Positions 1-64,000 of a stretch of DNA of 64,000 nucleotides are shown here, piece after piece. Source of the DNA: an uncultured Alistipes sp. (lineage in GTDB: Bacteria; Bacteroidota; Bacteroidia; Bacteroidales; Rikenellaceae); the NCBI GenBank assembly GCA_949283205.1, contig CASDSD010000027.1, forward strand, positions 1 to 64,000, in the 5' to 3' direction. Within the stretch, counting starts at the first letter, position 1; each line of letters starts with the position of its first letter. Under the pieces are notes generated by a model. It did no database searches and was not told where the DNA came from. It worked only from the letters and a program-made list of their open reading frames with translations. Position numbers and translations under genes: made by a program.

Positions 1-13
1 AAACAAAGATTCT

Positions 14-1375
14 ATGAACGTGTTTCTGATTGTAGTGGCGGTGGCGCTGGCCGTGGCATGTGCCGTGGTGGTGACGCTGCTCGCGGCGCAGCGGCACCGA
101 GCGGCGGAGGCGGCGCGTGAGAGCGGTGCGGCCCTGGCGGCTGCCGTGGCGCGTGCCGAGACTGCGGAGCGGGCGCGCGATGCGGAGCGGGAGGCGCGCG
201 AACGCGAGAGTGTGGAGCGTGCGAAGGCGGAGGCGGCCCTCGAGGCGGAGCGCCGCTCCGTGGCGGACAAGGTCCGTTCGCAGGAGCAGATGGAGAAGGC
301 GCTGCGGGAGCAGTTCCGGGCGCTGGCCGGGGATGTGCTTGGGGAGCAGAGCCGCCGCTTCAAGGCGGAGAACCTCGAGTCGATGGATGTGATCCTCAAG
401 CCCTTCAAGGACAACATACGCGAGTTCCGCGAGCGGGTGGAGAAGATCCACTCGCAGCAGACCGAGCAGAGCGGCGCACTGAAGAACGAACTCGAGCGAC
501 TGATGGAGCTGAACCGCCAGGTGACGGCCGAGACCACCAACCTTACCAATGCGCTGAAGGGCAACTCGAAGGTGCAGGGCGACTGGGGCGAGATGATTCT
601 TGCGCAGCTGCTCGAGAACTCGGGCCTGCGCGAGGGCGACAACTACGAGCTGCAGTACAATGTCAAGGACGAGGCGAGCGGCCGCAACCTGCGCCCCGAC
701 GTGATCCTCCATCTGCCCGGCGGCAAGAACATAGTCATCGACTCGAAGGTGTCGCTCACGGCCTTCGAGCGTTATGTCAATGCCGAGGACGATGCCGCGC
801 GCGATGCCGCCCTGAAGCGCCATATCGAGTCGGTGCGGCACCATGTCGACGAGCTGGCGGCGAAGAACTACCAGCAGTATTTCGCCGATTCGCCCGACTT
901 CGTCATCATGTTCATGCCGACCGAGCCGTCGTTCCTGACGGCGCTGCGCGGGGACGACTCCCTGTGGAACTATGCATACGGGCGCAAGGTGATAATATCG
1001 TCGCCGACGAATCTTTTTGCGGTGCTGAAGCTGGTCGTGGACCTGTGGAAGCGCGATGCACAGGACCGCAACACGGCCAAGATAGTCAAGACGGCAACCG
1101 ATCTCTACAACCAGCTGTGCATGTTCGTGGACGACTTCGAGAAGGTGGGCAAGTCGATCGAGAAGGTGTCGGCAGACTATTCGCAGGCCTATAAACGCAT
1201 GTGCCACGGCAACAACAACGTCATACGTCTCGGCGAGCGCATGCGCGGCATGGGTTTGCGCCCGAAGAAACGTATCTCGGACAAGGCTCTCGACGAGGCG
1301 GCGCTCCCCACGGCCGACGAGGAGGAGATGCCGCTGATCGACGGTGGCGGAGAGGAGGACAATGCAAATGAATAG
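14..1375 (+). CDS. rmuC: RmuC family DNA recombination protein
   Basis: A 453-residue protein with one N-terminal membrane segment (about residues 3-25), a long Ala/Glu/Arg-rich coiled coil (about 28-180) and a conserved C-terminal RmuC domain (about 190-400). Landmarks in that domain are GDWGEMILAQLLE, RPDVILHLPGGKNIVIDSKVSL and the FMPTEPSF stretch. RmuC proteins limit inversions at short inverted repeats, and the domain resembles a PD-(D/E)XK nuclease fold. The topology suggests a membrane-anchored cytoplasmic protein. The ATG at 14 lies just inside the window, so the promoter is not visible. Its stop overlaps the start of the next gene by 8 nt (ATGAATAG), so the two are probably translationally coupled. 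The family call is secure; the physiological role in this phylum is inferred. Confidence 0.93.
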   Translation: MNVFLIVVAVALAVACAVVVTLLAAQRHRAAEAARESGAALAAAVARAETAERARDAEREARERESVERAKAEAALEAERRSVADKVRSQEQMEKALREQFRALAGDVLGEQSRRFKAENLESMDVILKPFKDNIREFRERVEKIHSQQTEQSGALKNELERLMELNRQVTAETTNLTNALKGNSKVQGDWGEMILAQLLENSGLREGDNYELQYNVKDEASGRNLRPDVILHLPGGKNIVIDSKVSLTAFERYVNAEDDAARDAALKRHIESVRHHVDELAAKNYQQYFADSPDFVIMFMPTEPSFLTALRGDDSLWNYAYGRKVIISSPTNLFAVLKLVVDLWKRDAQDRNTAKIVKTATDLYNQLCMFVDDFEKVGKSIEKVSADYSQAYKRMCHGNNNVIRLGERMRGMGLRPKKRISDKALDEAALPTADEEEMPLIDGGGEEDNANE

Positions 1376-1712
1376 GGTGTTTTGGGAGCGGCTCGACGCG
1401 CTTCTGGCGCAGTCGCGGATCGTCATAGACCGCCCGCGCGGGTCTCACCACCCGCGCTTCCCGCAGATCGTCTACGAGATCGACTATGGCTATCTCGACG
1501 GCACGACCTCGGCCGACGGCGAGGGAGTCGACGTATGGATAGGCAGCGACGCCGGGCGCAGGCTCGATGCGGTGATATGCACCGTCGACATGGACAAGCG
1601 CGATGCCGAGATGAAACTCATGGTAGGTTGTACCGAGGCGGAGAAGGCCTATATCGAGCGCTTCTACAACGGGTGGCCCGACATGGGGGCCATGATCATA
1701 AGACGACAATAA
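1368..1712 (+). CDS. Short inorganic pyrophosphatase-like protein
   Basis: A 114-residue protein resembling the central part of family I inorganic pyrophosphatases. YEIDYGYLDGTTSADGEGVDVWI corresponds to the family's YPxNYGxIPxTxxxDGDPxDV signature, with the Asp of DGEGVDV retained. Classical bacterial family I enzymes are about 175 residues, so this belongs to the short pyrophosphatase-like type and lacks the usual C-terminal part. It may hydrolyse pyrophosphate or a related phosphoanhydride, but activity cannot be read from the sequence. I chose the ATG at 1368, which overlaps the rmuC stop; an in-frame ATG at 1362 is equally possible. It is followed at once by a low-GC gene of different composition. 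Confidence 0.7.
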   Translation: MNRVFWERLDALLAQSRIVIDRPRGSHHPRFPQIVYEIDYGYLDGTTSADGEGVDVWIGSDAGRRLDAVICTVDMDKRDAEMKLMVGCTEAEKAYIERFYNGWPDMGAMIIRRQ

Positions 1713-1731
1713 ATAAACTGATATAATTATA

Positions 1732-2727
1732 ATGGAATGTATAGTAATGAAGGATGATATCTTTCGTCAGAAGGAATATCATTATGAAAAAGATTTTGAG
1801 CAGGCGGTTATCGATAACTACAAGTATATATTTGGAGAGGATACCGTTTATATCGACATAAAGAAGAGGATAGGAGAGAACATTGTTACTATACCCGGTG
1901 GATATTTGTTGGATTTCTCGTTTGCCGCCAGTCCAAGGCTATATATTATCGAAAATGAATTAAGTATCCATGATGCTTATAAACATATCGGTTCGCAGTT
2001 GTTGAAATTTGCCGTTTCATATAAAGCAAGTGGGCGGGAAATAAAGAAATATATTTTGGACTATATATCAAGAACCGAAAATAAAGAGGCGTTTATAGAG
2101 TCTAAATTGTCGGTTGCGGGTTATAGAAATATAGATGCGTTGTTGGAATCTTTGATATTCGAAAAACCTGTATCAGCTATCGTTGTAATTGATAACAGTT
2201 CTTCCGAACTGGAAAATGTTCTTGGAAACCTTACTATGAAGACGGATATAATTGAGTTTAAGACATTCCAGAACAGATCGGGGGAGCTGATGCATAAGTT
2301 TGTTCCGTTTAATGATGAGATCAAGGAGTATAGGCTCTTGAATATGGAGAGGAAAGGAGAATCAAATGTTGATATAGATGATATAGATACTATTGTAGTA
2401 CCAGCTCAAGAGGATGGGTTTCAGCATGCTTTTATCGAAAGTAATGCTTGGTGGCAGATAAGAATCTCTTCTTCAATGTTGGAAAAGATAAAATATATTG
2501 CTGCGTACAGGACAGCTCCTGTTTCTGCAATTACTCACGTGGCGGAGGTGCAAAGGATCGAGAAATATAAGGATACGAATAAATATATATTAATCTTCAA
2601 GGCACCGGCAAGAGAGATACATCATATAAAGTTAGATGTGGGTGGCAGAGGGAAAGCCCCTCAATCTGCGAGATATACAAATTATAAGAAATTAATGTCG
2701 GCTCAGAATCTGTCGGATGTGTTCTAG
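1732..2727 (+). CDS. Low-GC protein, possible PD-(D/E)XK nuclease fold
   Basis: A 331-residue protein I cannot name. A segment near residues 60-95 has an Asp (LLDFSF) followed by RLYIIENEL and then a helix (HDAYKHIGSQLLKF). This is reminiscent of the D...(E/D)xK core of restriction-type nucleases, with ExE in place of ExK. The middle carries VSAIVVIDNSSSELENVLGNL and the C-terminus is basic. Base composition is strikingly different from the neighbours: a sampled 60-base line at 1801 has 22 G+C, and codons such as ATA, AAA and TTA dominate. This suggests horizontal acquisition of a single gene, perhaps defence-related. Starts at 1732 and 1747 are both ATG; 1747 gives MKDDIF. No partner methylase or integrase adjoins it. 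Confidence 0.55.
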   Translation: MECIVMKDDIFRQKEYHYEKDFEQAVIDNYKYIFGEDTVYIDIKKRIGENIVTIPGGYLLDFSFAASPRLYIIENELSIHDAYKHIGSQLLKFAVSYKASGREIKKYILDYISRTENKEAFIESKLSVAGYRNIDALLESLIFEKPVSAIVVIDNSSSELENVLGNLTMKTDIIEFKTFQNRSGELMHKFVPFNDEIKEYRLLNMERKGESNVDIDDIDTIVVPAQEDGFQHAFIESNAWWQIRISSSMLEKIKYIAAYRTAPVSAITHVAEVQRIEKYKDTNKYILIFKAPAREIHHIKLDVGGRGKAPQSARYTNYKKLMSAQNLSDVF

Positions 2728-2812
2728 GGCTGATGGCTGTGAAAAATAATTGGCGGCAGGTGTCTCCTGCCGCCGATTATTTTCGGGATAGAGTTTCATG
2801 CCATTGCTGTGC

Positions 2813-3346
2813 TCAGAGTATCTTCTGCATCAGGATGGCGTCGCGCCAGCCGTCGGGCGTGAGTACCCAGTCGCGGCGGCGGCCGCACGCCTCATATCCC
2901 GCCGCGGCGAAGAGCCGCAGGCTGGCCGTGTTGTCGGCACCGACCTCGCACCACAGCTGGTGCAGGTGGAGCGTCTCGCGGCAGTAGCGTTCGAGGGTGC
3001 GCAGGGCGTCCAGCCCGTAGCCGCGGTGCCGCAGCTCCGGCGCGATGACTATGCCCACGCCGGCGCGCAGGTTCTGCGGGTCGAACTCGAAGAGGTCCAC
3101 GGCGCCTACAGTTTGCGGCCGGGTATCGTCCGCGTTGTCCGTTGCCTCGACCACGAGCCGCTGCTGGCGCGTGGCGTAGATGTCGAAACGCTGTTCGTCT
3201 ATCAGCCGCATAAGCGTATGGCGGGAAAACGGGGCCGTAGTCCCGCTTACCCGCCATAGCAGTGTGTCGTTCTCCCAACGGTACATCTCGTCGAGGTCCT
3301 CGGGCTCGAGCGCCCGCAGTCGGCATATCCTCCCCTCGATGTTCAT
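2813..3346 (-). CDS. GNAT family N-acetyltransferase (SpeG/RimJ-like)
   Basis: A 177-residue GNAT domain protein. It begins CRLRALEPEDLDEMYRWEND, typical of the RimJ/SpeG-like branch, and contains the acetyl-CoA binding segment GVGIVIAPELRHRGYGLDALRTLERYC (about residues 95-121), with R-x-x-G-x-G spelled RHRGYG. A conserved N-x-A-S-L-R-L-F helix (about 138-145) follows. The family transfers acetyl groups from acetyl-CoA to amines such as spermidine or protein N-termini; the substrate here is unknown. It begins 10 nt downstream of the ROK gene on the same strand, so the two are almost certainly co-transcribed from the ROK promoter. Confidence 0.88.
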   Translation of the reverse strand: MNIEGRICRLRALEPEDLDEMYRWENDTLLWRVSGTTAPFSRHTLMRLIDEQRFDIYATRQQRLVVEATDNADDTRPQTVGAVDLFEFDPQNLRAGVGIVIAPELRHRGYGLDALRTLERYCRETLHLHQLWCEVGADNTASLRLFAAAGYEACGRRRDWVLTPDGWRDAILMQKIL

Positions 3347-3356
3347 CCCGCCGCGA

Positions 3357-4586
3357 TTACAGCCCTATGATCTTGTTGTGTATGAGCATCGCCACGCCCC
3401 ACGCGTTGGCGTTCTCCGACATCTTCGACTGCCGGAACTTCGTGTCGCGGTATACGAGGTTGAGCGAATACTTGTTCGTCGACGACTTGAGCGGCAGCAT
3501 GATGAAGTCGCCCGCCGCCGCGAGGTTGCCGCCCACGATCACCGTCTCGGGGTTGAAGGTGTTGATGAGGAACGCAACGGCCTTGCCCAGCTTCTCGCCA
3601 ACCTCCTCGATAAGCTCTATGGAGAGGTTGTCGTCGTTCTTGGCCGCCGCGATGATGTCGTTTATGTGTATCTGCTCGCCGCGGTCGTACTTCTCCCGCA
3701 GGATGGTATTCACGCCGCTCTTGATGAGTTCGATGATCTTCTCCTCGATGGCGATACCCGACACCTCGGTCTCGAGGCACCCCTTCTTGCCGCAGGCGCA
3801 GATCTTCTCGTTGTCGAAGAAGGGTATGTGTCCGAACTCTCCCGCGAAGCCGTTCTTGCCGTAGTAGAGCTTGCCGTCGATGACGATGCCGATGGCCACG
3901 CCGCGTCCCAGATGGAGGTATATCACGTCGCTCTCCTCCTTCGAGCGGCTGCAGTTGTACTCGGCATAGCAGCGGGCGCGCGTGTCGTTCTCGAGCAGCA
4001 CGCGCATGTTGATACGCTTCTGTATGATGTCGCGCAGCGACTCCTCGTTCGATGTGAAGTACATGTAGCTGCGGCCCGTTTCGGGGTTGACGCGGCCCAC
4101 GATCGAGACGCCCAGACCGAGGATCTTCGAACGCTCGATGCCGCACGTGTCGATGAAGTGTTCGATGTTGGAGCAGATCTTTTCGAGGCACTGCGGGCGG
4201 TTCTGCAGTTCGAACGAGTTGTCCGTAACCTCCTTTATAAGGTTGTTCTGCAGGTCGGTGATGACGAAGGTCATGTTGTCGCGCGCCACGTTCACGCCGG
4301 CGAAGTATATGGCCGAGTTGGCCAGGCCGAAGACATTGGGACGGCGTCCGCCCGGAGTCTCGACCTTGCCCAGGTCGTTCACTATGTTCTCCTCGATGAG
4401 CTCCTGTACGAGCTTGGTGATGGTGGGCACGCTTATGTGCAGTTCTTTGGTGAGTTCCGAGAGCGTACACTCGCCGTTGACGGCCATGTAAGCGATTATG
4501 TTTCGCTTTATAATATTGTTTTTGTGAGTGATACCTTTAAGGTTCTCGTTAGCGGTAATGTTAAAGAATTCGGTTAAAGATGCCAT
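3357..4586 (-). CDS. ROK family transcriptional regulator (NagC/XylR type)
   Basis: A 409-residue protein with an N-terminal winged helix-turn-helix (about residues 20-75, LSELTKELHISVPTITKLVQELIEE) and a C-terminal ROK sugar-kinase-like domain. ROK hallmarks are the ENDTRA segment (199-204), GFAGEFGH (246-253) and the zinc-binding CACGKKGCLE (Cys263, Cys265, Cys270). Such proteins repress sugar uptake or catabolism genes and respond to a sugar or sugar phosphate. The Asp and Glu of the kinase-like pocket are kept, so ligand binding is plausible; the ligand is unknown. A consensus promoter lies 29 bases upstream. The only linked gene is the acetyltransferase downstream, so its regulon is probably elsewhere. 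Confidence 0.92.
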   Translation of the reverse strand: MASLTEFFNITANENLKGITHKNNIIKRNIIAYMAVNGECTLSELTKELHISVPTITKLVQELIEENIVNDLGKVETPGGRRPNVFGLANSAIYFAGVNVARDNMTFVITDLQNNLIKEVTDNSFELQNRPQCLEKICSNIEHFIDTCGIERSKILGLGVSIVGRVNPETGRSYMYFTSNEESLRDIIQKRINMRVLLENDTRARCYAEYNCSRSKEESDVIYLHLGRGVAIGIVIDGKLYYGKNGFAGEFGHIPFFDNEKICACGKKGCLETEVSGIAIEEKIIELIKSGVNTILREKYDRGEQIHINDIIAAAKNDDNLSIELIEEVGEKLGKAVAFLINTFNPETVIVGGNLAAAGDFIMLPLKSSTNKYSLNLVYRDTKFRQSKMSENANAWGVAMLIHNKIIGL

Positions 4587-4614
4587 TTCGGGAATAATGA
4601 TCTGTTATTGATCG

Positions 4615-4645
4615 CAAATATAATTACTTTTACCTGAAATACCAA
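4615..4645 (-). promoter_or_regulatory. Promoter of the ROK-GNAT operon
   Basis: On the minus strand a TTG box (4643-4645) is followed after 20 nt by TATATTTG (4615-4622). This is the Bacteroidetes primary sigma factor pattern TTG-N19-21-TAnnTTTG. Confidence 0.8.
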
Positions 4646-4682
4646 CTCTTTCTTAATTATTTTAACAAATAGACCACAAAAA

Positions 4683-4705
4683 AGCCGTTTCATGTCGAAA
4701 CGGCT
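4683..4705 (-). terminator. fabD rho-independent terminator
   Basis: A perfect 9-bp stem (AGCCGTTTC/GAAACGGCT) with a 5-nt loop, followed on the minus strand by six T residues. It lies about 40 nt past the fabD stop and insulates fabD from the ROK promoter. Confidence 0.9.
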
Positions 4706-4745
4706 CACTCTCTTAATATTATATATTATTTATTGTATCAAATCC

Positions 4746-5627
4746 CTACATTGCGGCCTTCGATTCCACCGATGCCTCGGGGTTGACCTTCTTGATAAGG
4801 CCCTGAAGCACGTTGCCCGGGCCGAGCTCCGTGAACTCCGTCACGCCGTCGGCGAGCATGTTCTTGACGATCTGTGTCCAGCGTACTGGGGCCGTCAGCT
4901 GGGCGATGAGGTTGGCCTTGATCTTCTCGGGATCGGTCTGGGGCTGTGCGTCGACGTTCTGGTAGACGGGACACGAGGGGGTGTTGAACTTAACCTCCGA
5001 TATGGCCTGCTCCAGCTCGGCGCGGGCGGCCTCCATCAGGGGCGAGTGGAATGCCCCGCCGACGGGCAGGCGCAGGGCGCGGCGCGCTCCGGCCTCCTTG
5101 AGGCGTGCGCAAGCCTCGTCCACGGGAGCCTCGGCACCCGAGATGACGAGCTGGCCCGGGCAGTTGTAGTTGGCGGCGACGACAACGCCCTCGATCTCCT
5201 CGCAGGCCTTCTCCACGACGGCATCGTCGAGACCCAGTATGGCTGCCATGGCGCCCGGCTGGCTCTCGCAGCACTTCTGCATGGCCTGGGCACGCTTCGA
5301 CACCAGACGCAAGCCGTCCTCAAACGAGAGGGCGCCCGCAACGGTCAGCGCCGAGAACTCGCCCAGCGAGTGTCCTGCTACGGCATCGGGATTGACCCCC
5401 AGCACCTTGGCCAGCACCACCGAGTGGAGGAACACGGCAGGCTGCGTCACCTTTGTCTGCTTGAGTTCGTCGGCCGTGCCGTTGAACATGATGTCGGTGA
5501 TGCGGAAACCGAGAATTTCGTTGGCCTTCTCGAAGAGTTCCTTTGCCGATGAATTGTTGTCGTAGAGGTCCTTGCCCATACCTGAGAACTGGGCTCCCTG
5601 ACCCGGGAAGACATAAGCGTGTTTCAT
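4746..5627 (-). CDS. fabD: Malonyl-CoA:ACP transacylase
   Basis: A 293-residue FabD. It loads malonyl groups from CoA onto acyl carrier protein for fatty acid synthesis in the cytoplasm. Visible catalytic features are the GQGAQ oxyanion motif (residues 9-13), the nucleophile Ser87 in GHSLGE and the catalytic His194 in GAFHSPLM. Length fits the family (about 290-310). It has its own upstream promoter and a strong terminator, so it is a single-gene transcript here. Its partner acpP is in the window near 17.2 kb, but fabF, fabH and fabG are not. Confidence 0.97.
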   Translation of the reverse strand: MKHAYVFPGQGAQFSGMGKDLYDNNSSAKELFEKANEILGFRITDIMFNGTADELKQTKVTQPAVFLHSVVLAKVLGVNPDAVAGHSLGEFSALTVAGALSFEDGLRLVSKRAQAMQKCCESQPGAMAAILGLDDAVVEKACEEIEGVVVAANYNCPGQLVISGAEAPVDEACARLKEAGARRALRLPVGGAFHSPLMEAARAELEQAISEVKFNTPSCPVYQNVDAQPQTDPEKIKANLIAQLTAPVRWTQIVKNMLADGVTEFTELGPGNVLQGLIKKVNPEASVESKAAM

Positions 5628-5696
5628 GACGTGATATTTTTGATGTTACCTATTTCGATTTGCGGCTCCTGTGCGGAGGTCTGTTGAAATCCAGCG

Positions 5697-5727
5697 CAAA
5701 GGTATAACCTATATTGCAATTTTGCAA
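5697..5727 (-). promoter_or_regulatory. fabD promoter
   Basis: Minus-strand TTG (5725-5727), 20-nt spacer, TACCTTTG (5697-5704). It leaves a leader of about 60 nt before the fabD ATG at 5627. Confidence 0.8.
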
Positions 5728-5776
5728 CCGTCGGGGTTGTGCTTTTCCTCTGCGGCGGCATCATGTGTGGGCAGGA

Positions 5777-5808
5777 TTTGCATATTTCTAAAATATATAT
5801 TACTTTTA
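5777..5808 (+). promoter_or_regulatory. Near-consensus promoter facing the esterase gene
   Basis: TTTG (5777-5780), 20-nt AT-rich spacer, then TACTTTTA (5801-5808). Only the last base departs from TAnnTTTG. It diverges from the fabD promoter and would give the esterase mRNA a leader of roughly 310 nt that crosses the G-rich repeat region. Confidence 0.5.
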
Positions 5809-5864
5809 GAAGACCCAAATGGCATTGCATCGGGCCGCAGCGCCGGAGAAGGGCGCCGGGCCCC

Positions 5865-5992
5865 GGGTGCGTGGAGCCGCTGGAGGCGGGCCGGGGTGCG
5901 TGGAGTTGAGGTCTGGGCCGTAGAGCGTGGAGCAGAGGATGGAAGAGGGAGCCAAAGTGTGGAGTTGCCCGGGTGCGTGGAGCTGAGTGGAG
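5865..5992 (+). repeat. Degenerate GTGCGTGGAG repeats in a G-rich leader
   Basis: The 496-bp spacer between fabD and the esterase holds no convincing gene. Part of it is a strand-biased, purine-rich stretch with repeated cores: GGGTGCGTGGAG at 5865, 5894 and 5971, plus shorter variants (GAGCGTGGAG at 5923, AAGTGTGGAG at 5955, GAGTGGAG at 5985). Spacing is irregular (18-32 nt), so it is not a clean tandem array. The rest (5993-6123) is G-rich without visible signals. Confidence 0.6.
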
Positions 5993-6123
5993 AGGTCGGG
6001 TCCGGAGTCCGGAACGGCGAGCAGGCATAAGGGACCGGTGTGCGGGGTTGTCGTACGGGGTCCGATATGTGATGAGCGGGGAAGAGCGTGCAGACTAATG
6101 TGCAAATTCAAATAATGCAGCCT

Positions 6124-7272
6124 ATGAAAAGATTATTTTTAGCCATTGCGGCCATCCTGTGTGTGGCCGGTGCATCGGCGCAGCAGGCTTTGTGGAGCGC
6201 CTCGAAGATCGTATCACCGCAGATCAACGACGACAAGAGCGTCACGTTCCGTCTTATGGCACCCGAGGCCGAGTCGGTAATGGTTGTGTGCGACTACAAC
6301 GCCGCCGACGGCAGCCCCATAGCTCCGGGCAAGATGGTGCGGGGCGAGAACGGCGTGTGGGAGTTCACCACGCCGCCCCTCATGTCGGAGCTCTACAGCT
6401 ACAACTTCATTGTCGACGGGGTCAAGATGTGCGATCCGGCAAATGTCTTTATCAACCGCGACGTGGCATCCGTGGCCAATATCTTCATTATCGACGGCGA
6501 CCGCGGCGACCTCTACCGTGTGAACGATGTGCCCCACGGCAGCGTGAAGCGCTGCTGGTACGAGAGCCCGACGCTGGGCAAGAGCCGCCGCATGACGATA
6601 TATACCCCCGCAGGTTACGAGCAGGGCAAGGAGAAGTACCCCGTACTCTACCTGCTGCACGGCGCCGGCGGCGACGAGGAGGCGTGGATGACGCTCGGCC
6701 GCACTTCGCAGATACTCGACAACCTTATCGCGCAGGGCAAGTGCCGTCCCATGATCGTTGTCATGACCAACGGCAACCCGTGGCAGCAGGCGGCGCCCGG
6801 TGAGGCGGCCGATGCCATGAGGCAGCCCGGAATGAAATATGATCCCTCGCAGTCGTCGTTCGAGGAGTCGTTCGGCGACGTGATCGCTTATGTGGAGGAT
6901 AACTACCGTGTCATCCGCAAGAAGGAGGCGCGTGCCGTAGCCGGTCTCTCGATGGGCGGCGGCCACTCGTTCAACATCTCGCGCATGTATCCCGACATGT
7001 TCGACTATGTCGGTCTCTTCTCGGCGGCGGTGCGCGGCGTCGAGGATCCGGAGGTTGCCGAGAGTCTGGCCAGGCAGCGTGACAACGGCCTGAAGCTCTA
7101 CTGGATCGCATGCGGAAATACCGACTTCCTCTATCAGGCCAACAAGGACTACATGAAGTACCTCGATTCGATCTCGTTCCCCTACACCTTCCGCGAGAGC
7201 GACGGCGGACATATCTGGCGCAACTGGCGCATCTATCTGTCGGAGTTCGCGCCGATGCTCTTCCAGGAGTAG
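6124..7272 (+). CDS. Secreted CE1-type esterase with N-terminal beta-sandwich domain
   Basis: A 382-residue protein with a signal peptide (residues 1-20, ending ASAQ), a CBM48/E-set-like domain (about 30-125, VTFRLMAPEAESVMVVCDY) and an esterase D/feruloyl-esterase-like alpha/beta hydrolase. The nucleophile is Ser276 in GLSMGGG and the likely catalytic His is His363 in GGHIW; YPVLYLLHGAGGDEEAW marks the oxyanion region. Relatives cleave ferulate or acetate esters from plant xylans, or act on other sugar esters. The substrate here is inferred only. I chose the ATG at 6124 because it starts directly at the signal peptide. It faces a convergent GH2 gene across a shared terminator. Confidence 0.88.
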   Translation: MKRLFLAIAAILCVAGASAQQALWSASKIVSPQINDDKSVTFRLMAPEAESVMVVCDYNAADGSPIAPGKMVRGENGVWEFTTPPLMSELYSYNFIVDGVKMCDPANVFINRDVASVANIFIIDGDRGDLYRVNDVPHGSVKRCWYESPTLGKSRRMTIYTPAGYEQGKEKYPVLYLLHGAGGDEEAWMTLGRTSQILDNLIAQGKCRPMIVVMTNGNPWQQAAPGEAADAMRQPGMKYDPSQSSFEESFGDVIAYVEDNYRVIRKKEARAVAGLSMGGGHSFNISRMYPDMFDYVGLFSAAVRGVEDPEVAESLARQRDNGLKLYWIACGNTDFLYQANKDYMKYLDSISFPYTFRESDGGHIWRNWRIYLSEFAPMLFQE

Positions 7273-7330
7273 CGCGGCGGCAGGCCGGCGGGAATCCGCC
7301 TGATGCCTGAAAAGTTGTTGATATGAAAAT

Positions 7331-7362
7331 ACGGCCGGCAACCTCGAGTGGTTGCCGGCCGT
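7331..7362. terminator. Shared terminator of esterase and GH2 genes
   Basis: A perfect 12-bp stem (ACGGCCGGCAAC/GTTGCCGGCCGT) with an 8-nt loop lies between two convergent genes. The flanks are moderately T/A-rich on both sides, so it can serve both strands. Confidence 0.8.
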
Positions 7363-7387
7363 ACTGTTTATGGATTTGCCTCTAAAC

Positions 7388-9808
7388 TTATTCCACGCGG
7401 ATATATGTTTCGGCGCCCTTGACGCCGTCGGCCGTGGCTTCGACCTTGATCGTGCCCTCATGCTGCGCCGCCTGCACGATGCATGTAAGCTGCCCGCTGA
7501 AGAGGTGCATGTGCGGCTCCTGGAACGACTCGAGCGACTTCGGGTCGCCGTTGGCCACGGCGCGGAACGAGCCGGCGCCGCTCACCTTGAAACGTATCTC
7601 GCGCGAGTCTGTCGGCAGCGGGTTGCCATCCTTGTCCACTATGCGCACATTTATATAGCTCAGATCCTCGCCGTCGGCTGCGATCCAGCGGCGGTCGGGC
7701 GTAAGCTCTATGCGGTATGCCTTGCCGGCCGTGCGGATGCTCTTCTCGGCCACCGCCTCGCCGTGCGTGTCGTATGCCACTGCGCGCAGCTCTCCCGCCT
7801 CATAACGGACGTCGTCCCACATCAGGCGGTAGCGCGTGAGCGTCGTCGAGTCGCTCTTGTGGCGTACGCCGAGGCTTCTGCCGTTGAGGAACAGCTCGGC
7901 CGAGGGGTACGAGGTGTATACGTAGACGGGGGTCGTCTCGCCCTCGCGGCCTTCCCAGTTCCAGTGGGGCAGGATGTGGAGCGTGGGCGAGGTGTTGTTC
8001 CATACGCTGCGGTAGAGCCAGTAGCGGTCCTTGGGTATCGATGCGAGGTCTATGATGCCGAACATCGAGCTGTGGTTGGGCCAGGCGTCGGTGTCGTAGG
8101 GCGTGGGCTCGCCCAGGTAGTCGAAGCCCGTCCATACGAACTGTCCTATGAGGTAGTCGAGATCCTCGTCCGCGGCGAAGTCGTCATCGGGGATGTTCGA
8201 CCAGTTGCAGTATTCCACATCGTACGACGTGCTTTGGTTGTCGTCGTGCATGATGTGGGCGCCGCGCTTGACGGGGAAGTGGTAGACGCCGCGCGAACTT
8301 ACCGTCGAGGCGGTTTCGCTGCCCAGAACGAGGCATTGCGGCAGTTTGGCGTATGCCTCGGGGTACTGCGGCACCTTATAGTTGAAGCCCGCCACATCGA
8401 GCAGCGCGGCAAAGCCGTTCTGTACGACCGAGTTGTAGTCGTTCATGCCGCACGTCACGGGGCGTGTCGGATCCTCGCGGTAGCATATGTCGCGGAGCCA
8501 TGCCGCAACCTTGTATCCGTCGGCCGTCCATTGCGAGGGGACCTCGTTGCCGATGCTCCACATCACCACCGAGGGATTGTTGCGGAAGTTGTGCAGCATG
8601 TTGACCATGTCGCGCTCGGCCCACTCGTCGAAGAACCGGTGGTATCCGTTCTGGCATTTGGCAACATCCCACTCGTCGAAGGGCTCGACCATCATCATGA
8701 AGCCCATCTCGTCGCACAGCGCCACCAGCTGCGGGTCCGGCATGTTGTGCGAGGTGCGGATGGCGTCGCACCCCATATCCTTGAGCAGCGTGAGCTGCCG
8801 GCGCATGGCGGCCTTGTTCACCGCGGCGCCCAGCGGCCCGAGGTCGTGGTGAAGGCATACGCCGCGGAACTTGCGCATGCGGCCGTTGAGGAAGAACCCC
8901 TTGTCGGCGCGCAGCTCGACGGAGCGGATGCCGAAGCGGGTCGTATAGCGGTCGACGAGGCGGCCGTCGTAATAGAGTTCCGTCTCGGCGGTATAGAGGG
9001 CGGGCGTTTCGGGTGACCACAGGTGCGGCTGCTCCACCGTGAAGTGCTGCTCGGCAGGCATGCCGTGGTTGAGCTTCTGCGTGTTCTCCTTCATGGCGAC
9101 CTCGTGCCCCGCATCATCGCGTATGCGGGTGACGAGGCGTACCTGCGCCCCGTCGGGAATGCCCTCCACCTCGGCGCGCAGATGCACCGAGGCATAGTCG
9201 TCGGAGACGTATGGCGTGGTGATATAGGTGCCCCAGACCGGAATATGCACCTTGTCCGTCGATATGAGATGTACGTTGCGGTAGAGCCCCGCACCCGGAT
9301 ACCAGCGCGACGATTGCGGCAGGTTCTCCAACTCCACGCGGAGGGTGTTGTCGCCCTCGTGTGCCGCCCCGGTGATGTCGCATGTGAAGGAGTTGTAGCC
9401 GTAGGGCCAGTATCCCACCTCGGTGCCGTTGAGCAGCACACGCGCCTGGCTCATGGCGCCGTCGAAGAGCAGCGTGAGCGATCGCCCTTCGGGGAGAGAG
9501 TCTATGTGCAGCGTGAGTTCGTAGTAGCCCTTGCCCATGTATGGGAGGCCTCCCGTACGGCCCGTCTTGTCGCTCGGGTGCCGCTCGCCGTTCTGTACCA
9601 CGGCTACGCGCTGAATGTCGTTTTCACGGTCGAAGGGGCCGTAGATGGCCCAGTCGTGGGGTACGGTGACGTTCTGCCACTCGGTCTGTCCCTCCTTCAT
9701 GAAGCGCCATCCCTCTTTCAGGGTGGTTTGCGTGCGCAGCGGTTGTGCCGTGCCGGCTCCCGCCCCCAGTACGCACAGCAGGGTCGGGATAAGGTGTCGT
9801 AGTCTCAT
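7388..9808 (-). CDS. Secreted GH2 beta-galactosidase-like glycoside hydrolase
   Basis: An 806-residue protein with a signal peptide (about 1-21), the GH2 sugar-binding domain (about 25-190), an immunoglobulin-like domain, a TIM barrel (about 285-560) and C-terminal beta domains of the DUF4982 and GH2 C-terminal types. Acid/base Glu422 sits in WSIGNEVPS and the nucleophile Glu498 in LGSETAS, both intact. RGVCLHHDLGPLGAAV is the classic GH2 barrel entry. It probably releases beta-linked galactose or a related sugar in the periplasm or at the surface; the exact linkage is unknown. The start at 9808 (MRLRHLIPTLL) matches the signal peptide. Confidence 0.92.
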   Translation of the reverse strand: MRLRHLIPTLLCVLGAGAGTAQPLRTQTTLKEGWRFMKEGQTEWQNVTVPHDWAIYGPFDRENDIQRVAVVQNGERHPSDKTGRTGGLPYMGKGYYELTLHIDSLPEGRSLTLLFDGAMSQARVLLNGTEVGYWPYGYNSFTCDITGAAHEGDNTLRVELENLPQSSRWYPGAGLYRNVHLISTDKVHIPVWGTYITTPYVSDDYASVHLRAEVEGIPDGAQVRLVTRIRDDAGHEVAMKENTQKLNHGMPAEQHFTVEQPHLWSPETPALYTAETELYYDGRLVDRYTTRFGIRSVELRADKGFFLNGRMRKFRGVCLHHDLGPLGAAVNKAAMRRQLTLLKDMGCDAIRTSHNMPDPQLVALCDEMGFMMMVEPFDEWDVAKCQNGYHRFFDEWAERDMVNMLHNFRNNPSVVMWSIGNEVPSQWTADGYKVAAWLRDICYREDPTRPVTCGMNDYNSVVQNGFAALLDVAGFNYKVPQYPEAYAKLPQCLVLGSETASTVSSRGVYHFPVKRGAHIMHDDNQSTSYDVEYCNWSNIPDDDFAADEDLDYLIGQFVWTGFDYLGEPTPYDTDAWPNHSSMFGIIDLASIPKDRYWLYRSVWNNTSPTLHILPHWNWEGREGETTPVYVYTSYPSAELFLNGRSLGVRHKSDSTTLTRYRLMWDDVRYEAGELRAVAYDTHGEAVAEKSIRTAGKAYRIELTPDRRWIAADGEDLSYINVRIVDKDGNPLPTDSREIRFKVSGAGSFRAVANGDPKSLESFQEPHMHLFSGQLTCIVQAAQHEGTIKVEATADGVKGAETYIRVE

Positions 9809-9862
9809 GTGGTATCGTTTTGCGGCGGCCGGCATGTCGCAGCGACGACCCTCCGACCGCGG

Positions 9863-10408
9863 TTACTTGGTCTTGTAGAAGCACTTGTACTTGCCTCCGG
9901 CCAGCTTCGCGAGCTTGCTCTTGAGCAGGTTGCGGCGCAGCGGCGACAGCCGGTCCGTGAAGACGTAGCCGTCGGTATGGTCATACTCGTGTTGTATGAC
10001 GCGTGCCGGCAGCCCCGTGAACTCCTCGTCATGCTCGACGAAGTTCTCGTCTACATAGCGCATGCGTATCGAGACCGGACGCCGCACGTCCTCGTGCAGC
10101 CCCGGCAGCGAAAGGCACCCCTCGTTGAAGAGGTCGGTCTCTTCCGACCGCTCGTATATGTGCGCGTTGATGAAGACTCGCTTGTAGTCGCTCAGCGACG
10201 GGTCGTCCTCGCCCCACGGCGTGCAGTCGACAATGAACAGACGTATGTTCTTGCCTATCTGCGGTGCGGCCAGGCCAACCCCTTCGGCTTCGGTCAGCGT
10301 CAGGAACATGTCCTCGATGAGCTTCTTCAGATCGGGGTAGTCGGGCGTGATCTCCTCCGATACGTTGCGAAGCACCGGCGAGCCGTATATTACTATAGGA
10401 TATATCAT
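9863..10408 (-). CDS. def: Peptide deformylase
   Basis: A 181-residue deformylase that removes the formyl group from nascent N-terminal methionine. All three metal-site motifs are present: GVGLAAPQIG (43-52), EGCLSLPG with Cys98, and HEYDH with His140, Glu141 and His144. It is the last gene of the glyS-small ORF-ruvX-def run on the minus strand, 19 nt after ruvX. Confidence 0.97.
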   Translation of the reverse strand: MIYPIVIYGSPVLRNVSEEITPDYPDLKKLIEDMFLTLTEAEGVGLAAPQIGKNIRLFIVDCTPWGEDDPSLSDYKRVFINAHIYERSEETDLFNEGCLSLPGLHEDVRRPVSIRMRYVDENFVEHDEEFTGLPARVIQHEYDHTDGYVFTDRLSPLRRNLLKSKLAKLAGGKYKCFYKTK

Positions 10409-10427
10409 ATGTGTTTCGTTTTATCGT

Positions 10428-10850
10428 CTATCGCCTCATGGCGATCGACTCCATGTAGGATTGCAGTATTATTGCCGCCGAGATGCGGTCCACCACGGCC
10501 TTGTCGCGGCGGGCCATGCGTCCCATGCCGCTGTCGATCATGGTGCGATGGGCCAGCACGGAGGTGAAGCGTTCGTCGTAGAGTACCACCTCCTTGTCGG
10601 GATAGCTGCGCCGCAACCGCGCCGCGAGCGGCTCGACATAGCGCATCGTCTCCGACGGCGAGCCGTTCATCTGTACGGGTTTGCCCAGCACGATGGTGTC
10701 CACCTCGTTCTTCGAGAAATAGTCGGCCAGGAACTTCTCCAGCTGCCGTGTCTCGACCGTGGCCAGGGCCCCGGCAATGATACGCAGGGGGTCGCTTACT
10801 GCGATCCCCGTGCGTCGTGTGCCGTAGTCTATGGCCAGAATACGTCCCAT
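10428..10850 (-). CDS. ruvX: RuvX/YqgF RNase H-fold protein
   Basis: A 140-residue YqgF-family protein with the RNase H-like fold: AIDYGTRRTGIAVSDP at the N-terminus, IVLGKPVQMNGSPS in the middle, and LYDERFTSVLAHRTM plus DRISAAIILQSYM at the end. Relatives act in Holliday junction resolution and in 16S rRNA 5'-end maturation. It lies in a compact operon with def downstream and a 32-codon ORF upstream (10-nt gap). Confidence 0.94.
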   Translation of the reverse strand: MGRILAIDYGTRRTGIAVSDPLRIIAGALATVETRQLEKFLADYFSKNEVDTIVLGKPVQMNGSPSETMRYVEPLAARLRRSYPDKEVVLYDERFTSVLAHRTMIDSGMGRMARRDKAVVDRISAAIILQSYMESIAMRR

Positions 10851-10860
10851 AGGCAGCGTG

Positions 10861-10959
10861 TTACAGGTGTTTTATTACCGTGCCGATGGCATATCCCAGG
10901 GCAAAACACGCGGCTATGATTGCTGCGATGCAGACTGTTTTCGAAGCCTTGCTTTTCAT
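10861..10959 (-). CDS. Small membrane protein, 32 residues
   Basis: An ATG ORF of 32 codons between glyS and ruvX. It has a basic N-terminus (MKSKASKT), one hydrophobic segment of about 20 residues (VCIAAIIAACFALGYAIGTV) and a basic end (IKHL). It starts 15 nt after the glyS stop and ends 10 nt before the ruvX start, so it fills the intercistronic space exactly as an operon member would. The hydrophobic stretch predicts a single transmembrane helix. No function is recognised; conservation next to glyS or ruvX in relatives would confirm that it is a gene. Confidence 0.6.
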   Translation of the reverse strand: MKSKASKTVCIAAIIAACFALGYAIGTVIKHL

Positions 10960-10974
10960 GGCATCCCTTTGGCC

Positions 10975-12519
10975 TTACAGACCGAGTTTCTTGAAGAGCT
11001 TGCGGAACGATACCTCGCCCTCGACCATTGCGGGCAGGGCGTCGATGGCAACGCGCTCCTGAGCCATGGTGTCGCGGTGGCGTACCGTCACGGTGTTGTC
11101 CTCGAGCGTCTGATGGTCCACCGTCACGCAGAACGGCGTGCCGATGGCATCCTGACGGCGGTAGCGCTTGCCGATAGAGTCCTTCTCGTCGTAGGCCACG
11201 TTGTAGTCGTACTTGAGCATGTCGATTATCTTCTGCGCCACGTCGGGCAGCCCGTCCTTCTTCACCAGCGGCATGACGGCCACCTTCGTGGGGGCCAGCT
11301 GCGGCGGTATGCGCAGCACGACGCGCTCCTCGCCGCCGTCGAGCTTCTCCTCGGTGTATGCCGCCGACATGATCTGCAGGAACATGCGGTCCACGCCGAT
11401 CGACGTCTCCACGACATAGGGGACGTAGCTCTCGCCGCGCTCGGGGTCGAAGTACTGTATCTTCTTGCCCGAGTACTGCTGGTGGCGGCCCAGGTCGAAG
11501 TCCGTGCGCGAGTGTATTCCCTCCACCTCCTTGAAGCCGAAGGGGAAGTTGTATTCGATATCCGTTGCCGCGTTGGCATAGTGCGCCAGCTTCTCGTGAT
11601 CGTGGAAACGGTAGTTGTCGTCGCCGAAGCCCAGGGCGCGGTGCCATGCCATGCGGATATCCCTCCAGCGGTGCCACCACTCCATCTCGGTGCCGGGCTG
11701 TACGAAGAACTGCATCTCCATCTGCTCGAACTCGCGCATGCGGAAGATGAACTGGCGCGCCACGATCTCGTTGCGGAACGCCTTGCCGATCTGTGCTATG
11801 CCGAAGGGTATCTTCATGCGCGCGGTCTTCTGCACGTTGAGGTAGTTGACGAAGATGCCCTGCGCCGTCTCGGGACGCAGGTATATGGTGCTGGCGCCTT
11901 CGGCCGTAGATCCCATCTGCGTCGAAAACATGAGGTTGAACTGTCGCACCTCGGTCCAGTTGCGCGTGCCAGAGATGGGGCATGCGATCTCGCAGTCGAG
12001 GATTATCTGCCGCAGCGTCGCAAGGTCATTGGCGTTCATGGCGTCGGCATAGCGCTTGTGCACCTCGTCGCGCTTGGCGGCAGTCTCCGTCACGCGGGGT
12101 GAGGTCGAACGGTACTGCGCCTCGTCGAAGCTCTCGCCGAAACGCTTGCGGGCCTTCTCCACCTCCTTGGCGATCTTCTCGTCCTGCTTGGCGATCCAGT
12201 CCTCGATCAGGACGTCGGCACGGTAGCGCTTCTTCGAGTCCTTGTTGTCGATCAGGGGGTCGTTGAAGGCGGCCACGTGTCCCGATGCCTCCCACGTCTT
12301 GGGGTGCATGAAGATGGCCGCGTCGATGCCCACGATGTTTTCGTGGAGCTTCACCATCGAATCCCACCAGTAACGTTTGATATTGTTCTTGAGTTCGACG
12401 CCGTTCTGGCCGTAATCGTACACGGCGCCAAGACCGTCGTATATCTCGCTCGACGGGAATATGAATCCGTACTCCTTGCAGTGAGCCACCAGTTTCTTAA
12501 ACAACTCCTCCTGTGTCAT
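10975..12519 (-). CDS. glyS: Glycyl-tRNA synthetase (single-chain type)
   Basis: A 514-residue class II aminoacyl-tRNA synthetase of the homodimeric GlyRS type. It begins with the characteristic FPSSEIYDGLGAVYDYGQNG segment, has the class II motif 2 region (LMFSTQMG, YLRPETAQGIFVNY, FRNEIVARQFIFRMREFEQME) and the C-terminal anticodon-binding domain (VAVMPLVKKD onward). It charges tRNA-Gly with glycine. It heads the minus-strand operon with a small ORF, ruvX and def. A -7 element lies 33 nt upstream of the ATG. Confidence 0.97.
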   Translation of the reverse strand: MTQEELFKKLVAHCKEYGFIFPSSEIYDGLGAVYDYGQNGVELKNNIKRYWWDSMVKLHENIVGIDAAIFMHPKTWEASGHVAAFNDPLIDNKDSKKRYRADVLIEDWIAKQDEKIAKEVEKARKRFGESFDEAQYRSTSPRVTETAAKRDEVHKRYADAMNANDLATLRQIILDCEIACPISGTRNWTEVRQFNLMFSTQMGSTAEGASTIYLRPETAQGIFVNYLNVQKTARMKIPFGIAQIGKAFRNEIVARQFIFRMREFEQMEMQFFVQPGTEMEWWHRWRDIRMAWHRALGFGDDNYRFHDHEKLAHYANAATDIEYNFPFGFKEVEGIHSRTDFDLGRHQQYSGKKIQYFDPERGESYVPYVVETSIGVDRMFLQIMSAAYTEEKLDGGEERVVLRIPPQLAPTKVAVMPLVKKDGLPDVAQKIIDMLKYDYNVAYDEKDSIGKRYRRQDAIGTPFCVTVDHQTLEDNTVTVRHRDTMAQERVAIDALPAMVEGEVSFRKLFKKLGL

Positions 12520-12551
12520 GATATTTTGTTTTTGTATCTGTGTTCCGATTG

Positions 12552-12559
12552 CAAAAGTA
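12552..12559 (-). promoter_or_regulatory. glyS promoter -7 box
   Basis: TACTTTTG on the minus strand, in an AT-rich island directly upstream of glyS. The -33 position reads GTTC-like rather than TTG, so only the -7 element is convincing. Confidence 0.6.
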
Positions 12560-12912
12560 CAAAATAAATGGTAAATTGAACTCTCCCAGAGTAAATAGCA
12601 TCCGTTTTTTGTCGTCGCCTGTATCGGCTTGTCTCCCGCGTGTGGCGGATGCGGTGGCTGGGAACGATGTCCGTACCTGTGCCGTGTCAGTTCCGGCAGG
12701 TGTCCGCCGCTATCTCCTTTGTTGCCTTATCCCTTGAACGTCATCTTGTTTCTCGTTGCCGGGAGGGGCGCGCCGCCGTAGTGTCTCCGGCATCCGCCGA
12801 TCCGGTTTGGCTGCCGTGGCGATCCGCCGCAGCGGGCATATGTCCGCCGCGCCGTGATTCCCTTCGCTGTCTTCATCCGGCGCTGCGGCCCGATGGAAAA
12901 TATGTCTATTGG
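12560..12912. other. No gene seen (353 bp)
   Basis: A GC-rich spacer between the divergent glyS and outer-membrane-protein promoters. Possible reading frames are short, rich in Arg/Pro and without start context, and I see no RNA motif. I read it as non-coding. Confidence 0.6.
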
Positions 12913-12943
12913 TTTGGAAAATAGACATTTTTCACTATTTTTG
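12913..12943 (+). promoter_or_regulatory. Promoter of the outer-membrane-like gene
   Basis: TTTG (12913-12916), exactly 19 nt, then TATTTTTG (12936-12943), a perfect Bacteroidetes promoter. Transcription would begin near 12950, giving a 5' leader of about 170 nt before the ATG at 13122. Confidence 0.85.
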
Positions 12944-13121
12944 TTCTGAAGGAAGGATAATCGAAAGCATTGCATGTTGATGCTCTCGGCGATTGGGTCA
13001 CGTATTTGGGCGGAGACGGGGACATTTCCCGAGGCTGCATGCCGGCGTGCCGTGTCATAAAGGGCATGCCGTGCGGCGTGGCGCCGGGCATGTTGTAATT
13101 CACCTAACCTTAATAAATAGT

Positions 13122-13850
13122 ATGAAGAAATTTTTGCTTTTGGCCGTAATTATGTCGTGCGTGAGCCTTTCGGCTGCGGCGCAGGATGATTGGAATTTGT
13201 GCTACCCTGAAAAGATGGTGCGCAAGAAATTTTTCAACATCAGCTATGTCTATGAAAAACTCAGGCCTACAGACAGCAGTCTGGGCCTCGACGATGTCTT
13301 CGACGAGACGACGGACATCGCGGATGGCAAGATCGAGGGCCTGAAGAACAACTGGGGCGTGTCGATTACACGCGGACGTACGTACATGTTCCACAAGAAA
13401 CCGATAGCGCGTTTGTTGAGCATTGGCCTTGACCTGAGTTTCTGCGATCTGACCTACTCGAACTATACGATGGAGGAGATTTGGGACGATGGGTCGGAGG
13501 GCTATGACGACTACTACGACTCGACGTCGGAGAGTGTCGACATGCATAAGGCCGAGTACGCCTTCCTGGTGGGACCCTCTCTGACCATCACCCCGGGCAG
13601 CAGCCTGACCGTTGTGGCATATGCGCGTTATGCGCCGTCGTTCTCCTGCATCTATACCGACAGCTCGTTCTACGGCAACTATGCCACCGTTTTCAATGTG
13701 GGGGCATCGCTTACGTGGAAGAGCATCGGCGCCGGTATCGAGGCGCGCATGGGCAGTTGCAACTACAAGAGTCTCTCCGGCGGCGGAGATTCGATGTCAT
13801 CGAAACTCAAGAGTTCGGGCTTCAGGGCCTATGTGCAGATCCGCTGGTAA
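13122..13850 (+). CDS. Probable outer membrane beta-barrel protein
   Basis: A 242-residue protein with a clear signal peptide (MKKFLLLAVIMSCVSLSAAAQ). It then shows alternating strand-like segments rich in Tyr, Ser and Gly, with acidic turns (WDDGSEGYDDYYDS), and ends in an aromatic residue (YVQIRW). Its size and pattern fit a small outer membrane barrel; I do not recognise a specific family. It is monocistronic, with a perfect promoter, a long leader and a strong terminator, which suggests high or regulated expression. The start at 13122 is fixed by the signal peptide. Confidence 0.72.
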   Translation: MKKFLLLAVIMSCVSLSAAAQDDWNLCYPEKMVRKKFFNISYVYEKLRPTDSSLGLDDVFDETTDIADGKIEGLKNNWGVSITRGRTYMFHKKPIARLLSIGLDLSFCDLTYSNYTMEEIWDDGSEGYDDYYDSTSESVDMHKAEYAFLVGPSLTITPGSSLTVVAYARYAPSFSCIYTDSSFYGNYATVFNVGASLTWKSIGAGIEARMGSCNYKSLSGGGDSMSSKLKSSGFRAYVQIRW

Positions 13851-13886
13851 TGTGCCGCGCGGGGGAGTCCCTGTGACGCATGGCGA

Positions 13887-13926
13887 AAAAGGAGAGCGGG
13901 CGATTCGTATCGCCCGCTCTCCTTTT
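13887..13926. terminator. Bidirectional terminator
   Basis: An 18-bp perfect inverted repeat with a TCGT loop. The ends are A4/T4, so it works on both strands. It serves the outer-membrane-like gene on the plus strand and radC on the minus strand. Confidence 0.92.
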
Positions 13927-13994
13927 ATTGCGCAGGACACATCCGCGCCGGGTCTTTGTCCGCACGCCGTAAAGGTGTTGCGGCGCTATGGTCT

Positions 13995-14645
13995 CTACAG
14001 CAGGGCTGCACGACGGAATGAGAAATCCCCTTCGCGCGAGATGATGACATGATCCGTAAGACGTATGTCGAACAGCGCCGCGGCATCGCGTATCCTGGCC
14101 GTGAGCGCACGGTCGTCGTCGCTCGGCGCGGCGGCTCCCGAGGGGTGGTTGTGTACGAGTATGATCTGCGTTGCGAGCAGCTCCAGGGCGCGCTTTATGA
14201 TGAGGCGGTGGTCTACGACCGTGGCCTGGACGCCTCCCTGGCTTACGCGGCTGTGCTCGATTATGCGGTTCGACGAGGTGAGGTATATTGCCCAGCACTC
14301 CTCGTGGTGTACGGCATCGAGCAGCGGGCGCATGAGACGCACCACATCGGCATCGGTGACGACGGTGGCGATGGCGGCGGCGGTTGCCGCCGAGACGCGC
14401 CGCCCGAGCTCCGAAGCCAGACGTATGCGCTCGGCGCGTCGCAGTCCCAACCCCTCGCTCATGCGCAGCCGTCCTATCTCGGCATGGGCTACGGCCGTGA
14501 GAGAGCCGTAGGCCGCTATGAGGTTCTCGGCCGTCTGGAGCGGGTCGCGCCTGTCGTCGGCCGACTCCACCAGCATGGCCAGCAGTTCGACGTCGGTCAG
14601 GGCGGCGACACCCCGTGAGAGGAGTTTGTCGTGCAGGTTCTTCAT
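13995..14645 (-). CDS. radC: RadC family JAB/MPN-domain protein
   Basis: A 216-residue RadC-type protein with an N-terminal helix-hairpin-helix-like region (residues 1-80) and a C-terminal JAMM metalloprotease-like domain. The metal motif HxH-x7-S-x2-D is complete (His165, His167, Ser175, Asp178), with upstream Glu residues near 115. The historical link to DNA repair is weak, and the biochemical role of the family remains unclear. It follows rnc by 35 nt on the same strand and may be co-transcribed. Confidence 0.92.
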   Translation of the reverse strand: MKNLHDKLLSRGVAALTDVELLAMLVESADDRRDPLQTAENLIAAYGSLTAVAHAEIGRLRMSEGLGLRRAERIRLASELGRRVSAATAAAIATVVTDADVVRLMRPLLDAVHHEECWAIYLTSSNRIIEHSRVSQGGVQATVVDHRLIIKRALELLATQIILVHNHPSGAAAPSDDDRALTARIRDAAALFDIRLTDHVIISREGDFSFRRAALL

Positions 14646-14680
14646 TTGCGCAATATGCTTACGGCATGCACCCTTTGCGG

Positions 14681-16678
14681 CTATTCGTTTGCAGCCCGAT
14701 CCGGAGTCTCCGCATCGGTCATGGCGGTCGTGTCCATGTTTTCTCTATTTCCCGCAGACGTCACCGTCTCTGCGGATATCTTCTCTGCCGCCTCGAGGTC
14801 CGTATTCCCTGCCGTTCTCTTCGCGGGGCGGCGGCGTGGACGGCGCTTCGGCTCTGCGGTTTCGTGTGCCTGCTCCGGTGCTGTCTCATGTTCGATTCCG
14901 GACGATGCCTTCTCTTCGGAGACTCTCTTCGCGGGTCGGCGGCGTGAACGGCGTGTCGCGGCTGCAGCCTCGGGCGTGCTCTCCTGCGCTGTCTCATCTC
15001 CGATACCGGCGGCTTCCGTGTCTTCGGCGGCACTCTTCGTCTCCGACGGTGCCATATCCGCGTTAGGCTCCGTGGCCGTGATGCCTTCATCGCTTGCGAC
15101 GGACTCTCTTTTCGAGGGGCGGCGGCGTGAACGGCGTGTCGTGGCTGCTGTCTCGGGTGCGCTCTCCTGTGCCGTCTCGTGTCCGATACCGGCGGCTTCC
15201 GCGCCTTCGGCAGCACTCTCCGTCTCCGCTGGCTTCATATCCGCATTCGACTCCATGACAGCATTGCTGTCGGCGTTCTCGACGGTCTCGCTCTTCTCGG
15301 CGGCTCTCTTCTGGGAGCGGCGGCGTGAACGGCGGCGCGGGGCTGCCGTCTCCTCTGCCTCGGCGAGGTCGGCGTCATCCGCTGCGGCCGCAGCGGTCCC
15401 TGCGGTCGGGATATCATCCGTATCGGTATTGCCCTCCGCAATGCTTCCCGTCTCGCTTTCGGGTGCGGTTGCCGTCTCCTCTGCCTGAACGGTATTGTCC
15501 GTCTCCCGTTTTTCTCCCGTCGCCTGCATGTCGGCAATGGGACCATCTGCCGCTGTTGTCGTATCTTCATTGTCGGCAGCAGGTACGGCTGCGGCCTCCG
15601 ATACGTTCGTGGCGGCACTGTCCTCCGTATTCACGGCGCGTGAGTCCGTATGTTCGGCTGCGGCGCCGTCGATTGCATCGTTCCCTTCGCCGTCGTTTGT
15701 CGCTCCGGCAGTCTCGGCAGACTCGGCCGCCTCCATGGCGCGGCGGCGGGCACGGCGTGCCGAACGTCCCGGTCTCGATCTCTTCGCCGGCTTGTCGGGA
15801 TCGGTGTCGCTCTCCGTCCCGGAGTCGGATGCCTTGATGCTGTCGCCCTCATCTGCCGTCTCGGTCACGCTCTGTCGTGTGTGCCGGCTGTCCGACGGCG
15901 CAAGGTTCTTTTCAATGGCGTCGAGCCTGTCGAAGAGCTTGGCGCAATCCTCCTCGCGGAAACCCTGCGATACGGAGTATGCGGCGTGCTGTTCGGCCTC
16001 CTTCTTCGAGTCGCCCGAACCGTATCCCGCCTCTATGTCGTCGATAAGCACCTTGCAGTAGAATACGGGGTGCGCCGACGAGTAGTTTTTGTCGTGCGTG
16101 GTGATGAAACGGATGAAGTGGTGGTTCTTCTGGCACCACTCGATGAGGCGGCTCTTGAAGTCGGTCTCCTCCTCGAGCAGCGCCCCCGTGCGGAGATAGT
16201 CGCCGAAGATCCGGTTTATGATCAGCCGGTTGACGAAGTCGTATCCCTGATCCAGATATATCGCACCCATCATCGCCTCGAAGGCATCGCCGTAGATATG
16301 TTTCTGCGAGAAGCTTGCCGAGGAGTGTGTGATGACGTGGGTGTCGAGTTTGAGGCGCTTTGCCACCTCGTTGAGCGACTGGCGCGAGACCATCTTGGAG
16401 CGCAGCTGCGTGAGGAATCCCTCGTCCTGGTCGGGGAACTCTATGAAGAGGTAGTCGGAGGTGACGCTCTCGATGACGGCGTCGCCCAGGAACTCAAGAC
16501 GCTCGTTGTTGATCTGGCGGCCGTCGTCGAGCGTTACCGAGGCCGACTTGTGTATCAGGGCGAGCTTGTAGAGCTCGATGTTGTGCGGAATGAATCCGAA
16601 CATGTCGTCGATGGCGGCATAGAACATGCGGTCTTTGCCGAAACGGCGGCGGATGGGACGTAAAATGAAATCTATCAC
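14681..16678 (-). CDS. rnc: Ribonuclease III with long arginine-rich disordered tail
   Basis: A 665-residue RNase III, against about 225-250 for a usual one. The catalytic domain (about residues 20-165) has the signature ERLEFLGDAV (59-68) and GDAFEAMMGAIYLD. A double-stranded RNA-binding domain follows (about 173-240). From about residue 265 to the end is a roughly 400-residue low-complexity tail rich in Ala, Glu, Asp, Thr and Ser. Five basic blocks interrupt it near residues 297-314, 447-459, 514-525, 575-585 and 611-621, each resembling RRSRRRPxKR. Two tail units repeat with an exact 61-residue (183-bp) period. The GTG at 16678 is preferred as start because it begins the family-like N-terminus; upstream in-frame ATGs at 16744 and 16756 add sequence that does not look conserved. 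Confidence 0.9.
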   Translation of the reverse strand: MIDFILRPIRRRFGKDRMFYAAIDDMFGFIPHNIELYKLALIHKSASVTLDDGRQINNERLEFLGDAVIESVTSDYLFIEFPDQDEGFLTQLRSKMVSRQSLNEVAKRLKLDTHVITHSSASFSQKHIYGDAFEAMMGAIYLDQGYDFVNRLIINRIFGDYLRTGALLEEETDFKSRLIEWCQKNHHFIRFITTHDKNYSSAHPVFYCKVLIDDIEAGYGSGDSKKEAEQHAAYSVSQGFREEDCAKLFDRLDAIEKNLAPSDSRHTRQSVTETADEGDSIKASDSGTESDTDPDKPAKRSRPGRSARRARRRAMEAAESAETAGATNDGEGNDAIDGAAAEHTDSRAVNTEDSAATNVSEAAAVPAADNEDTTTAADGPIADMQATGEKRETDNTVQAEETATAPESETGSIAEGNTDTDDIPTAGTAAAAADDADLAEAEETAAPRRRSRRRSQKRAAEKSETVENADSNAVMESNADMKPAETESAAEGAEAAGIGHETAQESAPETAATTRRSRRRPSKRESVASDEGITATEPNADMAPSETKSAAEDTEAAGIGDETAQESTPEAAAATRRSRRRPAKRVSEEKASSGIEHETAPEQAHETAEPKRRPRRRPAKRTAGNTDLEAAEKISAETVTSAGNRENMDTTAMTDAETPDRAANE

Positions 16679-17053
16679 GTAATTATGTATTCTGAACGGT
16701 TGTGTTGCGGGCACGATTGCGGCGTTCCGTCTTCCGAAGTGCATGCCTGCCGTCACGGGCGGCGCGGAATCCGGGGCCGTTGCGGAGGAGTGTCTCGGGC
16801 ATCCTTCGCAGCGATGGGTCTCCGTTGCCCGGCGGCGGTTTGTCGGTATGTGTTTTCAGCGACGGCGTCAGCGGCGCGGCATCATGGCTGGACTGTGTTT
16901 ATGATTTATGGAAGAGCCATCATGCTGTGGGCCGCGCGCTTCGTCTCGAGTCCGGTTTCGGGCGCGAAGCCTGTCTTCTGCCTGCATTGGATATGGCGAT
17001 TGTGTTGTGAGTGGGTTGTGCGTGTCGGCGGCGGGATTCGGAAAAACGGGAAA
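16679..17053. other. No gene seen between rnc and acpP
   Basis: About 375 bp of GC-rich DNA without a plausible gene on either strand. In many Bacteroidales fabF lies between acpP and rnc; I looked for ketosynthase motifs here and found none. Confidence 0.6.
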
Positions 17054-17092
17054 AGGGCCAATCGAGGAGAAAATCCGCCCCGATATGGCCCT
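17054..17092 (-). terminator. acpP terminator
   Basis: A stem AGGGCCA/TGGCCCT with inner pairing (ATCG-GG with CCCGAT), followed on the minus strand by T-rich sequence (TTTCCCGTTTTTC). It ends the acpP transcript before rnc. Confidence 0.7.
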
Positions 17093-17231
17093 GCTCTCTG
17101 CGTAGAACTATAACAAGTTCGACTGTGTCCCTGTACCGCACTCGGGCCCGCGACGTCCGCAGACGCACGTCCGATATTTCGTGCGGAAATACCGGCGGAC
17201 ACGTTTTATGCGAGGTATATGGTCTTCGAAA

Positions 17232-17468
17232 TTACTTCTTGTGAGCCTCTACGTATGCGATAGCGTCGCCAACGGTAGTGATCTTCTCGGCGTCCTCGTC
17301 GGGGATCTGGATATCGAAAGCCTTCTCGAACTCCATGATCAACTCAACGGTGTCCAGAGAATCTGCACCCAGGTGAGCGGTGAAACTTGCTTCGGGTACT
17401 ACCTCAGACTCCTTAACGCCCAACTTGTCAACGATGATCTCGACAACTTTTGACTGAACTTCTGACAT
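17232..17468 (-). CDS. acpP: Acyl carrier protein
   Basis: A 78-residue acidic four-helix acyl carrier protein. Ser37 in [10 protein letters not shown] is the site of 4'-phosphopantetheine attachment. It carries growing acyl chains in fatty acid synthesis and donates them to acyltransferases, probably including LpxD encoded in this window. The start at 17468 (MSEVQSK) is preferred over an in-frame ATG 24 nt upstream. It has its own -7 box and terminator, so it appears to be transcribed alone. Confidence 0.97.
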
Positions 17469-17535
17469 AACTTTAATTTTTAAGTTTAACAATTGTAATA
17501 TCGATTGGTCTCAATCTTTTCCACACATATCTGCG

Positions 17536-17543
17536 CAAAAGTA
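17536..17543 (-). promoter_or_regulatory. acpP promoter -7 box
   Basis: Minus-strand TACTTTTG, 67 nt upstream of the acpP ATG in AT-rich DNA. No TTG at the expected distance. Confidence 0.55.
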
Positions 17544-17635
17544 ACACTTTTTTTATTAATTTTGGCATCATGTTGAAAATATTTTATTGCATGCGGATTT
17601 GTGCCGTTTGCTAATACATTGAAAATAAAATCATT

Positions 17636-18337
17636 ATGAATTTGCTCCTTATATCCAATTCCACCAATGCCGGTGAGGAATATTTGCGTTACCCGCTGAA
17701 AGCCATCGGGGAATTCCTCGGCGGGGTGAAAAGCGTGGCATTCGTGCCCTATGCCGCCGTCACTTTCTCCTATGCCGCCTACGAGGCCAGGGTACAGGCT
17801 CGTTTCGACGAGTTGGGAATAGAGGTGCGGTCGGTGCATCGTGCCGTGAACCCGCGCCGCATGATACGCGAGGCGGAGGCCGTATGCGTCGGCGGCGGCA
17901 ACACCTTCGCTCTGGCCCGCAAGATGCAGGAGCAGGGTCTCATGCGTGCCATCCGCTCGAAAATCGCCGACGGCACGCCGTATGTGGGGTGGTCGGCCGG
18001 CAGCAACGTCGCATGTCCCACGATATGCACCACAAACGACATGCCCATCGTGCAGCCGGAGTCGTTCCGCGCCATCGGCGCCGTCAAGTTCCAGATAAAC
18101 CCGCATTACCTCGACGCCAACCCCGAAGGCCATGCCGGCGAGACGCGCGAGCAGCGTATCCTCGAGTATATCGAGGCCAACCCGCGCCGCTGGGTCGTGG
18201 GGCTGCGCGAGGGGTGCATGCTCCATCTGCATGACGGCCGTCTGGATCTTGTCGGGCCGCGTCCGGCGCGTATCTTCCGCAAGGGCGTCGAGACATTTGA
18301 AGTGGAGGCGGGCGGCGACCTCGGGTTCCTGTTGTAA
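17636..18337 (+). CDS. pepE: Dipeptidase E (peptidase S51)
   Basis: A 233-residue cytoplasmic peptidase E. The nucleophile Ser120 lies in VGWSAGSN and the family's GGGNTF motif is at 86-91; INPHYLDANPEGHAGETRE carries the conserved downstream residues. The family cleaves dipeptides with N-terminal aspartate. It is the first gene of a pepE-lgt-yraN cluster (27-nt gap to lgt). Confidence 0.93.
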   Translation: MNLLLISNSTNAGEEYLRYPLKAIGEFLGGVKSVAFVPYAAVTFSYAAYEARVQARFDELGIEVRSVHRAVNPRRMIREAEAVCVGGGNTFALARKMQEQGLMRAIRSKIADGTPYVGWSAGSNVACPTICTTNDMPIVQPESFRAIGAVKFQINPHYLDANPEGHAGETREQRILEYIEANPRRWVVGLREGCMLHLHDGRLDLVGPRPARIFRKGVETFEVEAGGDLGFLL

Positions 18338-18364
18338 CAGCTGCGGCCGGTATACCTCTTTCAT

Positions 18365-19201
18365 ATGGACGGACACTTCGTTTGGGACATCGATCCCGTG
18401 CTTTTCTCGGCGGGCGGCTTTGCCGTCCGTTATTACTCGCTGTGCTGGCTCGCGGCCTTCGCCTCGTGCTACTATGTCATGAGGTCGATATTCCGCCGCG
18501 AGGGGCTCTCGACCGACAATCTCGAGGCGCTGCTCGTGTATGTCTTTCTGGGCACCTTCATCGGGGCGCGTCTCGGCCACTGCCTCTTTTACGAGACCCA
18601 CTACTATCTGTCGCACCCGTGGCGCATCGTGCTGCCACTGTACGAGCGTGCCGACGGCAGCTGGGGCTTCGGTTTCATGGGGCTGGCGAGCCACGGCGCC
18701 GCCGTGGGCATCGTCGCGGCGCTGATACTGTATGCCCGCCGCTACCGCTTCCCGATGTGGGACCTGCTCGACAAGCTGGGCGTAGTGGCGCCCCTCGGAG
18801 GCGCGTTCATACGTCTGGGCAACTTCTTCAATTCGGAGATCATAGGGGCCCCGACCGACGGGCCGTGGGCCGTTGTCTTCAGCCGTGTGGACCCGTTGCC
18901 GCGCCATCCGGCGCAGCTCTACGAGGCGTTGGGGTATTTTATCGCCTTTGCGGTGGTCTACGCCCTCTACCGCCGTCGCCGCACGAAGGTGAGCTCCGGA
19001 TTCTTCTTCGGCCTGTCGATACTGCTCATATTCGGGCTGCGCTTCGCCGTGGAGTTTGTCAAGGAGGTGCAGGAACCATTCGAGATATATCTGCGCGATA
19101 CCTTCTCAATGGATATGGGGCAGTTGTTGAGCATACCTTTTATAATTGCCGGGGCGGCCGTAATGGCGGCGCGGCGCAAACCCCGCGCGGCGGGTCTGTG
19201 A
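18365..19201 (+). CDS. lgt: Prolipoprotein diacylglyceryl transferase
   Basis: A 278-residue polytopic inner membrane enzyme. It transfers diacylglyceryl from phosphatidylglycerol to the lipobox cysteine of prolipoproteins, the first step of lipoprotein maturation. The family signature is present as GGAFIRLGNFFNSEIIG (about 152-168), preceded by the essential GLASHGAAVGI segment. Several lipoproteins in this window (TlpA-like, GH76, fimbrillin-like) are its expected substrates. The yraN start follows by 4 nt. Confidence 0.95.
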   Translation: MDGHFVWDIDPVLFSAGGFAVRYYSLCWLAAFASCYYVMRSIFRREGLSTDNLEALLVYVFLGTFIGARLGHCLFYETHYYLSHPWRIVLPLYERADGSWGFGFMGLASHGAAVGIVAALILYARRYRFPMWDLLDKLGVVAPLGGAFIRLGNFFNSEIIGAPTDGPWAVVFSRVDPLPRHPAQLYEALGYFIAFAVVYALYRRRRTKVSSGFFFGLSILLIFGLRFAVEFVKEVQEPFEIYLRDTFSMDMGQLLSIPFIIAGAAVMAARRKPRAAGL

Positions 19202-19205
19202 TGCG

Positions 19206-19574
19206 ATGGTGACGCGTGCCAGGATAACGGGAGACCGGGGCGAAGGGATCGCGGTGGAGTATCTGCGCCGACAAGGCTTCATGATATGTGCCCGCAACTG
19301 GCGTTGCGGCCGTTACGAGATAGACATCGTGGCCGAGAAGGAGGGCGTGACACACTTCGTGGAGGTGAAGACTCGGGCTGCGGGGGCGTTGGTGCCGCCC
19401 GAGAAGACGGTCACGCCGACGAAGGTCGGGGCGCTCCGCCGTGCGGCGGAGGCATACCTCGCCATGACGCGCACTGCGGGCGAGGTCGAGTTCGACCTCG
19501 TGGCCGTGGATATCTTCCCCGACGGTTCGCACGAGGTTCGATATGTGACAAATGTGGCCGAAAAGGGGTGGTAA
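19206..19574 (+). CDS. yraN: YraN family (UPF0102) nuclease-like protein
   Basis: A 122-residue UPF0102 protein. The order GDRGEGIAVEYLRRQGF, YEIDIVAEK and THFVEVKTR gives the E-D-ExK arrangement of a PD-(D/E)XK nuclease fold. Function is not established for the family. It ends the pepE-lgt-yraN cluster, and its stop overlaps the -33 region of the waaA promoter. Confidence 0.92.
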   Translation: MVTRARITGDRGEGIAVEYLRRQGFMICARNWRCGRYEIDIVAEKEGVTHFVEVKTRAAGALVPPEKTVTPTKVGALRRAAEAYLAMTRTAGEVEFDLVAVDIFPDGSHEVRYVTNVAEKGW

Positions 19575-19606
19575 TTTGGTGAGTTGAATAAAAAAACATA
19601 CCTTTG
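19575..19606 (+). promoter_or_regulatory. waaA promoter
   Basis: TTTG (19575-19578), 20-nt spacer, TACCTTTG (19599-19606), placing the transcription start about 20 nt before the waaA ATG. Confidence 0.8.
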
Positions 19607-19632
19607 TCGCGCAAAATCGCGATGTTACATCT

Positions 19633-20862
19633 ATGTATCTATATAATTTCTGTGTAGCCGTATATGCACGCCTGATCGCGTTGGCCTCGCTGTGGAACGG
19701 CAAGGCCCGCCTGTGGGTCTCCGGCCGCAAGGGTATCTTCGACAGCATGGCCCGCGCCATATCGCCTTCGGACAGGATCGTATGGATACACGTCGCCTCG
19801 CTCGGCGAGTTCGAGCAGGGACGCCCCGTGATGGAGCATATAAGGGCGAAGTACCCTCAGTATAAGATACTTCTGACATTCTTTTCCCCGTCGGGGTACG
19901 AGGTGCGCAAGAACTACAAGGGTGCCGACTACATATTCTACATGCCCATAGACACCCCGCGCAACGTACGCCGTTTCCTCGACATAGCACACCCCGAGAT
20001 CGCGATATTCGTCAAGTACGAGTTCTGGATAAACTATCTTACGCAGCTCAAGCGGCGCGGTGTGCGTACCTTCGTAATCTCGGCCATCTTCCGCAGCAAT
20101 TCGATATTCTTCCGCAGCTACGGGTTCCTGTGGCGGCAGGCTCTCGATTCGTTCGAGCAGATATTCGTGCAGAACGACGAGTCGCGCCAGTTGCTGCACG
20201 GGATAGGCTTCGACAATGTGGTCATTGCCGGAGATACGCGTTTCGACCGCGTGGCGGCTATCGCCGAGGCGGCGAAACGGATTGATCTCGTGGAGCGCTT
20301 CAAGGGCGCAAGCCGTCTCTTCGTCGCAGGGTCGACATGGGGCCCCGATGAGGATATCCTCCTTCCCCTGATAAACAACAATCCCGATATAAAGTTCGTG
20401 ATCGTGCCGCACGAGATGGACGAGACCCGTATCGGCCGCATCCTGGCACAGACGCGCGGCGGCGCCGTGCGCTATACGCAGTGCAGCGATACGACTCCGG
20501 TGGAGAAGAGCCAGGTGCTGGTACTCGATACCGTGGGCTTGCTCTCGTCGGTATACCGCTATGCCTCGTGGGCATATATCGGCGGCGGTTTCGGCGTGGG
20601 GATACACAACACGCTTGAGGCTGCGATATTCGCCCTGCCCATAGCCTTCGGCCCGAACTATGCGAAGTTCAAGGAGGCGCGTGACATGGTGGCTCTGGGT
20701 GCCGCGGCAAAGGTGGAGACGGTGACTGATCTGGAGGCATGGTTTGCACCCCTTCGCGACAATGATGACACGCTCGCCAGGGTGAGTGCCACGGCAAAGG
20801 ATTATACGTTGAAGAATACGGGTGCAACGTCGCTTATCATGAAGATCGTGTTCGCCGATTGA
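19633..20862 (+). CDS. waaA: 3-deoxy-D-manno-octulosonic acid (Kdo) transferase
   Basis: A 409-residue GT30 glycosyltransferase with an N-terminal membrane anchor (about residues 5-22). It adds Kdo from CMP-Kdo to the lipid A precursor at the cytoplasmic face of the inner membrane. Recognisable stretches are VWIHVASLGEFEQGRPVME, FFSPSGYEVRKNYKGADYIFYMP, FVAGSTWGPDEDILLP and YIGGGFGVGIHNTLEAAIFALP. It is monocistronic between a consensus promoter and a strong terminator. Confidence 0.96.
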   Translation: MYLYNFCVAVYARLIALASLWNGKARLWVSGRKGIFDSMARAISPSDRIVWIHVASLGEFEQGRPVMEHIRAKYPQYKILLTFFSPSGYEVRKNYKGADYIFYMPIDTPRNVRRFLDIAHPEIAIFVKYEFWINYLTQLKRRGVRTFVISAIFRSNSIFFRSYGFLWRQALDSFEQIFVQNDESRQLLHGIGFDNVVIAGDTRFDRVAAIAEAAKRIDLVERFKGASRLFVAGSTWGPDEDILLPLINNNPDIKFVIVPHEMDETRIGRILAQTRGGAVRYTQCSDTTPVEKSQVLVLDTVGLLSSVYRYASWAYIGGGFGVGIHNTLEAAIFALPIAFGPNYAKFKEARDMVALGAAAKVETVTDLEAWFAPLRDNDDTLARVSATAKDYTLKNTGATSLIMKIVFAD

Positions 20863-20904
20863 CCCGGGGCGGCGGGCCGGACACAGAGAATACGATACAA
20901 TATA

Positions 20905-20940
20905 AACAAGAGCAGCGGCACTCCTCCCGCTGCTCTTGTT
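20905..20940 (+). terminator. waaA terminator
   Basis: A 14-bp perfect stem (AACAAGAGCAGCGG and its complement) with an 8-nt loop, running directly into TTTTG. Confidence 0.92.
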
Positions 20941-21031
20941 TTGCGTATGCCGTGCGCGCCAAAACGGTGCGTATCGGGAGATTCTTTTCGTCGCCGTACC
21001 GTGCCGGGATTGCCATACTGTATAAAAGGAG

Positions 21032-21063
21032 CAAGGTCGAAAATCTTTCGATTTCCGACCTTG
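21032..21063 (-). terminator. tRNA-Lys terminator
   Basis: Stem CAAGGTCG/CGACCTTG extended by inner AAATC/GATTT pairs around a TTTC loop; on the minus strand it leads into CTCCTTTTA. It starts 7 nt after the tRNA. Confidence 0.75.
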
Positions 21064-21070
21064 TCTGAAG

Positions 21071-21143
21071 TACCTCCTCAGGGGCTCGAACCCTGGACCC
21101 CAACATTAAGAGTGTCGTGCTCTACCAACTGAGCTAAAGAGGC
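21071..21143 (-). tRNA. tRNA-Lys (CTT)
   Basis: Minus-strand cloverleaf: acceptor GCCTCTT/AGGAGGT (with G-U pairs at 1-72 and 6-67), D stem GCTC/GAGC, anticodon stem CGACA/TGTTG with loop CTCTTAA giving anticodon CTT, T loop TTCGAGC. CCA is not encoded. Confidence 0.95.
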
Positions 21144-21166
21144 ATCCTTGTTCCTAATTGCGAGTG

Positions 21167-21198
21167 CAAATTTAAGGCACTTATTTTATTTGTGCAAA
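21167..21198 (-). promoter_or_regulatory. tRNA-Lys promoter
   Basis: Minus-strand TTTG (21195-21198), 20-nt spacer, TAAATTTG (21167-21174). Confidence 0.8.
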
Positions 21199-21414
21199 TT
21201 TTCGGCCGATTTTTTTTGTTTTTCTTTCATCGGATTTGCGAACCGACTGCGTGCCGGCATGTAATCGGTTATAAAACACTTTGTTGTGTCGTGCGCCGTC
21301 CACCCCCCCCCTCCATCCATCGCCTGGGGCGGGATATGGTCTTGCGGAGGGCTTCGTACTCAGGGCCGGTGCCGGGCCCGGGAGGAAGGCTGCGCCGCTG
21401 CCGGCGGCAGGGCG

Positions 21415-22743
21415 TCAGTCGCTGTTCCACTCGCCCGCAGCCTCGATGTAGAGGATCGGACGCTTGCGCTCGAGAGCTTTCAGGCGCAGGTAGGTCTCGT
21501 AGAGGTTTATACCGTTCGAGGACTCCTCGGCCATGACATACCCTATGACCGAAGCCTGCCCGCAGGTGGTGCGGTAGGCCGTCTCGGCACGGTCGAGAAA
21601 GGCCGCCTTCCATGCGGGGTCATTCGACGGGTTCCCGCCCACGCGGCGCGAAAGGCCGCTGGCGCTGGTGTTTATCGGGATCTGCGCGATGACGTACATG
21701 CCCAGAGAGTCGCACATGCGGTATACGTTCTGCGGCACGGCTCCCATCTTGAATCGCAGGGCGTTGTATTTGAGTACGCGCGCCGCGATGATATCCTTCT
21801 CGGTCACCTTCAGCGGGTCGAAGTCTCGGTAGAACAGCTCGGTCTTGATGCCGTTTATCATGAAGTCGCCCGCCTCGTTGACGGCGATGTCACGGAAGCC
21901 GATCATGCGCGACTGGTATTCGGCATAGCGGCCCTCGATCTGGGTCTTGATGTTGAGGCGGTAGCGTACGGGCATGTCGGCGCACCACGTCAGCACGTAG
22001 GGTATGCGTGTCATGAACTTGACCGTATCCTCGCCGCGCATGCCGAGCGTGACATCCTTGTATCCCTGCGTCACGACCGTGGTGTCGGGGGCGATGAGTT
22101 CGTAGTGTATGCGTGCGGTCTTGGGGTTGAGCGACTCGGTCTTGACGACGATGCCTACCTCCACATTGGCGAACTCGCTGTTCAGGTCGACGTCGGTGTT
22201 GTGTACGACGTCACGCACGCGGATGGTGGGCTGCGATACCACATATGTCTCGCCGACACGCGGCTCGCGCGTCTCGACGAAGTCCTCCATGCGGCGGCTC
22301 CAGTGGTTCTTCAGGATGCGTATCGAGATGGTATTGACATCCTCCTTCGATGCCTTCGTTATGTTGAACTCGGCGGGAGTGAAGGCGTTGGCGGCATATC
22401 CCACCTTCTGGCCGTTGATGATCACTTCGTATGCGCCCGACGCCTCGTCCACGTAGAGTATGGCCTGGCGGCTGAGCCACACGAAGGGTATGACATACTT
22501 CGAGGTGAAGACCGTTGCGTCCTCCTCCTCGGTGCGGGTCCAGCCTGTCACCGGACGCAGGTATTTCGAGGCCACGGCGCCCGAACCCAGGGCCTGTGCC
22601 TCCTCGGCCGTGGGGTATGGCACCGTTTTGCTGCGGGGCAGCTCGCGTCCGAGCGACACATATTCGGGCGAGTCGTACTCCTGCGCCGCGAGCGTGGCGC
22701 ACGCGGCGAAAACGAGGGCTATGATCGACAGAAAACGTTTCAT
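21415..22743 (-). CDS. Secreted GH2-like protein lacking the nucleophile region
   Basis: A 442-residue protein with a signal peptide (about 1-20), a GH2 sugar-binding domain (about 60-170, TSKYVIPFVWLSRQAILYVDE), an immunoglobulin-like domain (about 180-290) and the first half of a GH2 barrel. VMAEESSNG aligns with the LGNESGNG acid/base motif of LacZ-type enzymes, keeping the Glu but changing the preceding Asn to Glu. The sequence ends at RPILYIEAAGEWNSD, matching the LacZ SRPVQYEGGGADT region, which precedes the nucleophile. About half the barrel and the nucleophile are therefore absent. Translating past the stop in the same frame gives no barrel sequence. It may be a carbohydrate-binding remnant or a truncated pseudoenzyme. 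Confidence 0.8.
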   Translation of the reverse strand: MKRFLSIIALVFAACATLAAQEYDSPEYVSLGRELPRSKTVPYPTAEEAQALGSGAVASKYLRPVTGWTRTEEEDATVFTSKYVIPFVWLSRQAILYVDEASGAYEVIINGQKVGYAANAFTPAEFNITKASKEDVNTISIRILKNHWSRRMEDFVETREPRVGETYVVSQPTIRVRDVVHNTDVDLNSEFANVEVGIVVKTESLNPKTARIHYELIAPDTTVVTQGYKDVTLGMRGEDTVKFMTRIPYVLTWCADMPVRYRLNIKTQIEGRYAEYQSRMIGFRDIAVNEAGDFMINGIKTELFYRDFDPLKVTEKDIIAARVLKYNALRFKMGAVPQNVYRMCDSLGMYVIAQIPINTSASGLSRRVGGNPSNDPAWKAAFLDRAETAYRTTCGQASVIGYVMAEESSNGINLYETYLRLKALERKRPILYIEAAGEWNSD

Positions 22744-22849
22744 AATTCGTATATTTGTAGTGCGAACATCCTGCGGTCGGGCGTCGTCCTGAAGAGAACG
22801 TGCCGGCGGCGCTTTGTAGTGCCAAAGTTATAAAAAAAATCGGTGATAC

Positions 22850-23324
22850 GATGAATTCATATCCAAAACTCAATTTCCCGCCCGTAAAATTGCGGGCCCG
22901 GGATTCGCATGGTCGTACCACCGTCTTTGACCGCGTGCGGTCGCTCTATGTGGTGCTTACGCCCGAGGAGTGGGTGCGGCGCCACGTGGTGGAGTACCTT
23001 GTCGGGCATTGCGGCGCGCCGCTGCGCTCGATCGTGGAGGAGTATCCCGTGAATGTCAATTCGGCGGCACAGCGGGCCGATGTCGTGGTGGTGGATTCCG
23101 CGGCGCGCCCTCTGGCGCTGGTGGAGTGCAAGGCCCCCGGCGTGCGCATCACCTCCGACGTCTTCGAGCAGGCCACGCGTTACAACGCCGTGCTGGGGGC
23201 GCGCTACGTGATCCTTACAAACGGCATGCGGCATTTCTGTTTCGAGCATACGGCCGAAGGGTATGTGGCCATGTCCGCCTTTCCCGATCTCTCGCCCCGG
23301 ACGCCCGATCCCGCAGGGCTATGA
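22850..23324 (+). CDS. Standalone HsdR N-terminal-like (HSDR_N_2) nuclease domain protein
   Basis: A 157-residue protein consisting of one restriction-endonuclease-like domain of the type I R subunit N-terminal class. RADVVVVD (Asp77) and LVECKAP (Glu92, Lys94) give the D...ExK catalytic triad, and EQATRYNAVLGARYVILTNG is the conserved QxxxY region. No helicase, methylase or specificity subunit is adjacent. Similar standalone proteins are widespread in Bacteroidota with unknown function. The start at 22850 (MNSYPKLNFP) is the first ATG after a divergent AT-rich intergenic region. Confidence 0.85.
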
Positions 23325-23375
23325 TGCGGACCGACGGGCCCGGGCAGTCGCGGCCGATTCGGTAGGTGCCGCGCG

Positions 23376-24134
23376 TCAGGCCTGTTGCGCGGGATGCATG
23401 CGCTCGATATATTCGCGGAAGGTGTCGCGGTAATTCTCCCCGATGGGGATATACTCGTCGTTGTCGAGATAGACGCGGCCGCGGGCATAGCCCGAGACGT
23501 GGGCGAGGTTGACGATGTACGAGCGGTGTACGCGCATGAACCGTCCCGCCGGCAGCGAGGTCTCCATATTCTTGAGTCGGAAGAGTGTGGTTATGGTCGA
23601 TCCCGAGGCCAGGTGAAGACGTACGTATTCACCCTCGCTCTCGAGGTAGATTATGTCGGCGTACTTGACGAGCGAGACCTTGTAGTCCGTTTTGATCGAG
23701 ATGCAGTCGCCGCTCTCGACCGCCTCGCCTGCGGGTGGCGTTGCGGATGCGGGGCCCTTCTCGTCGCGCAGACGTATGAGTTCGAGCAGCGACCGTGCCT
23801 TGCCGACGGCACGGTTGAAGTCGGCGAAGCTGAAGGGCTTGAGCAGATAGTCCACGGCATCGAGGCGGAATCCCTCGATGGCGTATTCGGAATAGGCCGT
23901 AGTGAAGATCACCAGCGGCGGGTTGTGCAGCTGCCGCACGAAATCCATACCGTTCAGGTCGGGCATGTTTATGTCGACGAAGAGCAGGTCGACATCCGTC
24001 TGGCGCATCATTGCCTGCGCCTCGACGGCGTTGCGGCATGCCGCAACAAGCTCCACCTGCGGGATACGGTCGATGTAGCTCTTCACTTGACGCAGCGCGA
24101 GAGGCTCGTCGTCTATGGCCATGCATTTAATCAT
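23376..24134 (-). CDS. LytTR family response regulator
   Basis: A 252-residue response regulator: receiver domain (about 1-120, acidic DDE at 8-10, phospho-acceptor Asp54 in LLFVDINMPD) and a C-terminal LytTR DNA-binding domain (about 150-245, VSLVKYADIIYLESEGEYVRLHL and FMRVHRSYIVNLAHV). Its start overlaps the upstream histidine kinase stop by 8 nt. The pair is a LytS/LytTR-type system; the signal and targets are not indicated by neighbours. Confidence 0.95.
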   Translation of the reverse strand: MIKCMAIDDEPLALRQVKSYIDRIPQVELVAACRNAVEAQAMMRQTDVDLLFVDINMPDLNGMDFVRQLHNPPLVIFTTAYSEYAIEGFRLDAVDYLLKPFSFADFNRAVGKARSLLELIRLRDEKGPASATPPAGEAVESGDCISIKTDYKVSLVKYADIIYLESEGEYVRLHLASGSTITTLFRLKNMETSLPAGRFMRVHRSYIVNLAHVSGYARGRVYLDNDEYIPIGENYRDTFREYIERMHPAQQA

Positions 24135-25374
24135 ACGAGATCGGTATCGTTAGTTTCACTTCATATCTGTCCTCGTGCGAGTCGTCTATCTTGAGCGTGT
24201 AGTTGTCGCCGAAAAGCAGGTCGAGGCGCTTGCGTACGTTGTAGAGTCCCATGCCGCTCGATTTGCCTTCGTATTCGGACGGCGTGCCGCCATGCTGCGG
24301 GGCGGTTTTGCCGCCGAGGATACTCTTGCCGCCGCGTATCCGGCCGCCCTTCCTCGAACTCTTCTGCCGTTGAGCCTGCTCTCCGCTTTCGGGAGCGGTT
24401 GCCGCGTCCGCCGTCTGTCGGGATGCGGCCCCGGCCGTACCGTTTCCCGGGACGGCGCCCGTCGGCAGCGGGGCTGCGGAGGTGTGACGCGAGTTGCTTA
24501 CGGCGCAGGTGGCCGTGCTGCCGTCGCAGGCGATGGATATGTGCACGAACGAGCGCCCGTTATAGCTTACGCCGTGCTTGAAGGCGTTCTCGACGAAGAC
24601 GATGAGCAGCAGCGGCGGAATCTTGGCCTCGGGCGGAATCGTCCCCTGCACGTCGAGGCGTATGTCCACATCGTCCGTATAGCGTATGCGCATCAGCCCT
24701 ATGTAGTTCTCCACGAAGCGTATGTCGTTGAGGATGCTCGTGCGGGCATTCTCCGAGTCGTAGAGCACATAGCGCATCATCTTCGACAACTCTATCACGG
24801 TATCCTTGGCCGCCTCGGTGTCGATGTCGATCAGCGCGTGTATGTTGTTGAGCGTGTTCATGAAGAAGTGGGGATTGATCTGGTATTTCAGATAATCCAT
24901 CTCGGCCTGGAGGCTCTGTCTCTCGAGCGAGACCATCTTCTGCTCGTCGCTCATCGACTTGAACATGATCTTGATGCCGTTGTTGGTGTTTTGCAGGAAG
25001 AGGCCCAGCAGGACGTTCCAGTACCATGCCAGATCGGTGAACGACGCGCGGCCGTGGACGATATAGAGGTCGCCGTCCGCAAAGGGCGAGCGGCGCATGG
25101 TGGTCTCGTAGTACTCGATTGAGTAGAATACCACGATGAGGTATGCTATCGACACCAGATAGTAGGCGACGTAGTGCTTCCGCAGCAGCAGCTTCGGGGC
25201 GAAGATCAGGTTGTTGAGCAGGAAGATGATGCCGTAGGGGAGGATCTTGAGCCACGCCGTGAGGATATTGACGAAGTAGACGTGCTCCTCGGACATCATC
25301 TTGGCGTTGAGTATGGGCACGAGAATGGCTACCGTCCACACCAGAAAGTAGAGGAGGTTCTCGCCTATGGCCAT
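24127..25374 (-). CDS. LytS/YpdA-like sensor histidine kinase with ATP-lid insert
   Basis: A 415-residue membrane sensor kinase with four apparent transmembrane helices in residues 5-130. The His_kinase domain has phospho-acceptor His169 in YLKYQINPHFFMNTLNNIHAL, and the ATPase has its N box at VENAFKHGVS (Asn263). Between VSNS (near 294) and the G box SSGMGLYNVRKRL (372 on) lies an insert of about 75 residues, Ala/Thr/Gly/Lys-rich, where the ATP lid is normally short. I prefer the ATG at 25374 over 25395: the promoter -7 box ends only 6 nt from the latter, whereas 25374 leaves a normal short leader. Confidence 0.9.
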   Translation of the reverse strand: MAIGENLLYFLVWTVAILVPILNAKMMSEEHVYFVNILTAWLKILPYGIIFLLNNLIFAPKLLLRKHYVAYYLVSIAYLIVVFYSIEYYETTMRRSPFADGDLYIVHGRASFTDLAWYWNVLLGLFLQNTNNGIKIMFKSMSDEQKMVSLERQSLQAEMDYLKYQINPHFFMNTLNNIHALIDIDTEAAKDTVIELSKMMRYVLYDSENARTSILNDIRFVENYIGLMRIRYTDDVDIRLDVQGTIPPEAKIPPLLLIVFVENAFKHGVSYNGRSFVHISIACDGSTATCAVSNSRHTSAAPLPTGAVPGNGTAGAASRQTADAATAPESGEQAQRQKSSRKGGRIRGGKSILGGKTAPQHGGTPSEYEGKSSGMGLYNVRKRLDLLFGDNYTLKIDDSHEDRYEVKLTIPISYD

Positions 25375-25400
25375 TTTGTTGCTTCGCAGTCGCATCGTAA

Positions 25401-25431
25401 CAAAGGTATGAATTTTTACGTTGGCGGCAAA
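25401..25431 (-). promoter_or_regulatory. Promoter of the kinase-regulator operon
   Basis: Minus-strand TTTG (25428-25431), exactly 19 nt, TACCTTTG (25401-25408). It decides the kinase start codon. Confidence 0.85.
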
Positions 25432-25492
25432 AAAATCTCCCGCCGTCGGGGCGGGAGCGTTATGCGTGTCGTGCCGTCGGCGGCTTCTGCCG

Positions 25493-26608
25493 CTATTTGT
25501 ATCGCAGCAGCAGCTCCAGCATGCGGCGGTCGAGCTTGTGGCCCTTGAAGTCCTCGTACTTGACATCGTCGCGGCCGCTGTCCAACACGCCGAACGACCC
25601 GTAGAGGTTCCACAGCGACCATCCCCAGCCGTTCTCGGCGAAGATCGTGAACTGATCCTCGAGCCATGCGAGGGCGACATCGTGCGGGGTACGGTTGTGG
25701 CATCCGAATTCGCCTATGTGTACCGTACGGCCGAGCTTCATCCACGGCTGCCAGTTGCGGTTGAGCGTCTCGCGCAGCCATTCGCGGTCGTATGTCTGGT
25801 CTTTGTCGTGCAGGGGCCAGCTTAACTTCTCGCGCGGGTAGTACATGGGGCCGTCGCCGTAGACCCAGCTCGCCTCGTAGTGCGAGATGAGCATGGGCTG
25901 GTACCCGCGGCCGCTCTGGATGATGTTGCGCAGGTCCGAGATGCCCATGAGAGGACGGTTGCCGACATCCAGTCCGTCGACGATGATCGTACGCGTGGGG
26001 CTTATGCGCCGTATGGTCTCGATCAGGCGCCGGACAACGTTCTCGTATTTGGCATCCTCGATCGAGGGCGCCTCGTTTATGAGGTTGAAACTCAGGTCGC
26101 GCGACGAATAGGACTTGTACCGTTCGGTAAATATCTTCCAGTGGTGTTCGCACGCCTTGAGGGCCTCGTCGCTCTCGAAGAGGTTGGCCTCCTCGTGCGG
26201 CGGATTGATGCAGTAGCCGGGCGCACGGTGGAAATTGAGGTTTATGTGTATGCCGTACTGGTGTCCCAGCTCCACGACGCGGTCGATCTCGGCTATACGC
26301 TTCTCGTCGATGTCGTACCAGTTGTCGCGCGAGGTCCAGCACCAGTATGACAGGGGTATGCGGGCGAAGTTGAAGCCCCACTCGGCCATGATCTCGAAGT
26401 CCTCCTCGCTGAAGGTCGTCTGGTTGTCGGGATTGAATTTGTTGAGGAGGTTGAACCCCTTCCACAGAACTTTCGGTTTGGCGGCTGCGGCCTGCGTCTC
26501 CGGCCTCCCGGCGGCCGCCGCCACGGTTGCAGGCAGCGTCGCGGCGGCCGCCGCACTGCCTATCAGGCGCAGAAACTCCGCGCGGTCGATGGTTTTAGGT
26601 GCTTTCAT
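25493..26608 (-). CDS. Secreted GH5 family glycoside hydrolase
   Basis: A 371-residue GH5 enzyme with an Ala-rich signal sequence (residues about 8-35). The barrel begins KGFNLLNKFNPDNQTTFSEEDFEIMAEWGFNFARIPLSYWCW. Acid/base Glu179 is in LINEAPS and nucleophile Glu300 in HIGEFGCHN. GH5 enzymes cut beta-1,4-glucans, mannans and related chains in an endo fashion; the subfamily cannot be set by eye. The start at 26608 (MKAPKTIDRAEFLRLIG) is chosen because upstream ATGs add non-signal sequence. Confidence 0.9.
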   Translation of the reverse strand: MKAPKTIDRAEFLRLIGSAAAAATLPATVAAAAGRPETQAAAAKPKVLWKGFNLLNKFNPDNQTTFSEEDFEIMAEWGFNFARIPLSYWCWTSRDNWYDIDEKRIAEIDRVVELGHQYGIHINLNFHRAPGYCINPPHEEANLFESDEALKACEHHWKIFTERYKSYSSRDLSFNLINEAPSIEDAKYENVVRRLIETIRRISPTRTIIVDGLDVGNRPLMGISDLRNIIQSGRGYQPMLISHYEASWVYGDGPMYYPREKLSWPLHDKDQTYDREWLRETLNRNWQPWMKLGRTVHIGEFGCHNRTPHDVALAWLEDQFTIFAENGWGWSLWNLYGSFGVLDSGRDDVKYEDFKGHKLDRRMLELLLRYK

Positions 26609-26801
26609 ATTGTGATATGTCGACATGCGCGATAAATATAGCAAATATTCGTCTTTTATGCAAGCGAAGGGGTGCGGCAACATGAAAAAAGCGGCCCGCA
26701 GGCCGCCGTTGTTTCCTTTGCGTAAAGTCCCGGGAGCTCTCGTCGCCGGCCGCGTATTCTCATTTGCATTATGTTGCGGATGTTTTCGCCGCAGTCTGCA
26801 A

Positions 26802-26975
26802 TTTCTTCCTTCGCGTGTCTCTCGCCGGTGCTTTTGCCGCAGTTTCTTCCTTCGCGTGCCCCTCGTCGGTGCTTTTGCCGCAGTTTCTTCCTTCGCGTGC
26901 CCCTCGCCGGTGCGTTCGCCGCAGTTTCTTCCTTCGCGTGCCCCTCGCCGGTGCGTTCGCCGCAGGCCCCCCCCC
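26802..26975. repeat. 41-bp tandem repeat (four copies) plus C9 tract
   Basis: Four direct copies of a 41-bp unit start at 26802, 26843, 26884 and 26925. Each begins TTTCTTCCTTCGCG; the last three are nearly identical over their full length. The array is followed by nine consecutive C (26967-26975), 6 bp short of the acyl-CoA synthetase stop. The period is not a multiple of three, so it is not a coding repeat. It forms the 3' flank of the synthetase gene. The 26609-26801 segment upstream of GH5 shows no gene. Confidence 0.9.
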
Positions 26976-26981
26976 GGTGCG

Positions 26982-28673
26982 CTATCGTGCCAGATCCTGG
27001 TAGAGGAAACGGCGTATGCTGCGCTTGGGCGTCTTCTCGAACTCCGACTTCATGATCACATATCCGGCGACCTTTTCGTATGCGGCCACCGAGGCGTTGA
27101 GCATGACGATGTTCTGCTTCATGATCTCGTCGAGCCCCTTCTCGTCGATGCCCTCCTGTGCCGCCTGGTCGAAGTCGGGCACGATGAGCGCCGTGAGGCG
27201 GCTGTTCTTCTCGACGATGAGCGACTCGAGCACCAGCGGCAGGTTGTTGAGCTTGTCCTCGATCTCCTCGGGGTAGATGTTCTGTCCCGTGCCCGTGAGG
27301 ATCATCGTCTTGCAGCGGCCGCGTATGTAGAGCGTGCCGTCGGGATCCATCGTTCCCATGTCGCCCGTATGGAGCCATCCCTCGTCGTCGATGACGGCGC
27401 GCGTGGCCTCCTCGTTCTTGTAGTATCCGGCCATGACGTGTTCGCCGCGTATCATGATCTCCCCGGCGGTGTTCTCCGGATCGGGCGAGTCGATGCGTGC
27501 CTCGAGCAGCCCCTTGAGGTAACGCCCGCACGAACTGTTCTTGAACTCGGTGGGTATGGAGAAGCTGATGAGCGGGCCGCACTCGGTCATGCCGTAGCCT
27601 ATCGTCAGCGGGAAATCTATCTTGCGCAGGAACGCCTCCGTCTCCTGGTTCATCGGGGCGCCGCCCACGATGAATATCTTGAGCTGCCCGCCGAACGAGG
27701 CCATCATCTTCGAACGGATGATCGAATAGAGGGCTGTGTTGAGCAGCGGAATCTTCATGGCGATACTCATGGGGCCCTTCTCGAGCATGGGCATGATCTG
27801 CTTGCGGTAGACCTTCTCGAGGATGAGCGGCACGCTGCATATGATCGTGGGGCGCACCTGTTGCATCGCCTCGACCAGAATCTTGGGTGAGGGTATGCGG
27901 CCGAGCAGGGTTATGTGGGCGCCGACGGCCAGCTGCGTCAGGAAGTCGAAGGCGCAGCCGTAGGCGTGGGCCAGCGGCAGGAACGACAGTGTGCGGCCGC
28001 CGCGGTCGAAGAAGGGTTTTCCCGACGAGGGCTCGACGACGCTGCGGGCGAAGATGACGTTGCCCGTAAGGTTGTTTACGGTGAGCATGACGCCCTTCGA
28101 CGATCCCGTTGTGCCCGAGGTGTAGTTGAGCAGTATGATGCGGTCGTTCGGCACGTCGGGGTATTTTATGTCGTCGATGCCGAAATGTTTGCCGTATGTC
28201 TTGTGGAATGTCTTGTACGCGCTCTTTGCGGCCTGCTTTATGCGCGGTTTGTCGCGGTCGTATGTGAGCGAGAAGTCCGTGAGCGAGAATATGGCCTCGA
28301 GTGCCGGCATGCGTGCCGGGTCGAGGTTGGCCATGAAGTTGTCGCCGATGAAGAGCATGCGGCTCTCCGAGTGGTTGATGATATTCATCATGTCGGCGGG
28401 GTTGAAATCCTGTAGGATGGGCACGATGACGGCGCCGTAGGTTATGGTGGCGATGTATGTTACGCACCAGCGTATGTTGTTGCGTCCGATGAGTGCGATC
28501 TTGTCGCCCTCGCGTATGCCCGACTCGCGGAACAGCAGATGCAGCTTGGCGATCTCACGTGCCGTATCGAGGTATGTGAATGTGTCGCCGCCGAAATAGT
28601 CGGTCAGCGCCGGAAGCTCGCTGTTTTGGCGAAAACTCGTCTCGTATATTTTTATCAGATTCTCCTGCAACAT
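26982..28673 (-). CDS. Long-chain acyl-CoA synthetase (AMP-binding)
   Basis: A 563-residue ANL-superfamily ligase that activates fatty acids to acyl-CoA through an acyl-adenylate. Motifs in order: LLNYTSGTTGSSKGVMLT (P-loop), IGYGMTECGPL, GWLHTGDMGTMDPDG and an RIxGR-like YIRGRCKTMIL; the C-terminal catalytic Lys region is EKTPKRSIRRFLYQD. It could feed exogenous fatty acids into phospholipids together with the downstream acyltransferase pathway. The start at 28673 (MLQENLIKIYETSF) fits relatives better than the upstream ATG at 28730. plsY lies upstream on the same strand with an 89-nt gap. Confidence 0.93.
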   Translation of the reverse strand: MLQENLIKIYETSFRQNSELPALTDYFGGDTFTYLDTAREIAKLHLLFRESGIREGDKIALIGRNNIRWCVTYIATITYGAVIVPILQDFNPADMMNIINHSESRMLFIGDNFMANLDPARMPALEAIFSLTDFSLTYDRDKPRIKQAAKSAYKTFHKTYGKHFGIDDIKYPDVPNDRIILLNYTSGTTGSSKGVMLTVNNLTGNVIFARSVVEPSSGKPFFDRGGRTLSFLPLAHAYGCAFDFLTQLAVGAHITLLGRIPSPKILVEAMQQVRPTIICSVPLILEKVYRKQIMPMLEKGPMSIAMKIPLLNTALYSIIRSKMMASFGGQLKIFIVGGAPMNQETEAFLRKIDFPLTIGYGMTECGPLISFSIPTEFKNSSCGRYLKGLLEARIDSPDPENTAGEIMIRGEHVMAGYYKNEEATRAVIDDEGWLHTGDMGTMDPDGTLYIRGRCKTMILTGTGQNIYPEEIEDKLNNLPLVLESLIVEKNSRLTALIVPDFDQAAQEGIDEKGLDEIMKQNIVMLNASVAAYEKVAGYVIMKSEFEKTPKRSIRRFLYQDLAR

Positions 28674-28762
28674 GGCATATCTCTTTTGCTTGGTTCGCTC
28701 GTCACCCTCCTTTGGGAGCGGGACCGGCATCGGTCCGGTGCGGCTATGTGTTTATTGGGGGG

Positions 28763-29584
28763 TTATTCCGTACGTGTTTGCTGTGCTGCCTTCTTGTCGT
28801 CGGACGTCATATCCTTTGTGTCCTGACCGCTGTCGCCCGTTTCGGCTGTTGTCCTTCCTGCCTCCCCGGCTGCGCTTCCGGTTTCGGCGGCCGCCTTTGT
28901 GGCGGCGGGGTCATGCGGCCTCCAGACATATATCTTCGACTCGGTGCCGGCTTTCAGCCGCTCGATGTTCTTGCGGTGTGACCACAACAATAATCCTGCT
29001 ACAACGAACGAGAAGACCACAAACGTGACCGACATGTCCTTCACGCGCGACCACTCCATCGACGAGTATATTATGACCACCACGGGGAAGCTGCATCCTG
29101 CGGTCATCGAGGCCAGCGACACGTAGTGCGTCACGAGAAATACCAATACCCATACGGCGAAGCACAACAGCACCACGATGGGGTAGATACCCGTGATTGC
29201 GCCGACGAGGGTCGCGACGCCCTTGCCGCCCTTGAACCCTGCGAAGATGGGGAATATGTGTCCCAGCACGGCGGCGAAGACGCCCATGATCTTGAGGTTG
29301 ATGAGCCATGCCGAGGTGATGTCTATGTCGTAGCGCATGATGCCTATGAGCGAGACGGCGATGAAACCCTTGAAGAAGTCGAGGACGAATACGGGCAGGG
29401 CGGCGCGGCGCCCCAGGACGCGGAGCATGTTCGTCGTGCCGGCGTTCTTGCTGCCGTATTCCCTGATGTCTATGCCGTAGTATTTCTTGCCGATCCATAC
29501 CGCGCTGGGGATCGACCCCAGGAGATAGGCTATGATGAGCATCGTTACGGCACAGTAGTATGTAATAAAACTCCAGGTCTCCAT
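28763..29584 (-). CDS. plsY: Glycerol-3-phosphate acyltransferase PlsY, with C-terminal tail
   Basis: A 273-residue polytopic membrane protein. PlsY transfers the acyl group from acyl-phosphate to glycerol-3-phosphate, the first step of phospholipid synthesis. Hallmarks are LLGSIPSAVWIGK, SKNAGTTNMLRVLG and FAGFKGGKGVAT. Usual length is near 200-220; here about 50 extra residues follow the last helix, Ala/Thr/Glu/Asp-rich and probably disordered. The tail has no known role. Confidence 0.94.
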   Translation of the reverse strand: METWSFITYYCAVTMLIIAYLLGSIPSAVWIGKKYYGIDIREYGSKNAGTTNMLRVLGRRAALPVFVLDFFKGFIAVSLIGIMRYDIDITSAWLINLKIMGVFAAVLGHIFPIFAGFKGGKGVATLVGAITGIYPIVVLLCFAVWVLVFLVTHYVSLASMTAGCSFPVVVIIYSSMEWSRVKDMSVTFVVFSFVVAGLLLWSHRKNIERLKAGTESKIYVWRPHDPAATKAAAETGSAAGEAGRTTAETGDSGQDTKDMTSDDKKAAQQTRTE

Positions 29585-29792
29585 TTCCAGATGATGTTAG
29601 ATTGCAAAAATACACCGGCTGCGGCCGGTGGAGCCGAGCGGGTGCGAGTATATTTTGAGACAAAGATAAACAAAGATTTTGACTTATCCATCGTTTGGGC
29701 CAAAATTCGCCGGGCCTGGCGGGACATGCCGCGACGGCCCGCATTTCGGCCTTTCATGAAGGTCGCATGTTTTTATTTTCATGAAAAATCAT

Positions 29793-29800
29793 TAACTTTG
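29793..29800 (+). promoter_or_regulatory. YitT-miaB promoter -7 box
   Basis: TAACTTTG, 29 nt before the YitT ATG, in an AT-rich stretch. The -33 region is T-rich without a clear TTG. Confidence 0.6.
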
Positions 29801-29829
29801 TTGCCTTATGAGAAACAACAGGAGTTAAA

Positions 29830-30834
29830 ATGATTGCAGGAAGCTTAATAAATGAAACCATAGGCAAATGGTCGTGGTGGAAGGAGATGCTGACGATCGT
29901 GGCCGGATGTGTGATAGTGTCGGTAGGATTCGTATTTTTCATCAATCCCTACAATATCGTCCCGGGAGGCGTATATGGCCTGGGTATCGTCATGCACAAC
30001 ATATTCCCTGCGGTGCAGGTGGGTACTTTCGGATACATGTTCGACGTGCCGCTGCTCATAACCGCCATCTTCATCTTCGGACGGCAGTTCGGCGGCCGTA
30101 CCCTCTTCGCCGCCTGCATGACGCCCGGCCTGATGAATATCCTCTCGTCGCTGGCTTATCCTAACCGTGAAGCCCTGCGTGCGCTCGATCCCTCGCAGCT
30201 GCTGGGCGGCGTACTCGACCTCTCGGACCACCTTATGCTCACGTGCGTGCTGGGCGGCGCGATGATAGGCCTGGGACTGGGTCTCGTGGTACGCAGCAAC
30301 GCTACTACGGGCGGAACGGATATCGTGGCCATGATCCTCAACAAATATATGCATGTTAAGTTCTCGCACGGCGTGCTTTTTGCCGATGCGTGCGTCGTGC
30401 TGTCGGGGCTTGTCGTCATTGGCTTCGGCATAGGTCTCGGCCCCGACGACAATGTGGGAGATCGCGGGTGGCTGCTGTCGCTTTACTCTCTCATCACGAT
30501 CTTCATCGCCTCGCGCGTGGTGGACTATGCCATCGACGGCTCGTCGTACGACAAGCTGCTCTTCATCATCAGCAACAACCGTTCGGAGCAGCTGCGCGAC
30601 TACATCATCAACAGCATGGACCGCAGCGCCACATACCTCAAGGCATCGGGCATGTACAGCCGCGACGAAAAGGAGATGATATTCCTCGTGGTAAGCCGCC
30701 GCGAGGTGGCGCAGGTGGAGCGCAAGATCAAGGAGATCGACCCGCGCGCCTTCGTCGTGGTGACGAACGCCTACGACACCTACGGCGAGGGTTTCAAGCC
30801 ATTCCCCGAGAAGGAGACGATACTCAACAGTTAA
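29830..30834 (+). CDS. YitT family (DUF2179) membrane protein
   Basis: A 334-residue protein with an N-terminal five- or six-helix membrane domain (about 20-215; GFVFFINPYNIVPGGVYGLGIV, GLVVRSNATTGGTDIVA) and a cytoplasmic DUF2179 domain (about 235-330, SYDKLLFIISNN, KEMIFLVVSRREVAQVERKIKEIDP). The family is widespread and functionally uncharacterised, possibly a transporter. It is followed after 15 nt by miaB, probably as one transcript. Confidence 0.93.
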   Translation: MIAGSLINETIGKWSWWKEMLTIVAGCVIVSVGFVFFINPYNIVPGGVYGLGIVMHNIFPAVQVGTFGYMFDVPLLITAIFIFGRQFGGRTLFAACMTPGLMNILSSLAYPNREALRALDPSQLLGGVLDLSDHLMLTCVLGGAMIGLGLGLVVRSNATTGGTDIVAMILNKYMHVKFSHGVLFADACVVLSGLVVIGFGIGLGPDDNVGDRGWLLSLYSLITIFIASRVVDYAIDGSSYDKLLFIISNNRSEQLRDYIINSMDRSATYLKASGMYSRDEKEMIFLVVSRREVAQVERKIKEIDPRAFVVVTNAYDTYGEGFKPFPEKETILNS

Positions 30835-30849
30835 GCGTAAGAGCCTTTT

Positions 30850-32199
30850 ATGATTGACAGAAATACATTGCGGCCCGTTACGGGCGACGGCCGACGCCTC
30901 TTCGTGGAGACCTACGGCTGTCAGATGAATGTCGGCGACACGGAGATCGTGGTGTCGGTGATGCAGCGCGAAGGCTATGTCTATACCGACCGTATCGACG
31001 AGGCCGACGTGGTGCTGATAAACACCTGCTCGATACGCGACAACGCCGAGCAGCGCATCTGGGGGCGCCTGCGCGAGCTGCGCGGTCTGCGCCGCCGCCG
31101 TCCGTCGCTGCTGATAGGCATCATAGGCTGCATGGCCGAGCGGCTGAAGGAGCGCCTTGTCGAGGGCGAGGATGCCGTCGACATCGTGGCCGGCCCCGAT
31201 GCCTACCGCGACCTGCCGCGGCTGGTGCGCGAGGCCGAGGCCGGAGGCAAGGGGGTGAACGTGCTGCTCTCGAACGAGGAGACATATGCCGAGATCGCAC
31301 CCGTGCGGCTCGACCGCAACGGCGTGAGCGCCTTCGTCGCGATCATGCGCGGCTGCGACAACTTCTGCTCCTATTGCGTCGTCCCCTATACCCGCGGGCG
31401 CGAGCGCAGCCGTGACGCCGCCACCATCGTGGCCGAGGCGCGCACGCTCTTCGAGAACGGCTACCGCGAGGTGACGCTGCTCGGGCAGAACGTCAACTCA
31501 TACCGCACGGGCGATGTCGATTTCCCTGCGCTGCTGAAGTCCGTCGCGGAGATCTCGCCGCTGCTGCGCGTGCGTTTCGCCACGTCGCATCCCAAGGACA
31601 TGAGCGACCGCCTGATCGAGACGATGGCCTCGATGCCCAACATCTGCCGTGCGATACACCTGCCGGCACAGTCGGGATCGACGGCGGTGCTCGAGCGCAT
31701 GAACCGCAAGTATACGCGCGAGTGGTATCTCGGGCGCGTGGAGGCCATACGGCGTCTGATGCCCGACTGCGCCATCACGACCGACCTCATCGCGGGCTTC
31801 TGCGGCGAGACGGAGGAGGATCACCGCGCCACGCTCTCGCTCATGGAGCAGGTGGGGTACGACTTCGCCTATATGTTCAAGTACTCGGAGCGCCCGGGCA
31901 CCTTCGCCCAGCGCCACCTGAAGGACGACGTCCCCGACGAGGTGAAGACGGCGCGCCTGACCGAGATAATAAACCTGCAGAACGAGCTCTCGGAACGCAG
32001 CAACCGCCGCGACATTGGCCGGGAGTTCGAGATCCTGGTCGAGGGTGTCTCGAAGCGCCGCGACGACCAGCTCTTCGGCCGTACGTCGCAGAACAAGGTC
32101 GTGGTATTCGACCGCGGCGGCCACGAGGCGGGCGACTATGTGCGCGTGCGCATCACGGGCTGCTCGTCGGCAACGCTCTACGGCGAGGAGATTCTTTGA
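30850..32199 (+). CDS. miaB: tRNA-2-methylthio-N6-dimethylallyladenosine synthase
   Basis: A 449-residue radical SAM methylthiotransferase acting on A37 of tRNAs that read UNN codons. The N-terminal cluster cysteines are Cys24 (YGCQMNVGD), Cys60 (INTCSIRDNA) and Cys94 (GIIGCMAERL). The radical SAM motif CxxxCxxC is Cys169, Cys173 and Cys176. A C-terminal TRAM domain (about 385-449) is present. It forms a likely operon with the upstream YitT gene and ends at a terminator. Confidence 0.96.
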   Translation: MIDRNTLRPVTGDGRRLFVETYGCQMNVGDTEIVVSVMQREGYVYTDRIDEADVVLINTCSIRDNAEQRIWGRLRELRGLRRRRPSLLIGIIGCMAERLKERLVEGEDAVDIVAGPDAYRDLPRLVREAEAGGKGVNVLLSNEETYAEIAPVRLDRNGVSAFVAIMRGCDNFCSYCVVPYTRGRERSRDAATIVAEARTLFENGYREVTLLGQNVNSYRTGDVDFPALLKSVAEISPLLRVRFATSHPKDMSDRLIETMASMPNICRAIHLPAQSGSTAVLERMNRKYTREWYLGRVEAIRRLMPDCAITTDLIAGFCGETEEDHRATLSLMEQVGYDFAYMFKYSERPGTFAQRHLKDDVPDEVKTARLTEIINLQNELSERSNRRDIGREFEILVEGVSKRRDDQLFGRTSQNKVVVFDRGGHEAGDYVRVRITGCSSATLYGEEIL

Positions 32200-32271
32200 G
32201 GAGGCGCCGTTGGCCGCGCCGACACGTGACGTTGATCCCGGGGGCGGGGCGGAGTATCGTACAGACGGAAA

Positions 32272-32310
32272 AAGGAGATGTGCGCGGTGCGGCGTACATC
32301 TCCTTCTCTT
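32272..32310 (+). terminator. miaB terminator
   Basis: Stem AAGGAGATGT/ACATCTCCTT with a 14-nt loop, followed by CTCTTTTG. It sits between convergent genes. Confidence 0.8.
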
Positions 32311-32331
32311 TTGTCCGTGTCGGGGAGGGGA

Positions 32332-33540
32332 TTATTCCGTCTCTGCGGCGGATGGCCGTTCGTCCTCCATTATACGGTCCAACCTGTCATAAAACTCGGG
32401 ATACTCTCCGACTGCGATCTCCCGTATCCTGCCGTCGGCTCCTATTACGACCTTGGTCGGGAAGGCCGTGACGTTATAGAGCACGGTCGGTTTCTCCGAT
32501 GAGGGCATGGAGTCCTCCTCGCGGAGGTTTGTCCAGCCGAGCCCGTATTTCTCCACCCCGGCCAGCCATGCCTCTTTGTCGTCCCTGCAGTCGATGCTGA
32601 CGACGACAAGGCGGTCGGCATATTTTGCGGCGGCCTGCTTCAACTGCGGTATGCCCGATATGCACGCGTGACACCATGTCCCCCAGAAGTCGAGCAGGAC
32701 GGTTTTCCCCTTCAGCTCCGACAGGGTTACATCGTTGCCGTCGATGTCCGAAAGCGAGAAGTCGGGCGCCGCGGCGCCCGTGGTCAGGCCGGCCTGCGCC
32801 ATCTTCTTGAGCAGGGTCTCCGCGGCCTTTTTCCGTGTCAGCTCCAGCAACGGGCGGAACATCCCGTCAAGCGTCCTTTCGGGTAGCAGCGCCATATATG
32901 TCTCGACGCTGTCGGCGGGTGCTGCCAGAATGATGTACGGGGCCACCTCGCTGCCGACACTCTGCCGGAAACTGCCGGAGATGAATCCGATGCTGCTGCT
33001 GCGTATCCCGTCAAGGACCGACCGCAGAGAGTCCAGCGCCGCGTCGTCGCCCTCCGCATAGGCCCTGTTCATTTGCATGGCGGTCTCTTCGGTCCTGTCG
33101 GCATAGACGACCAGCTGTTGATCAAATTCCCGTATCTTACTGTTGAGGTCGCTTCCACTTATTACGAACTCCGTATCCCGATCCTCTGCCGTCTCGGCGG
33201 TTACGGAGATCCTGTCGCCGGGGGCGGCATAGAGGCGCAGCATCATATTCCCGCGCCACAGCCTGCCTCCGGGTATCGTCTGCGAGGTGGCGAAGGGTTT
33301 GACGGTGACGATGCACGGCTCGCGCAGCGGCAGGGGGTAGTCGAGACGCCCGTCGGGCCCGAGCAGCAGGGTGTCAGACATTAGCGCCGCAGGGTCGCCG
33401 GCACGGCTGAACGGCATGCACTCTATCTGCAGGGTGTCGTTGCCGAGACTGCCGAAGACGAGCCGTATCTCGGGCTTGGGGGAGCATGCCGCTGCCGTGA
33501 GCATGAGCAGGATTGCGGGCAGGAGTTTTCGGTTGTTCAT
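32332..33540 (-). CDS. TlpA-like thioredoxin-fold lipoprotein
   Basis: A 402-residue lipoprotein (lipobox TAAAC, Cys19). The N-terminal DUF4369-like beta domain (about 28-140) is followed by a helical region and a C-terminal AhpC/TSA-thioredoxin domain (about 265-400) with active site WCHAC in LLDFWGTWCHACISGIPQL. Such proteins act as periplasmic thiol-disulfide oxidoreductases, often keeping cysteines reduced for cytochrome maturation or stress repair. The middle CHA differs from the CGP of the two other TlpA-like proteins in this window. It is monocistronic. Confidence 0.88.
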   Translation of the reverse strand: MNNRKLLPAILLMLTAAACSPKPEIRLVFGSLGNDTLQIECMPFSRAGDPAALMSDTLLLGPDGRLDYPLPLREPCIVTVKPFATSQTIPGGRLWRGNMMLRLYAAPGDRISVTAETAEDRDTEFVISGSDLNSKIREFDQQLVVYADRTEETAMQMNRAYAEGDDAALDSLRSVLDGIRSSSIGFISGSFRQSVGSEVAPYIILAAPADSVETYMALLPERTLDGMFRPLLELTRKKAAETLLKKMAQAGLTTGAAAPDFSLSDIDGNDVTLSELKGKTVLLDFWGTWCHACISGIPQLKQAAAKYADRLVVVSIDCRDDKEAWLAGVEKYGLGWTNLREEDSMPSSEKPTVLYNVTAFPTKVVIGADGRIREIAVGEYPEFYDRLDRIMEDERPSAAETE

Positions 33541-33586
33541 GAATGACGATGTTGGTATATGCGTGTTGCATGTCGGGTTTCAAACG

Positions 33587-33594
33587 CAAATGTA
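33587..33594 (-). promoter_or_regulatory. -7 box of the thioredoxin-fold lipoprotein gene
   Basis: Minus-strand TACATTTG, 46 nt upstream of the ATG; no clear -33 box. Confidence 0.55.
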
Positions 33595-33629
33595 AGCAAA
33601 TTATGCTTATACCGGCGCCTGTTAAAAAA

Positions 33630-33665
33630 AATCTCTCCGCTTCCCGGCAGGGAGGCGGAGAGATT
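33630..33665 (-). terminator. ppdK terminator
   Basis: Stem AATCTCTCCGC/GCGGAGAGATT with additional inner pairs, followed on the minus strand by T8. It lies 26 nt past the ppdK stop. Confidence 0.92.
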
Positions 33666-33691
33666 GTCATATTATGCCTTGTGTGGCGGCA

Positions 33692-36421
33692 CTATCGCTG
33701 GTTGAGGGCTGCGTGAGCGGCTGCCAGGCGTGCGATGGGCACGCGGAAGGGCGAGCAGCTCACATAGTTCAGACCGGCATAGTGGCAGAACTCTACCGAC
33801 GAGGGCTCGCCGCCGTGCTCGCCGCAGATGCCGCACTTGAGGTCGGGGCGCGTGCCGCGGCCCTTGAAGACGGCCTCGCGGATGAGCTGTCCCACACCGT
33901 TGCGGTCGAGGATCTGGAACGGGTCGTTCTTCAGAATGTTCTTCTCGAGATATGTGGGCAGAAACTTGGCGATATCGTCGCGCGAGAAGCCCAGCGTCAT
34001 CTGCGTCAGGTCGTTGGTGCCGAATGAGAAGAACTCGGCGACCTCGGCGATCTGGTTGGCGGTGACGGCCGCGCGCGGAACCTCGATCATGGTACCCACG
34101 AGGTAGTCGATCTTGTCGTTGCGCTCGGCGAAGACGGCGTTGGCCGTGCGGTCGATGACGTTCTTCTGATAGCGCAGCTCCTTGTGGTTGCCCACCAGCG
34201 GTACCATGATCTCGACCTTCACGTCCAGACCCGTGGCGTGTACGTTCATGGCGGCCTCGATGATGGCGCGCGTCTGCATCTCCGTGATCTCGGGATAGGT
34301 GTTGCCCAGACGGCAGCCGCGGTGTCCCAGCATGGGGTTCACCTCGCTCAGGTACTCCACCTTGGCGGCGATCTTCTCGAAGGGAACGTTCAGTTCCTCG
34401 GCCAGTTCGCGCTGCTCCTTCTCGGTGTGGGGAACGAACTCGTGCAGGGGCGGGTCGAGCAGGCGGATGATCACGGGATAGCCCTTCATCGCCTTGAACA
34501 GACCCTCGAAGTCGCCGCGCTGCATGGGCAGCAGCTTGGCCAGAGCCACACGGCGCCCGGCCTCGTCGTCGGCGAGGATCATCTCGCGCACGGCCTTGAT
34601 GCGGTCGCCCTCGAAGAACATGTGCTCCGTACGGCAGAGACCGATACCCTCGGCACCGAAGGCGAAGGCCTGCGCGGCGTCACGCGGCGTGTCGGCGTTG
34701 GCGCGCACCTTCATCGTGGCGTACTTGCCTGCCAGATCCATCAGCTTGGCGAAGTCGCCGCTCAGGTCGGCATCCTTCGTGGCCACCTGTCCGAGGTATA
34801 CCTCGCCCGTCGATCCGTTGAGCGAGATCCAGTCTCCTTCCTTGATATTGTACCCGTTTACCGAGATGGTGCGGGCCTTGTAGTCTATCTCCAGCTCGCC
34901 GGCGCCCGAGACGCAGCACTTACCCATGCCGCGTGCCACGACGGCGGCGTGCGAGGTCATGCCTCCGCGCGCGGTGAGGATGCCGGCGGCGTCGAGCATG
35001 CCCTTCAGGTCCTCGGGCGAGGTCTCGATACGCACCAGCACGGCCTTCTGGCCCGTCTTGGCGAACATCTTCTCGGCATCCTCGGCGAAGAATACCACGG
35101 GCCCCGTGGCGGCGCCCGGCGAGGCCGGCAGACCCTTCACGATGACCTTGGCGTTCTTGATCGCCGTCTTGTCGAAGACGGGGTGCAGCAGCTCGTCGAG
35201 CTTCGCCGGCTCGCAGCGCAGGACGGCCGTCTTCTCGTCGATGAGGCCCTCGCGCAGCATGTCCATGGCGATCTTCACCATGGCGGCGCCGGTGCGCTTG
35301 CCGTTGCGGCACTGCAGCATCCACAGCTTGCCGTCCTGTATGGTGAACTCGATGTCCTGCATGTCCTTGAAGTACTGCTCCAGATGGTGCTGTATCTCGT
35401 TGAGCTCGGCGAATACCGACGGCATCACCTCCTCCAGCGAGGGGTATTTCGAGGCGCGCACCTCCTCCGAGATGTTCTGTGCCTTGGCCCAGCGGCGCGA
35501 GCCCTCGATGGTGATCTGCTGCGGCGTGCGGATACCTGCTACGACATCCTCGCCTTGTGCGTTTACGAGGTACTCGCCGTTGAAGATGTTCTCGCCCGTT
35601 GCGGCGTCACGCGAGAAGGCTACGCCCGTGGCCGAGTTGTCGCCCATGTTGCCGAAGACCATCGCCTGTACCGATACGGCGGTGCCCCACTCGGCGGGGA
35701 TGTTGTTGAGCTTGCGGTAGAGGATGGCGCGCTCGTTCATCCACGAACCGAAGACGGCGCAGACGGCACCCCAGAGCTGATCCCACGGATTGACGGGGAA
35801 CTCCGATCCCGTGCGTTCCTTGACGGCCTTGCGGAAGGCTGCTACCAGCTCCTTCAGGTCCTCGGTCGTCAGGTCGGTGTCCATCTTCACGCCGCGGCGC
35901 TTCTTCTGCTCCTCGATGAGCACCTCGAACGGGTCGTGATCCTCCTTCGAGGCGGGCTTCATGCCCAGCACCACGTCGCCGTACATCTGTACGAAGCGGC
36001 GGTACGAGTCCCATGCGAAACGGGGATTGCCCGTGCGCTTGGCCACGGCCTCGACGGCCTCGTCGTTCATGCCCAGGTTGAGGATCGTATCCATCATGCC
36101 CGGCATCGAGGCGCGCGCGCCCGAACGTACCGATACCAGCAGCGGCATCTCCTTGTCGCCGAACTTCATGCCCGTCAGACGCTCGATGTTCTTCATCGCC
36201 TTCTCCACTTCGGGCCGGAGCATGTTGATTATGGCCTCCTTGCCGTGCTTGTAGTATTCGGCGCACACCTCGGTGGTTATGGTGAAGCCCGGAGGCACGG
36301 GTATGCCGATCAGGTTCATTTCGGCAAGATTGGCGCCCTTGCCGCCGAGAAGCTCTCTCATTTTTCCGTTACCCTCGGCTTCCTTGTTGCCGAAGGTGTA
36401 GACTCGTTTTACGTCTGCCAT
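33692..36421 (-). CDS. ppdK: Pyruvate, phosphate dikinase
   Basis: A 909-residue PPDK that interconverts pyruvate, ATP and phosphate with PEP, AMP and pyrophosphate. It has an N-terminal ATP-grasp nucleotide domain (GGKGANLAEMNLIGIPVPPGFTIT at about 27-50), a swivelling phosphohistidine domain (GGMTSHAAVVARGMGKCCVSG, His in TSHAA) and a C-terminal PEP-binding barrel (GIGLCRTEHMFF; SFGTNDLTQMTLGFSRDD; CGICGEHGG). In anaerobic Bacteroidales it serves glycolysis or gluconeogenesis with pyrophosphate economy. It has a perfect promoter and terminator of its own. Confidence 0.97.
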   Translation of the reverse strand: MADVKRVYTFGNKEAEGNGKMRELLGGKGANLAEMNLIGIPVPPGFTITTEVCAEYYKHGKEAIINMLRPEVEKAMKNIERLTGMKFGDKEMPLLVSVRSGARASMPGMMDTILNLGMNDEAVEAVAKRTGNPRFAWDSYRRFVQMYGDVVLGMKPASKEDHDPFEVLIEEQKKRRGVKMDTDLTTEDLKELVAAFRKAVKERTGSEFPVNPWDQLWGAVCAVFGSWMNERAILYRKLNNIPAEWGTAVSVQAMVFGNMGDNSATGVAFSRDAATGENIFNGEYLVNAQGEDVVAGIRTPQQITIEGSRRWAKAQNISEEVRASKYPSLEEVMPSVFAELNEIQHHLEQYFKDMQDIEFTIQDGKLWMLQCRNGKRTGAAMVKIAMDMLREGLIDEKTAVLRCEPAKLDELLHPVFDKTAIKNAKVIVKGLPASPGAATGPVVFFAEDAEKMFAKTGQKAVLVRIETSPEDLKGMLDAAGILTARGGMTSHAAVVARGMGKCCVSGAGELEIDYKARTISVNGYNIKEGDWISLNGSTGEVYLGQVATKDADLSGDFAKLMDLAGKYATMKVRANADTPRDAAQAFAFGAEGIGLCRTEHMFFEGDRIKAVREMILADDEAGRRVALAKLLPMQRGDFEGLFKAMKGYPVIIRLLDPPLHEFVPHTEKEQRELAEELNVPFEKIAAKVEYLSEVNPMLGHRGCRLGNTYPEITEMQTRAIIEAAMNVHATGLDVKVEIMVPLVGNHKELRYQKNVIDRTANAVFAERNDKIDYLVGTMIEVPRAAVTANQIAEVAEFFSFGTNDLTQMTLGFSRDDIAKFLPTYLEKNILKNDPFQILDRNGVGQLIREAVFKGRGTRPDLKCGICGEHGGEPSSVEFCHYAGLNYVSCSPFRVPIARLAAAHAALNQR

Positions 36422-36490
36422 AGTTTGTTTTTTTATTATTGTGATGATTGTTTATGTTCGAATTTGCTCTTCCTTGGCTTAAATGTTATA

Positions 36491-36521
36491 CAAAATTATA
36501 ACTTTTTCATTAATATGCAAA
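36491..36521 (-). promoter_or_regulatory. ppdK promoter
   Basis: Minus-strand TTTG (36518-36521), exactly 19 nt, TAATTTTG (36491-36498). The -33 box lies inside the last codons of the upstream gene. Confidence 0.85.
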
Positions 36522-37355
36522 TGTTTCGTCGAAATATATGAATAGAGGAAGATAGCGTCCGCACCCTCCGACGTATCTCGTACGGTCGTATGTCGGGGCG
36601 GGATGGCCCGCGCGTGTCAACATGCGGCGCGTTGCAAAGACGTCGCAAACGGTTATGCCCGACAGGTTTGTGGCTATGCGGTCGCGCATGCGCCAGCGCC
36701 CGCCCTCGCAGCTGTTGCCCCGTCCCGCCTTCTCGGCACGCAGGGTGGCGTCGCGAAGACCGTATTCGGGAAAATTTAATTTATTGGGCATGCCCATCAT
36801 TATAATATTATTATCTTCCGTGCCGTACTCCTCCTCGAGCCGTGCCGCAAGCACCCCGAGCGACGAGCAGCGGTGCATGATGACGAGCGTGAGAGGTGTG
36901 CCGCCCGTCGTGCCGTGTATGGCCAGGGCGTTGTTCCAGCGTATGACGCGGTCGGGAACGAAGCGGTCGACAAAGTAGAGCAGTGCAAAATCCAATCCAT
37001 TCTCCGCGTCGCACGTGCGGTGCAGGTAGGCGTAGTCGCTGCGGCAGGCGGCCGAGATGTCGCGCACGACCTGCTCGTTCTCCACACCGTAGAGCGCCAC
37101 CACATCCGTCGCGAGAGAATCGATCACGCGCGCCGTCGCCTCCACCTTGCGGCGGTAGCGGCTGCCGTCCCAGCGCAGGCGTCCCTGCGGGGTGTAGTCG
37201 CTGTCGTCGTAGAAACGGGAGGGAATGGTGTCGTAGAGGCAGTCCACATCGTAGAAGGCGGCGCTGAAGCCGCGGCGTTCCTGCGCCGTGCCTTGTGCCG
37301 TTACGGCGATCAGGGCAGTTGCAAGCAACGCTATGGTCGTAATGGCGCCTCTCAT
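36510..37355 (-). CDS. Secreted endonuclease/exonuclease/phosphatase-fold protein with degenerate active site
   Basis: A 281-residue protein with a signal peptide (about 1-24) and the full order of an EEP (DNase I-like) domain. FYDVDCLYDT stands where active members have FYNVENLFDT; ALYGVEN replaces the usual EVEN; MMGMPN replaces GDFND; GGCGRYLPLF replaces a GGxSDHLPV segment. The expected catalytic Asn, Glu, Glu, Asp, Asp and His are thus Asp36, Asp38, Gly90, Met189, Arg267 and Tyr268, while the Asn of GDFND is kept (Asn191). Active relatives in Bacteroides are secreted. This one is probably a pseudoenzyme. It starts 7 nt after mnmA, so the two share a transcript. Confidence 0.82.
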   Translation of the reverse strand: MRGAITTIALLATALIAVTAQGTAQERRGFSAAFYDVDCLYDTIPSRFYDDSDYTPQGRLRWDGSRYRRKVEATARVIDSLATDVVALYGVENEQVVRDISAACRSDYAYLHRTCDAENGLDFALLYFVDRFVPDRVIRWNNALAIHGTTGGTPLTLVIMHRCSSLGVLAARLEEEYGTEDNNIIMMGMPNKLNFPEYGLRDATLRAEKAGRGNSCEGGRWRMRDRIATNLSGITVCDVFATRRMLTRAGHPAPTYDRTRYVGGCGRYLPLFIYFDETFAY

Positions 37356-37362
37356 CGCGTGC

Positions 37363-38535
37363 CTATTTTTCTATTACGCCCGAGCCGGCGAGGCGCTCTC
37401 CGTCGTACCATGCGGCGAACTGTCCCGCCGCGATGCCGCGCTGCGGCTCCGCAAAGAGTATGTAGTCCCCGTCGGGGCGGCAGATGAGCTGGGCCTGCTG
37501 CAGCGGCTGGCGGTAGCGTATGCGCACCAGGTAGGGACGGCATTCGCCCTGCTGCATCCTCTCCGCAGGGTCGATCCAGTGCAGCGTGCCGGGTTCGAGC
37601 CGCAGCGCGCGGCGATAGAGCCCCGGGTGCGACTCCCCCTCGCCAACGTAGATTACATTCTGTGCCACGTCGGTGGCGATGATGAAGAGCGACTCCTTGC
37701 GGCCGCCTATTCCGAGGCCCTTGCGCTGGCCGATGGTGTAGAAGTGCGCCCCGTGATGGGTCCCGATCTTCTTGCCGTCGCGCACCGTGTAGCTGTAGGG
37801 TTCGGCCAGGGCGGCCACGTCGCTGCCGCGGTCGAGAGCGTATCCGCGCCATGAGGGCAGGATTTCGTGTACGTTGCCGTCGCGCGCGGCGAGCTTCTGC
37901 TGCAGGAATACCGGCAGGTCCACCTTGCCCACGAAACATATCCCCTGCGAGTCCTTTCGCTTTGCCGTGGCGAGGTGCTGCTCGGCGGCGATGCGCCGCA
38001 CCTCGCTCTTGAACAGCCCCCCGACGGGAAAGAGTGCGTAGCGCAGCTGCTGCTGCGAGAGCTGGCAGAGAAAATAGCTCTGGTCCTTGCCGGGGTCGGT
38101 GCCCGCCAGCAGCGAATAGACGGTCTCCCCGTCGCGCACATGTTCCGTCTTGCGGCAGTAGTGTCCCGTGGCGACGAAGTCGGCCCCCAGCTTGAGCGCC
38201 TCCTTGAGGAAGACGTCGAACTTGATCTCGCGGTTGCACAGCACGTCGGGGTTGGGCGTACGGCCGCGCTCGTACTCGGCGAACATGTAGTCCACCACGC
38301 GGCGGCGGTACTCTTCCGACAGGTCGACCGTGTGGAGCGGTATGTCGAGGCGCTTGGCCACCATCTCGGCGAAGAGCCGGTCGTCGTACCATGTGCATTC
38401 GCCTTCGAGCGTGCCCACAGTGTCATGCCAGTTGATCATGAAGAGTCCCACGACGTCGTGTCCCTGCCGCTTGAGCAGGTACGCCGCCACGGAGGAGTCC
38501 ACGCCTCCCGACAATCCGACTACGATTCGTGCCAT
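37363..38535 (-). CDS. mnmA: tRNA-specific 2-thiouridylase
   Basis: A 390-residue MnmA that thiolates U34 of tRNA-Lys, tRNA-Glu and tRNA-Gln. The PP-loop is GLSGGVDSSVAA at about 7-18. The catalytic Cys residues are in NPDVLCNREIKF and GICFVGKVD, and ATGHYCRK is conserved. The ATG at 38535 (MARIVVGLSGG) is chosen because it begins the conserved core and leaves a normal leader from the -7 box; an upstream in-frame ATG at 38589 precedes that promoter. Confidence 0.96.
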   Translation of the reverse strand: MARIVVGLSGGVDSSVAAYLLKRQGHDVVGLFMINWHDTVGTLEGECTWYDDRLFAEMVAKRLDIPLHTVDLSEEYRRRVVDYMFAEYERGRTPNPDVLCNREIKFDVFLKEALKLGADFVATGHYCRKTEHVRDGETVYSLLAGTDPGKDQSYFLCQLSQQQLRYALFPVGGLFKSEVRRIAAEQHLATAKRKDSQGICFVGKVDLPVFLQQKLAARDGNVHEILPSWRGYALDRGSDVAALAEPYSYTVRDGKKIGTHHGAHFYTIGQRKGLGIGGRKESLFIIATDVAQNVIYVGEGESHPGLYRRALRLEPGTLHWIDPAERMQQGECRPYLVRIRYRQPLQQAQLICRPDGDYILFAEPQRGIAAGQFAAWYDGERLAGSGVIEK

Positions 38536-38571
38536 ATATATTTTTCTGCGTTGCTTTGGGGTAATGGGTTG

Positions 38572-38579
38572 CAAAGGTA
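38572..38579 (-). promoter_or_regulatory. mnmA promoter -7 box
   Basis: Minus-strand TACCTTTG, 36 nt upstream of the mnmA ATG; no clear -33 box. Confidence 0.6.
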
Positions 38580-38629
38580 CTAAAAACATTCCATATTCGG
38601 TCTTTTTGCCGCAAAAACTCTCTTATACC

Positions 38630-38659
38630 TTGCGGTTAAGGTTTTTATGACTACATTTG
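38630..38659 (+). promoter_or_regulatory. Promoter of the phosphoribosyltransferase-like gene
   Basis: TTG (38630-38632), exactly 19 nt, TACATTTG (38652-38659); start codon 29 nt further on. Confidence 0.85.
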
Positions 38660-38687
38660 TAGGATTTTAACACACACTTCCCGCCTT

Positions 38688-39680
38688 ATGTTACTGCTCG
38701 AGGATCGTAACGACTGCGCCGCGGTGTACCGCATAGACGACGGCCGCGACACGGGTGTCACCCGCTACATAGCCACAACTCCCTATACACGCGCCATATG
38801 CAACGATCCCACGGTCTGCGGCGTGGATTATACGCGCCGCCTGCAGCGTGCCTGCACCGAGGTGCTCACGATCTATCGCGGCATCGCCTCGCAGCCGCTC
38901 GAATGTAACGACACCGTTGTGCTGAACATCCTGCGCGGAGGGCTCAATTTCGGTCTGCGCGAGGCCCTGGCCGACGCCTACGGCTGGAATACGATGGGAA
39001 CGTCGTTCATCAGCGCGCAGCGCGTGCGCGACTCGGAGGATTCCGAGGACTGGCACATCACCGAGAGCGACTACCGCAAGGTATATCTTCCCGAGCGGGC
39101 GCAGATCCTCTTCGGCGACGTGGTGGCTACGGGCACCAGCCTCCATCACGCCCTGAAGCTGCTCGTGCGCAGCGCCGAGGAGACCGGGGCCGAGATCACG
39201 CGATTCGTCTTCTTCACCTACGGCGGCAGCCGCGCCGAGGAGATTCTTTCGGACATAGCGGCCCTGTGCCGCGAGCGTTTCGCCTCGTTTACGGGCGTCG
39301 ACCTCTTCTATCTCGAGGGTCGTTTCACGGTGCCCTCGCCCTCAACGCCCCTCACGATAAAGCTCACGGGGACCGATCTGGTGCGCTACGGGGCGCTTAT
39401 GACGCCCGAATTCGTCGCATCGCAGTACGACAACCCGCTCTATCCGCTCGAGAGGTGCATAATATACGACGCCGGATCGCGCGCGTTCCACCCCAGGGAG
39501 TATGTGTCCGATGTCGAGGAGTATTGGCGTACGGTGCTCAAGCAGGCGCAGCAGGGACGCTCGTTCCGTTCGCTTGTCGAGGAGCGTTTCCCTGGAATCG
39601 ATGCCGACCGTTTCGGCGAGGTGGATCTGCGCGAGATCGTTCTCTCGCACCTCATGTCTATCGAGAAGATTCTGGGATAG
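38688..39680 (+). CDS. Phosphoribosyltransferase-like protein
   Basis: A 330-residue protein with a type I phosphoribosyltransferase fold. NILRGGLNFGLREAL (80-94) resembles the pyrophosphate-binding loop, and QILFGDVVATGTSLHHAL (139-156) is the PRPP-binding loop. It is longer than simple uracil or adenine phosphoribosyltransferases (about 180-210 residues), with about 120 extra C-terminal residues. The next gene is a cytosine-permease-like transporter, so a role in nucleobase salvage is plausible, but the base is not identified. Confidence 0.75.
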   Translation: MLLLEDRNDCAAVYRIDDGRDTGVTRYIATTPYTRAICNDPTVCGVDYTRRLQRACTEVLTIYRGIASQPLECNDTVVLNILRGGLNFGLREALADAYGWNTMGTSFISAQRVRDSEDSEDWHITESDYRKVYLPERAQILFGDVVATGTSLHHALKLLVRSAEETGAEITRFVFFTYGGSRAEEILSDIAALCRERFASFTGVDLFYLEGRFTVPSPSTPLTIKLTGTDLVRYGALMTPEFVASQYDNPLYPLERCIIYDAGSRAFHPREYVSDVEEYWRTVLKQAQQGRSFRSLVEERFPGIDADRFGEVDLREIVLSHLMSIEKILG

Positions 39681-39816
39681 TGGTCGGGAATGCCCCGGCG
39701 CGGTCCCGCAGGGGGTGCGCGGCAGGGCAGTACGGCGGCGGCCGGTAAGGGCGCGTCCGTTGGCGCGGCACGTAAACAGAGGAATGGCAGCAATGAAAAC
39801 CCAAAAAATCCGATAA

Positions 39817-41058
39817 ATGGAGAATAACGTACAAACCGCTTCGCGCGATTATGAATTTTCGGCCGTACAGGATGACGGCCGCCGTGGAATGTGGTCGATG
39901 CTGATAATCATGCTCGGCTTCTCGTTCTTCTCGGCAAGCATGTGGGCCGGAGGAACCATCGGTTCGGCCCTGACTTCGCCCGCCTTCATCGCGGCCGTAT
40001 TGCTCGGCAACCTGCTGCTCTCGTGCTATACGGGACTGCTGGCATACATCGCCGGCAAGACCCATCTCTCGACGCACCTGCTGGCGCACTACTCGTTCGG
40101 CCGCAAGGGGTCGTACCTGCCGTCGCTGCTGCTGGCGGTGACGCAGACGGGATGGTTCGGCGTGGGCGTGGCCATGTTCGCCGTGCCCGTCTCGAAGCTC
40201 TTCCCCGAGGTGCCGCTCTGGATCCTGGTGTGGGGCGCGGGTCTGCTCATGACCTCGACGGCATATTTCGGCATACGCGCCCTGGCATGGCTCAGCGCCG
40301 TGGCCGTGCCCGCCATCATCATCCTCGGATGCATGTCGATGCAGATGGCCATAAACGACTTCGGCGGCTGGCGCGAGTGGCTGAACGTGGTGCCGCAGGG
40401 TGAGGAGATGTCGTTGATGACGGCAATGGGTCTGGTCGTGGCGAGTTTCATCTCGGGCGGTACGCTTACGCCCGACTTCGTGCGCTTCTCGCGCAATGCG
40501 AAGATCTCGGTTACGAGCACCGTGGTGGCGTTCTTTATCGGCAACAGCCTCATGTTCCTCTTCGGCGCCGTGGGCGCAGCGCTATACCAGCTGAACGACA
40601 TCTCGGAGGTGCTGTTCCGCCAGGGACTGATCGTATTCGGAATCATTGTGCTGGGCCTCAACATATGGACCACAAACGACAACGCGATCTATGCCTCGGG
40701 TCTCGGCCTCTCGAACGTATTCAAGCTGCCGAAACGATATATGGTATTGGTGATCGGCGTGGTGGGCACCGCCTCGGCGATATTCCTCTACAACAATTTC
40801 GTCGACTGGCTCAACGTCCTGAACGCCATGCTGCCCTCGATCGGTGCGGTGATCATCGCCGACTACTTCATCAACCGGAAGAACTACGGCGATGCCTCGT
40901 ACCGCTTCTCGCAGTTGAACATGGGCGCCGTCGTCGCATGGTTCGTGGGTGTGATATGCGCATTGACGCTGCCCGGTATCGCGTGCGTGAACAGTGTCAT
41001 CGCCTCGATCGTGGTATACGCCCTCTGGTGCCGTCTCTCGCGCAAGAGAGAGAGGTAG
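39817..41058 (+). CDS. CodB-like cytosine/nucleobase permease (NCS1 family)
   Basis: A 413-residue protein with about 12 membrane helices. The N-terminal WSMLIIMLGFSFFSASMWAGGTIGSAL and GVGVAMFAVPVSKLF, and the internal NIWTTNDNAIYASGLGLSN, match the cytosine permease branch of NCS1 symporters. It likely imports cytosine or a related base. It lies 136 nt after the phosphoribosyltransferase-like gene on the same strand, with no terminator visible between them. Confidence 0.88.
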   Translation: MENNVQTASRDYEFSAVQDDGRRGMWSMLIIMLGFSFFSASMWAGGTIGSALTSPAFIAAVLLGNLLLSCYTGLLAYIAGKTHLSTHLLAHYSFGRKGSYLPSLLLAVTQTGWFGVGVAMFAVPVSKLFPEVPLWILVWGAGLLMTSTAYFGIRALAWLSAVAVPAIIILGCMSMQMAINDFGGWREWLNVVPQGEEMSLMTAMGLVVASFISGGTLTPDFVRFSRNAKISVTSTVVAFFIGNSLMFLFGAVGAALYQLNDISEVLFRQGLIVFGIIVLGLNIWTTNDNAIYASGLGLSNVFKLPKRYMVLVIGVVGTASAIFLYNNFVDWLNVLNAMLPSIGAVIIADYFINRKNYGDASYRFSQLNMGAVVAWFVGVICALTLPGIACVNSVIASIVVYALWCRLSRKRER

Positions 41059-41074
41059 CGGGTATCCCGAACGT

Positions 41075-41116
41075 AAAAAATATACTGTGCGGAATCCTCC
41101 GCACAGTATATTTTTT
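41075..41116. terminator. Bidirectional terminator between permease and fimbrillin-like genes
   Basis: A 19-bp perfect inverted repeat with a 4-nt loop, bounded by A6 and T6, so it works on both strands. Confidence 0.94.
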
Positions 41117-41130
41117 TGTGCTGCGCCCGT

Positions 41131-42534
41131 CTACAGCGGGGTGTAGGTGACGGTCAGGGCGGCAAGGTTGAACTGATAGGGCGATCGCTCCTGTATGTAA
41201 CCGATGTGTATACGGTATTCGCTGCAGTCGTCCGTCCCTGTCGGCTCGAAGAGGTGATCGATTATGGAGGAGGTGTTTTTCTCCGTGGTGCCGTCGAGCA
41301 TGTTGCCGTCCTGGTCGGTGACGGATATGGTGTAGTGACGTTTCATGCACGTATCATGCGCCGTCACGCCGATACGGGTCGGGGCGTATCCCTTGATCAC
41401 GGGCAGCACGATGTCTGCCGGCGTACTCTTGTTGATGCCGGTGATTGTGAGATATGATTTGTCGGGACCGCCCGAATGGAAATAATACTCCTCGGTGCAG
41501 AGGAAGCGGAACGTATGGCCGCCGAACAGGTATTCGTCCGTCGTTGCGGCGTCGGCTTCGTCGTCGGGGAATCCGCCGGGATAGCAGGCCGCATCGGTGA
41601 AGTCGATGGCGAGCGTCATCGGTTCGCGTATCTCGGTGGCGGGGGACAATTCGACCTGCGTCGACATTATGGTGGCGGCACGAAACTCCCTTGCCGAGTC
41701 GAATCTCTTGTCGAGGCGGTATCTCCTGCCGTCGGAGGTCGTGACGACGATGCCGAGGCTCTCGCCGCTGCCGACGGTGAAGGGTGCGGCCGCCGCCCAT
41801 ATCGGGAACTCTCCGCCGGCGAGAATCTCGCCCGAGGCCTCCGCCTCGACCTCGATCGTGGAGGATGCGCTCCGGGCGTCGGCCGTGATGGTGCCGTCGG
41901 CGAGATCTATGGTGTGGCGTGCCGCGAGGATTCTCCCTTCGGGCGCCGTTATCGTCACGGATGTTATCCCCGGGATGGCGTCGCCCGTGGCATTGTGCAG
42001 CTGCAGCCGGATGACGGTGGCCGTGTGGTGCATCGGGATCGAGACCTCGTCGGACGATGCCGCCGCGGTATGTCCCGTGAGTGGATCGAGCGCCGCTATG
42101 TGCGCGGCCGAGGCGCCGTGCTGCCTCTGCCGGGCCGCACCTACATCGAAGAGCGCATCGTCGGTGTCGGCCCGGACGGTGGTCTTGTCGGGGTTGTACG
42201 GATAGACGGCATAGAAGTCGTATGCCGCATCGGACATAAGTACGGCGGTGTTGCCGAATACACCGTTCTCCGGGTCGGTTACGGTGAACATATAGGGCTT
42301 GGCTTCCGTCTCGGATGCTCCTTCGGGGGCGATAATGACACTCAGGGCGTCGTTCTCGACCCATGTGGTGACGGCCCCGTCGAATGCGGTGCGCGTGGCG
42401 CCGGACTGTGTGGCGCGGATGGTTATGGGCCGTGTGCGGCCTGTAGCTGTGGCCTCATCGTACTTGTGTGTGCATCCGGCGGCCGCAATGGCGGCGGACG
42501 CGGCGATGACGGCGATAATATTGGTGTGTCTCAT
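41131..42534 (-). CDS. Fimbrillin-family lipoprotein
   Basis: A 467-residue lipoprotein (signal peptide ending in AAAGC, Cys21). Its layout is typical of Bacteroidales fimbrillin/Mfa-like proteins: early TRTAFDGAVTTWVENDALSVII, YDFYAVYPYNPD, then IPMHHTATVIRLQL and an AGGEFPIWAAAAPF stretch. Such proteins are exported through the lipoprotein route and assembled into type V fimbriae or remain as surface anchors. No other fimbrial subunit gene is nearby. A 39-codon ORF precedes it by 18 nt. Confidence 0.8.
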   Translation of the reverse strand: MRHTNIIAVIAASAAIAAAGCTHKYDEATATGRTRPITIRATQSGATRTAFDGAVTTWVENDALSVIIAPEGASETEAKPYMFTVTDPENGVFGNTAVLMSDAAYDFYAVYPYNPDKTTVRADTDDALFDVGAARQRQHGASAAHIAALDPLTGHTAAASSDEVSIPMHHTATVIRLQLHNATGDAIPGITSVTITAPEGRILAARHTIDLADGTITADARSASSTIEVEAEASGEILAGGEFPIWAAAAPFTVGSGESLGIVVTTSDGRRYRLDKRFDSAREFRAATIMSTQVELSPATEIREPMTLAIDFTDAACYPGGFPDDEADAATTDEYLFGGHTFRFLCTEEYYFHSGGPDKSYLTITGINKSTPADIVLPVIKGYAPTRIGVTAHDTCMKRHYTISVTDQDGNMLDGTTEKNTSSIIDHLFEPTGTDDCSEYRIHIGYIQERSPYQFNLAALTVTYTPL

Positions 42535-42552
42535 GTGTCGTCGGTTTGGATG

Positions 42553-42672
42553 TTAAAAATTTTCGTGGTCCCAATCTTCGATGGTGGTATTGTGCCCGCT
42601 CAGGGCGAATCCCCTTTCGACACTCAGGTCGAGCGCCGCAACCGTAGGCGGCGTGTAATGTCTTCTTTTCAT
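42553..42672 (-). CDS. 39-residue small ORF preceding the fimbrillin-like gene
   Basis: An ATG ORF of 39 codons beginning MKRRHYTPPTVAALDL and ending SGHNTTIEDWDHENF, just ahead of the fimbrillin-like gene. It has a basic start, a Pro-containing stretch, a small ALSG segment and an acidic tryptophan-containing tail. There is no signal peptide. From memory, short ORFs of similar look occur upstream of surface lipoprotein genes in other Bacteroidales, so this may be a conserved micro-protein or a leader peptide. Function unknown. Confidence 0.55.
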   Translation of the reverse strand: MKRRHYTPPTVAALDLSVERGFALSGHNTTIEDWDHENF

Positions 42673-43165
42673 GATAAGTTTGTTTGGTTGAAGTTCAGTG
42701 ATGCGCATGGGACGGAATGTGTCCCTTGACGTTACAATATATGTTTGAATTTTTGTTATGTGTTCGAATTGCTATACAACGGTAGGTATTTATTCCCTTT
42801 TTCTATATCATAAATATAATAATTTCGATTTGATATGCCAAGATAAAATTCGGCTATTGCGACGTCGGTGTGCGGTTTGCCGTCCATTTTGCCGTAATCC
42901 GGTCCTGCGGAGCTTTTTTGCCGCCGCAATGCCGGGCTGTTGGACGTTGCGACGGGGTATGCGATAATGTTGTAATGTTTATGTAAAAGATTGTAATGAC
43001 ACGGCGGTACCCCTTTCGCCATGTCGTGACTCATCCCCGCATCGGGATGTGTGCGATATGGATGCTGTGGCTGTGCAATGGTGTGAAATGGCGGGAATTG
43101 CCCGAGCGGGCTGCCGGGTGGAGATGCGGCTGCAGGCGCCCCGTGCCGGTAAAGTGCGGGACCGG
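42673..43165. other. No gene seen (about 490 bp)
   Basis: AT-rich near 42730-42860, probably the promoter area of the fimbrillin-like operon, though no clean TAnnTTTG is present. The remainder is GC-rich. Reading frames here are short or run through the tRNA, so I do not call any. Confidence 0.55.
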
Positions 43166-43197
43166 TTTGGATAAAAGAAATAAAAGGTTTATTTTTG
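43166..43197 (+). promoter_or_regulatory. tRNA-Arg promoter
   Basis: TTTG (43166-43169), 20-nt spacer beginning GATAAAA, TATTTTTG (43190-43197). Confidence 0.82.
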
Positions 43198-43231
43198 CAC
43201 CGACTCAGGCGGCTCCTTTGCCGCGGTTGAT

Positions 43232-43305
43232 GGTTCCGTAGCTCAGTTGGATAGAGCAACAGCCTTCTAAGCTGTGGGTCGCGGGTTCGAATCCCACCGG
43301 AATCA
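43232..43305 (+). tRNA. tRNA-Arg (TCT)
   Basis: Acceptor GGTTCCG/CGGAATC, D stem GCTC/GAGC, anticodon stem ACAGC/GCTGT with loop CTTCTAA giving anticodon TCT, T stem GCGGG/CCCAC around TTCGAAT. CCA is not encoded. Confidence 0.96.
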
Positions 43306-43321
43306 CTTTTCATCGACAGTT

Positions 43322-43374
43322 AAGCGATCTGCCACCCATCCCTTCCGGATATGGCGGATCGCTTGTTTTGTATG
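43322..43374 (+). terminator. tRNA-Arg terminator
   Basis: Stem AAGCGATCTGCC/GGCGGATCGCTT (one mismatch) with a long loop, followed by GTTTTG. Confidence 0.7.
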
Positions 43375-43444
43375 GATGCAGGATGGTGCGGGGCCGTGGA
43401 AAAGGGCATGTGATGCCGTGCGCGCGGCGTGGTATATAACAAAA

Positions 43445-43466
43445 AAGGTCTCCGTAAGGAGACCTT
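43445..43466 (-). terminator. tRNA-His terminator
   Basis: A 9-bp perfect stem AAGGTCTCC/GGAGACCTT with a 4-nt loop, followed by a T run on the minus strand, 4 nt past the tRNA. Confidence 0.92.
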
Positions 43467-43470
43467 CAAG

Positions 43471-43545
43471 GGTGGAAGATGGGATTCGAACCCACGACCT
43501 TCGGAACCACAATCCGTCACTCTAACCAGCTGAGCTACATCCACC
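43471..43545 (-). tRNA. tRNA-His (GTG)
   Basis: Minus-strand cloverleaf with the extra 5' G(-1) facing C73, the identity mark of tRNA-His. The anticodon loop reads TTGTGGT, giving GTG. The acceptor GTGGATG/CTTCCAC has a T-T mismatch at 6-67. CCA is not encoded. Confidence 0.95.
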
Positions 43546-43573
43546 GTGTGATTCGTTTTCTCGAATCGGTGTG

Positions 43574-43605
43574 CAAATATAAAGGGTTTTGCGGTTTTAT
43601 CCAAA
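43574..43605 (-). promoter_or_regulatory. tRNA-His promoter
   Basis: Minus-strand TTTG (43602-43605), 20-nt spacer beginning GATAAAA as in tRNA-Arg, TATATTTG (43574-43581). Confidence 0.82.
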
Positions 43606-43802
43606 CAAATGTGCGAAAAAGATGATAAAAATCGGTCTCGGCAGGCCCCGGTTGGACGGTCGTCCCTCTTGCGGCGGTGCCGTGCGGCCCGGTACGGTGT
43701 CGGTGCGTGGGCGAAGCGTTGCGGCCGGTAACGCGGGGCTGTCCTCGCGCTGCCGGCCGCATCGCGGCAGTTTGCTGGAGATGCCGCATCGCCCGTATGG
43801 TA

Positions 43803-45617
43803 TCATTTGGGCTGCGCCGAGAACGACACCTCGATCTCGGTCTGCTCGCCTGCGGCGAGGCGTATGTCGAAGCCTACCATGCGGACTCCCTTGTCGACGA
43901 TCTCGAAGGGTTTGTACTGGTGGTCGGGCCGTATCGCGGCCGCGGCCTCCGATTTGGTGCGCAGCCGCAGGTAGAGCTGTTTGCCATCCTGCCGCAGCAG
44001 TATGGTGTTGGCATCGACTATTTCCGCTTCGGCATTCGTGGCCATGTTCCACGCTACGGTCGAGGCTTGCGGCCCGTTGGTTATGCGGTCGGTGATGGTG
44101 AGGCGGTCGTTCTTGTCCATTTCGGCCGTACGCACGACGCTTGCGGCATCGGCCGCAAAGACATCCGTCAGGTTGATCGTGACGCTTCTGGTGCGTTGGT
44201 CGTCGGTGTAGGATTCAATCTCGGCCATGCCGTTGACGGCATGGCGGTGGCCGTTGAAGGTGAGTGTATTGTGAGACTCGACCCCTATGCGGAATATCTC
44301 CCAGCGGGGGCTCTCCTGCTTCATGTTCCAGAGGTCCACGCCGGCCTGTTCGAGGCGGTTGTAGTCGTGCATGCCCAGGTCGATCGCCCAACGTATGCCG
44401 TCACTCTCGTAGATGAACGAGCCGGCATCCATGTGGGCATGGTTGCTCGAGGCGCGGCCGCCCTTGATGGCGAAGTAGGTGTCGTCGGGGTGCGTCCAGC
44501 CGCTGCGGTAGATGAAGACGGGGGCGATGCCGTGGTTGACCCATACGCGTGAGACGGGCATGTGGCTGTGCGAGAGGTCGAGGCCCGACGCGAAAACCAT
44601 ATATATTGGCAGCAGGCGGTCCGACGGGATGCGCCCGTTGCGCAGGAACTGCTCGTCGACGGCCACAACCGATGGATCGTTCATCTGACGTGCGAACCAG
44701 TACTTGGCGGGTATGCACGAGGCGCCCGACCCCGAGTCGTAGAAGTTGTAGCATTTGCCCGACGGCGCAACCATGTATGTCATGAAGGCGGCCGAACGCA
44801 TGAAACTCTCCTGTGCCGCAATGCCGGCATCGGTTCCCAGGGCCGACTGGAGTGCCGCCACGAGCATCACCTCGAAGCCCGTGCCGTAGTCCCAGTAGCT
44901 GAACCCTTCGGGGTATCCGCCGTCGGGGTCGTAGCACTTCTGTGCCGTGGGGTTCGAGGCGAGGCACTTCTCGATGAGCGCCTTGCAGTACTCCGGAGCG
45001 CGTTCGTATGTGGCCAGGGCGCCGTATATCATTCCGGCGTTGCACACCTGGTTCCAGTTGTTCTCGGCACGGAAGAACCATCCGTGGCCCGGGTCCTCCG
45101 AGGCCCGCAGCCCCTTTTCGTATATCGCCGTGCCGATGATGCTGCGCGAGTGGCGCGGCAGCACGTCATAGAGCCAGTCGTAACCTATGGCCAGTGCCAT
45201 GGTCATCTCGCCCACATCGAGGAAGTGCGACGGGTTCCAGTCGCTGAAGGCGCTTATGGCGAGCATCTCGCGTTCGGCGCGGGCGGCATAGCGCTCGTCC
45301 TGCGTGGTGACGTAGGCGTATGAGAGGTAAAATATGCGTTTGAGCGCGTCGCGCGATACGGACAACAGGCGGCGCCCCGTCATGACGCGCTCGACGGGAG
45401 TGGCGTCGAGGATCTTGTCGCACTCGGCGATGATGCGGTCGTGTACCGCGGCGGCGTTTTTCGAGCGGGATGGAAGCTGGCGTATGGCGTCGATGTCGCT
45501 GCCGGCGAGCAGCAGGCGCGGGTGGGGAGCAAGGCGGTCGAAGTCGAGGTTCTGTGCCTGGAGCGTGCATACGGATGCTGCGGCCAAGAGCGTTACGAGA
45601 AATAGCAGTCGTTTCAT
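43803..45617 (-). CDS. Secreted heparinase II/III-like polysaccharide lyase
   Basis: A 604-residue protein with a signal peptide (about 1-22), an (alpha/alpha) toroid N-terminal domain (about 30-330; AENNWNQVCNAGMIYGALA, GYPEGFSYWDYGTGFEVML) and a C-terminal heparinase II/III-like beta-sandwich (about 370-600; KGGRASSNHAHMDAGSFIYESDGIRWAIDLG, GVESHNTLTFNGHRHAV). The Asn and His/Tyr positions used by uronan lyases are visible in the WNQVCN, YPEGFSYWDYG and NHAHMDAG segments. The substrate may be heparin-like, alginate-like or another uronic acid polymer. The start at 45617 (MKRLLFLV) matches the signal peptide. Confidence 0.85.
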   Translation of the reverse strand: MKRLLFLVTLLAAASVCTLQAQNLDFDRLAPHPRLLLAGSDIDAIRQLPSRSKNAAAVHDRIIAECDKILDATPVERVMTGRRLLSVSRDALKRIFYLSYAYVTTQDERYAARAEREMLAISAFSDWNPSHFLDVGEMTMALAIGYDWLYDVLPRHSRSIIGTAIYEKGLRASEDPGHGWFFRAENNWNQVCNAGMIYGALATYERAPEYCKALIEKCLASNPTAQKCYDPDGGYPEGFSYWDYGTGFEVMLVAALQSALGTDAGIAAQESFMRSAAFMTYMVAPSGKCYNFYDSGSGASCIPAKYWFARQMNDPSVVAVDEQFLRNGRIPSDRLLPIYMVFASGLDLSHSHMPVSRVWVNHGIAPVFIYRSGWTHPDDTYFAIKGGRASSNHAHMDAGSFIYESDGIRWAIDLGMHDYNRLEQAGVDLWNMKQESPRWEIFRIGVESHNTLTFNGHRHAVNGMAEIESYTDDQRTRSVTINLTDVFAADAASVVRTAEMDKNDRLTITDRITNGPQASTVAWNMATNAEAEIVDANTILLRQDGKQLYLRLRTKSEAAAAIRPDHQYKPFEIVDKGVRMVGFDIRLAAGEQTEIEVSFSAQPK

Positions 45618-45848
45618 GGGGAACAGATTTTTTGTCGTATAAAAATAGTGTTTTTTTGCGAAACCGGCAAATATCGGCATGGCACGGGCGTGCCGCGGGC
45701 CGTGGCGCATGCGGCATATGTCGCTGTGGGGAGGAGACCGGTATGCGGCAGCGGTGCCGCTGCGGTGCCGTCGTGTCGTGTCGTCGTGCGGCGGGATGTG
45801 GCAGTCGGCGGGGGCGTCGGCAGACTATTTGCGCCGCGGGTGACATTT
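45618..45848. other. No gene seen upstream of the heparinase-like gene
   Basis: Mostly GC-rich spacer with short CG-rich near-repeats (CGTCGTGTCGTGTCGTCGTG) and no plausible start-bearing ORF on either strand. Confidence 0.55.
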
Positions 45849-45914
45849 TGGCACGCGCTGTGGCGTGCCGTGTCAGATATTGTATGCCAAAACCCTTTTG
45901 GCACATGAGTTGTT
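45849..45914 (+). promoter_or_regulatory. groESL upstream region: TTTTGGCAC repeats and possible -24/-12 promoter
   Basis: TTTTGGCAC occurs twice, 50 bp apart (TGGCAC at 45849 and 45899). The second copy is half of a perfect 8-bp inverted repeat TGCCAAAA-CCC-TTTTGGCA (45885-45903). It is followed by five bases and TTGTT (45910-45914), close to the sigma-54 pattern TGGCAC-N5-TTGCA. Neither the TTG/TAnnTTTG promoter nor a CIRCE operator is present. Assignment to sigma-54 is a hypothesis; a heat-shock repressor site is an alternative. Confidence 0.4.
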
Positions 45915-45982
45915 CAATACAGGGTCGGACTCGCGAAAGAGCCCGGAAGTGTAAACGATTAACTTATTAAAAATACTGAACC

Positions 45983-46252
45983 ATGACAATCAAACCGCTT
46001 TCAGACCGTGTATTGGTATTGCCCAATCCGGCAGAGGAGAAGACCGCAGGAGGTCTGTTCATTCCCGACACAGCCAAGGAGAAGCCCCTTATGGGCAAGG
46101 TAGTAGCCGTAGGCCCCGGCACCTCGGATGTGAAGATGGAGGTAAAGGAGGGCGACAACGTTCTCTACGGCAAGTATGCCGGCACCGAGATCAATGTAGA
46201 CGGTGTCGATTACCTCATAATGAAGCAGAGCGACATCCTGGCCATCTGCTAA
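45983..46252 (+). CDS. groES: Co-chaperonin GroES
   Basis: An 89-residue Hsp10 forming the lid of the GroEL folding chamber. Signature segments are [33 protein letters not shown] at the N-terminus (mobile loop included) and [31 protein letters not shown] at the end. groEL follows after 55 nt. Confidence 0.98.
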
Positions 46253-46307
46253 TGCGGACCGGAGACCGAACCCTGAAATGTTTAACAGTTAAAAATCGAA
46301 AAGAATT

Positions 46308-47936
<1,629 letters not shown>

Positions 47937-47971
47937 TGCTGGAAGACAATTTATAGAGTTTATAGTGAGAC

Positions 47972-48011
47972 GGTGCGTCGCCCCTGCGGGCGGCGCACCT
48001 CTTTTTTTTGT
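47972..48011 (+). terminator. groESL terminator
   Basis: Stem GGTGCG-T-CGCCC/GGGCG-G-CGCACC with loop CTGC, followed by CTCTTTTTTTT. Confidence 0.92.
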
Positions 48012-48020
48012 ACATGCGGA

Positions 48021-48114
48021 GCGTGTCCCCTTCTTGATGCGTGGCGTGTTCCCTTCTTGATGCGGGCGGTCCTTTCGCGGCGTTTCGGGCGGCATGCGTG
48101 GCGCGCACGCATGC
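48021..48114. repeat. 23-bp direct duplication and 9-bp palindrome downstream of groEL
   Basis: A near-identical 21-base stretch occurs at 48021 and 48044 (period 23 bp), and a perfect inverted repeat GCATGCGTG/CACGCATGC with a 5-nt loop lies at 48092-48114. No T run follows, so the palindrome is not an obvious terminator. The 47937-48244 spacer holds no gene. Confidence 0.7.
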
Positions 48115-48208
48115 ATGGTGTGCCGGGAAACGGTCCCGAACGGTAAAAAAAGAGCCGGACCGATATGTTTATATGGCGGGAAAGGGCTTCATGAAAGCCT
48201 TTTTTCGC

Positions 48209-48216
48209 TATTTTTG
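48209..48216 (+). promoter_or_regulatory. -7 box of the ThuA-like gene
   Basis: TATTTTTG, 28 nt upstream of the ATG; the -33 position lacks TTG. Confidence 0.55.
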
Positions 48217-48244
48217 TAGAAACCTATCAAGAACCTGTCTCGTT

Positions 48245-49177
48245 ATGAAATCGTTTATCACAAAATTCTTCGCCGCGCTGGCGCTCGTGTCGGCCGTTGC
48301 GGCGTTTACGACGCATGCCGATGCCAGGCCGCGCCGCATGAAGGCGCTCGTGGTATCGGGGCAGAACAACCACAACTGGCCCGTGAGCCATCTGGTCCTG
48401 GAGCGTATTCTCGAGCAGTCGGGCCTTTTCGATGTGGATATTGCGCTGACGGCGCCCGCCGGCGGTGACATGAGCGGATTCCGGCCCGACTTCGCGGCCT
48501 ATGACGTGGTGGTGCTCGACTACAACGGTGACCGCTGGCCCGCCGAGACCGATGCCGCATTCCTCGACTACGTACAGGGCGGGGGCGGTGTCGTGATATA
48601 TCATGCCGCGGACAATGCCTTTGCCGACTGGGATGAGTTCAACCGCATCATCGCCCTCGGCGGCTGGGAGGGCCGCAACGAGAAGTCGGGCCCGTACTGT
48701 TATCTCAAGGACGGGGAGCTGGTGCTGGACAATTCGGCCGGTCCGGGCGGCTCGCACGGCGCACAGCGCGAGTATGCCATGCACTGCCGCAATGCGAAGC
48801 ACCCCATAACGAAGGGTCTGCCCGACAACTGGATGCATGCGCAGGACGAGATGTATGACCGCATGCGCGGCCCCGCCAATATCGGCGACCTGCTCTATTC
48901 GGGCATGACGGACCCTGCCACGGGCGGATCGGGACGCGAGGAGCCGCTGGTCTTCACCGTCGATTACGGCAAGGCGCGCATCTTCCACATCATGCTGGGC
49001 CATTGCGGCCCTACGGCCGAGAACAACCCCGCCATGCAGTGCGTCGGCTTCCAGACTCTGTTGCTGCGCGGTGCCGAGTGGGCGGCTACGGGCAAGGTGA
49101 AGCAGCCCGTGCCGAAGGATTTCCCGACGGCGTCATCCACCTCGCTGCGCCGCGACTACCGCGCTCCGGCCGAGTGA
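48245..49177 (+). CDS. Secreted ThuA-like (class I glutamine amidotransferase-fold) protein
   Basis: A 310-residue protein with a signal peptide (about 1-27) and a ThuA domain (PF06283-like). Core segments are MKALVVSGQNNHNWPVSHLVLERILEQSG, YDVVVLDYNGDRWP, GGGGVVIYHAADNAFADWDEFN and ARIFHIMLGHCGP. ThuA domains act on sugars, with relatives in trehalose and disaccharide metabolism; secreted forms are common in Bacteroidota glycan loci. A heparinase-like gene and a GH76 gene are nearby, but no shared operon is evident. Confidence 0.87.
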   Translation: MKSFITKFFAALALVSAVAAFTTHADARPRRMKALVVSGQNNHNWPVSHLVLERILEQSGLFDVDIALTAPAGGDMSGFRPDFAAYDVVVLDYNGDRWPAETDAAFLDYVQGGGGVVIYHAADNAFADWDEFNRIIALGGWEGRNEKSGPYCYLKDGELVLDNSAGPGGSHGAQREYAMHCRNAKHPITKGLPDNWMHAQDEMYDRMRGPANIGDLLYSGMTDPATGGSGREEPLVFTVDYGKARIFHIMLGHCGPTAENNPAMQCVGFQTLLLRGAEWAATGKVKQPVPKDFPTASSTSLRRDYRAPAE

Positions 49178-49214
49178 CATGCGTCGGGTGCCGCGGCATG
49201 CGGCAAGGCGGTAT

Positions 49215-49255
49215 AATGAAAGGGCCGTTCCATATTCCGGAACGGCCCTTTCATT
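49215..49255. terminator. Terminator between ThuA-like and GH76 genes
   Basis: A 17-bp perfect stem with a 7-nt loop, bounded by A/T-rich ends; followed by TTTGTC on the plus strand. Likely used from both sides. Confidence 0.9.
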
Positions 49256-49284
49256 TTGTCTGGAGAGGTGGCAGGTTATTCGAG

Positions 49285-50469
49285 TTATTCGAGGTCGACC
49301 TTTGCCATGCGTGCCGACATCTCGGCATAGGCGGCCTGCGTGAGAAGCCAGCGGCGCGGGTTCTCGTCCTGCTTCGAGAGGTATTTGCCGAAGAGCCCCT
49401 CCTTGTCGCGGCCGTTGCGCCAGGCGTAGTCGAGCGTGCGGCTCGCGGCCTCGAGATATTCGGCCCGGCCGTCGATGCGGTAGAGGGCGATAAGGCCGCG
49501 CAGCATCACCGCGTCGAACCATACGTCGCCCGACTCCATGATGCGGATCTGCTCCTGACCATCCTGCACGGTCTTGAACCAGCGGTCGTAGCATGCGTGT
49601 GCCGTGGCCTGCGCCTGGCGCAGGTAGCGGTCCTCGCCCGTAGTGGAGTAGAGCAGCGCTCCCGCCTCGATCATCTCTCCGCTGTTGTATGAGTATTTCG
49701 CGCGCGAGATCTTGCCCTCGAGAGATATGTTGTCGAAGTAGAGGTTGTCCTGCGTATCGCGCAGCGTCGTGAAGACCCATTCATAGAGCGCGCGTCCCGC
49801 GGCGAGGAACTCCGGCTCGCCCGTAGCCTTGTAGAGCTTCAGCGCGCAGACGGCGGCCGGGGCGTTCGAGCAGGTGTTCTTCGAGTGTTTCTTCTGCTCG
49901 CACCAGTAGATGCCGTCGCCCAGCAGCGTGTCGCGGCCGCTCATGATGAAATTCCATATGCTGCGCGCTCCCGCGAGATACTCCTCCTCGCCCGTGGTGA
50001 GATAGAGGTCCGTGAGGTCTATGGCCAGCCATATGTTGTCGTCGTAGAAGCGGTCGGCAGTCTCGGTGGTGATGTACGATGCGTAGGCGTCGGGTTTGCG
50101 CGAGGTGTCGTAGTAGCGGTCGAGCCCCTCGAGGGTGATGTGGTTGATGATGTCGAGGTATTTTTCGCTCCCCGTGGCGTCGTAGAGTGCCGCCATCATG
50201 GACAGCGTGCCCGAATACGGCCACAGGAACGAATACTCGTTGACGCTTTGGTCGGCGCCCTCGGCCAGATAGGTGGCGCGGTCGCCGCTCTGCTGCGGGT
50301 AGTTCTCGGCCAGCAGCGGAGTGTCGTCGACACGGTAGAGCGAGTATATTGTCTTCATCATTGTGCGGGCGCGGCTCAGGTCGGTATTTTCGCCGCCGGC
50401 GCATGCGCACAGCAACGGACCGAACGCCAGAAACAACGGCAGGAGCGTTGTCGTAAAGTGTTTTTTCAT
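49285..50469 (-). CDS. GH76-like glycoside hydrolase lipoprotein
   Basis: A 394-residue lipoprotein (lipobox around LLCAC, near residue 22) made of an (alpha/alpha) toroid. The pattern DRFYDDNIWLAIDLTDLYLTTGEEEYL, GDGIYWCEQKKHSKNTCSNAPAAVCALKLYKATGE and SYNSGEMIEAGALLYSTTGEDRYL matches GH76 alpha-1,6-mannanases, which attack fungal mannan backbones. A related toroid family such as GH88/GH105 is less likely. The start at 50469 is set by the signal peptide. A -7 box (TATATTTG, 50496-50503, minus strand) lies back to back with the CYTH promoter. Confidence 0.82.
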   Translation of the reverse strand: MKKHFTTTLLPLFLAFGPLLCACAGGENTDLSRARTMMKTIYSLYRVDDTPLLAENYPQQSGDRATYLAEGADQSVNEYSFLWPYSGTLSMMAALYDATGSEKYLDIINHITLEGLDRYYDTSRKPDAYASYITTETADRFYDDNIWLAIDLTDLYLTTGEEEYLAGARSIWNFIMSGRDTLLGDGIYWCEQKKHSKNTCSNAPAAVCALKLYKATGEPEFLAAGRALYEWVFTTLRDTQDNLYFDNISLEGKISRAKYSYNSGEMIEAGALLYSTTGEDRYLRQAQATAHACYDRWFKTVQDGQEQIRIMESGDVWFDAVMLRGLIALYRIDGRAEYLEAASRTLDYAWRNGRDKEGLFGKYLSKQDENPRRWLLTQAAYAEMSARMAKVDLE

Positions 50470-50479
50470 CTGTGAAAAG

Positions 50480-50512
50480 TTTGGATTCCTCTGCGCAAAT
50501 ATAGTAATTTTG
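50480..50512 (+). promoter_or_regulatory. CYTH gene promoter, overlapping the divergent GH76 -7 box
   Basis: TTTG (50480-50483), 21-nt spacer, TAATTTTG (50505-50512), with the ATG only 17 nt further. The spacer contains the minus-strand TATATTTG (50496-50503) of the GH76 gene, so the two promoters overlap. Confidence 0.75.
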
Positions 50513-50529
50513 CGAAAAAGATTGCAGCC

Positions 50530-51000
50530 ATGGGTAAGGAGACGGAACGTAAATTTCTCGTGCGGGGCGATTTCATGCCTCATGTCGTGTCGTCGTCGCA
50601 CATAGTTCAGGGTTATGTCGCGCGGTCGGAGTCGCTGACGCTACGTGTGCGTACGCGTGACGACAAGGGTTATATCACGATCAAGGGCGCTACGGATGCC
50701 ACCGGCACCACGCGTGCCGAGTGGGAGTATGAGATACCCGTGGCCGATGCGCGCGAACTGTTGGCATACAGCCGGGGCGTCATCGACAAGGTGCGCTATC
50801 TGGTGCCTGCGGGGCGCCATACCTTCGAGGTGGACCGTTTCGCCGGCGCGAACGAGGGGCTTGTGGTCGCGGAGGTTGAGCTGGCGGATGCCGGCGAGGA
50901 GTTCGAGCGCCCCGACTGGTTGGGCGAGGAGGTTACGGGCGACCGCCGGTACTACAACTCGCAGCTGCTGCGGCATCCGTACTGCGAGTGGAGAAAATAG
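50530..51000 (+). CDS. CYTH domain triphosphatase-like protein
   Basis: A 156-residue CYTH (triphosphate tunnel metalloenzyme) protein with the defining ExExK motif at residues 4-8 (ETERK), then YITIKGATDATGTTRAEWEYEIP and YLVPAGRHTFEVDRFAG. Bacterial members hydrolyse tripolyphosphate or nucleoside triphosphates. The leader is very short, about 10 nt from the predicted transcription start. Confidence 0.93.
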   Translation: MGKETERKFLVRGDFMPHVVSSSHIVQGYVARSESLTLRVRTRDDKGYITIKGATDATGTTRAEWEYEIPVADARELLAYSRGVIDKVRYLVPAGRHTFEVDRFAGANEGLVVAEVELADAGEEFERPDWLGEEVTGDRRYYNSQLLRHPYCEWRK

Positions 51001-51038
51001 GCATGCGGAAGGAGAGTGCCGGACACGCATTGAAACAA

Positions 51039-51071
51039 GCGGCCAGGACCCCGTTACGGGATCCTGGCCGC
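51039..51071. terminator. Bidirectional hairpin between CYTH and gdhA genes
   Basis: Stem GCGGCCAGGA/TCCTGGCCGC extended by inner CCC/GGG around GTTAC. There is no long T run, so strength is uncertain, but its position between two convergent stops supports the call. Confidence 0.7.
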
Positions 51072-51100
51072 AGTCTTGTCATGTGGCTGCCGCGGGACCT

Positions 51101-52441
51101 TTAGATTATGCCCTGCTCAAGCATGGCGTGCGCAACCTTCATGAAGCCCGCCACGTTGGCACCCTTGACGTAGTTGACGTATCCGTCGGGCTGGGTGCCG
51201 TAGGTAACGCAGGCCTCGTGTATCTGTGACATGATGTAGTGGAGCTTCTTGTCCACCTCCTCGGCCGACCATGAGAGGTGCTGTGCGTTCTGTGTCATCT
51301 CGAGGCCCGAGGTGGCGACACCGCCGGCATTGACCGCCTTGCCCGGGGCGAAGAGTATGCCCGCCTTCTGGAATTCGGCGATGGCCTCGGGCGTGCAGCC
51401 CATGTTCGACACCTCGGCGGCGCACCATGTGCCGTTTGCAAGCAGCTCGCGTGCGTCGTCTCCCGTCAGTTCGTTCTGGAAGGCGCACGGCAGTGCTATG
51501 TCGCACTTGACGCTCCACGCCTTCTTGCCAGGAACGAAGGTCGAGTCGGGGAAGCGCTCCGCGAAGGGCGCCACGATGTCGCGGTTCGAGGCGCGCAGCT
51601 CGAGCATGTAGTCGATCTTCTCGGGGGTCATGCCGTTGGGGTTGTGGATCACGCCGTCGGGCCCCGAGATGGCGATCACCCTGGCTCCCAGCTCCGTGGC
51701 CTTTGTCGCGGCGCCCCATGCCACGTTGCCGAAGCCCGAGATGGCCACCGTCTTGCCCTTGATATCCTTGCCGGCCTTGTGGAGCATGTGCTGCACGAAG
51801 TAGAGGGCGCCGAAGCCCGTGGCCTCGGGACGCACGAGCGAGCCGCCCCACGTGATGCCCTTGCCGGTGAGTACGCCGGTGTTGTATTCGCGTGCGAGTT
51901 TCTTGTACATGCCGTAGAGGTATCCTATCTCGCGGCCGCCCACGCCCACGTCGCCTGCCGGCACGTCGGTGTCGGGGCCGATGTTCTTCCACAGCTCGAG
52001 CATGAAGGCCTGGCAGAAACGCATGATCTCGGCGTCCGACTTGCCCTTGGGGCTGAAGTCCGAGCCGCCCTTCGCGCCGCCCATGGGAAGTGTGGTGAGG
52101 GCATTCTTGAATGTCTGTTCGAAACCGAGGAACTTGAGCATCGAGAGGTTGACGGCGCTGTGGAAGCGCAGGCCGCCCTTGTAGGGACCTATCGCGCTGT
52201 TGAACTGAACGCGGTAGCCGATGTTGGTCTGGATCTCGCCCTTGTCGTCGACCCATGTTACGCGGAAGGTGATGATGCGGTCGGGCTCGACCATGCGCTC
52301 GACGATCCTGGCCTTTTCGAATTCGGGATGTTCGTTGTAGACCTCCTCGATCGACTCGAGGACCTCGCGTACTGCCTGCAGATACTCGTTTTCGCCCGGG
52401 TGCTTGCGCTCGAGATCTGCCATTACATTGTTAACGTTCAT
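51101..52441 (-). CDS. gdhA: Glutamate dehydrogenase (hexameric)
   Basis: A 446-residue glutamate dehydrogenase of the 50-kDa class, interconverting glutamate and 2-oxoglutarate plus ammonia. The substrate pocket is GPYKGGLRFHSAVNLSMLKFLGFEQTFKNALT with the catalytic Lys in PMGGAKGGSDF; the Rossmann domain contains TVAISGFGNVAWGAA. A -7 box (TATATTTG, minus strand, 52475-52482) lies 33 nt upstream of the ATG, with no good -33 box. Confidence 0.97.
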   Translation of the reverse strand: MNVNNVMADLERKHPGENEYLQAVREVLESIEEVYNEHPEFEKARIVERMVEPDRIITFRVTWVDDKGEIQTNIGYRVQFNSAIGPYKGGLRFHSAVNLSMLKFLGFEQTFKNALTTLPMGGAKGGSDFSPKGKSDAEIMRFCQAFMLELWKNIGPDTDVPAGDVGVGGREIGYLYGMYKKLAREYNTGVLTGKGITWGGSLVRPEATGFGALYFVQHMLHKAGKDIKGKTVAISGFGNVAWGAATKATELGARVIAISGPDGVIHNPNGMTPEKIDYMLELRASNRDIVAPFAERFPDSTFVPGKKAWSVKCDIALPCAFQNELTGDDARELLANGTWCAAEVSNMGCTPEAIAEFQKAGILFAPGKAVNAGGVATSGLEMTQNAQHLSWSAEEVDKKLHYIMSQIHEACVTYGTQPDGYVNYVKGANVAGFMKVAHAMLEQGII

Positions 52442-52649
52442 AATCCGTATAGTTTTAGGAAACTTGTCTTTTTACAAATATAACGATTTTTTCTTATAAT
52501 TATTAATTAAAACGGCAAATAAAATTCACGCCGGGGCAAAATGCGACGAAAAAATCGACTTAATGGATATTTTTATCCTTTGCGAGGGGTGTCCCCGGTA
52601 CGGGCGGGCGCCCCGCGTAAGAAAAAAATAAAAAAATATCCTGAAAAAA

Positions 52650-52680
52650 TTTGGAGGGAAGAATATATCGGCTATCTTTG
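52650..52680 (+). promoter_or_regulatory. PadR-DUF2812 promoter
   Basis: TTTG (52650-52653), exactly 19 nt, TATCTTTG (52673-52680). Confidence 0.85.
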
Positions 52681-52696
52681 TATCGTCATCCGATAT
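52665..52696 (+). promoter_or_regulatory. Candidate PadR operator
   Basis: An inverted repeat ATATCGG (52665-52671) / CCGATAT (52690-52696) with 18 nt between brackets the -7 box and start site. PadR-type repressors usually autoregulate from such sites; the spacing is longer than in typical PadR boxes, so this is tentative. Confidence 0.45.
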
Positions 52697-52736
52697 AACG
52701 GGATGTGATATATTGAAATGTAAAACCGCACGGATT

Positions 52737-53069
52737 ATGGGAAACACAGTGACGGCGCTGACCGAGGCCGTATATTACATTCTTCTGTCGCTGGTGGAGC
52801 CGCGCCACGGCTACGCCATCATGCAGCATGTCGAGGCGATGAGCCGCGGCCGCCTGCGCATATCGGCCGGCACGATGTACGGGGCGCTGTCGGGGCTGAT
52901 CGAGAAGGGGTGGATCGAGCCTTTGGATTCCGACGGGGGCCGTAAGAAGGAGTATCGCATTACGGCGGCGGGGCGCGAGGTTCTCGCCGTCGAGCTGGAG
53001 CGCCTGCGCGAGCTGACGGCCAACGGCGACGCCGTGCTTGGCGGCGGTGCCGGGCCCGCCGGGCGTTAA
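52737..53069 (+). CDS. PadR family transcriptional regulator
   Basis: A 110-residue PadR winged helix protein: LTEAVYYILLSLVEPRHGYAIMQHVEAMSRGRLRISAGTMYGALSGLIEKGWIE is the conserved DNA-binding core. A short C-terminal helix provides dimerisation. The ATG at 52737 (MGNTVTALTEAV) is preferred over an upstream TTG in frame. It precedes a DUF2812 membrane protein by 92 nt, a common pairing in which PadR represses its own operon. Confidence 0.93.
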   Translation: MGNTVTALTEAVYYILLSLVEPRHGYAIMQHVEAMSRGRLRISAGTMYGALSGLIEKGWIEPLDSDGGRKKEYRITAAGREVLAVELERLRELTANGDAVLGGGAGPAGR

Positions 53070-53161
53070 GGGGCCGTGAGGCATTGACGGAACCCGGCGG
53101 TAGATATACCGGGAGTTAAAGGTGCCGAAGAGGTATTGCGGGTATGGCAATAATGTAAAAC

Positions 53162-53755
53162 ATGAAGAATATGAAAACAAAACGTTGTTTCAGGTATTTC
53201 ACCATCGCCGACTTCGAGCGTGAGGAGCGATGGTTTAACGAGATGAGCCGCCGCGGGTGGCATTTCGTCTCGACCAACGGTCTGGTCTACCGGTTCGAGT
53301 CGGGGCGGCCGGGCGAGTATGTCTACAAGATCGAGCTTCCGGAGGAGGGGAGCGCCGCCATGAAGGCCGAATACGAGCGGTTTCTTGCCGATTGCGGCGT
53401 GGAGGTGGTCGCCCGCTTCAAGGAGTGGCTCTATCTGCGGCGGCGCGCCTCGGAGGGACCGATCGAGACGGCGGACAACACCCGGGCACAATTGTCGTTG
53501 ATAAATCGTGCGAGCGGATACGCTGCGGACATATTGTGCCGTTTGTTATGCGTATTGGCCGCCTTGAGCGTCGTGTCGCTCGTCGTGTCGTCGCTGCTGG
53601 CCGCAGGCTCTGCGGTTGCGGAGTTCCTCCACGGCTTCAGCATGTCGGTGGCCGTGTCAGGCATGGTCGCCCTGGCGCTGGTGTTTACACCCCTTATGCG
53701 ACGGCTGCGCCGCCGAGCCGATGCCCTGATGCGCGAGATGTCGTTGCGCGGGTGA
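53162..53755 (+). CDS. DUF2812 membrane protein
   Basis: A 197-residue protein with an N-terminal DUF2812 domain (about 8-95; FRYFTIADFEREERWFNEMSRRGWHFVS, YVYKIELPEEG) and two C-terminal transmembrane helices (about 120-180). The family is nearly always encoded beside a PadR regulator and is thought to act at the membrane, but its function is unknown. It follows PadR on the same strand and is probably co-transcribed. Confidence 0.9.
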   Translation: MKNMKTKRCFRYFTIADFEREERWFNEMSRRGWHFVSTNGLVYRFESGRPGEYVYKIELPEEGSAAMKAEYERFLADCGVEVVARFKEWLYLRRRASEGPIETADNTRAQLSLINRASGYAADILCRLLCVLAALSVVSLVVSSLLAAGSAVAEFLHGFSMSVAVSGMVALALVFTPLMRRLRRRADALMREMSLRG

Positions 53756-53780
53756 GAGGCCGGCGGACATGGTATAAATG

Positions 53781-53810
53781 TTGCCAAAAGACAAATTTTT
53801 GCTACTTTTG
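53781..53810 (+). promoter_or_regulatory. Promoter of the M16 peptidase gene
   Basis: TTG (53781-53783), exactly 19 nt, TACTTTTG (53803-53810); the ATG is 29 nt further on. Confidence 0.88.
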
Positions 53811-53839
53811 TGACATCTGTATAACCTTATATATAGTTT

Positions 53840-56674
53840 ATGAAAAAATTATTGTTGTTGACGGCCTTGATATTCATGGGCTGGGGCGTGCAGCAGGCCG
53901 CTGCGCAGGTGGACCCCATGCAGCAGATCAAGGCCGACGCACAGATCCGCACGGGCAAACTGCCCAACGGACTGACCTACTACATCCGCCACAATGAGAA
54001 GCCGAAGGGCATGGCCGAATTCTATATCGTCCATGACGTGGGCGCCATACAGGAGGACGACTCGCAGCAGGGCCTGGCTCACTTCCTCGAGCACATGGCA
54101 TTCAACGGCACCAAGAATTTCCCGAAGAAGGGCCTTACGGAGTATCTCGAGAAGATCGGCGTCAAGTTCGGCGCCAACCTCAACGCCTTCACCTCGTGGG
54201 ACCTCACGCAGTATTATATGACCGACGTGCCCGTACAGCGCGAGGGAGTTATCGACTCGGCGCTGCTGGTGCTGCACGACTGGTCGCACTTTATCGCGTT
54301 GGAGCCCGAGGAGATCGACGCCGAGCGCGGTGTCATCATGGAGGAGTTGCGCACGCGCGACGGCGCTTCGTGGCGTTCGACCATCGACATGGTCAAGGCC
54401 GTGGGCCGCGGCACGCAGTACGAGCATCGCAACCTTATCGGTTATCTGGACGGCCTGAAGAGCTTCTCGCACGACGACCTGCAGGCCTTCTATGACAAAT
54501 GGTACCGTCCCGACTATCAGGCGGTGGTCGTTGTGGGCGACATCGACGTGGATGCCGTCGAGCAGAAGATCAAGACCCTGATGGCCGACATTCCCGCCCC
54601 TGCGGCCGATGCGGCGCAGAAGGAGGTGATACGTATCCCCGACAACGCCGAGCCTATCGTGAGTGTCTTCACCGACCCCGAGATGCAGGGTACATACATG
54701 CAGCTTATCTACAAGCAGGAGGCCATGCCCAAGCAGTACCGCGGTACGGTGATGGCAAACCTCGTGACCGACATTTCGAGCTACATATCGCTGATGATGA
54801 ACGAGCGTCTTAGCGACATCGCCCGCAAGCCCGATGCGCCCTTTATCGGGGCATCGTTCGACCCGCTCGGCAGTTTCGGCATCTGCCCGACGCTGGACGT
54901 GACGGGCGGTTATGTGCAGACGGCCGACGGCAAGCTGATGGAAGGCTACAAGGCGCTGCTCACCGAGATGGAGCGTATGCGCCGCTACGGTTTTACGGCG
55001 GGCGAGTACGAGCGTGCCAAGAGCGAGCTGCTCTCGGCCGTGGAGCGCCAGTACAACAGCCGCGAGGACCGCACCCACTCGTCGTTTGCACAGGCCTGCA
55101 TCGACAACTTCCGTCTCGGCGACCCGATCCCCGACGCGGAAACGGAGTATGAGCTCGACAAGCAGCTGATCGAGATGATCGACCTGAACACCATCAACCA
55201 GACCGTGCAGAACCTCTACAAGCCTCTGGAAAACCTCGTCGTGCTGGTGCGCCAGCCCGAGAAGGAGGGCCTTGCGGCTCCCACCGAGCAGGAGATCGTC
55301 GATGCCCTGAAGGCTGCCGTCGAGGCCGAGGTGGAGCCCTTCGAGGACAATGTAGTGAAGGAGCCGCTTATCGGCGAGGATGTCGAGCTGAAGGGCTCGC
55401 CCGTGAAGAAGGAGAAGGTGAACGAGGTGCTGGGCACGACGGAGTGGACGCTGAAGAACGGCATCAAGGTCATCTTCAAGCAGACCCCCTACGAGGCCGA
55501 CCGCGTGTCGCTCTCGGCCGAGTCGTATGGCGGCAGCGCCCTTTTCGACAACGATATGTTCTATTCGGCATCCATGCTGCCGTCGGTGATGAGCATGTCG
55601 GGTATCTCGAAGTTCTCGGCTTCGGACCTGAGCAAGCAGCTCTCGGGCAAGGTGGCCTCGGCCGGAACGTCTGTAGGCAGCTACAAGCATAGTGTGTCGG
55701 GCTCGTCGTCGGTAAAGGATGTGGAGACCATGCTGCAGCTCGTATACCTGCAGTTCACTGCGCCGCGCTTCAACGAGGATGACTTCGCCACGCTGATGAA
55801 GCGTTACAACACCATGCTGGCCAACCAGCTGACGAATCCCGACTTCCTCTTCCAGCAGAAACTGGTCAAGACGCTCTACGGCGACAACTTCCGCCGTCAG
55901 CAGATCACGCCCGAGTTGCTCGAAAAGGTCAAGCTGGAGCAGATGCCCGAGGCGCACAGCCGTCTCTTCTCGAATGCCGCGGACTTCTCGTTCCGCATCA
56001 TAGGCAATATCGACGCTGCGACGCTGAAACCTCTGGTTGAAAAGTATATCGGTTCTCTGCCCGCGGCCAAGAAACCGACCAACAAGTTCACCGATGACGG
56101 CGTGCGCACCGCCGCAGGCGAGATCGACGAGGAGATCACCGTTAAGATGGAGCAGCCGAAGGTGTCGGTAGGGTACTTCTACACGGGCGATGGCGACTAT
56201 ACGATGAAGAACATCATGGCGATGAACTTCCTTACGCAGGCACTTAAAAACCGTTACCTGAAGTCTATCCGTGAGGATAAGGGCGGCACCTACGGTGTGT
56301 CGGTCGGTGGCAGTATGATAACGGAGCCGGAGCGCAGCTACCTCGTGCAGATCGTCTTCGATACCAATGAGGAGATGGCCGACGAGCTGTGCGAGATCAT
56401 CATCGCCGAGATGGAGAAGATCGCGGCCGAGGGCCCGCTTGCCGACGACATGGACAAGACACGCGAGTACATGCTCAAGAACTACAAGAAGCTCATGGAG
56501 CAGAACTCGTGGTGGCGCGAGATGATAGACGAGTACTACGACTACGGTCTCGACTATCAGAAGGAGTATGAGGCTGTCGTCAGCTCGATCACGGGCGACG
56601 ACGTGAAGGCCTTCATGCAGAAGATCCTCGACGATGGCAACCGGATCAAGGTTGTGATGCGCCCCGAGAAGTAA
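53840..56674 (+). CDS. Secreted M16 family zinc metallopeptidase
   Basis: A 944-residue, two-halved M16 (pitrilysin/insulinase-like) peptidase with a signal peptide (about 1-22). The inverted zinc motif HxxEH is present as HFLEH (His81, Glu84, His85), with the distal Glu in ERGVIMEELRTRDG. The second half (about 540 onward) has an M16 fold without that motif, as usual. It likely degrades peptides in the periplasm. It is flanked by its own promoter and terminator. Confidence 0.95.
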   Translation: MKKLLLLTALIFMGWGVQQAAAQVDPMQQIKADAQIRTGKLPNGLTYYIRHNEKPKGMAEFYIVHDVGAIQEDDSQQGLAHFLEHMAFNGTKNFPKKGLTEYLEKIGVKFGANLNAFTSWDLTQYYMTDVPVQREGVIDSALLVLHDWSHFIALEPEEIDAERGVIMEELRTRDGASWRSTIDMVKAVGRGTQYEHRNLIGYLDGLKSFSHDDLQAFYDKWYRPDYQAVVVVGDIDVDAVEQKIKTLMADIPAPAADAAQKEVIRIPDNAEPIVSVFTDPEMQGTYMQLIYKQEAMPKQYRGTVMANLVTDISSYISLMMNERLSDIARKPDAPFIGASFDPLGSFGICPTLDVTGGYVQTADGKLMEGYKALLTEMERMRRYGFTAGEYERAKSELLSAVERQYNSREDRTHSSFAQACIDNFRLGDPIPDAETEYELDKQLIEMIDLNTINQTVQNLYKPLENLVVLVRQPEKEGLAAPTEQEIVDALKAAVEAEVEPFEDNVVKEPLIGEDVELKGSPVKKEKVNEVLGTTEWTLKNGIKVIFKQTPYEADRVSLSAESYGGSALFDNDMFYSASMLPSVMSMSGISKFSASDLSKQLSGKVASAGTSVGSYKHSVSGSSSVKDVETMLQLVYLQFTAPRFNEDDFATLMKRYNTMLANQLTNPDFLFQQKLVKTLYGDNFRRQQITPELLEKVKLEQMPEAHSRLFSNAADFSFRIIGNIDAATLKPLVEKYIGSLPAAKKPTNKFTDDGVRTAAGEIDEEITVKMEQPKVSVGYFYTGDGDYTMKNIMAMNFLTQALKNRYLKSIREDKGGTYGVSVGGSMITEPERSYLVQIVFDTNEEMADELCEIIIAEMEKIAAEGPLADDMDKTREYMLKNYKKLMEQNSWWREMIDEYYDYGLDYQKEYEAVVSSITGDDVKAFMQKILDDGNRIKVVMRPEK

Positions 56675-56718
56675 TCCTTGCGGCGGCGGTTTCTCCGCTG
56701 CAACGGTCAAACCATACG

Positions 56719-56754
56719 AAAAAGGCTCCCTGCCATTGGCGGGGAGTCTTTTTT
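56719..56754 (+). terminator. M16 peptidase terminator
   Basis: Stem AAAAGGCTCCC with GGGGAGTCTTTT (G-U pairs included) around TGCCATTGGC, then a T run. Confidence 0.8.
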
Positions 56755-56904
56755 ATATATGTATAAAAAACGCGTAGCGTCCGATTCCGCCGCCGCGGCA
56801 CTCAGCCCCGCGAGAACGCCTTGCGGATGGTTTTGCGCAACTGTTGCCGCCAAAAGTTGCAATAATTATTTTTCGGAGAGGAAAAAGATGGTTCTGCCAA
56901 AAAA

Positions 56905-56934
56905 TCGCCGCCCCTTTATGTAAAGGAGCGGCGA
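56905..56934 (-). terminator. gcvT terminator
   Basis: Stem TCGCCGC-C-CCTTTA/TAAAGG-A-GCGGCGA with a 2-nt centre, followed on the minus strand by TTTTTTGG. It lies 27 nt past the gcvT stop. Confidence 0.85.
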
Positions 56935-56961
56935 ATATAAATACGGGTTCAAATAACCGCG

Positions 56962-58056
56962 TTACACGAAGGGATACTTGACCACTTCTGCCTTGATCAG
57001 GCGGTCGCGTATCACTACGGCGATTACGGTGCCTACGGCGGCATATTGGCTCTTGACATATCCCAGGCCGATCCCCGTATGTAGCATCGGCGACATCGTT
57101 CCCGACGTCACGTGGCCGATCTCCTCGCCCTCGAGGTTGGCGATCTTGTAGCCGTGGCGGGGTACGCCGCGGTCGATCATCTTGAAGCCCACGAGTTTGC
57201 GGCTGACGCCCTCGGCCTTCTGGCGTGCCAGCAGGTCACGGTCGATGAAATCCTTGCCCTCGGTGAACTTGGTGACCCAGCCCAGACCCGCCTCGATGGG
57301 CGAGGTGGTGTCGTCGATGTCGTTGCCGTAGAGGGCAAAGCCCTTCTCGAGGCGGAGCGTGTCGCGCGCGCCGAGGCCTATGTTCTTGAGTCCGTACTCC
57401 TCGCCGGCTTTCCACAGCGCCTCCCAGATAGTGTCGGCGTCGCTGTTGTACATGTATATCTCGCAGCCGCCCGAGCCGGTGTATCCCGTCGCCGAGAGTA
57501 TGGTGTCGCAGCCCGCTACGCGTGTCTGCTTGAAAGTGTAGTACTCCATATCCTCCACGGGTTCGTCGCAGAGCTTTTGCACGATCTTCATTGCGAGGGG
57601 CCCCTGCACCGCCAGCTGGGCGATGTTGTCCGAGGCGTTCTCGAGTTCGCGGCCCGGCTCCATGCCGAAGGCCCTGGCCTCGGCGCAGATGTGCTGCCAG
57701 TCCTTCTCGACGTTGGCGGCATTGACGCACAACATGTACTTCTCGGGGCTGAACCGGTACACCAGCACGTCGTCGACGATGCCGCCGCGGCCGTTGGGCA
57801 TGGTCGAATACTGCACCTTGCCGTCGTAGAGCTTCGCCACGTCGTTCGAGGTTATGTGCTGCAGCAGCGCCAGAGCCTTGTCGCCCTTGACCCATATCTC
57901 GCCCATGTGGCTCACGTCGAAGACGCCGGCCTTCTCGCGCACGGTCATGTGCTCGTCGTTTATGCCCGAGAACTCGATGGGCATGTTGTAACCCGCGAAC
58001 TCGGCCATCCTGGCGCCGTTCGCGATGTGGTACTTGGTGAAAGCTGTGGTTTTCAT
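56962..58056 (-). CDS. gcvT: Glycine cleavage system T protein (aminomethyltransferase)
   Basis: A 364-residue GcvT that transfers the methylene group from H-protein-bound aminomethyl to tetrahydrofolate. Typical segments are [30 protein letters not shown] near the N-terminus, [40 protein letters not shown] and the C-terminal barrel [16 protein letters not shown]. The partners gcvH and gcvP are not in the window. It follows the GNAT-like gene by 62 nt on the same strand. Confidence 0.96.
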
Positions 58057-58118
58057 CTCTTGGTTCTATTGTCGTTATTGTTTCGGCGGTATGTTGCTAC
58101 GCATGCGTCCGGCTGTCG

Positions 58119-59330
58119 TTACTTCTCGTTTCGTTTGATGCCGAGGCGGGGGCAGCGCGTGAACTCCTTCGTGCGGTCGAACAGGTAGCGGTAGGTGGTG
58201 TGCATCTTGTGTCGCGTGGCGCAGACGTAGGTCTGGATCATGCGGTTCATCACGGGGTTGAAGTCGCCGATCCATGCGAACTCGACCGTCTTGTAACGGT
58301 TGCGGTCGGTACGTATGTATGATTCGTAGATGTACTGTATCATGCCCGACTCGACGCCCTTGCCCTGGAACTCGGGCGTCACGGCGAAGATGATGCCGAA
58401 GATGCGGTCGCACTTCTTGCGCACCTTGAGGTCCCACATCAGGCGTATCTTGTTCCACAGGTTGAGCTTGCCGTTGAACTTGCCGATGAGGCGGTTCAGG
58501 TCGGGAACCATGATGAAGAAGCCGATGGGCTCGTTGTTGAAGTAGGCGAAGAAGATGATGTTGGGGTCGACGATGGGCCGCAGCATCTTCATTATGTTCT
58601 GCGCCTCCTCCTTGGGCATAGGCTGCACGCCCGTGAAGAGCGACCACGCCTTGTTGTATATGATGCGGAAATTCTCGGCCACGCTCTCAAGGTCCTTGAT
58701 GTTGATGTGTGCGAAGCTGTAGCCAGGGGTCGACATCACGCGCTTGGCGCGCTCGTGCACCAGCTGGTTGATGTCGTCGTCATAGATGCGCCAGACGTAG
58801 GTGTTCTGGTTGAAGTAGTTCTGGAATCCGTAGTTCTCGAAGAGCTCCTTGTAGTATGGCGGGTTGTAGGGGTTGGCGTAGAGGGGCTGGAACTCGTATC
58901 CCTCGACCAGAAGGCCCCACCACGAGTCGCGCGGGCCGAAGTTCACGGGGCCGTCCATGGCCTCCATGCCGCGGCTTACGAGCCACAGGCGCGCCGCATC
59001 GAAGAGCTGGTTTGCCAGCTCCTGGTCGTTTATCGCCTCGAAGAAGCCGCAGCCGCCCGTGGGCTGCTCGTACGAGTAGGCGTGCTCGTTGTCATAGAAG
59101 GCGGCTATACGTCCCACCACCTCGCCGTTGCGGTCGTATGCTATCCAGCGGATGGCCTCGCCGTCGTTGTAGAGTTTGTTCTTCGACTTGTCGAAGACGC
59201 CGATTATGTCGTCATCGAGAGGGCATACCCAGTAGGGGTTGCCCTTGTAGAGCCGTTTGGGCAGGTCGATGAATTCGCGCTCGAGTTGCTTGTCGGTAAC
59301 CTCGCGCAGAGTGTACTTCGTATTGCTCAT
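58119..59330 (-). CDS. GNAT-like acyltransferase-fold protein, conserved in Bacteroidota
   Basis: A 403-residue protein starting YTLREVTDKQLEREFIDLPKRLYKGNPYWVCPL, a two-lobed GNAT-like layout. The C-terminal lobe (IIFAVTPEFQGKGVESGMIQYIYESYI, about 325-351) carries a Q-x-K-G-V version of the acetyl-CoA loop, and the middle holds MDGPVNFGPRDSWWGLLVEGYE. Proteins of this type are common and unstudied in Bacteroidota. A -7 box (TATTTTTG, minus strand, 59367-59374) is upstream. gcvT follows, possibly as a second gene of the transcript. Confidence 0.83.
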   Translation of the reverse strand: MSNTKYTLREVTDKQLEREFIDLPKRLYKGNPYWVCPLDDDIIGVFDKSKNKLYNDGEAIRWIAYDRNGEVVGRIAAFYDNEHAYSYEQPTGGCGFFEAINDQELANQLFDAARLWLVSRGMEAMDGPVNFGPRDSWWGLLVEGYEFQPLYANPYNPPYYKELFENYGFQNYFNQNTYVWRIYDDDINQLVHERAKRVMSTPGYSFAHINIKDLESVAENFRIIYNKAWSLFTGVQPMPKEEAQNIMKMLRPIVDPNIIFFAYFNNEPIGFFIMVPDLNRLIGKFNGKLNLWNKIRLMWDLKVRKKCDRIFGIIFAVTPEFQGKGVESGMIQYIYESYIRTDRNRYKTVEFAWIGDFNPVMNRMIQTYVCATRHKMHTTYRYLFDRTKEFTRCPRLGIKRNEK

Positions 59331-59476
59331 ATCGTATGATTTTTGTATTCGGGATGTTTGATCTTTCAAAAATACTAATTTTTGGTTAAATAGCTTTCCC
59401 GTAGACACATTTTTTCTCTCCCGGCGGTCGCCGGTCATGGCGGCCGTGCCGGAGGGGCAGGGTGTGGGAATAAAAA

Positions 59477-59508
59477 CGGGACGGACGCCGTCTTGCGGTT
59501 CCGTCCCG
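59477..59508 (-). terminator. ruvC terminator
   Basis: Stem CGGGACGGA/TCCGTCCCG with a 14-nt loop, followed by T5 on the minus strand. Confidence 0.85.
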
Positions 59509-59602
59509 ATGCCCTGGATATTGTCTGCGTACTGTCCCGATGCCCCTTCGTGACGGATCTCATGCGTCACGGTCCGGTTTCCGCCTGCGGGTTCCCCGGC
59601 GG

Positions 59603-60214
59603 TTATTTTGCCTCGCGCTCGGGGTGGCTGCGGATGAAGGCCTCCCACGACGAGGAGCCCTTTACGGCCTTCTTGCGGCCGCCGAGCCCCTTGACCCGCT
59701 CCTCGCCCATGGCGCGGGCTATGGGCGACGCCGTGGCATAGTAGTGGCACAGGGCTACGGCCATGCCGTCGGTGGCGTCGAGACGCCGCGGCATGTAGTC
59801 TATGCGGAGCGTATGGCGCACGATTGCCGCCACCTGCTCCTTCGAGGCGGCGCCGCGTCCCGTTATGGCCTGCTTGATACGCGTGGGAGCATACTCGAAC
59901 ACTTCGCGGCCGCGGCTCAGCGCCGCCGCCATGGCGACCCCCTGCGCGCGCCCCAATTTGAGCATGCTCTGTACGTTGGCACCGAAGAAGGGCGACTCGA
60001 GCGCCACCTCGCGCGGCGCGTACTGCTCGATGAGGGCTCCGACGCGCTCGAAGATATACCGCAGCTTGTCGTACGGGTCTGCCATGCGGTGCATGTCGAT
60101 GTCGCCCATGACTACCGAGCACACCGTATGCCCCTCGACCTCGATCACGCCGTAACCCATATAGTTGGTGCCGGGGTCGATGCCCATGATGCGGTATGTA
60201 GTGTCGTTTCCCAT
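59603..60214 (-). CDS. ruvC: Holliday junction resolvase RuvC
   Basis: A 203-residue RuvC resolvase. Its first acidic catalytic residue is in MGIDPGTNYMGYGVIE, the next in ALESPFFGANVQSMLKLGRAQG, with later acidic residues in ATDGMAVALCHYY. It cuts four-way junctions made by RuvAB. A -7 box (TATTTTTG, minus strand, 60237-60244) lies 22 nt before the ATG. The C-terminus is about 20-30 residues longer than in E. coli. Confidence 0.96.
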   Translation of the reverse strand: MGNDTTYRIMGIDPGTNYMGYGVIEVEGHTVCSVVMGDIDMHRMADPYDKLRYIFERVGALIEQYAPREVALESPFFGANVQSMLKLGRAQGVAMAAALSRGREVFEYAPTRIKQAITGRGAASKEQVAAIVRHTLRIDYMPRRLDATDGMAVALCHYYATASPIARAMGEERVKGLGGRKKAVKGSSSWEAFIRSHPEREAK

Positions 60215-60265
60215 TGTGACGGATGGTTGTCAGGTGCAAAAATAACCATTTTCCCGTAAAAAAAA

Positions 60266-60297
60266 CGACAACACGCCGCAGGGACGTGCTGCCGTCG
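60266..60297 (-). terminator. Terminator downstream of the first TlpA-like gene
   Basis: Stem CGACGGCA/TGTTGTCG (with G-U pairs) followed on the minus strand by eight T. Confidence 0.7.
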
Positions 60298-60319
60298 GTC
60301 GTGATTGCCGTTCCAGTCT

Positions 60320-61399
60320 TTAGTCGAGCAGCTCGGCGATCTTCCGCTGCAGGGCGTCGCCCCGCAGCGCATAGGCCACGATCTTGCCCGTCGAACACTC
60401 CACGAGGAAGTTGCCCGGAATGCTGTTTACGACATAGTCGTGGCGGGCCTGGTTGTCCCAGCCGTTGAGGTCGCTGACATGTATCCATCCCATGTCCTTC
60501 TCCCTGACGGCATCGAGCCAGGCATTGCGGTCGTTGTCGAACGATACGCCGTAGATCTCGAATCCCTTATTGTGGTACGCGGCGTATGTCTGCGTGAGGT
60601 ATGGCACCTCGTTCATGCAGGGGCCGCACCACGATGCCCAGAAGTCGATGAGTACATACCTGTTGCCTTCGGTCTCGACAACGCTGCGGAGCGTCACCTC
60701 CCTGCCGTCGGCATCCTTCTGCACGATATCGACATATGGCTGTCCGGGCATGGTCCTGAGTTTCGCTTCGGCCTGCCTGCATGCCTCGGCAAAGCGGGGC
60801 TGCACCTCGGCGGGGAACATGGCCACGGCGTCGAGCAACTCCTGCGGGCGGAAATCGCGCTGCATGTATTGCAGGAGCCACGGCCCGTAGGGGTTGCCGG
60901 CATTGTCTGCCACCGACCGTTTCACGCCGACCATGAACCGCTCCCGCACGGCCTCCATATCGGAGCGTCTGCCTTGCCTTATCAGGGCGCTCGACTCTCT
61001 GAGCATTTCGCTCAGCCTGTAGTCGAATGCCGTCATGGTGTCGTTCAGGGGTGTCCCTATCGCACGGATGGTATCGTTCTCGCCGGTGACGGTTATGCGG
61101 CCCGGTTCGAGGAAGACGGGGAGCGTGACACTCCGTATGCCGCTCGCCTCGTCGAGGTCGGGCGTGACGAACGTAAGGTATGCCATATGCGGTTCCCCGA
61201 TGCTGCCCTTGAACATGAATGACTTGTCCTTTACGGCCACCGAGTCGATGGTGTTGTACCCGCTCTCGGGCGGAGTCTTGAGCGTCACGTAGCTCATCTC
61301 CCCGAAGGCGTCGCCGCTGCCCTCTATCGAGAACCTCTTTCCAGCAGAACATCCTGCCGCGGCGGCTGCCGCGAGCAGGATGACAAATATCTTTTTCAT
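60320..61399 (-). CDS. TlpA-like thioredoxin-fold lipoprotein (copy A)
   Basis: A 359-residue lipoprotein (lipobox AAAGC, about Cys17) with an N-terminal DUF4369-like domain (about 20-120), a helical linker and a C-terminal TlpA/AhpC-TSA domain with WASWCGPCMNEVPYL. It is a periplasmic thiol-disulfide oxidoreductase. It is clearly paralogous to the next upstream gene: the final 130 residues match closely, and both end in EIAELLD-like sequence. The ATG at 61399 (MKKIFVILL) is preferred over one 12 nt upstream. Confidence 0.9.
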   Translation of the reverse strand: MKKIFVILLAAAAAAGCSAGKRFSIEGSGDAFGEMSYVTLKTPPESGYNTIDSVAVKDKSFMFKGSIGEPHMAYLTFVTPDLDEASGIRSVTLPVFLEPGRITVTGENDTIRAIGTPLNDTMTAFDYRLSEMLRESSALIRQGRRSDMEAVRERFMVGVKRSVADNAGNPYGPWLLQYMQRDFRPQELLDAVAMFPAEVQPRFAEACRQAEAKLRTMPGQPYVDIVQKDADGREVTLRSVVETEGNRYVLIDFWASWCGPCMNEVPYLTQTYAAYHNKGFEIYGVSFDNDRNAWLDAVREKDMGWIHVSDLNGWDNQARHDYVVNSIPGNFLVECSTGKIVAYALRGDALQRKIAELLD

Positions 61400-61455
61400 T
61401 TTGGCAAACAATGTTATTCGGTCTGCGGATCAGTGCCCGGACCGGGTGCATTGGA

Positions 61456-62544
61456 TTAGTCGAGCAGCTCGGCGATCTTCTCCTGCAGGGCCTCGCCGCG
61501 GAGGTTCGTTGCCACGATCTTGCCCGTAGCGCAGTCAATGAGGAAGTTCGACGGGATGCCGTTCACGGCGTAGTCGTGGCGGGCCTGGTTCTCCCAGCCG
61601 TTGACATCGCTCACGTGTACCCAGTTCATCTTCTTGCCCTCGACGGCCTTGAGCCATGCGTCGCGGTCGTTGTCGAACGATACGCCGTAGATCTCGAAGC
61701 CCTTCTTGTGGTATTTGCCATAGGTCTCCACGAGGAAGGGAACCTCACCCATGCAGGGGCCGCACCACGATGCCCAGAAGTCGATGAGCACGTACTTGTT
61801 GCCCTCGGTCTCGATAACGCTCTTGAGCGTCACCTCCTTGCCGTCGGCATCCTTCTGCACGATGTCGATATAGGGCTGCCCGGGCTGCGTCTTGAGGGCG
61901 TTCTCGGCCTGCGTCTTGATGGTCGCCAACTGCTCCTGCAGCTCGGCGGGGAACTTGGCCACGGCATCGATTATCTCCTGCGGCTCGAGGTTGTAGTTCA
62001 TCTGCTGGAGCATCAATACGCCGAAGAGGTTGTCGGTGTTGGCCTCCATGGTCTCCTTCATCATGGTGTTGAACTGATTCTGAATCTCGTTCATCTTCTG
62101 CTCGTCACCGCTCTGTGCCGCCGTCTGGAACTGATTCGACAGGTCGGTCATCTTGGTGTCGAACTCGGCCTGCTTGTCGTTCAGGGGCGTGCCCTTGGCC
62201 ACGAAGGCGGTGTTCTCCGTCTTGCCTACGGTGATGTTGCCTGCCTCGAGGAATACGGGGATCTGGAACATCATGGGTGCCGCCTGCGTGGGATCGGCAG
62301 GAGCCTCGGCGCCGAAGAAGAGGTAGGCCATTGCGGGAGCCTCGGGGGCCTCACCTTTGATTGCGAACGATTTGTCGACAACGGCCACCGAGTCGAGCGT
62401 GTTGCGCTCGCCGTTCTCTATGGTCTGCAGCAGCACGTAGCTCATCTCTGCGAGGGCATCGTCACTGCCCTTGATGGTGTACTTGTTCGAGGTGCATCCT
62501 GCAACTGCGGCTGCCGCAAGCAGGAGTGTGAAAATCTTTTTCAT
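61456..62544 (-). CDS. TlpA-like thioredoxin-fold lipoprotein (copy B)
   Basis: A 362-residue paralogue of copy A, 56 nt upstream of it on the same strand. It has lipobox AVAGC (about Cys17), a DUF4369-like domain, a Gln/Glu-rich helical middle (QTAAQSGDEQKMNEIQNQFN) and the redox site WASWCGPCMGEVPFL. Similarity is strong in the thioredoxin domain and weaker in the N-terminal half, so the pair looks like an old tandem duplication with diverged substrate or partner regions. Confidence 0.91.
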   Translation of the reverse strand: MKKIFTLLLAAAAVAGCTSNKYTIKGSDDALAEMSYVLLQTIENGERNTLDSVAVVDKSFAIKGEAPEAPAMAYLFFGAEAPADPTQAAPMMFQIPVFLEAGNITVGKTENTAFVAKGTPLNDKQAEFDTKMTDLSNQFQTAAQSGDEQKMNEIQNQFNTMMKETMEANTDNLFGVLMLQQMNYNLEPQEIIDAVAKFPAELQEQLATIKTQAENALKTQPGQPYIDIVQKDADGKEVTLKSVIETEGNKYVLIDFWASWCGPCMGEVPFLVETYGKYHKKGFEIYGVSFDNDRDAWLKAVEGKKMNWVHVSDVNGWENQARHDYAVNGIPSNFLIDCATGKIVATNLRGEALQEKIAELLD

Positions 62545-62590
62545 GTTTTTCGAGAAAATTATAATTGTATTGTCTTTTCCGGCAGGAAAT

Positions 62591-63625
62591 TTATTGGTCT
62601 CTCTCCGCCTTTACCGCCTTCTCCAGTTCATCCACACGCTTGACCAGATCGGGCAGGTTCTTGAAGACGGCGAACGAACGGTGGTACTGCATGCCCGGCA
62701 GGGCGGGGTAGCCGAAACGTATCTCGCCGTCAGGGACATCCTTGTCGAGACCCGTCTTCGAGCCGATCTTCACGCGGTCGCCTATGGTCACGTGGTCGGC
62801 GATGCCCACCTGGCCCGCGAGGAAGCAGTTGCGGCCGATCTTCGAGGTGCCGGCAATGCCCATCTGCGCCGACGAGACGGTGTTCTCGCCGATCTCGACG
62901 TTGTGTCCCACCTGTATGAGGTTGTCGAGCTTCACGCCGCGGCGGATTATGGTCGAGTCGGTCTTGGCGCGGTCGATGCAGGTGTTGGCGCCGATCTCGA
63001 CGTCATCCTCGATGACGACGTTGCCCACCTGCGGGATCTTGTCGAAGCCACCCTCGGCATTGGGCATGAAGCCGAAGCCGTCGGCACCGATGACGGCGCC
63101 CGCATGTATTATGCAGCGGCAGCCGATGCGGCACCCTTCGTATATCTTCACCCCGGCATAAAGCGTGGTGGCGTCGCCTATCTTCACGCCGTCGCCCACA
63201 TAGCACTGGGGATATATGGCGCAGCCGTCACCTATGACGGCACCGGCCTCGATGACGGCGAAGTCCCCAACGTAACAATCCTTGCCGACGGTGGCCTCGG
63301 GCGATATCGACGCGCGGGGCGAGATGCCCTTCTTGCGGGGCTTGGCGGCGTTGTACATCTCGAGCAGGCGCAGCACGGCCACACCCACGTCGGGAACCTT
63401 GATAAGTGTGGCGGCGACGGGAGCCTTCGGCTCGAATGTGTCGCTCACCAGCACGATCGAGGCGCCGGTGGTATAGATGAAGGGTTCGTATTTGGGATTC
63501 GTGAGGTAGGTGAGCGCTCCGGCGTCTCCCCCCTCTATCGACGAGACGGTGTGTACGGCGGTCTTGGCGTCGCCCTCGATGCGGCCTCCGACGAGGCCGG
63601 CGATCATCTCTGCGGTAAATTCCAT
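62591..63625 (-). CDS. lpxD: UDP-3-O-(3-hydroxyacyl)glucosamine N-acyltransferase
   Basis: A 344-residue LpxD, the third enzyme of lipid A synthesis, using acyl-ACP as donor. An N-terminal uridine-binding domain (about 1-100) precedes a left-handed beta helix of hexapeptide repeats (about 105-300). The catalytic His is in [15 protein letters not shown], and a C-terminal helix follows. The start at 63625 ([14 protein letters not shown]) agrees with the promoter 100 nt upstream. waaA of the same pathway is also in this window. Confidence 0.97.
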
Positions 63626-63724
63626 GATTGTCGGAATATGTTGTTTATTGTTCGTTTGCGGTAGTCGTCGCTCTCGCTCCGTTGCGTTGTCGGGCGCCGT
63701 CGGGGCATGCCCGTGACGATTCGG

Positions 63725-63755
63725 CAAATATAGCCATTATACTTATATTGTGCAA
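63725..63755 (-). promoter_or_regulatory. lpxD promoter
   Basis: Minus-strand TTG (63753-63755), 20-nt spacer, TATATTTG (63725-63732), giving a leader of nearly 100 nt. Confidence 0.82.
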
Positions 63756-63815
63756 CACAAAAAGTTGCAAGAGGGTCCGTCATGCCCTGTTGTGCCATGA
63801 CGCGGCCGAAGCCGG

Positions 63816-64000
63816 CTATTTGGAGAGATATTTCCTTATGTCGATACCCTCGGGTACCATGTCGCTCACGTCGCGGCCGAAGGCGAGCAGCTCGCGCACC
63901 GTCGACGAGGCTATGTCCGTAAGGTCGGGCGGCGTGAAGAGTACCACGGTGGTGATCTCGGGGAAGATGCGCCGGTTGATCTGCGCCATGGTCCGCTCGT
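63816..64000 (-). CDS. coaD: Phosphopantetheine adenylyltransferase, C-terminal part
   Basis: The last 61 codons of a gene that runs off the window. The fragment contains TVVLFTPPDLTDIASSTVRELLAFGRDVSDMVPEGIDIRKYL, where ISSTVRE-like SSTVRE is the CoaD C-terminal signature. CoaD makes dephospho-CoA from 4'-phosphopantetheine and ATP. The start and catalytic HxGH motif lie outside. Confidence 0.88.
   Translation of the reverse strand, partial: ERTMAQINRRIFPEITTVVLFTPPDLTDIASSTVRELLAFGRDVSDMVPEGIDIRKYLSK

Follow-up and report, generated by a model that had tools for sequence, protein, structure and literature searches.

The RNase III encoded in the window, i.e. the whole 64,000-nucleotide stretch of DNA analysed here, carries behind a normal enzyme core a C-terminal tail of about 400 residues that is predicted to be disordered. 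The tail is a charge-segregated polyampholyte, and in the window's clade three to five short Arg-rich patches stand between acidic, Ala-rich spacers. The explanation to which we give about even weight is that a multivalent RNA-binding tail brings RNase III and RNA together in clusters, in the manner of the disordered regions of Rho and RNase E, to which it is unrelated. RNA binding, clustering and an effect on cleavage or partners are what we infer from these patterns, and a true tail-driven condensate in cells is perhaps conceivable, though we rather doubt it.

The window belongs to contig C27 of a 2.39-Mb assembly that is 92% complete, and a similarity search with the window protein found its closest relatives in uncultured Alistipes. 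Read from the most distal start, the open reading frame (14681..16756, minus strand) codes for 691 aa; the GTG at 16678 is the likely true start, since the window and three relatives all have GTG as the first codon of the sequence VIDFILRP. Pfam places Ribonucleas_3_3 at residues 60-185 and dsrm at 201-261, and no domain in the tail. The catalytic domain scored 100 bits with PF14622 (cut-off 35) and 83.8 bits with PF00636 (cut-off 27). Residues E59, E62, D66, D131 and E134 (numbered from the GTG start), and likewise other core residues, were invariant in 32/32 aligned sequences. The signature motif and these five acidic residues are presumably those with the catalytic roles of RNase III. The protein can thus be assigned as a bacterial RNase III by a catalytic domain over the cut-offs and by its signature and acidic residues, and the invariance of the acidic and other core residues suggests an active enzyme. 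Its core is intact and the 92%-complete genome gave no second match, so it is probably the housekeeping RNase III of the cell.

RNase III is among the most uniform of bacterial enzymes, typically about 220-280 aa long with one C-terminal double-stranded RNA-binding domain (dsRBD) as its last part. The window protein shares the catalytic domain, the dsRBD and the invariant acidic residues with canonical bacterial RNase III but continues for about 400 residues after the dsRBD, whereas tail-less relatives end soon past the last helix, with stop-to-stop frames mostly of about 257-300 aa. The features of the gene are collected in Table 1.

Table 1. Features of the rnc gene and its tail-coding region in the window
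Feature	Position	Strand	Basis or detail
rnc, RNase III, 665 aa	14681..16678	minus	GTG start; ORF open to 16756
RNase III catalytic domain (PF14622/PF00636), signature NNERLEFLGDAV and GDAFEAMMGAIYLD	16202..16579	minus	Pfam
dsRNA-binding domain (PF00035)	15974..16156	minus	50.2 bits (cut-off 23)
C-terminal tail, predicted disordered, net acidic, about 400 aa	14684..15886	minus	composition, charge, model
Arg block 1, RSARRARRR	15740..15766	minus	helix in model
Arg block 2, PRRRSRRRSQKR	15305..15340	minus	RRRSRRRSQKR
Arg block 3, RRSRRRPSKR	15107..15136	minus	sequence
Arg block 4, RRSRRRPAKR	14924..14953	minus	sequence
Arg block 5, PKRRPRRRPAKR	14816..14851	minus	sequence
183-bp in-frame duplication, copies 15100-15296 and 14917-15113, 155/197 identical	14917..15296	minus	offset comparison
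108-bp in-frame repeat, 86/116 identical	14816..15039	minus	offset comparison and Tandem Repeats Finder (period 108)

The tail is appended past the last helix of the dsRBD region and runs from about residue 291 (691-aa ORF numbering) to the stop. It consists of 21% Ala and 21% Asp+Glu without a single aromatic residue and has a net charge of -34 over 399 aa; Asn and Gln account for 16 and 7 of the 421 residues from residue 271 on. FoldIndex, computed with our own script, was negative in 349/349 tail windows. In the AlphaFold model (mean pLDDT 59, pTM 0.40), pLDDT was mostly under 50 over the last 400 residues, which were without secondary structure except one helix over block 1; the disorder call rests on this model, whose 32-row input alignment was thin over the tail, and on composition. 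The original prediction of an acidic, disordered tail of some 400 residues behind a normal core therefore stands, disorder as a prediction, with the tail slightly shorter than the 14681-15900 proposed for it.

The five Arg-rich blocks claimed for the tail were all recovered, with cores (RRxRRR) at residues 334, 475, 541, 602 and 638 and core-to-core spacings of 141, 66, 61 and 36. The last three spacings had been given correctly and the first was missing; the description of the blocks as of the RRSRRRPxKR type holds for blocks 3-5, which fit RR[S/P]RRRPxKR closely, but not for blocks 1 and 2. By the strict rule for a dense block (6 or more K/R in 9 residues), five were observed versus 0.05 expected, and 0/1000 shuffles of the same composition reached five; a looser rule used below (5 or more K/R in 9) counts some adjoining blocks. 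Charge segregation of the tail exceeded that of 500 shuffles (z = 8.2). Both measures mark the setting of basic blocks in acidic spacers, as originally described, as a non-random pattern.

These features bear on a simpler explanation, which we hold to be rather unlikely, namely that the Arg blocks serve as an RNA tether only and raise affinity for and capture of structured RNA, e.g. rRNA precursors, that the enzyme then cleaves in cis, and that neither clusters nor a condensate form. As reviewed in PMC4822317, Arg patches in disordered stretches bind structured RNA, and basic patches beside globular domains raise RNA capture and avidity. The number of blocks varies from three to five even among the four nearest species, as expected if total avidity alone matters. 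Such a tether by itself, however, leaves the acidic spacers (blocks 36-141 residues apart) and the strong charge segregation unexplained.

At the DNA level, the repeat scores were 92 at offset 183 and 41 at offset 108, whereas none of 30 codon shuffles scored above 16. Since both repeats lie far above the shuffles, blocks 3-5 appear to have grown by in-frame duplication, in agreement with the predicted 183-bp period and with 108 bp as a second one. In the tail alignment, the stretch with block 3 is missing from the three closest relatives (L003, L168 and L002). Searches for a second tail of this kind in the same genome gave no further protein: tblastn of the tail (E <= 1) returned the tail itself only, and Arg-block DNA patterns, which overlook blocks written with other codons, matched no second protein. 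One other pattern match (L082) was rejected, as it fell in a 79-aa frame while the longest frame there, of 651 aa, lies on the opposite strand; one pattern, with 384 matches versus 419 in the control, proved too unspecific to use. Among the other frames of at least 150 aa in the window, none had more than one dense block when the charge filter was applied.

The distribution of the tail was followed in 98 non-redundant Rikenellaceae rnc sequences, obtained from 130 rows after dropping 11 (L070, cut by a contig end; L081, with a broken frame; and L178-L186, from other families) and 21 duplicates. This sample is non-random, comprising the best 80 loci by similarity to the window protein and others chosen by score or length. 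Tails of at least 100 aa were found in 30 sequences, of 50-99 aa in 2, of 25-49 aa in 2 and of less than 25 aa in 64. In the nearest set, starred in the tree and formed by the window sequence, L003, L168 and L002, all tails are 314-399 residues long; those of the latter three measure 314-350 residues and have four blocks each (3-4 by the stricter rule). As these three come from other genomes and carry the tail in frame, the assembly or frameshift artefact for which a check on relatives had been proposed is ruled out. The tail is present in the near species. The window lies in a starred clade of 24 rows, of which 20 are tailed and the other four have 0, 20, 25 and 55 residues. A second group of eight tailed rows had support of 89 and was not starred, and L018 and L055 are tailed too. 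Parsimony required six changes in tail presence, of which starred branches force at least three, and change counts do not separate gains from losses. A single clade of all 30 tailed rows was rejected (p-AU 0.0009); holding the 12 Arg-block rows together was borderline (AU p 0.048), for a group picked after the tree was seen. In a survey of the genus Alistipes, an RNase III domain was detected in 169/180 genomes; among the 150 matches listed, 31 stop-to-stop frames, which may take in sequence upstream of the start, were at least 380 aa long and 119 were under 380 aa. The many short frames in the genus and the short or absent tails within the clade count against a strongly conserved role.

In the four nearest species, dN/dS was 0.35-0.55 in the tail, below 1 in 6/6 pairs, and 0.04-0.08 in the core; the tail values are rough because dS is near saturation (0.67-1.87) and the alignment uncertain. 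The ratio below 1 suggests that the tail is a constrained yet fast-evolving protein sequence. Identity between L003 and L168 was 50/56 in blocks versus 135/276 outside, and between the window protein and L003 36/56 versus 51/231. Block columns were more alike than spacers in 5/5 pairs tested (p 5.6e-10 to 0.0009), a conservation inflated by MAFFT lining up Arg runs. As judged from these alignments, the tail in the window's clade is in fast drift with the blocks retained.

On these grounds we consider it improbable that the tail is largely neutral low-complexity growth, produced by repeat slippage in a GC-rich gene and tolerated past the last domain. The two DNA repeats, the fast turnover and repeated absence of the tail, and acidic repeat tails elsewhere in the order would all fit such growth. 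It would not account for the blocks and the charge segregation of the window's clade, both non-random, for blocks better kept than spacers, for dN/dS below 1 in every pair or for long open frames kept in 30/98 non-redundant rows.

The tails of relatives are variations on the same pattern. By the 5-in-9 rule, two or more K/R-rich blocks stand in 29/30 of the tails that reach 100 aa, and the block count lies above shuffles at p 0.05 in 18/30 (14/30 by the 6-in-9 rule); aromatic residues number 0-3 per long tail. Charge segregation, tested in 14 tails, exceeded at least 494/500 shuffles in 11; it was not above shuffles in L005 and L004 and fell below them in L018. The 164-residue tail of L018, rich in Ala, Gly and Ser and low in charge, is the sole one of the 30 long tails without a basic block.

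Some blocks of relatives resemble AT-hooks: L067 has three canonical hooks of the RRRGRPRK type, L066 four KRRGRRK-type blocks, and L152 and L163 have KRGRRPK. Together with similar blocks in the Rho proteins of the genus (KRGRRPR, KRRGRKPK or close variants), they speak for a tether to DNA or to the transcription machinery, in which AT-hook-like blocks would anchor RNase III to the nucleoid or to Rho/RNA polymerase so that it cleaves RNA during transcription. We regard this as quite improbable for the window protein, whose blocks are without the G-R-P core; the AT-hook core [KR]GRP[KR] is absent from its tail and occurs in 1/98 tails, that of L067. AT-hooks bind RNA too (PMC4822317), so the motif fits either nucleic acid.

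In other Bacteroidales, 367 genomes matched, and the loci described here are from among the matches listed. Long open frames there were rejected as the same thing for those read (L178-L182). In L178 and L179, two genomes of one genus in another Bacteroidales family, no stop codon separates the rnc frame from a following frame that by eye we take to be a phosphoglycerate mutase (gpmI-like), 800 aa in all, a possible RNase III-mutase fusion or read-through. The RNase III of L180-L182, from another Bacteroidales family, have acidic Asp/Glu/Asn/Ser tails with no Arg blocks, the L180 tail being made of near-identical repeats, AIILDEKQIEVQSQDVVDD.

Acidic tails of the latter kind, the net charge of -34 and the acidic Hfq C-terminus, which is reported to restrain Hfq (PMC5606850), would be in line with autoinhibition, i.e. 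with acidic spacers that mimic RNA, fold over the basic dsRBD or the blocks and restrain cleavage. This we find very improbable: autoinhibition has no need of Arg blocks, yet in the window's clade no part of the tail is better conserved than these, and several relatives have net-positive tails (L004 +14, L005 +12, L162 +16). Against the preferred reading of an RNA-clustering tail, the net acidic charge could weaken RNA binding.

The region upstream of rnc showed peculiarities of its own. A non-coding 185-nt stretch between acpP and rnc (17046-17231 of the window, minus strand) is 87-91% identical among the window, L003, L168 and L002, far above the conservation of the remaining rnc leader, and was not found in the other loci compared. 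Its predicted fold is multibranched and ends in a hairpin with a T run (fold z -2.56); the consensus has 54 pairs, 43 of them unvaried and one with both sides changed. Rfam gave no match in this stretch at E 0.5 and a single sub-threshold match near rnc. The stretch may encode a small RNA not yet listed, one that RNase III might target. The gap between acpP and the RNase III core measured 1.1-2.0 kb in 63/90 rows, which fabF, presumably the usual neighbour, would fit, and under 0.7 kb in 27/90; the short gaps include those of the window (16679-17231), L002, L003 and L168 (430-557 bp).

A like pattern was found in Rho of the same genome, which has a 139-residue acidic, Ala-rich stretch before its RNA-binding domain with the blocks QRKRGRRPR and PKRRGRKPK (charge segregation z 3.3). 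This stretch and the rnc tail agree in Ala (19 and 21%), Asp+Glu (19 and 21%), Arg (9.4 and 9.7%) and aromatics (0.7 and 0%) and are unlike in Lys (6.5 versus 3.5%) and Ser+Thr+Asn+Gln (16 versus 25%). Rho was found in 26/27 other genomes of the genus searched, and both blocks, or variants such as KRRGRRPK, KRRGRKAK and RRRGRPPR, occur in 27/27 Rho (26 plus that of the window's genome), in genomes with tailed and with tail-less RNase III alike; some of these Rho stretches are not acidic but close to neutral in charge. The RNase III blocks of L152, L163, L066 and L067 are close to the Rho blocks. In 6/6 pairs, local scores between the DNA of the Rho stretch and the rnc tail stayed within 40 codon shuffles; a transfer of DNA from Rho to rnc is unsupported, and with no shared DNA similarity in the six pairs tested the likeness looks convergent. 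The comparison of Rho with RNase III accordingly stands on style and composition, not on homology.

Among the other RNA enzymes, RNase E/G of the same genome is encoded by a separate gene with a compact 524-aa frame and no scaffold tail. Helicase (8 matches) and S1-domain (9 matches) loci had no Arg-block/acidic tail in the parts read, i.e. the last 110 residues of the longest frames, some cut by the locus end, in 12/17 loci, the other five being additional matches within the same S1 gene. Hence, among the RNA enzymes examined, the pattern appears in RNase III and Rho.

In the mechanism that we favour, the Arg patches would bind RNA weakly and with many valences. RNase III acts as a dimer, so one enzyme would hold about ten patches, which would raise local RNA capture and could cross-link RNase III and RNA into clusters or into condensates that depend on RNA. 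The acidic spacers would keep these soluble and reversible, and the tail would work like the basic motifs of the disordered region of Bacteroides Rho. A far bolder extension, which we put forward as speculation and think improbable, is that in this Alistipes lineage the part of disordered scaffold in an RNA-processing body falls to RNase III rather than RNase E, and that the tail and the Rho stretch co-condense on RNA, perhaps on starvation as in B. thetaiotaomicron Rho (BtRho), which would link termination with the cutting of double strands. Should the tail cluster RNA, the pattern of Bacteroidota Rho would look like a portable module gained by a second, unrelated RNA enzyme, and the occurrence of tailed and tail-less RNase III in one genus offers a natural experiment. 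In keeping with the original prediction, searches of open PMC papers yielded no description of an RNase III with a long disordered Arg-block tail, a scope outside which lie most subscription papers and all preprints.

A sequence search of the PDB with the window RNase III matched the core only. The best match, to the catalytic part, was Drosha (6v5b, 9asm), which is eukaryotic and differs in having two RNase III domains and another appendage; Drosha has an RS/Pro-rich N-terminal stretch. AT-hook and basic-patch motifs (HMGA1, Tat/Rev class) share short Arg-rich patches with the window tail, whose blocks are without the G-R-P core of AT-hooks.

The analogy with RNase E drawn in the original prediction applies to architecture only. 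RNase E of the E. coli degradosome and of Caulobacter BR-bodies is likewise an endoribonuclease whose long C-terminal tail is disordered and made up of alternating charge patches, a combination that the window tail matches by prediction (pLDDT mostly under 50; z 8.2). RNase E is, however, of an unrelated nuclease fold, and its catalytic domain (PF10150) is absent from the window RNase III; in the window tail no partner-binding motif was identified, where an RNase E scaffold has sites for PNPase, helicase or other partners. Alternating charge patches are reported to drive condensation of Caulobacter RNase E and likewise of Sinorhizobium RNase E (PMC12510024, PMC12691583).

The Rho stretch of the same genomes is a closer analogue of the rnc tail. 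The disordered region of BtRho has short conserved charge-dense stretches amid drifting sequence; without its two positive motifs BtRho no longer condenses with RNA, either in vitro or in cells, and ppGpp is required for condensation in vivo (PMC13269538). Like BtRho, the window RNase III is probably a housekeeping RNA enzyme, from the same phylum and with a charged appendage; in BtRho short positive motifs persist as the length and sequence around them drift (PMC13269538). Short positive motifs kept in a drifting charged region were found in the window's clade as well, in a comparison of pattern and not of motif letters. The two differ in position, the BtRho region being N-terminal, before the RNA-binding domain of the helicase, and the window tail C-terminal on a nuclease, and in composition, with a K/E-rich and an N/Q-rich prion-like subdomain in BtRho where the window tail is rich in R and A instead.
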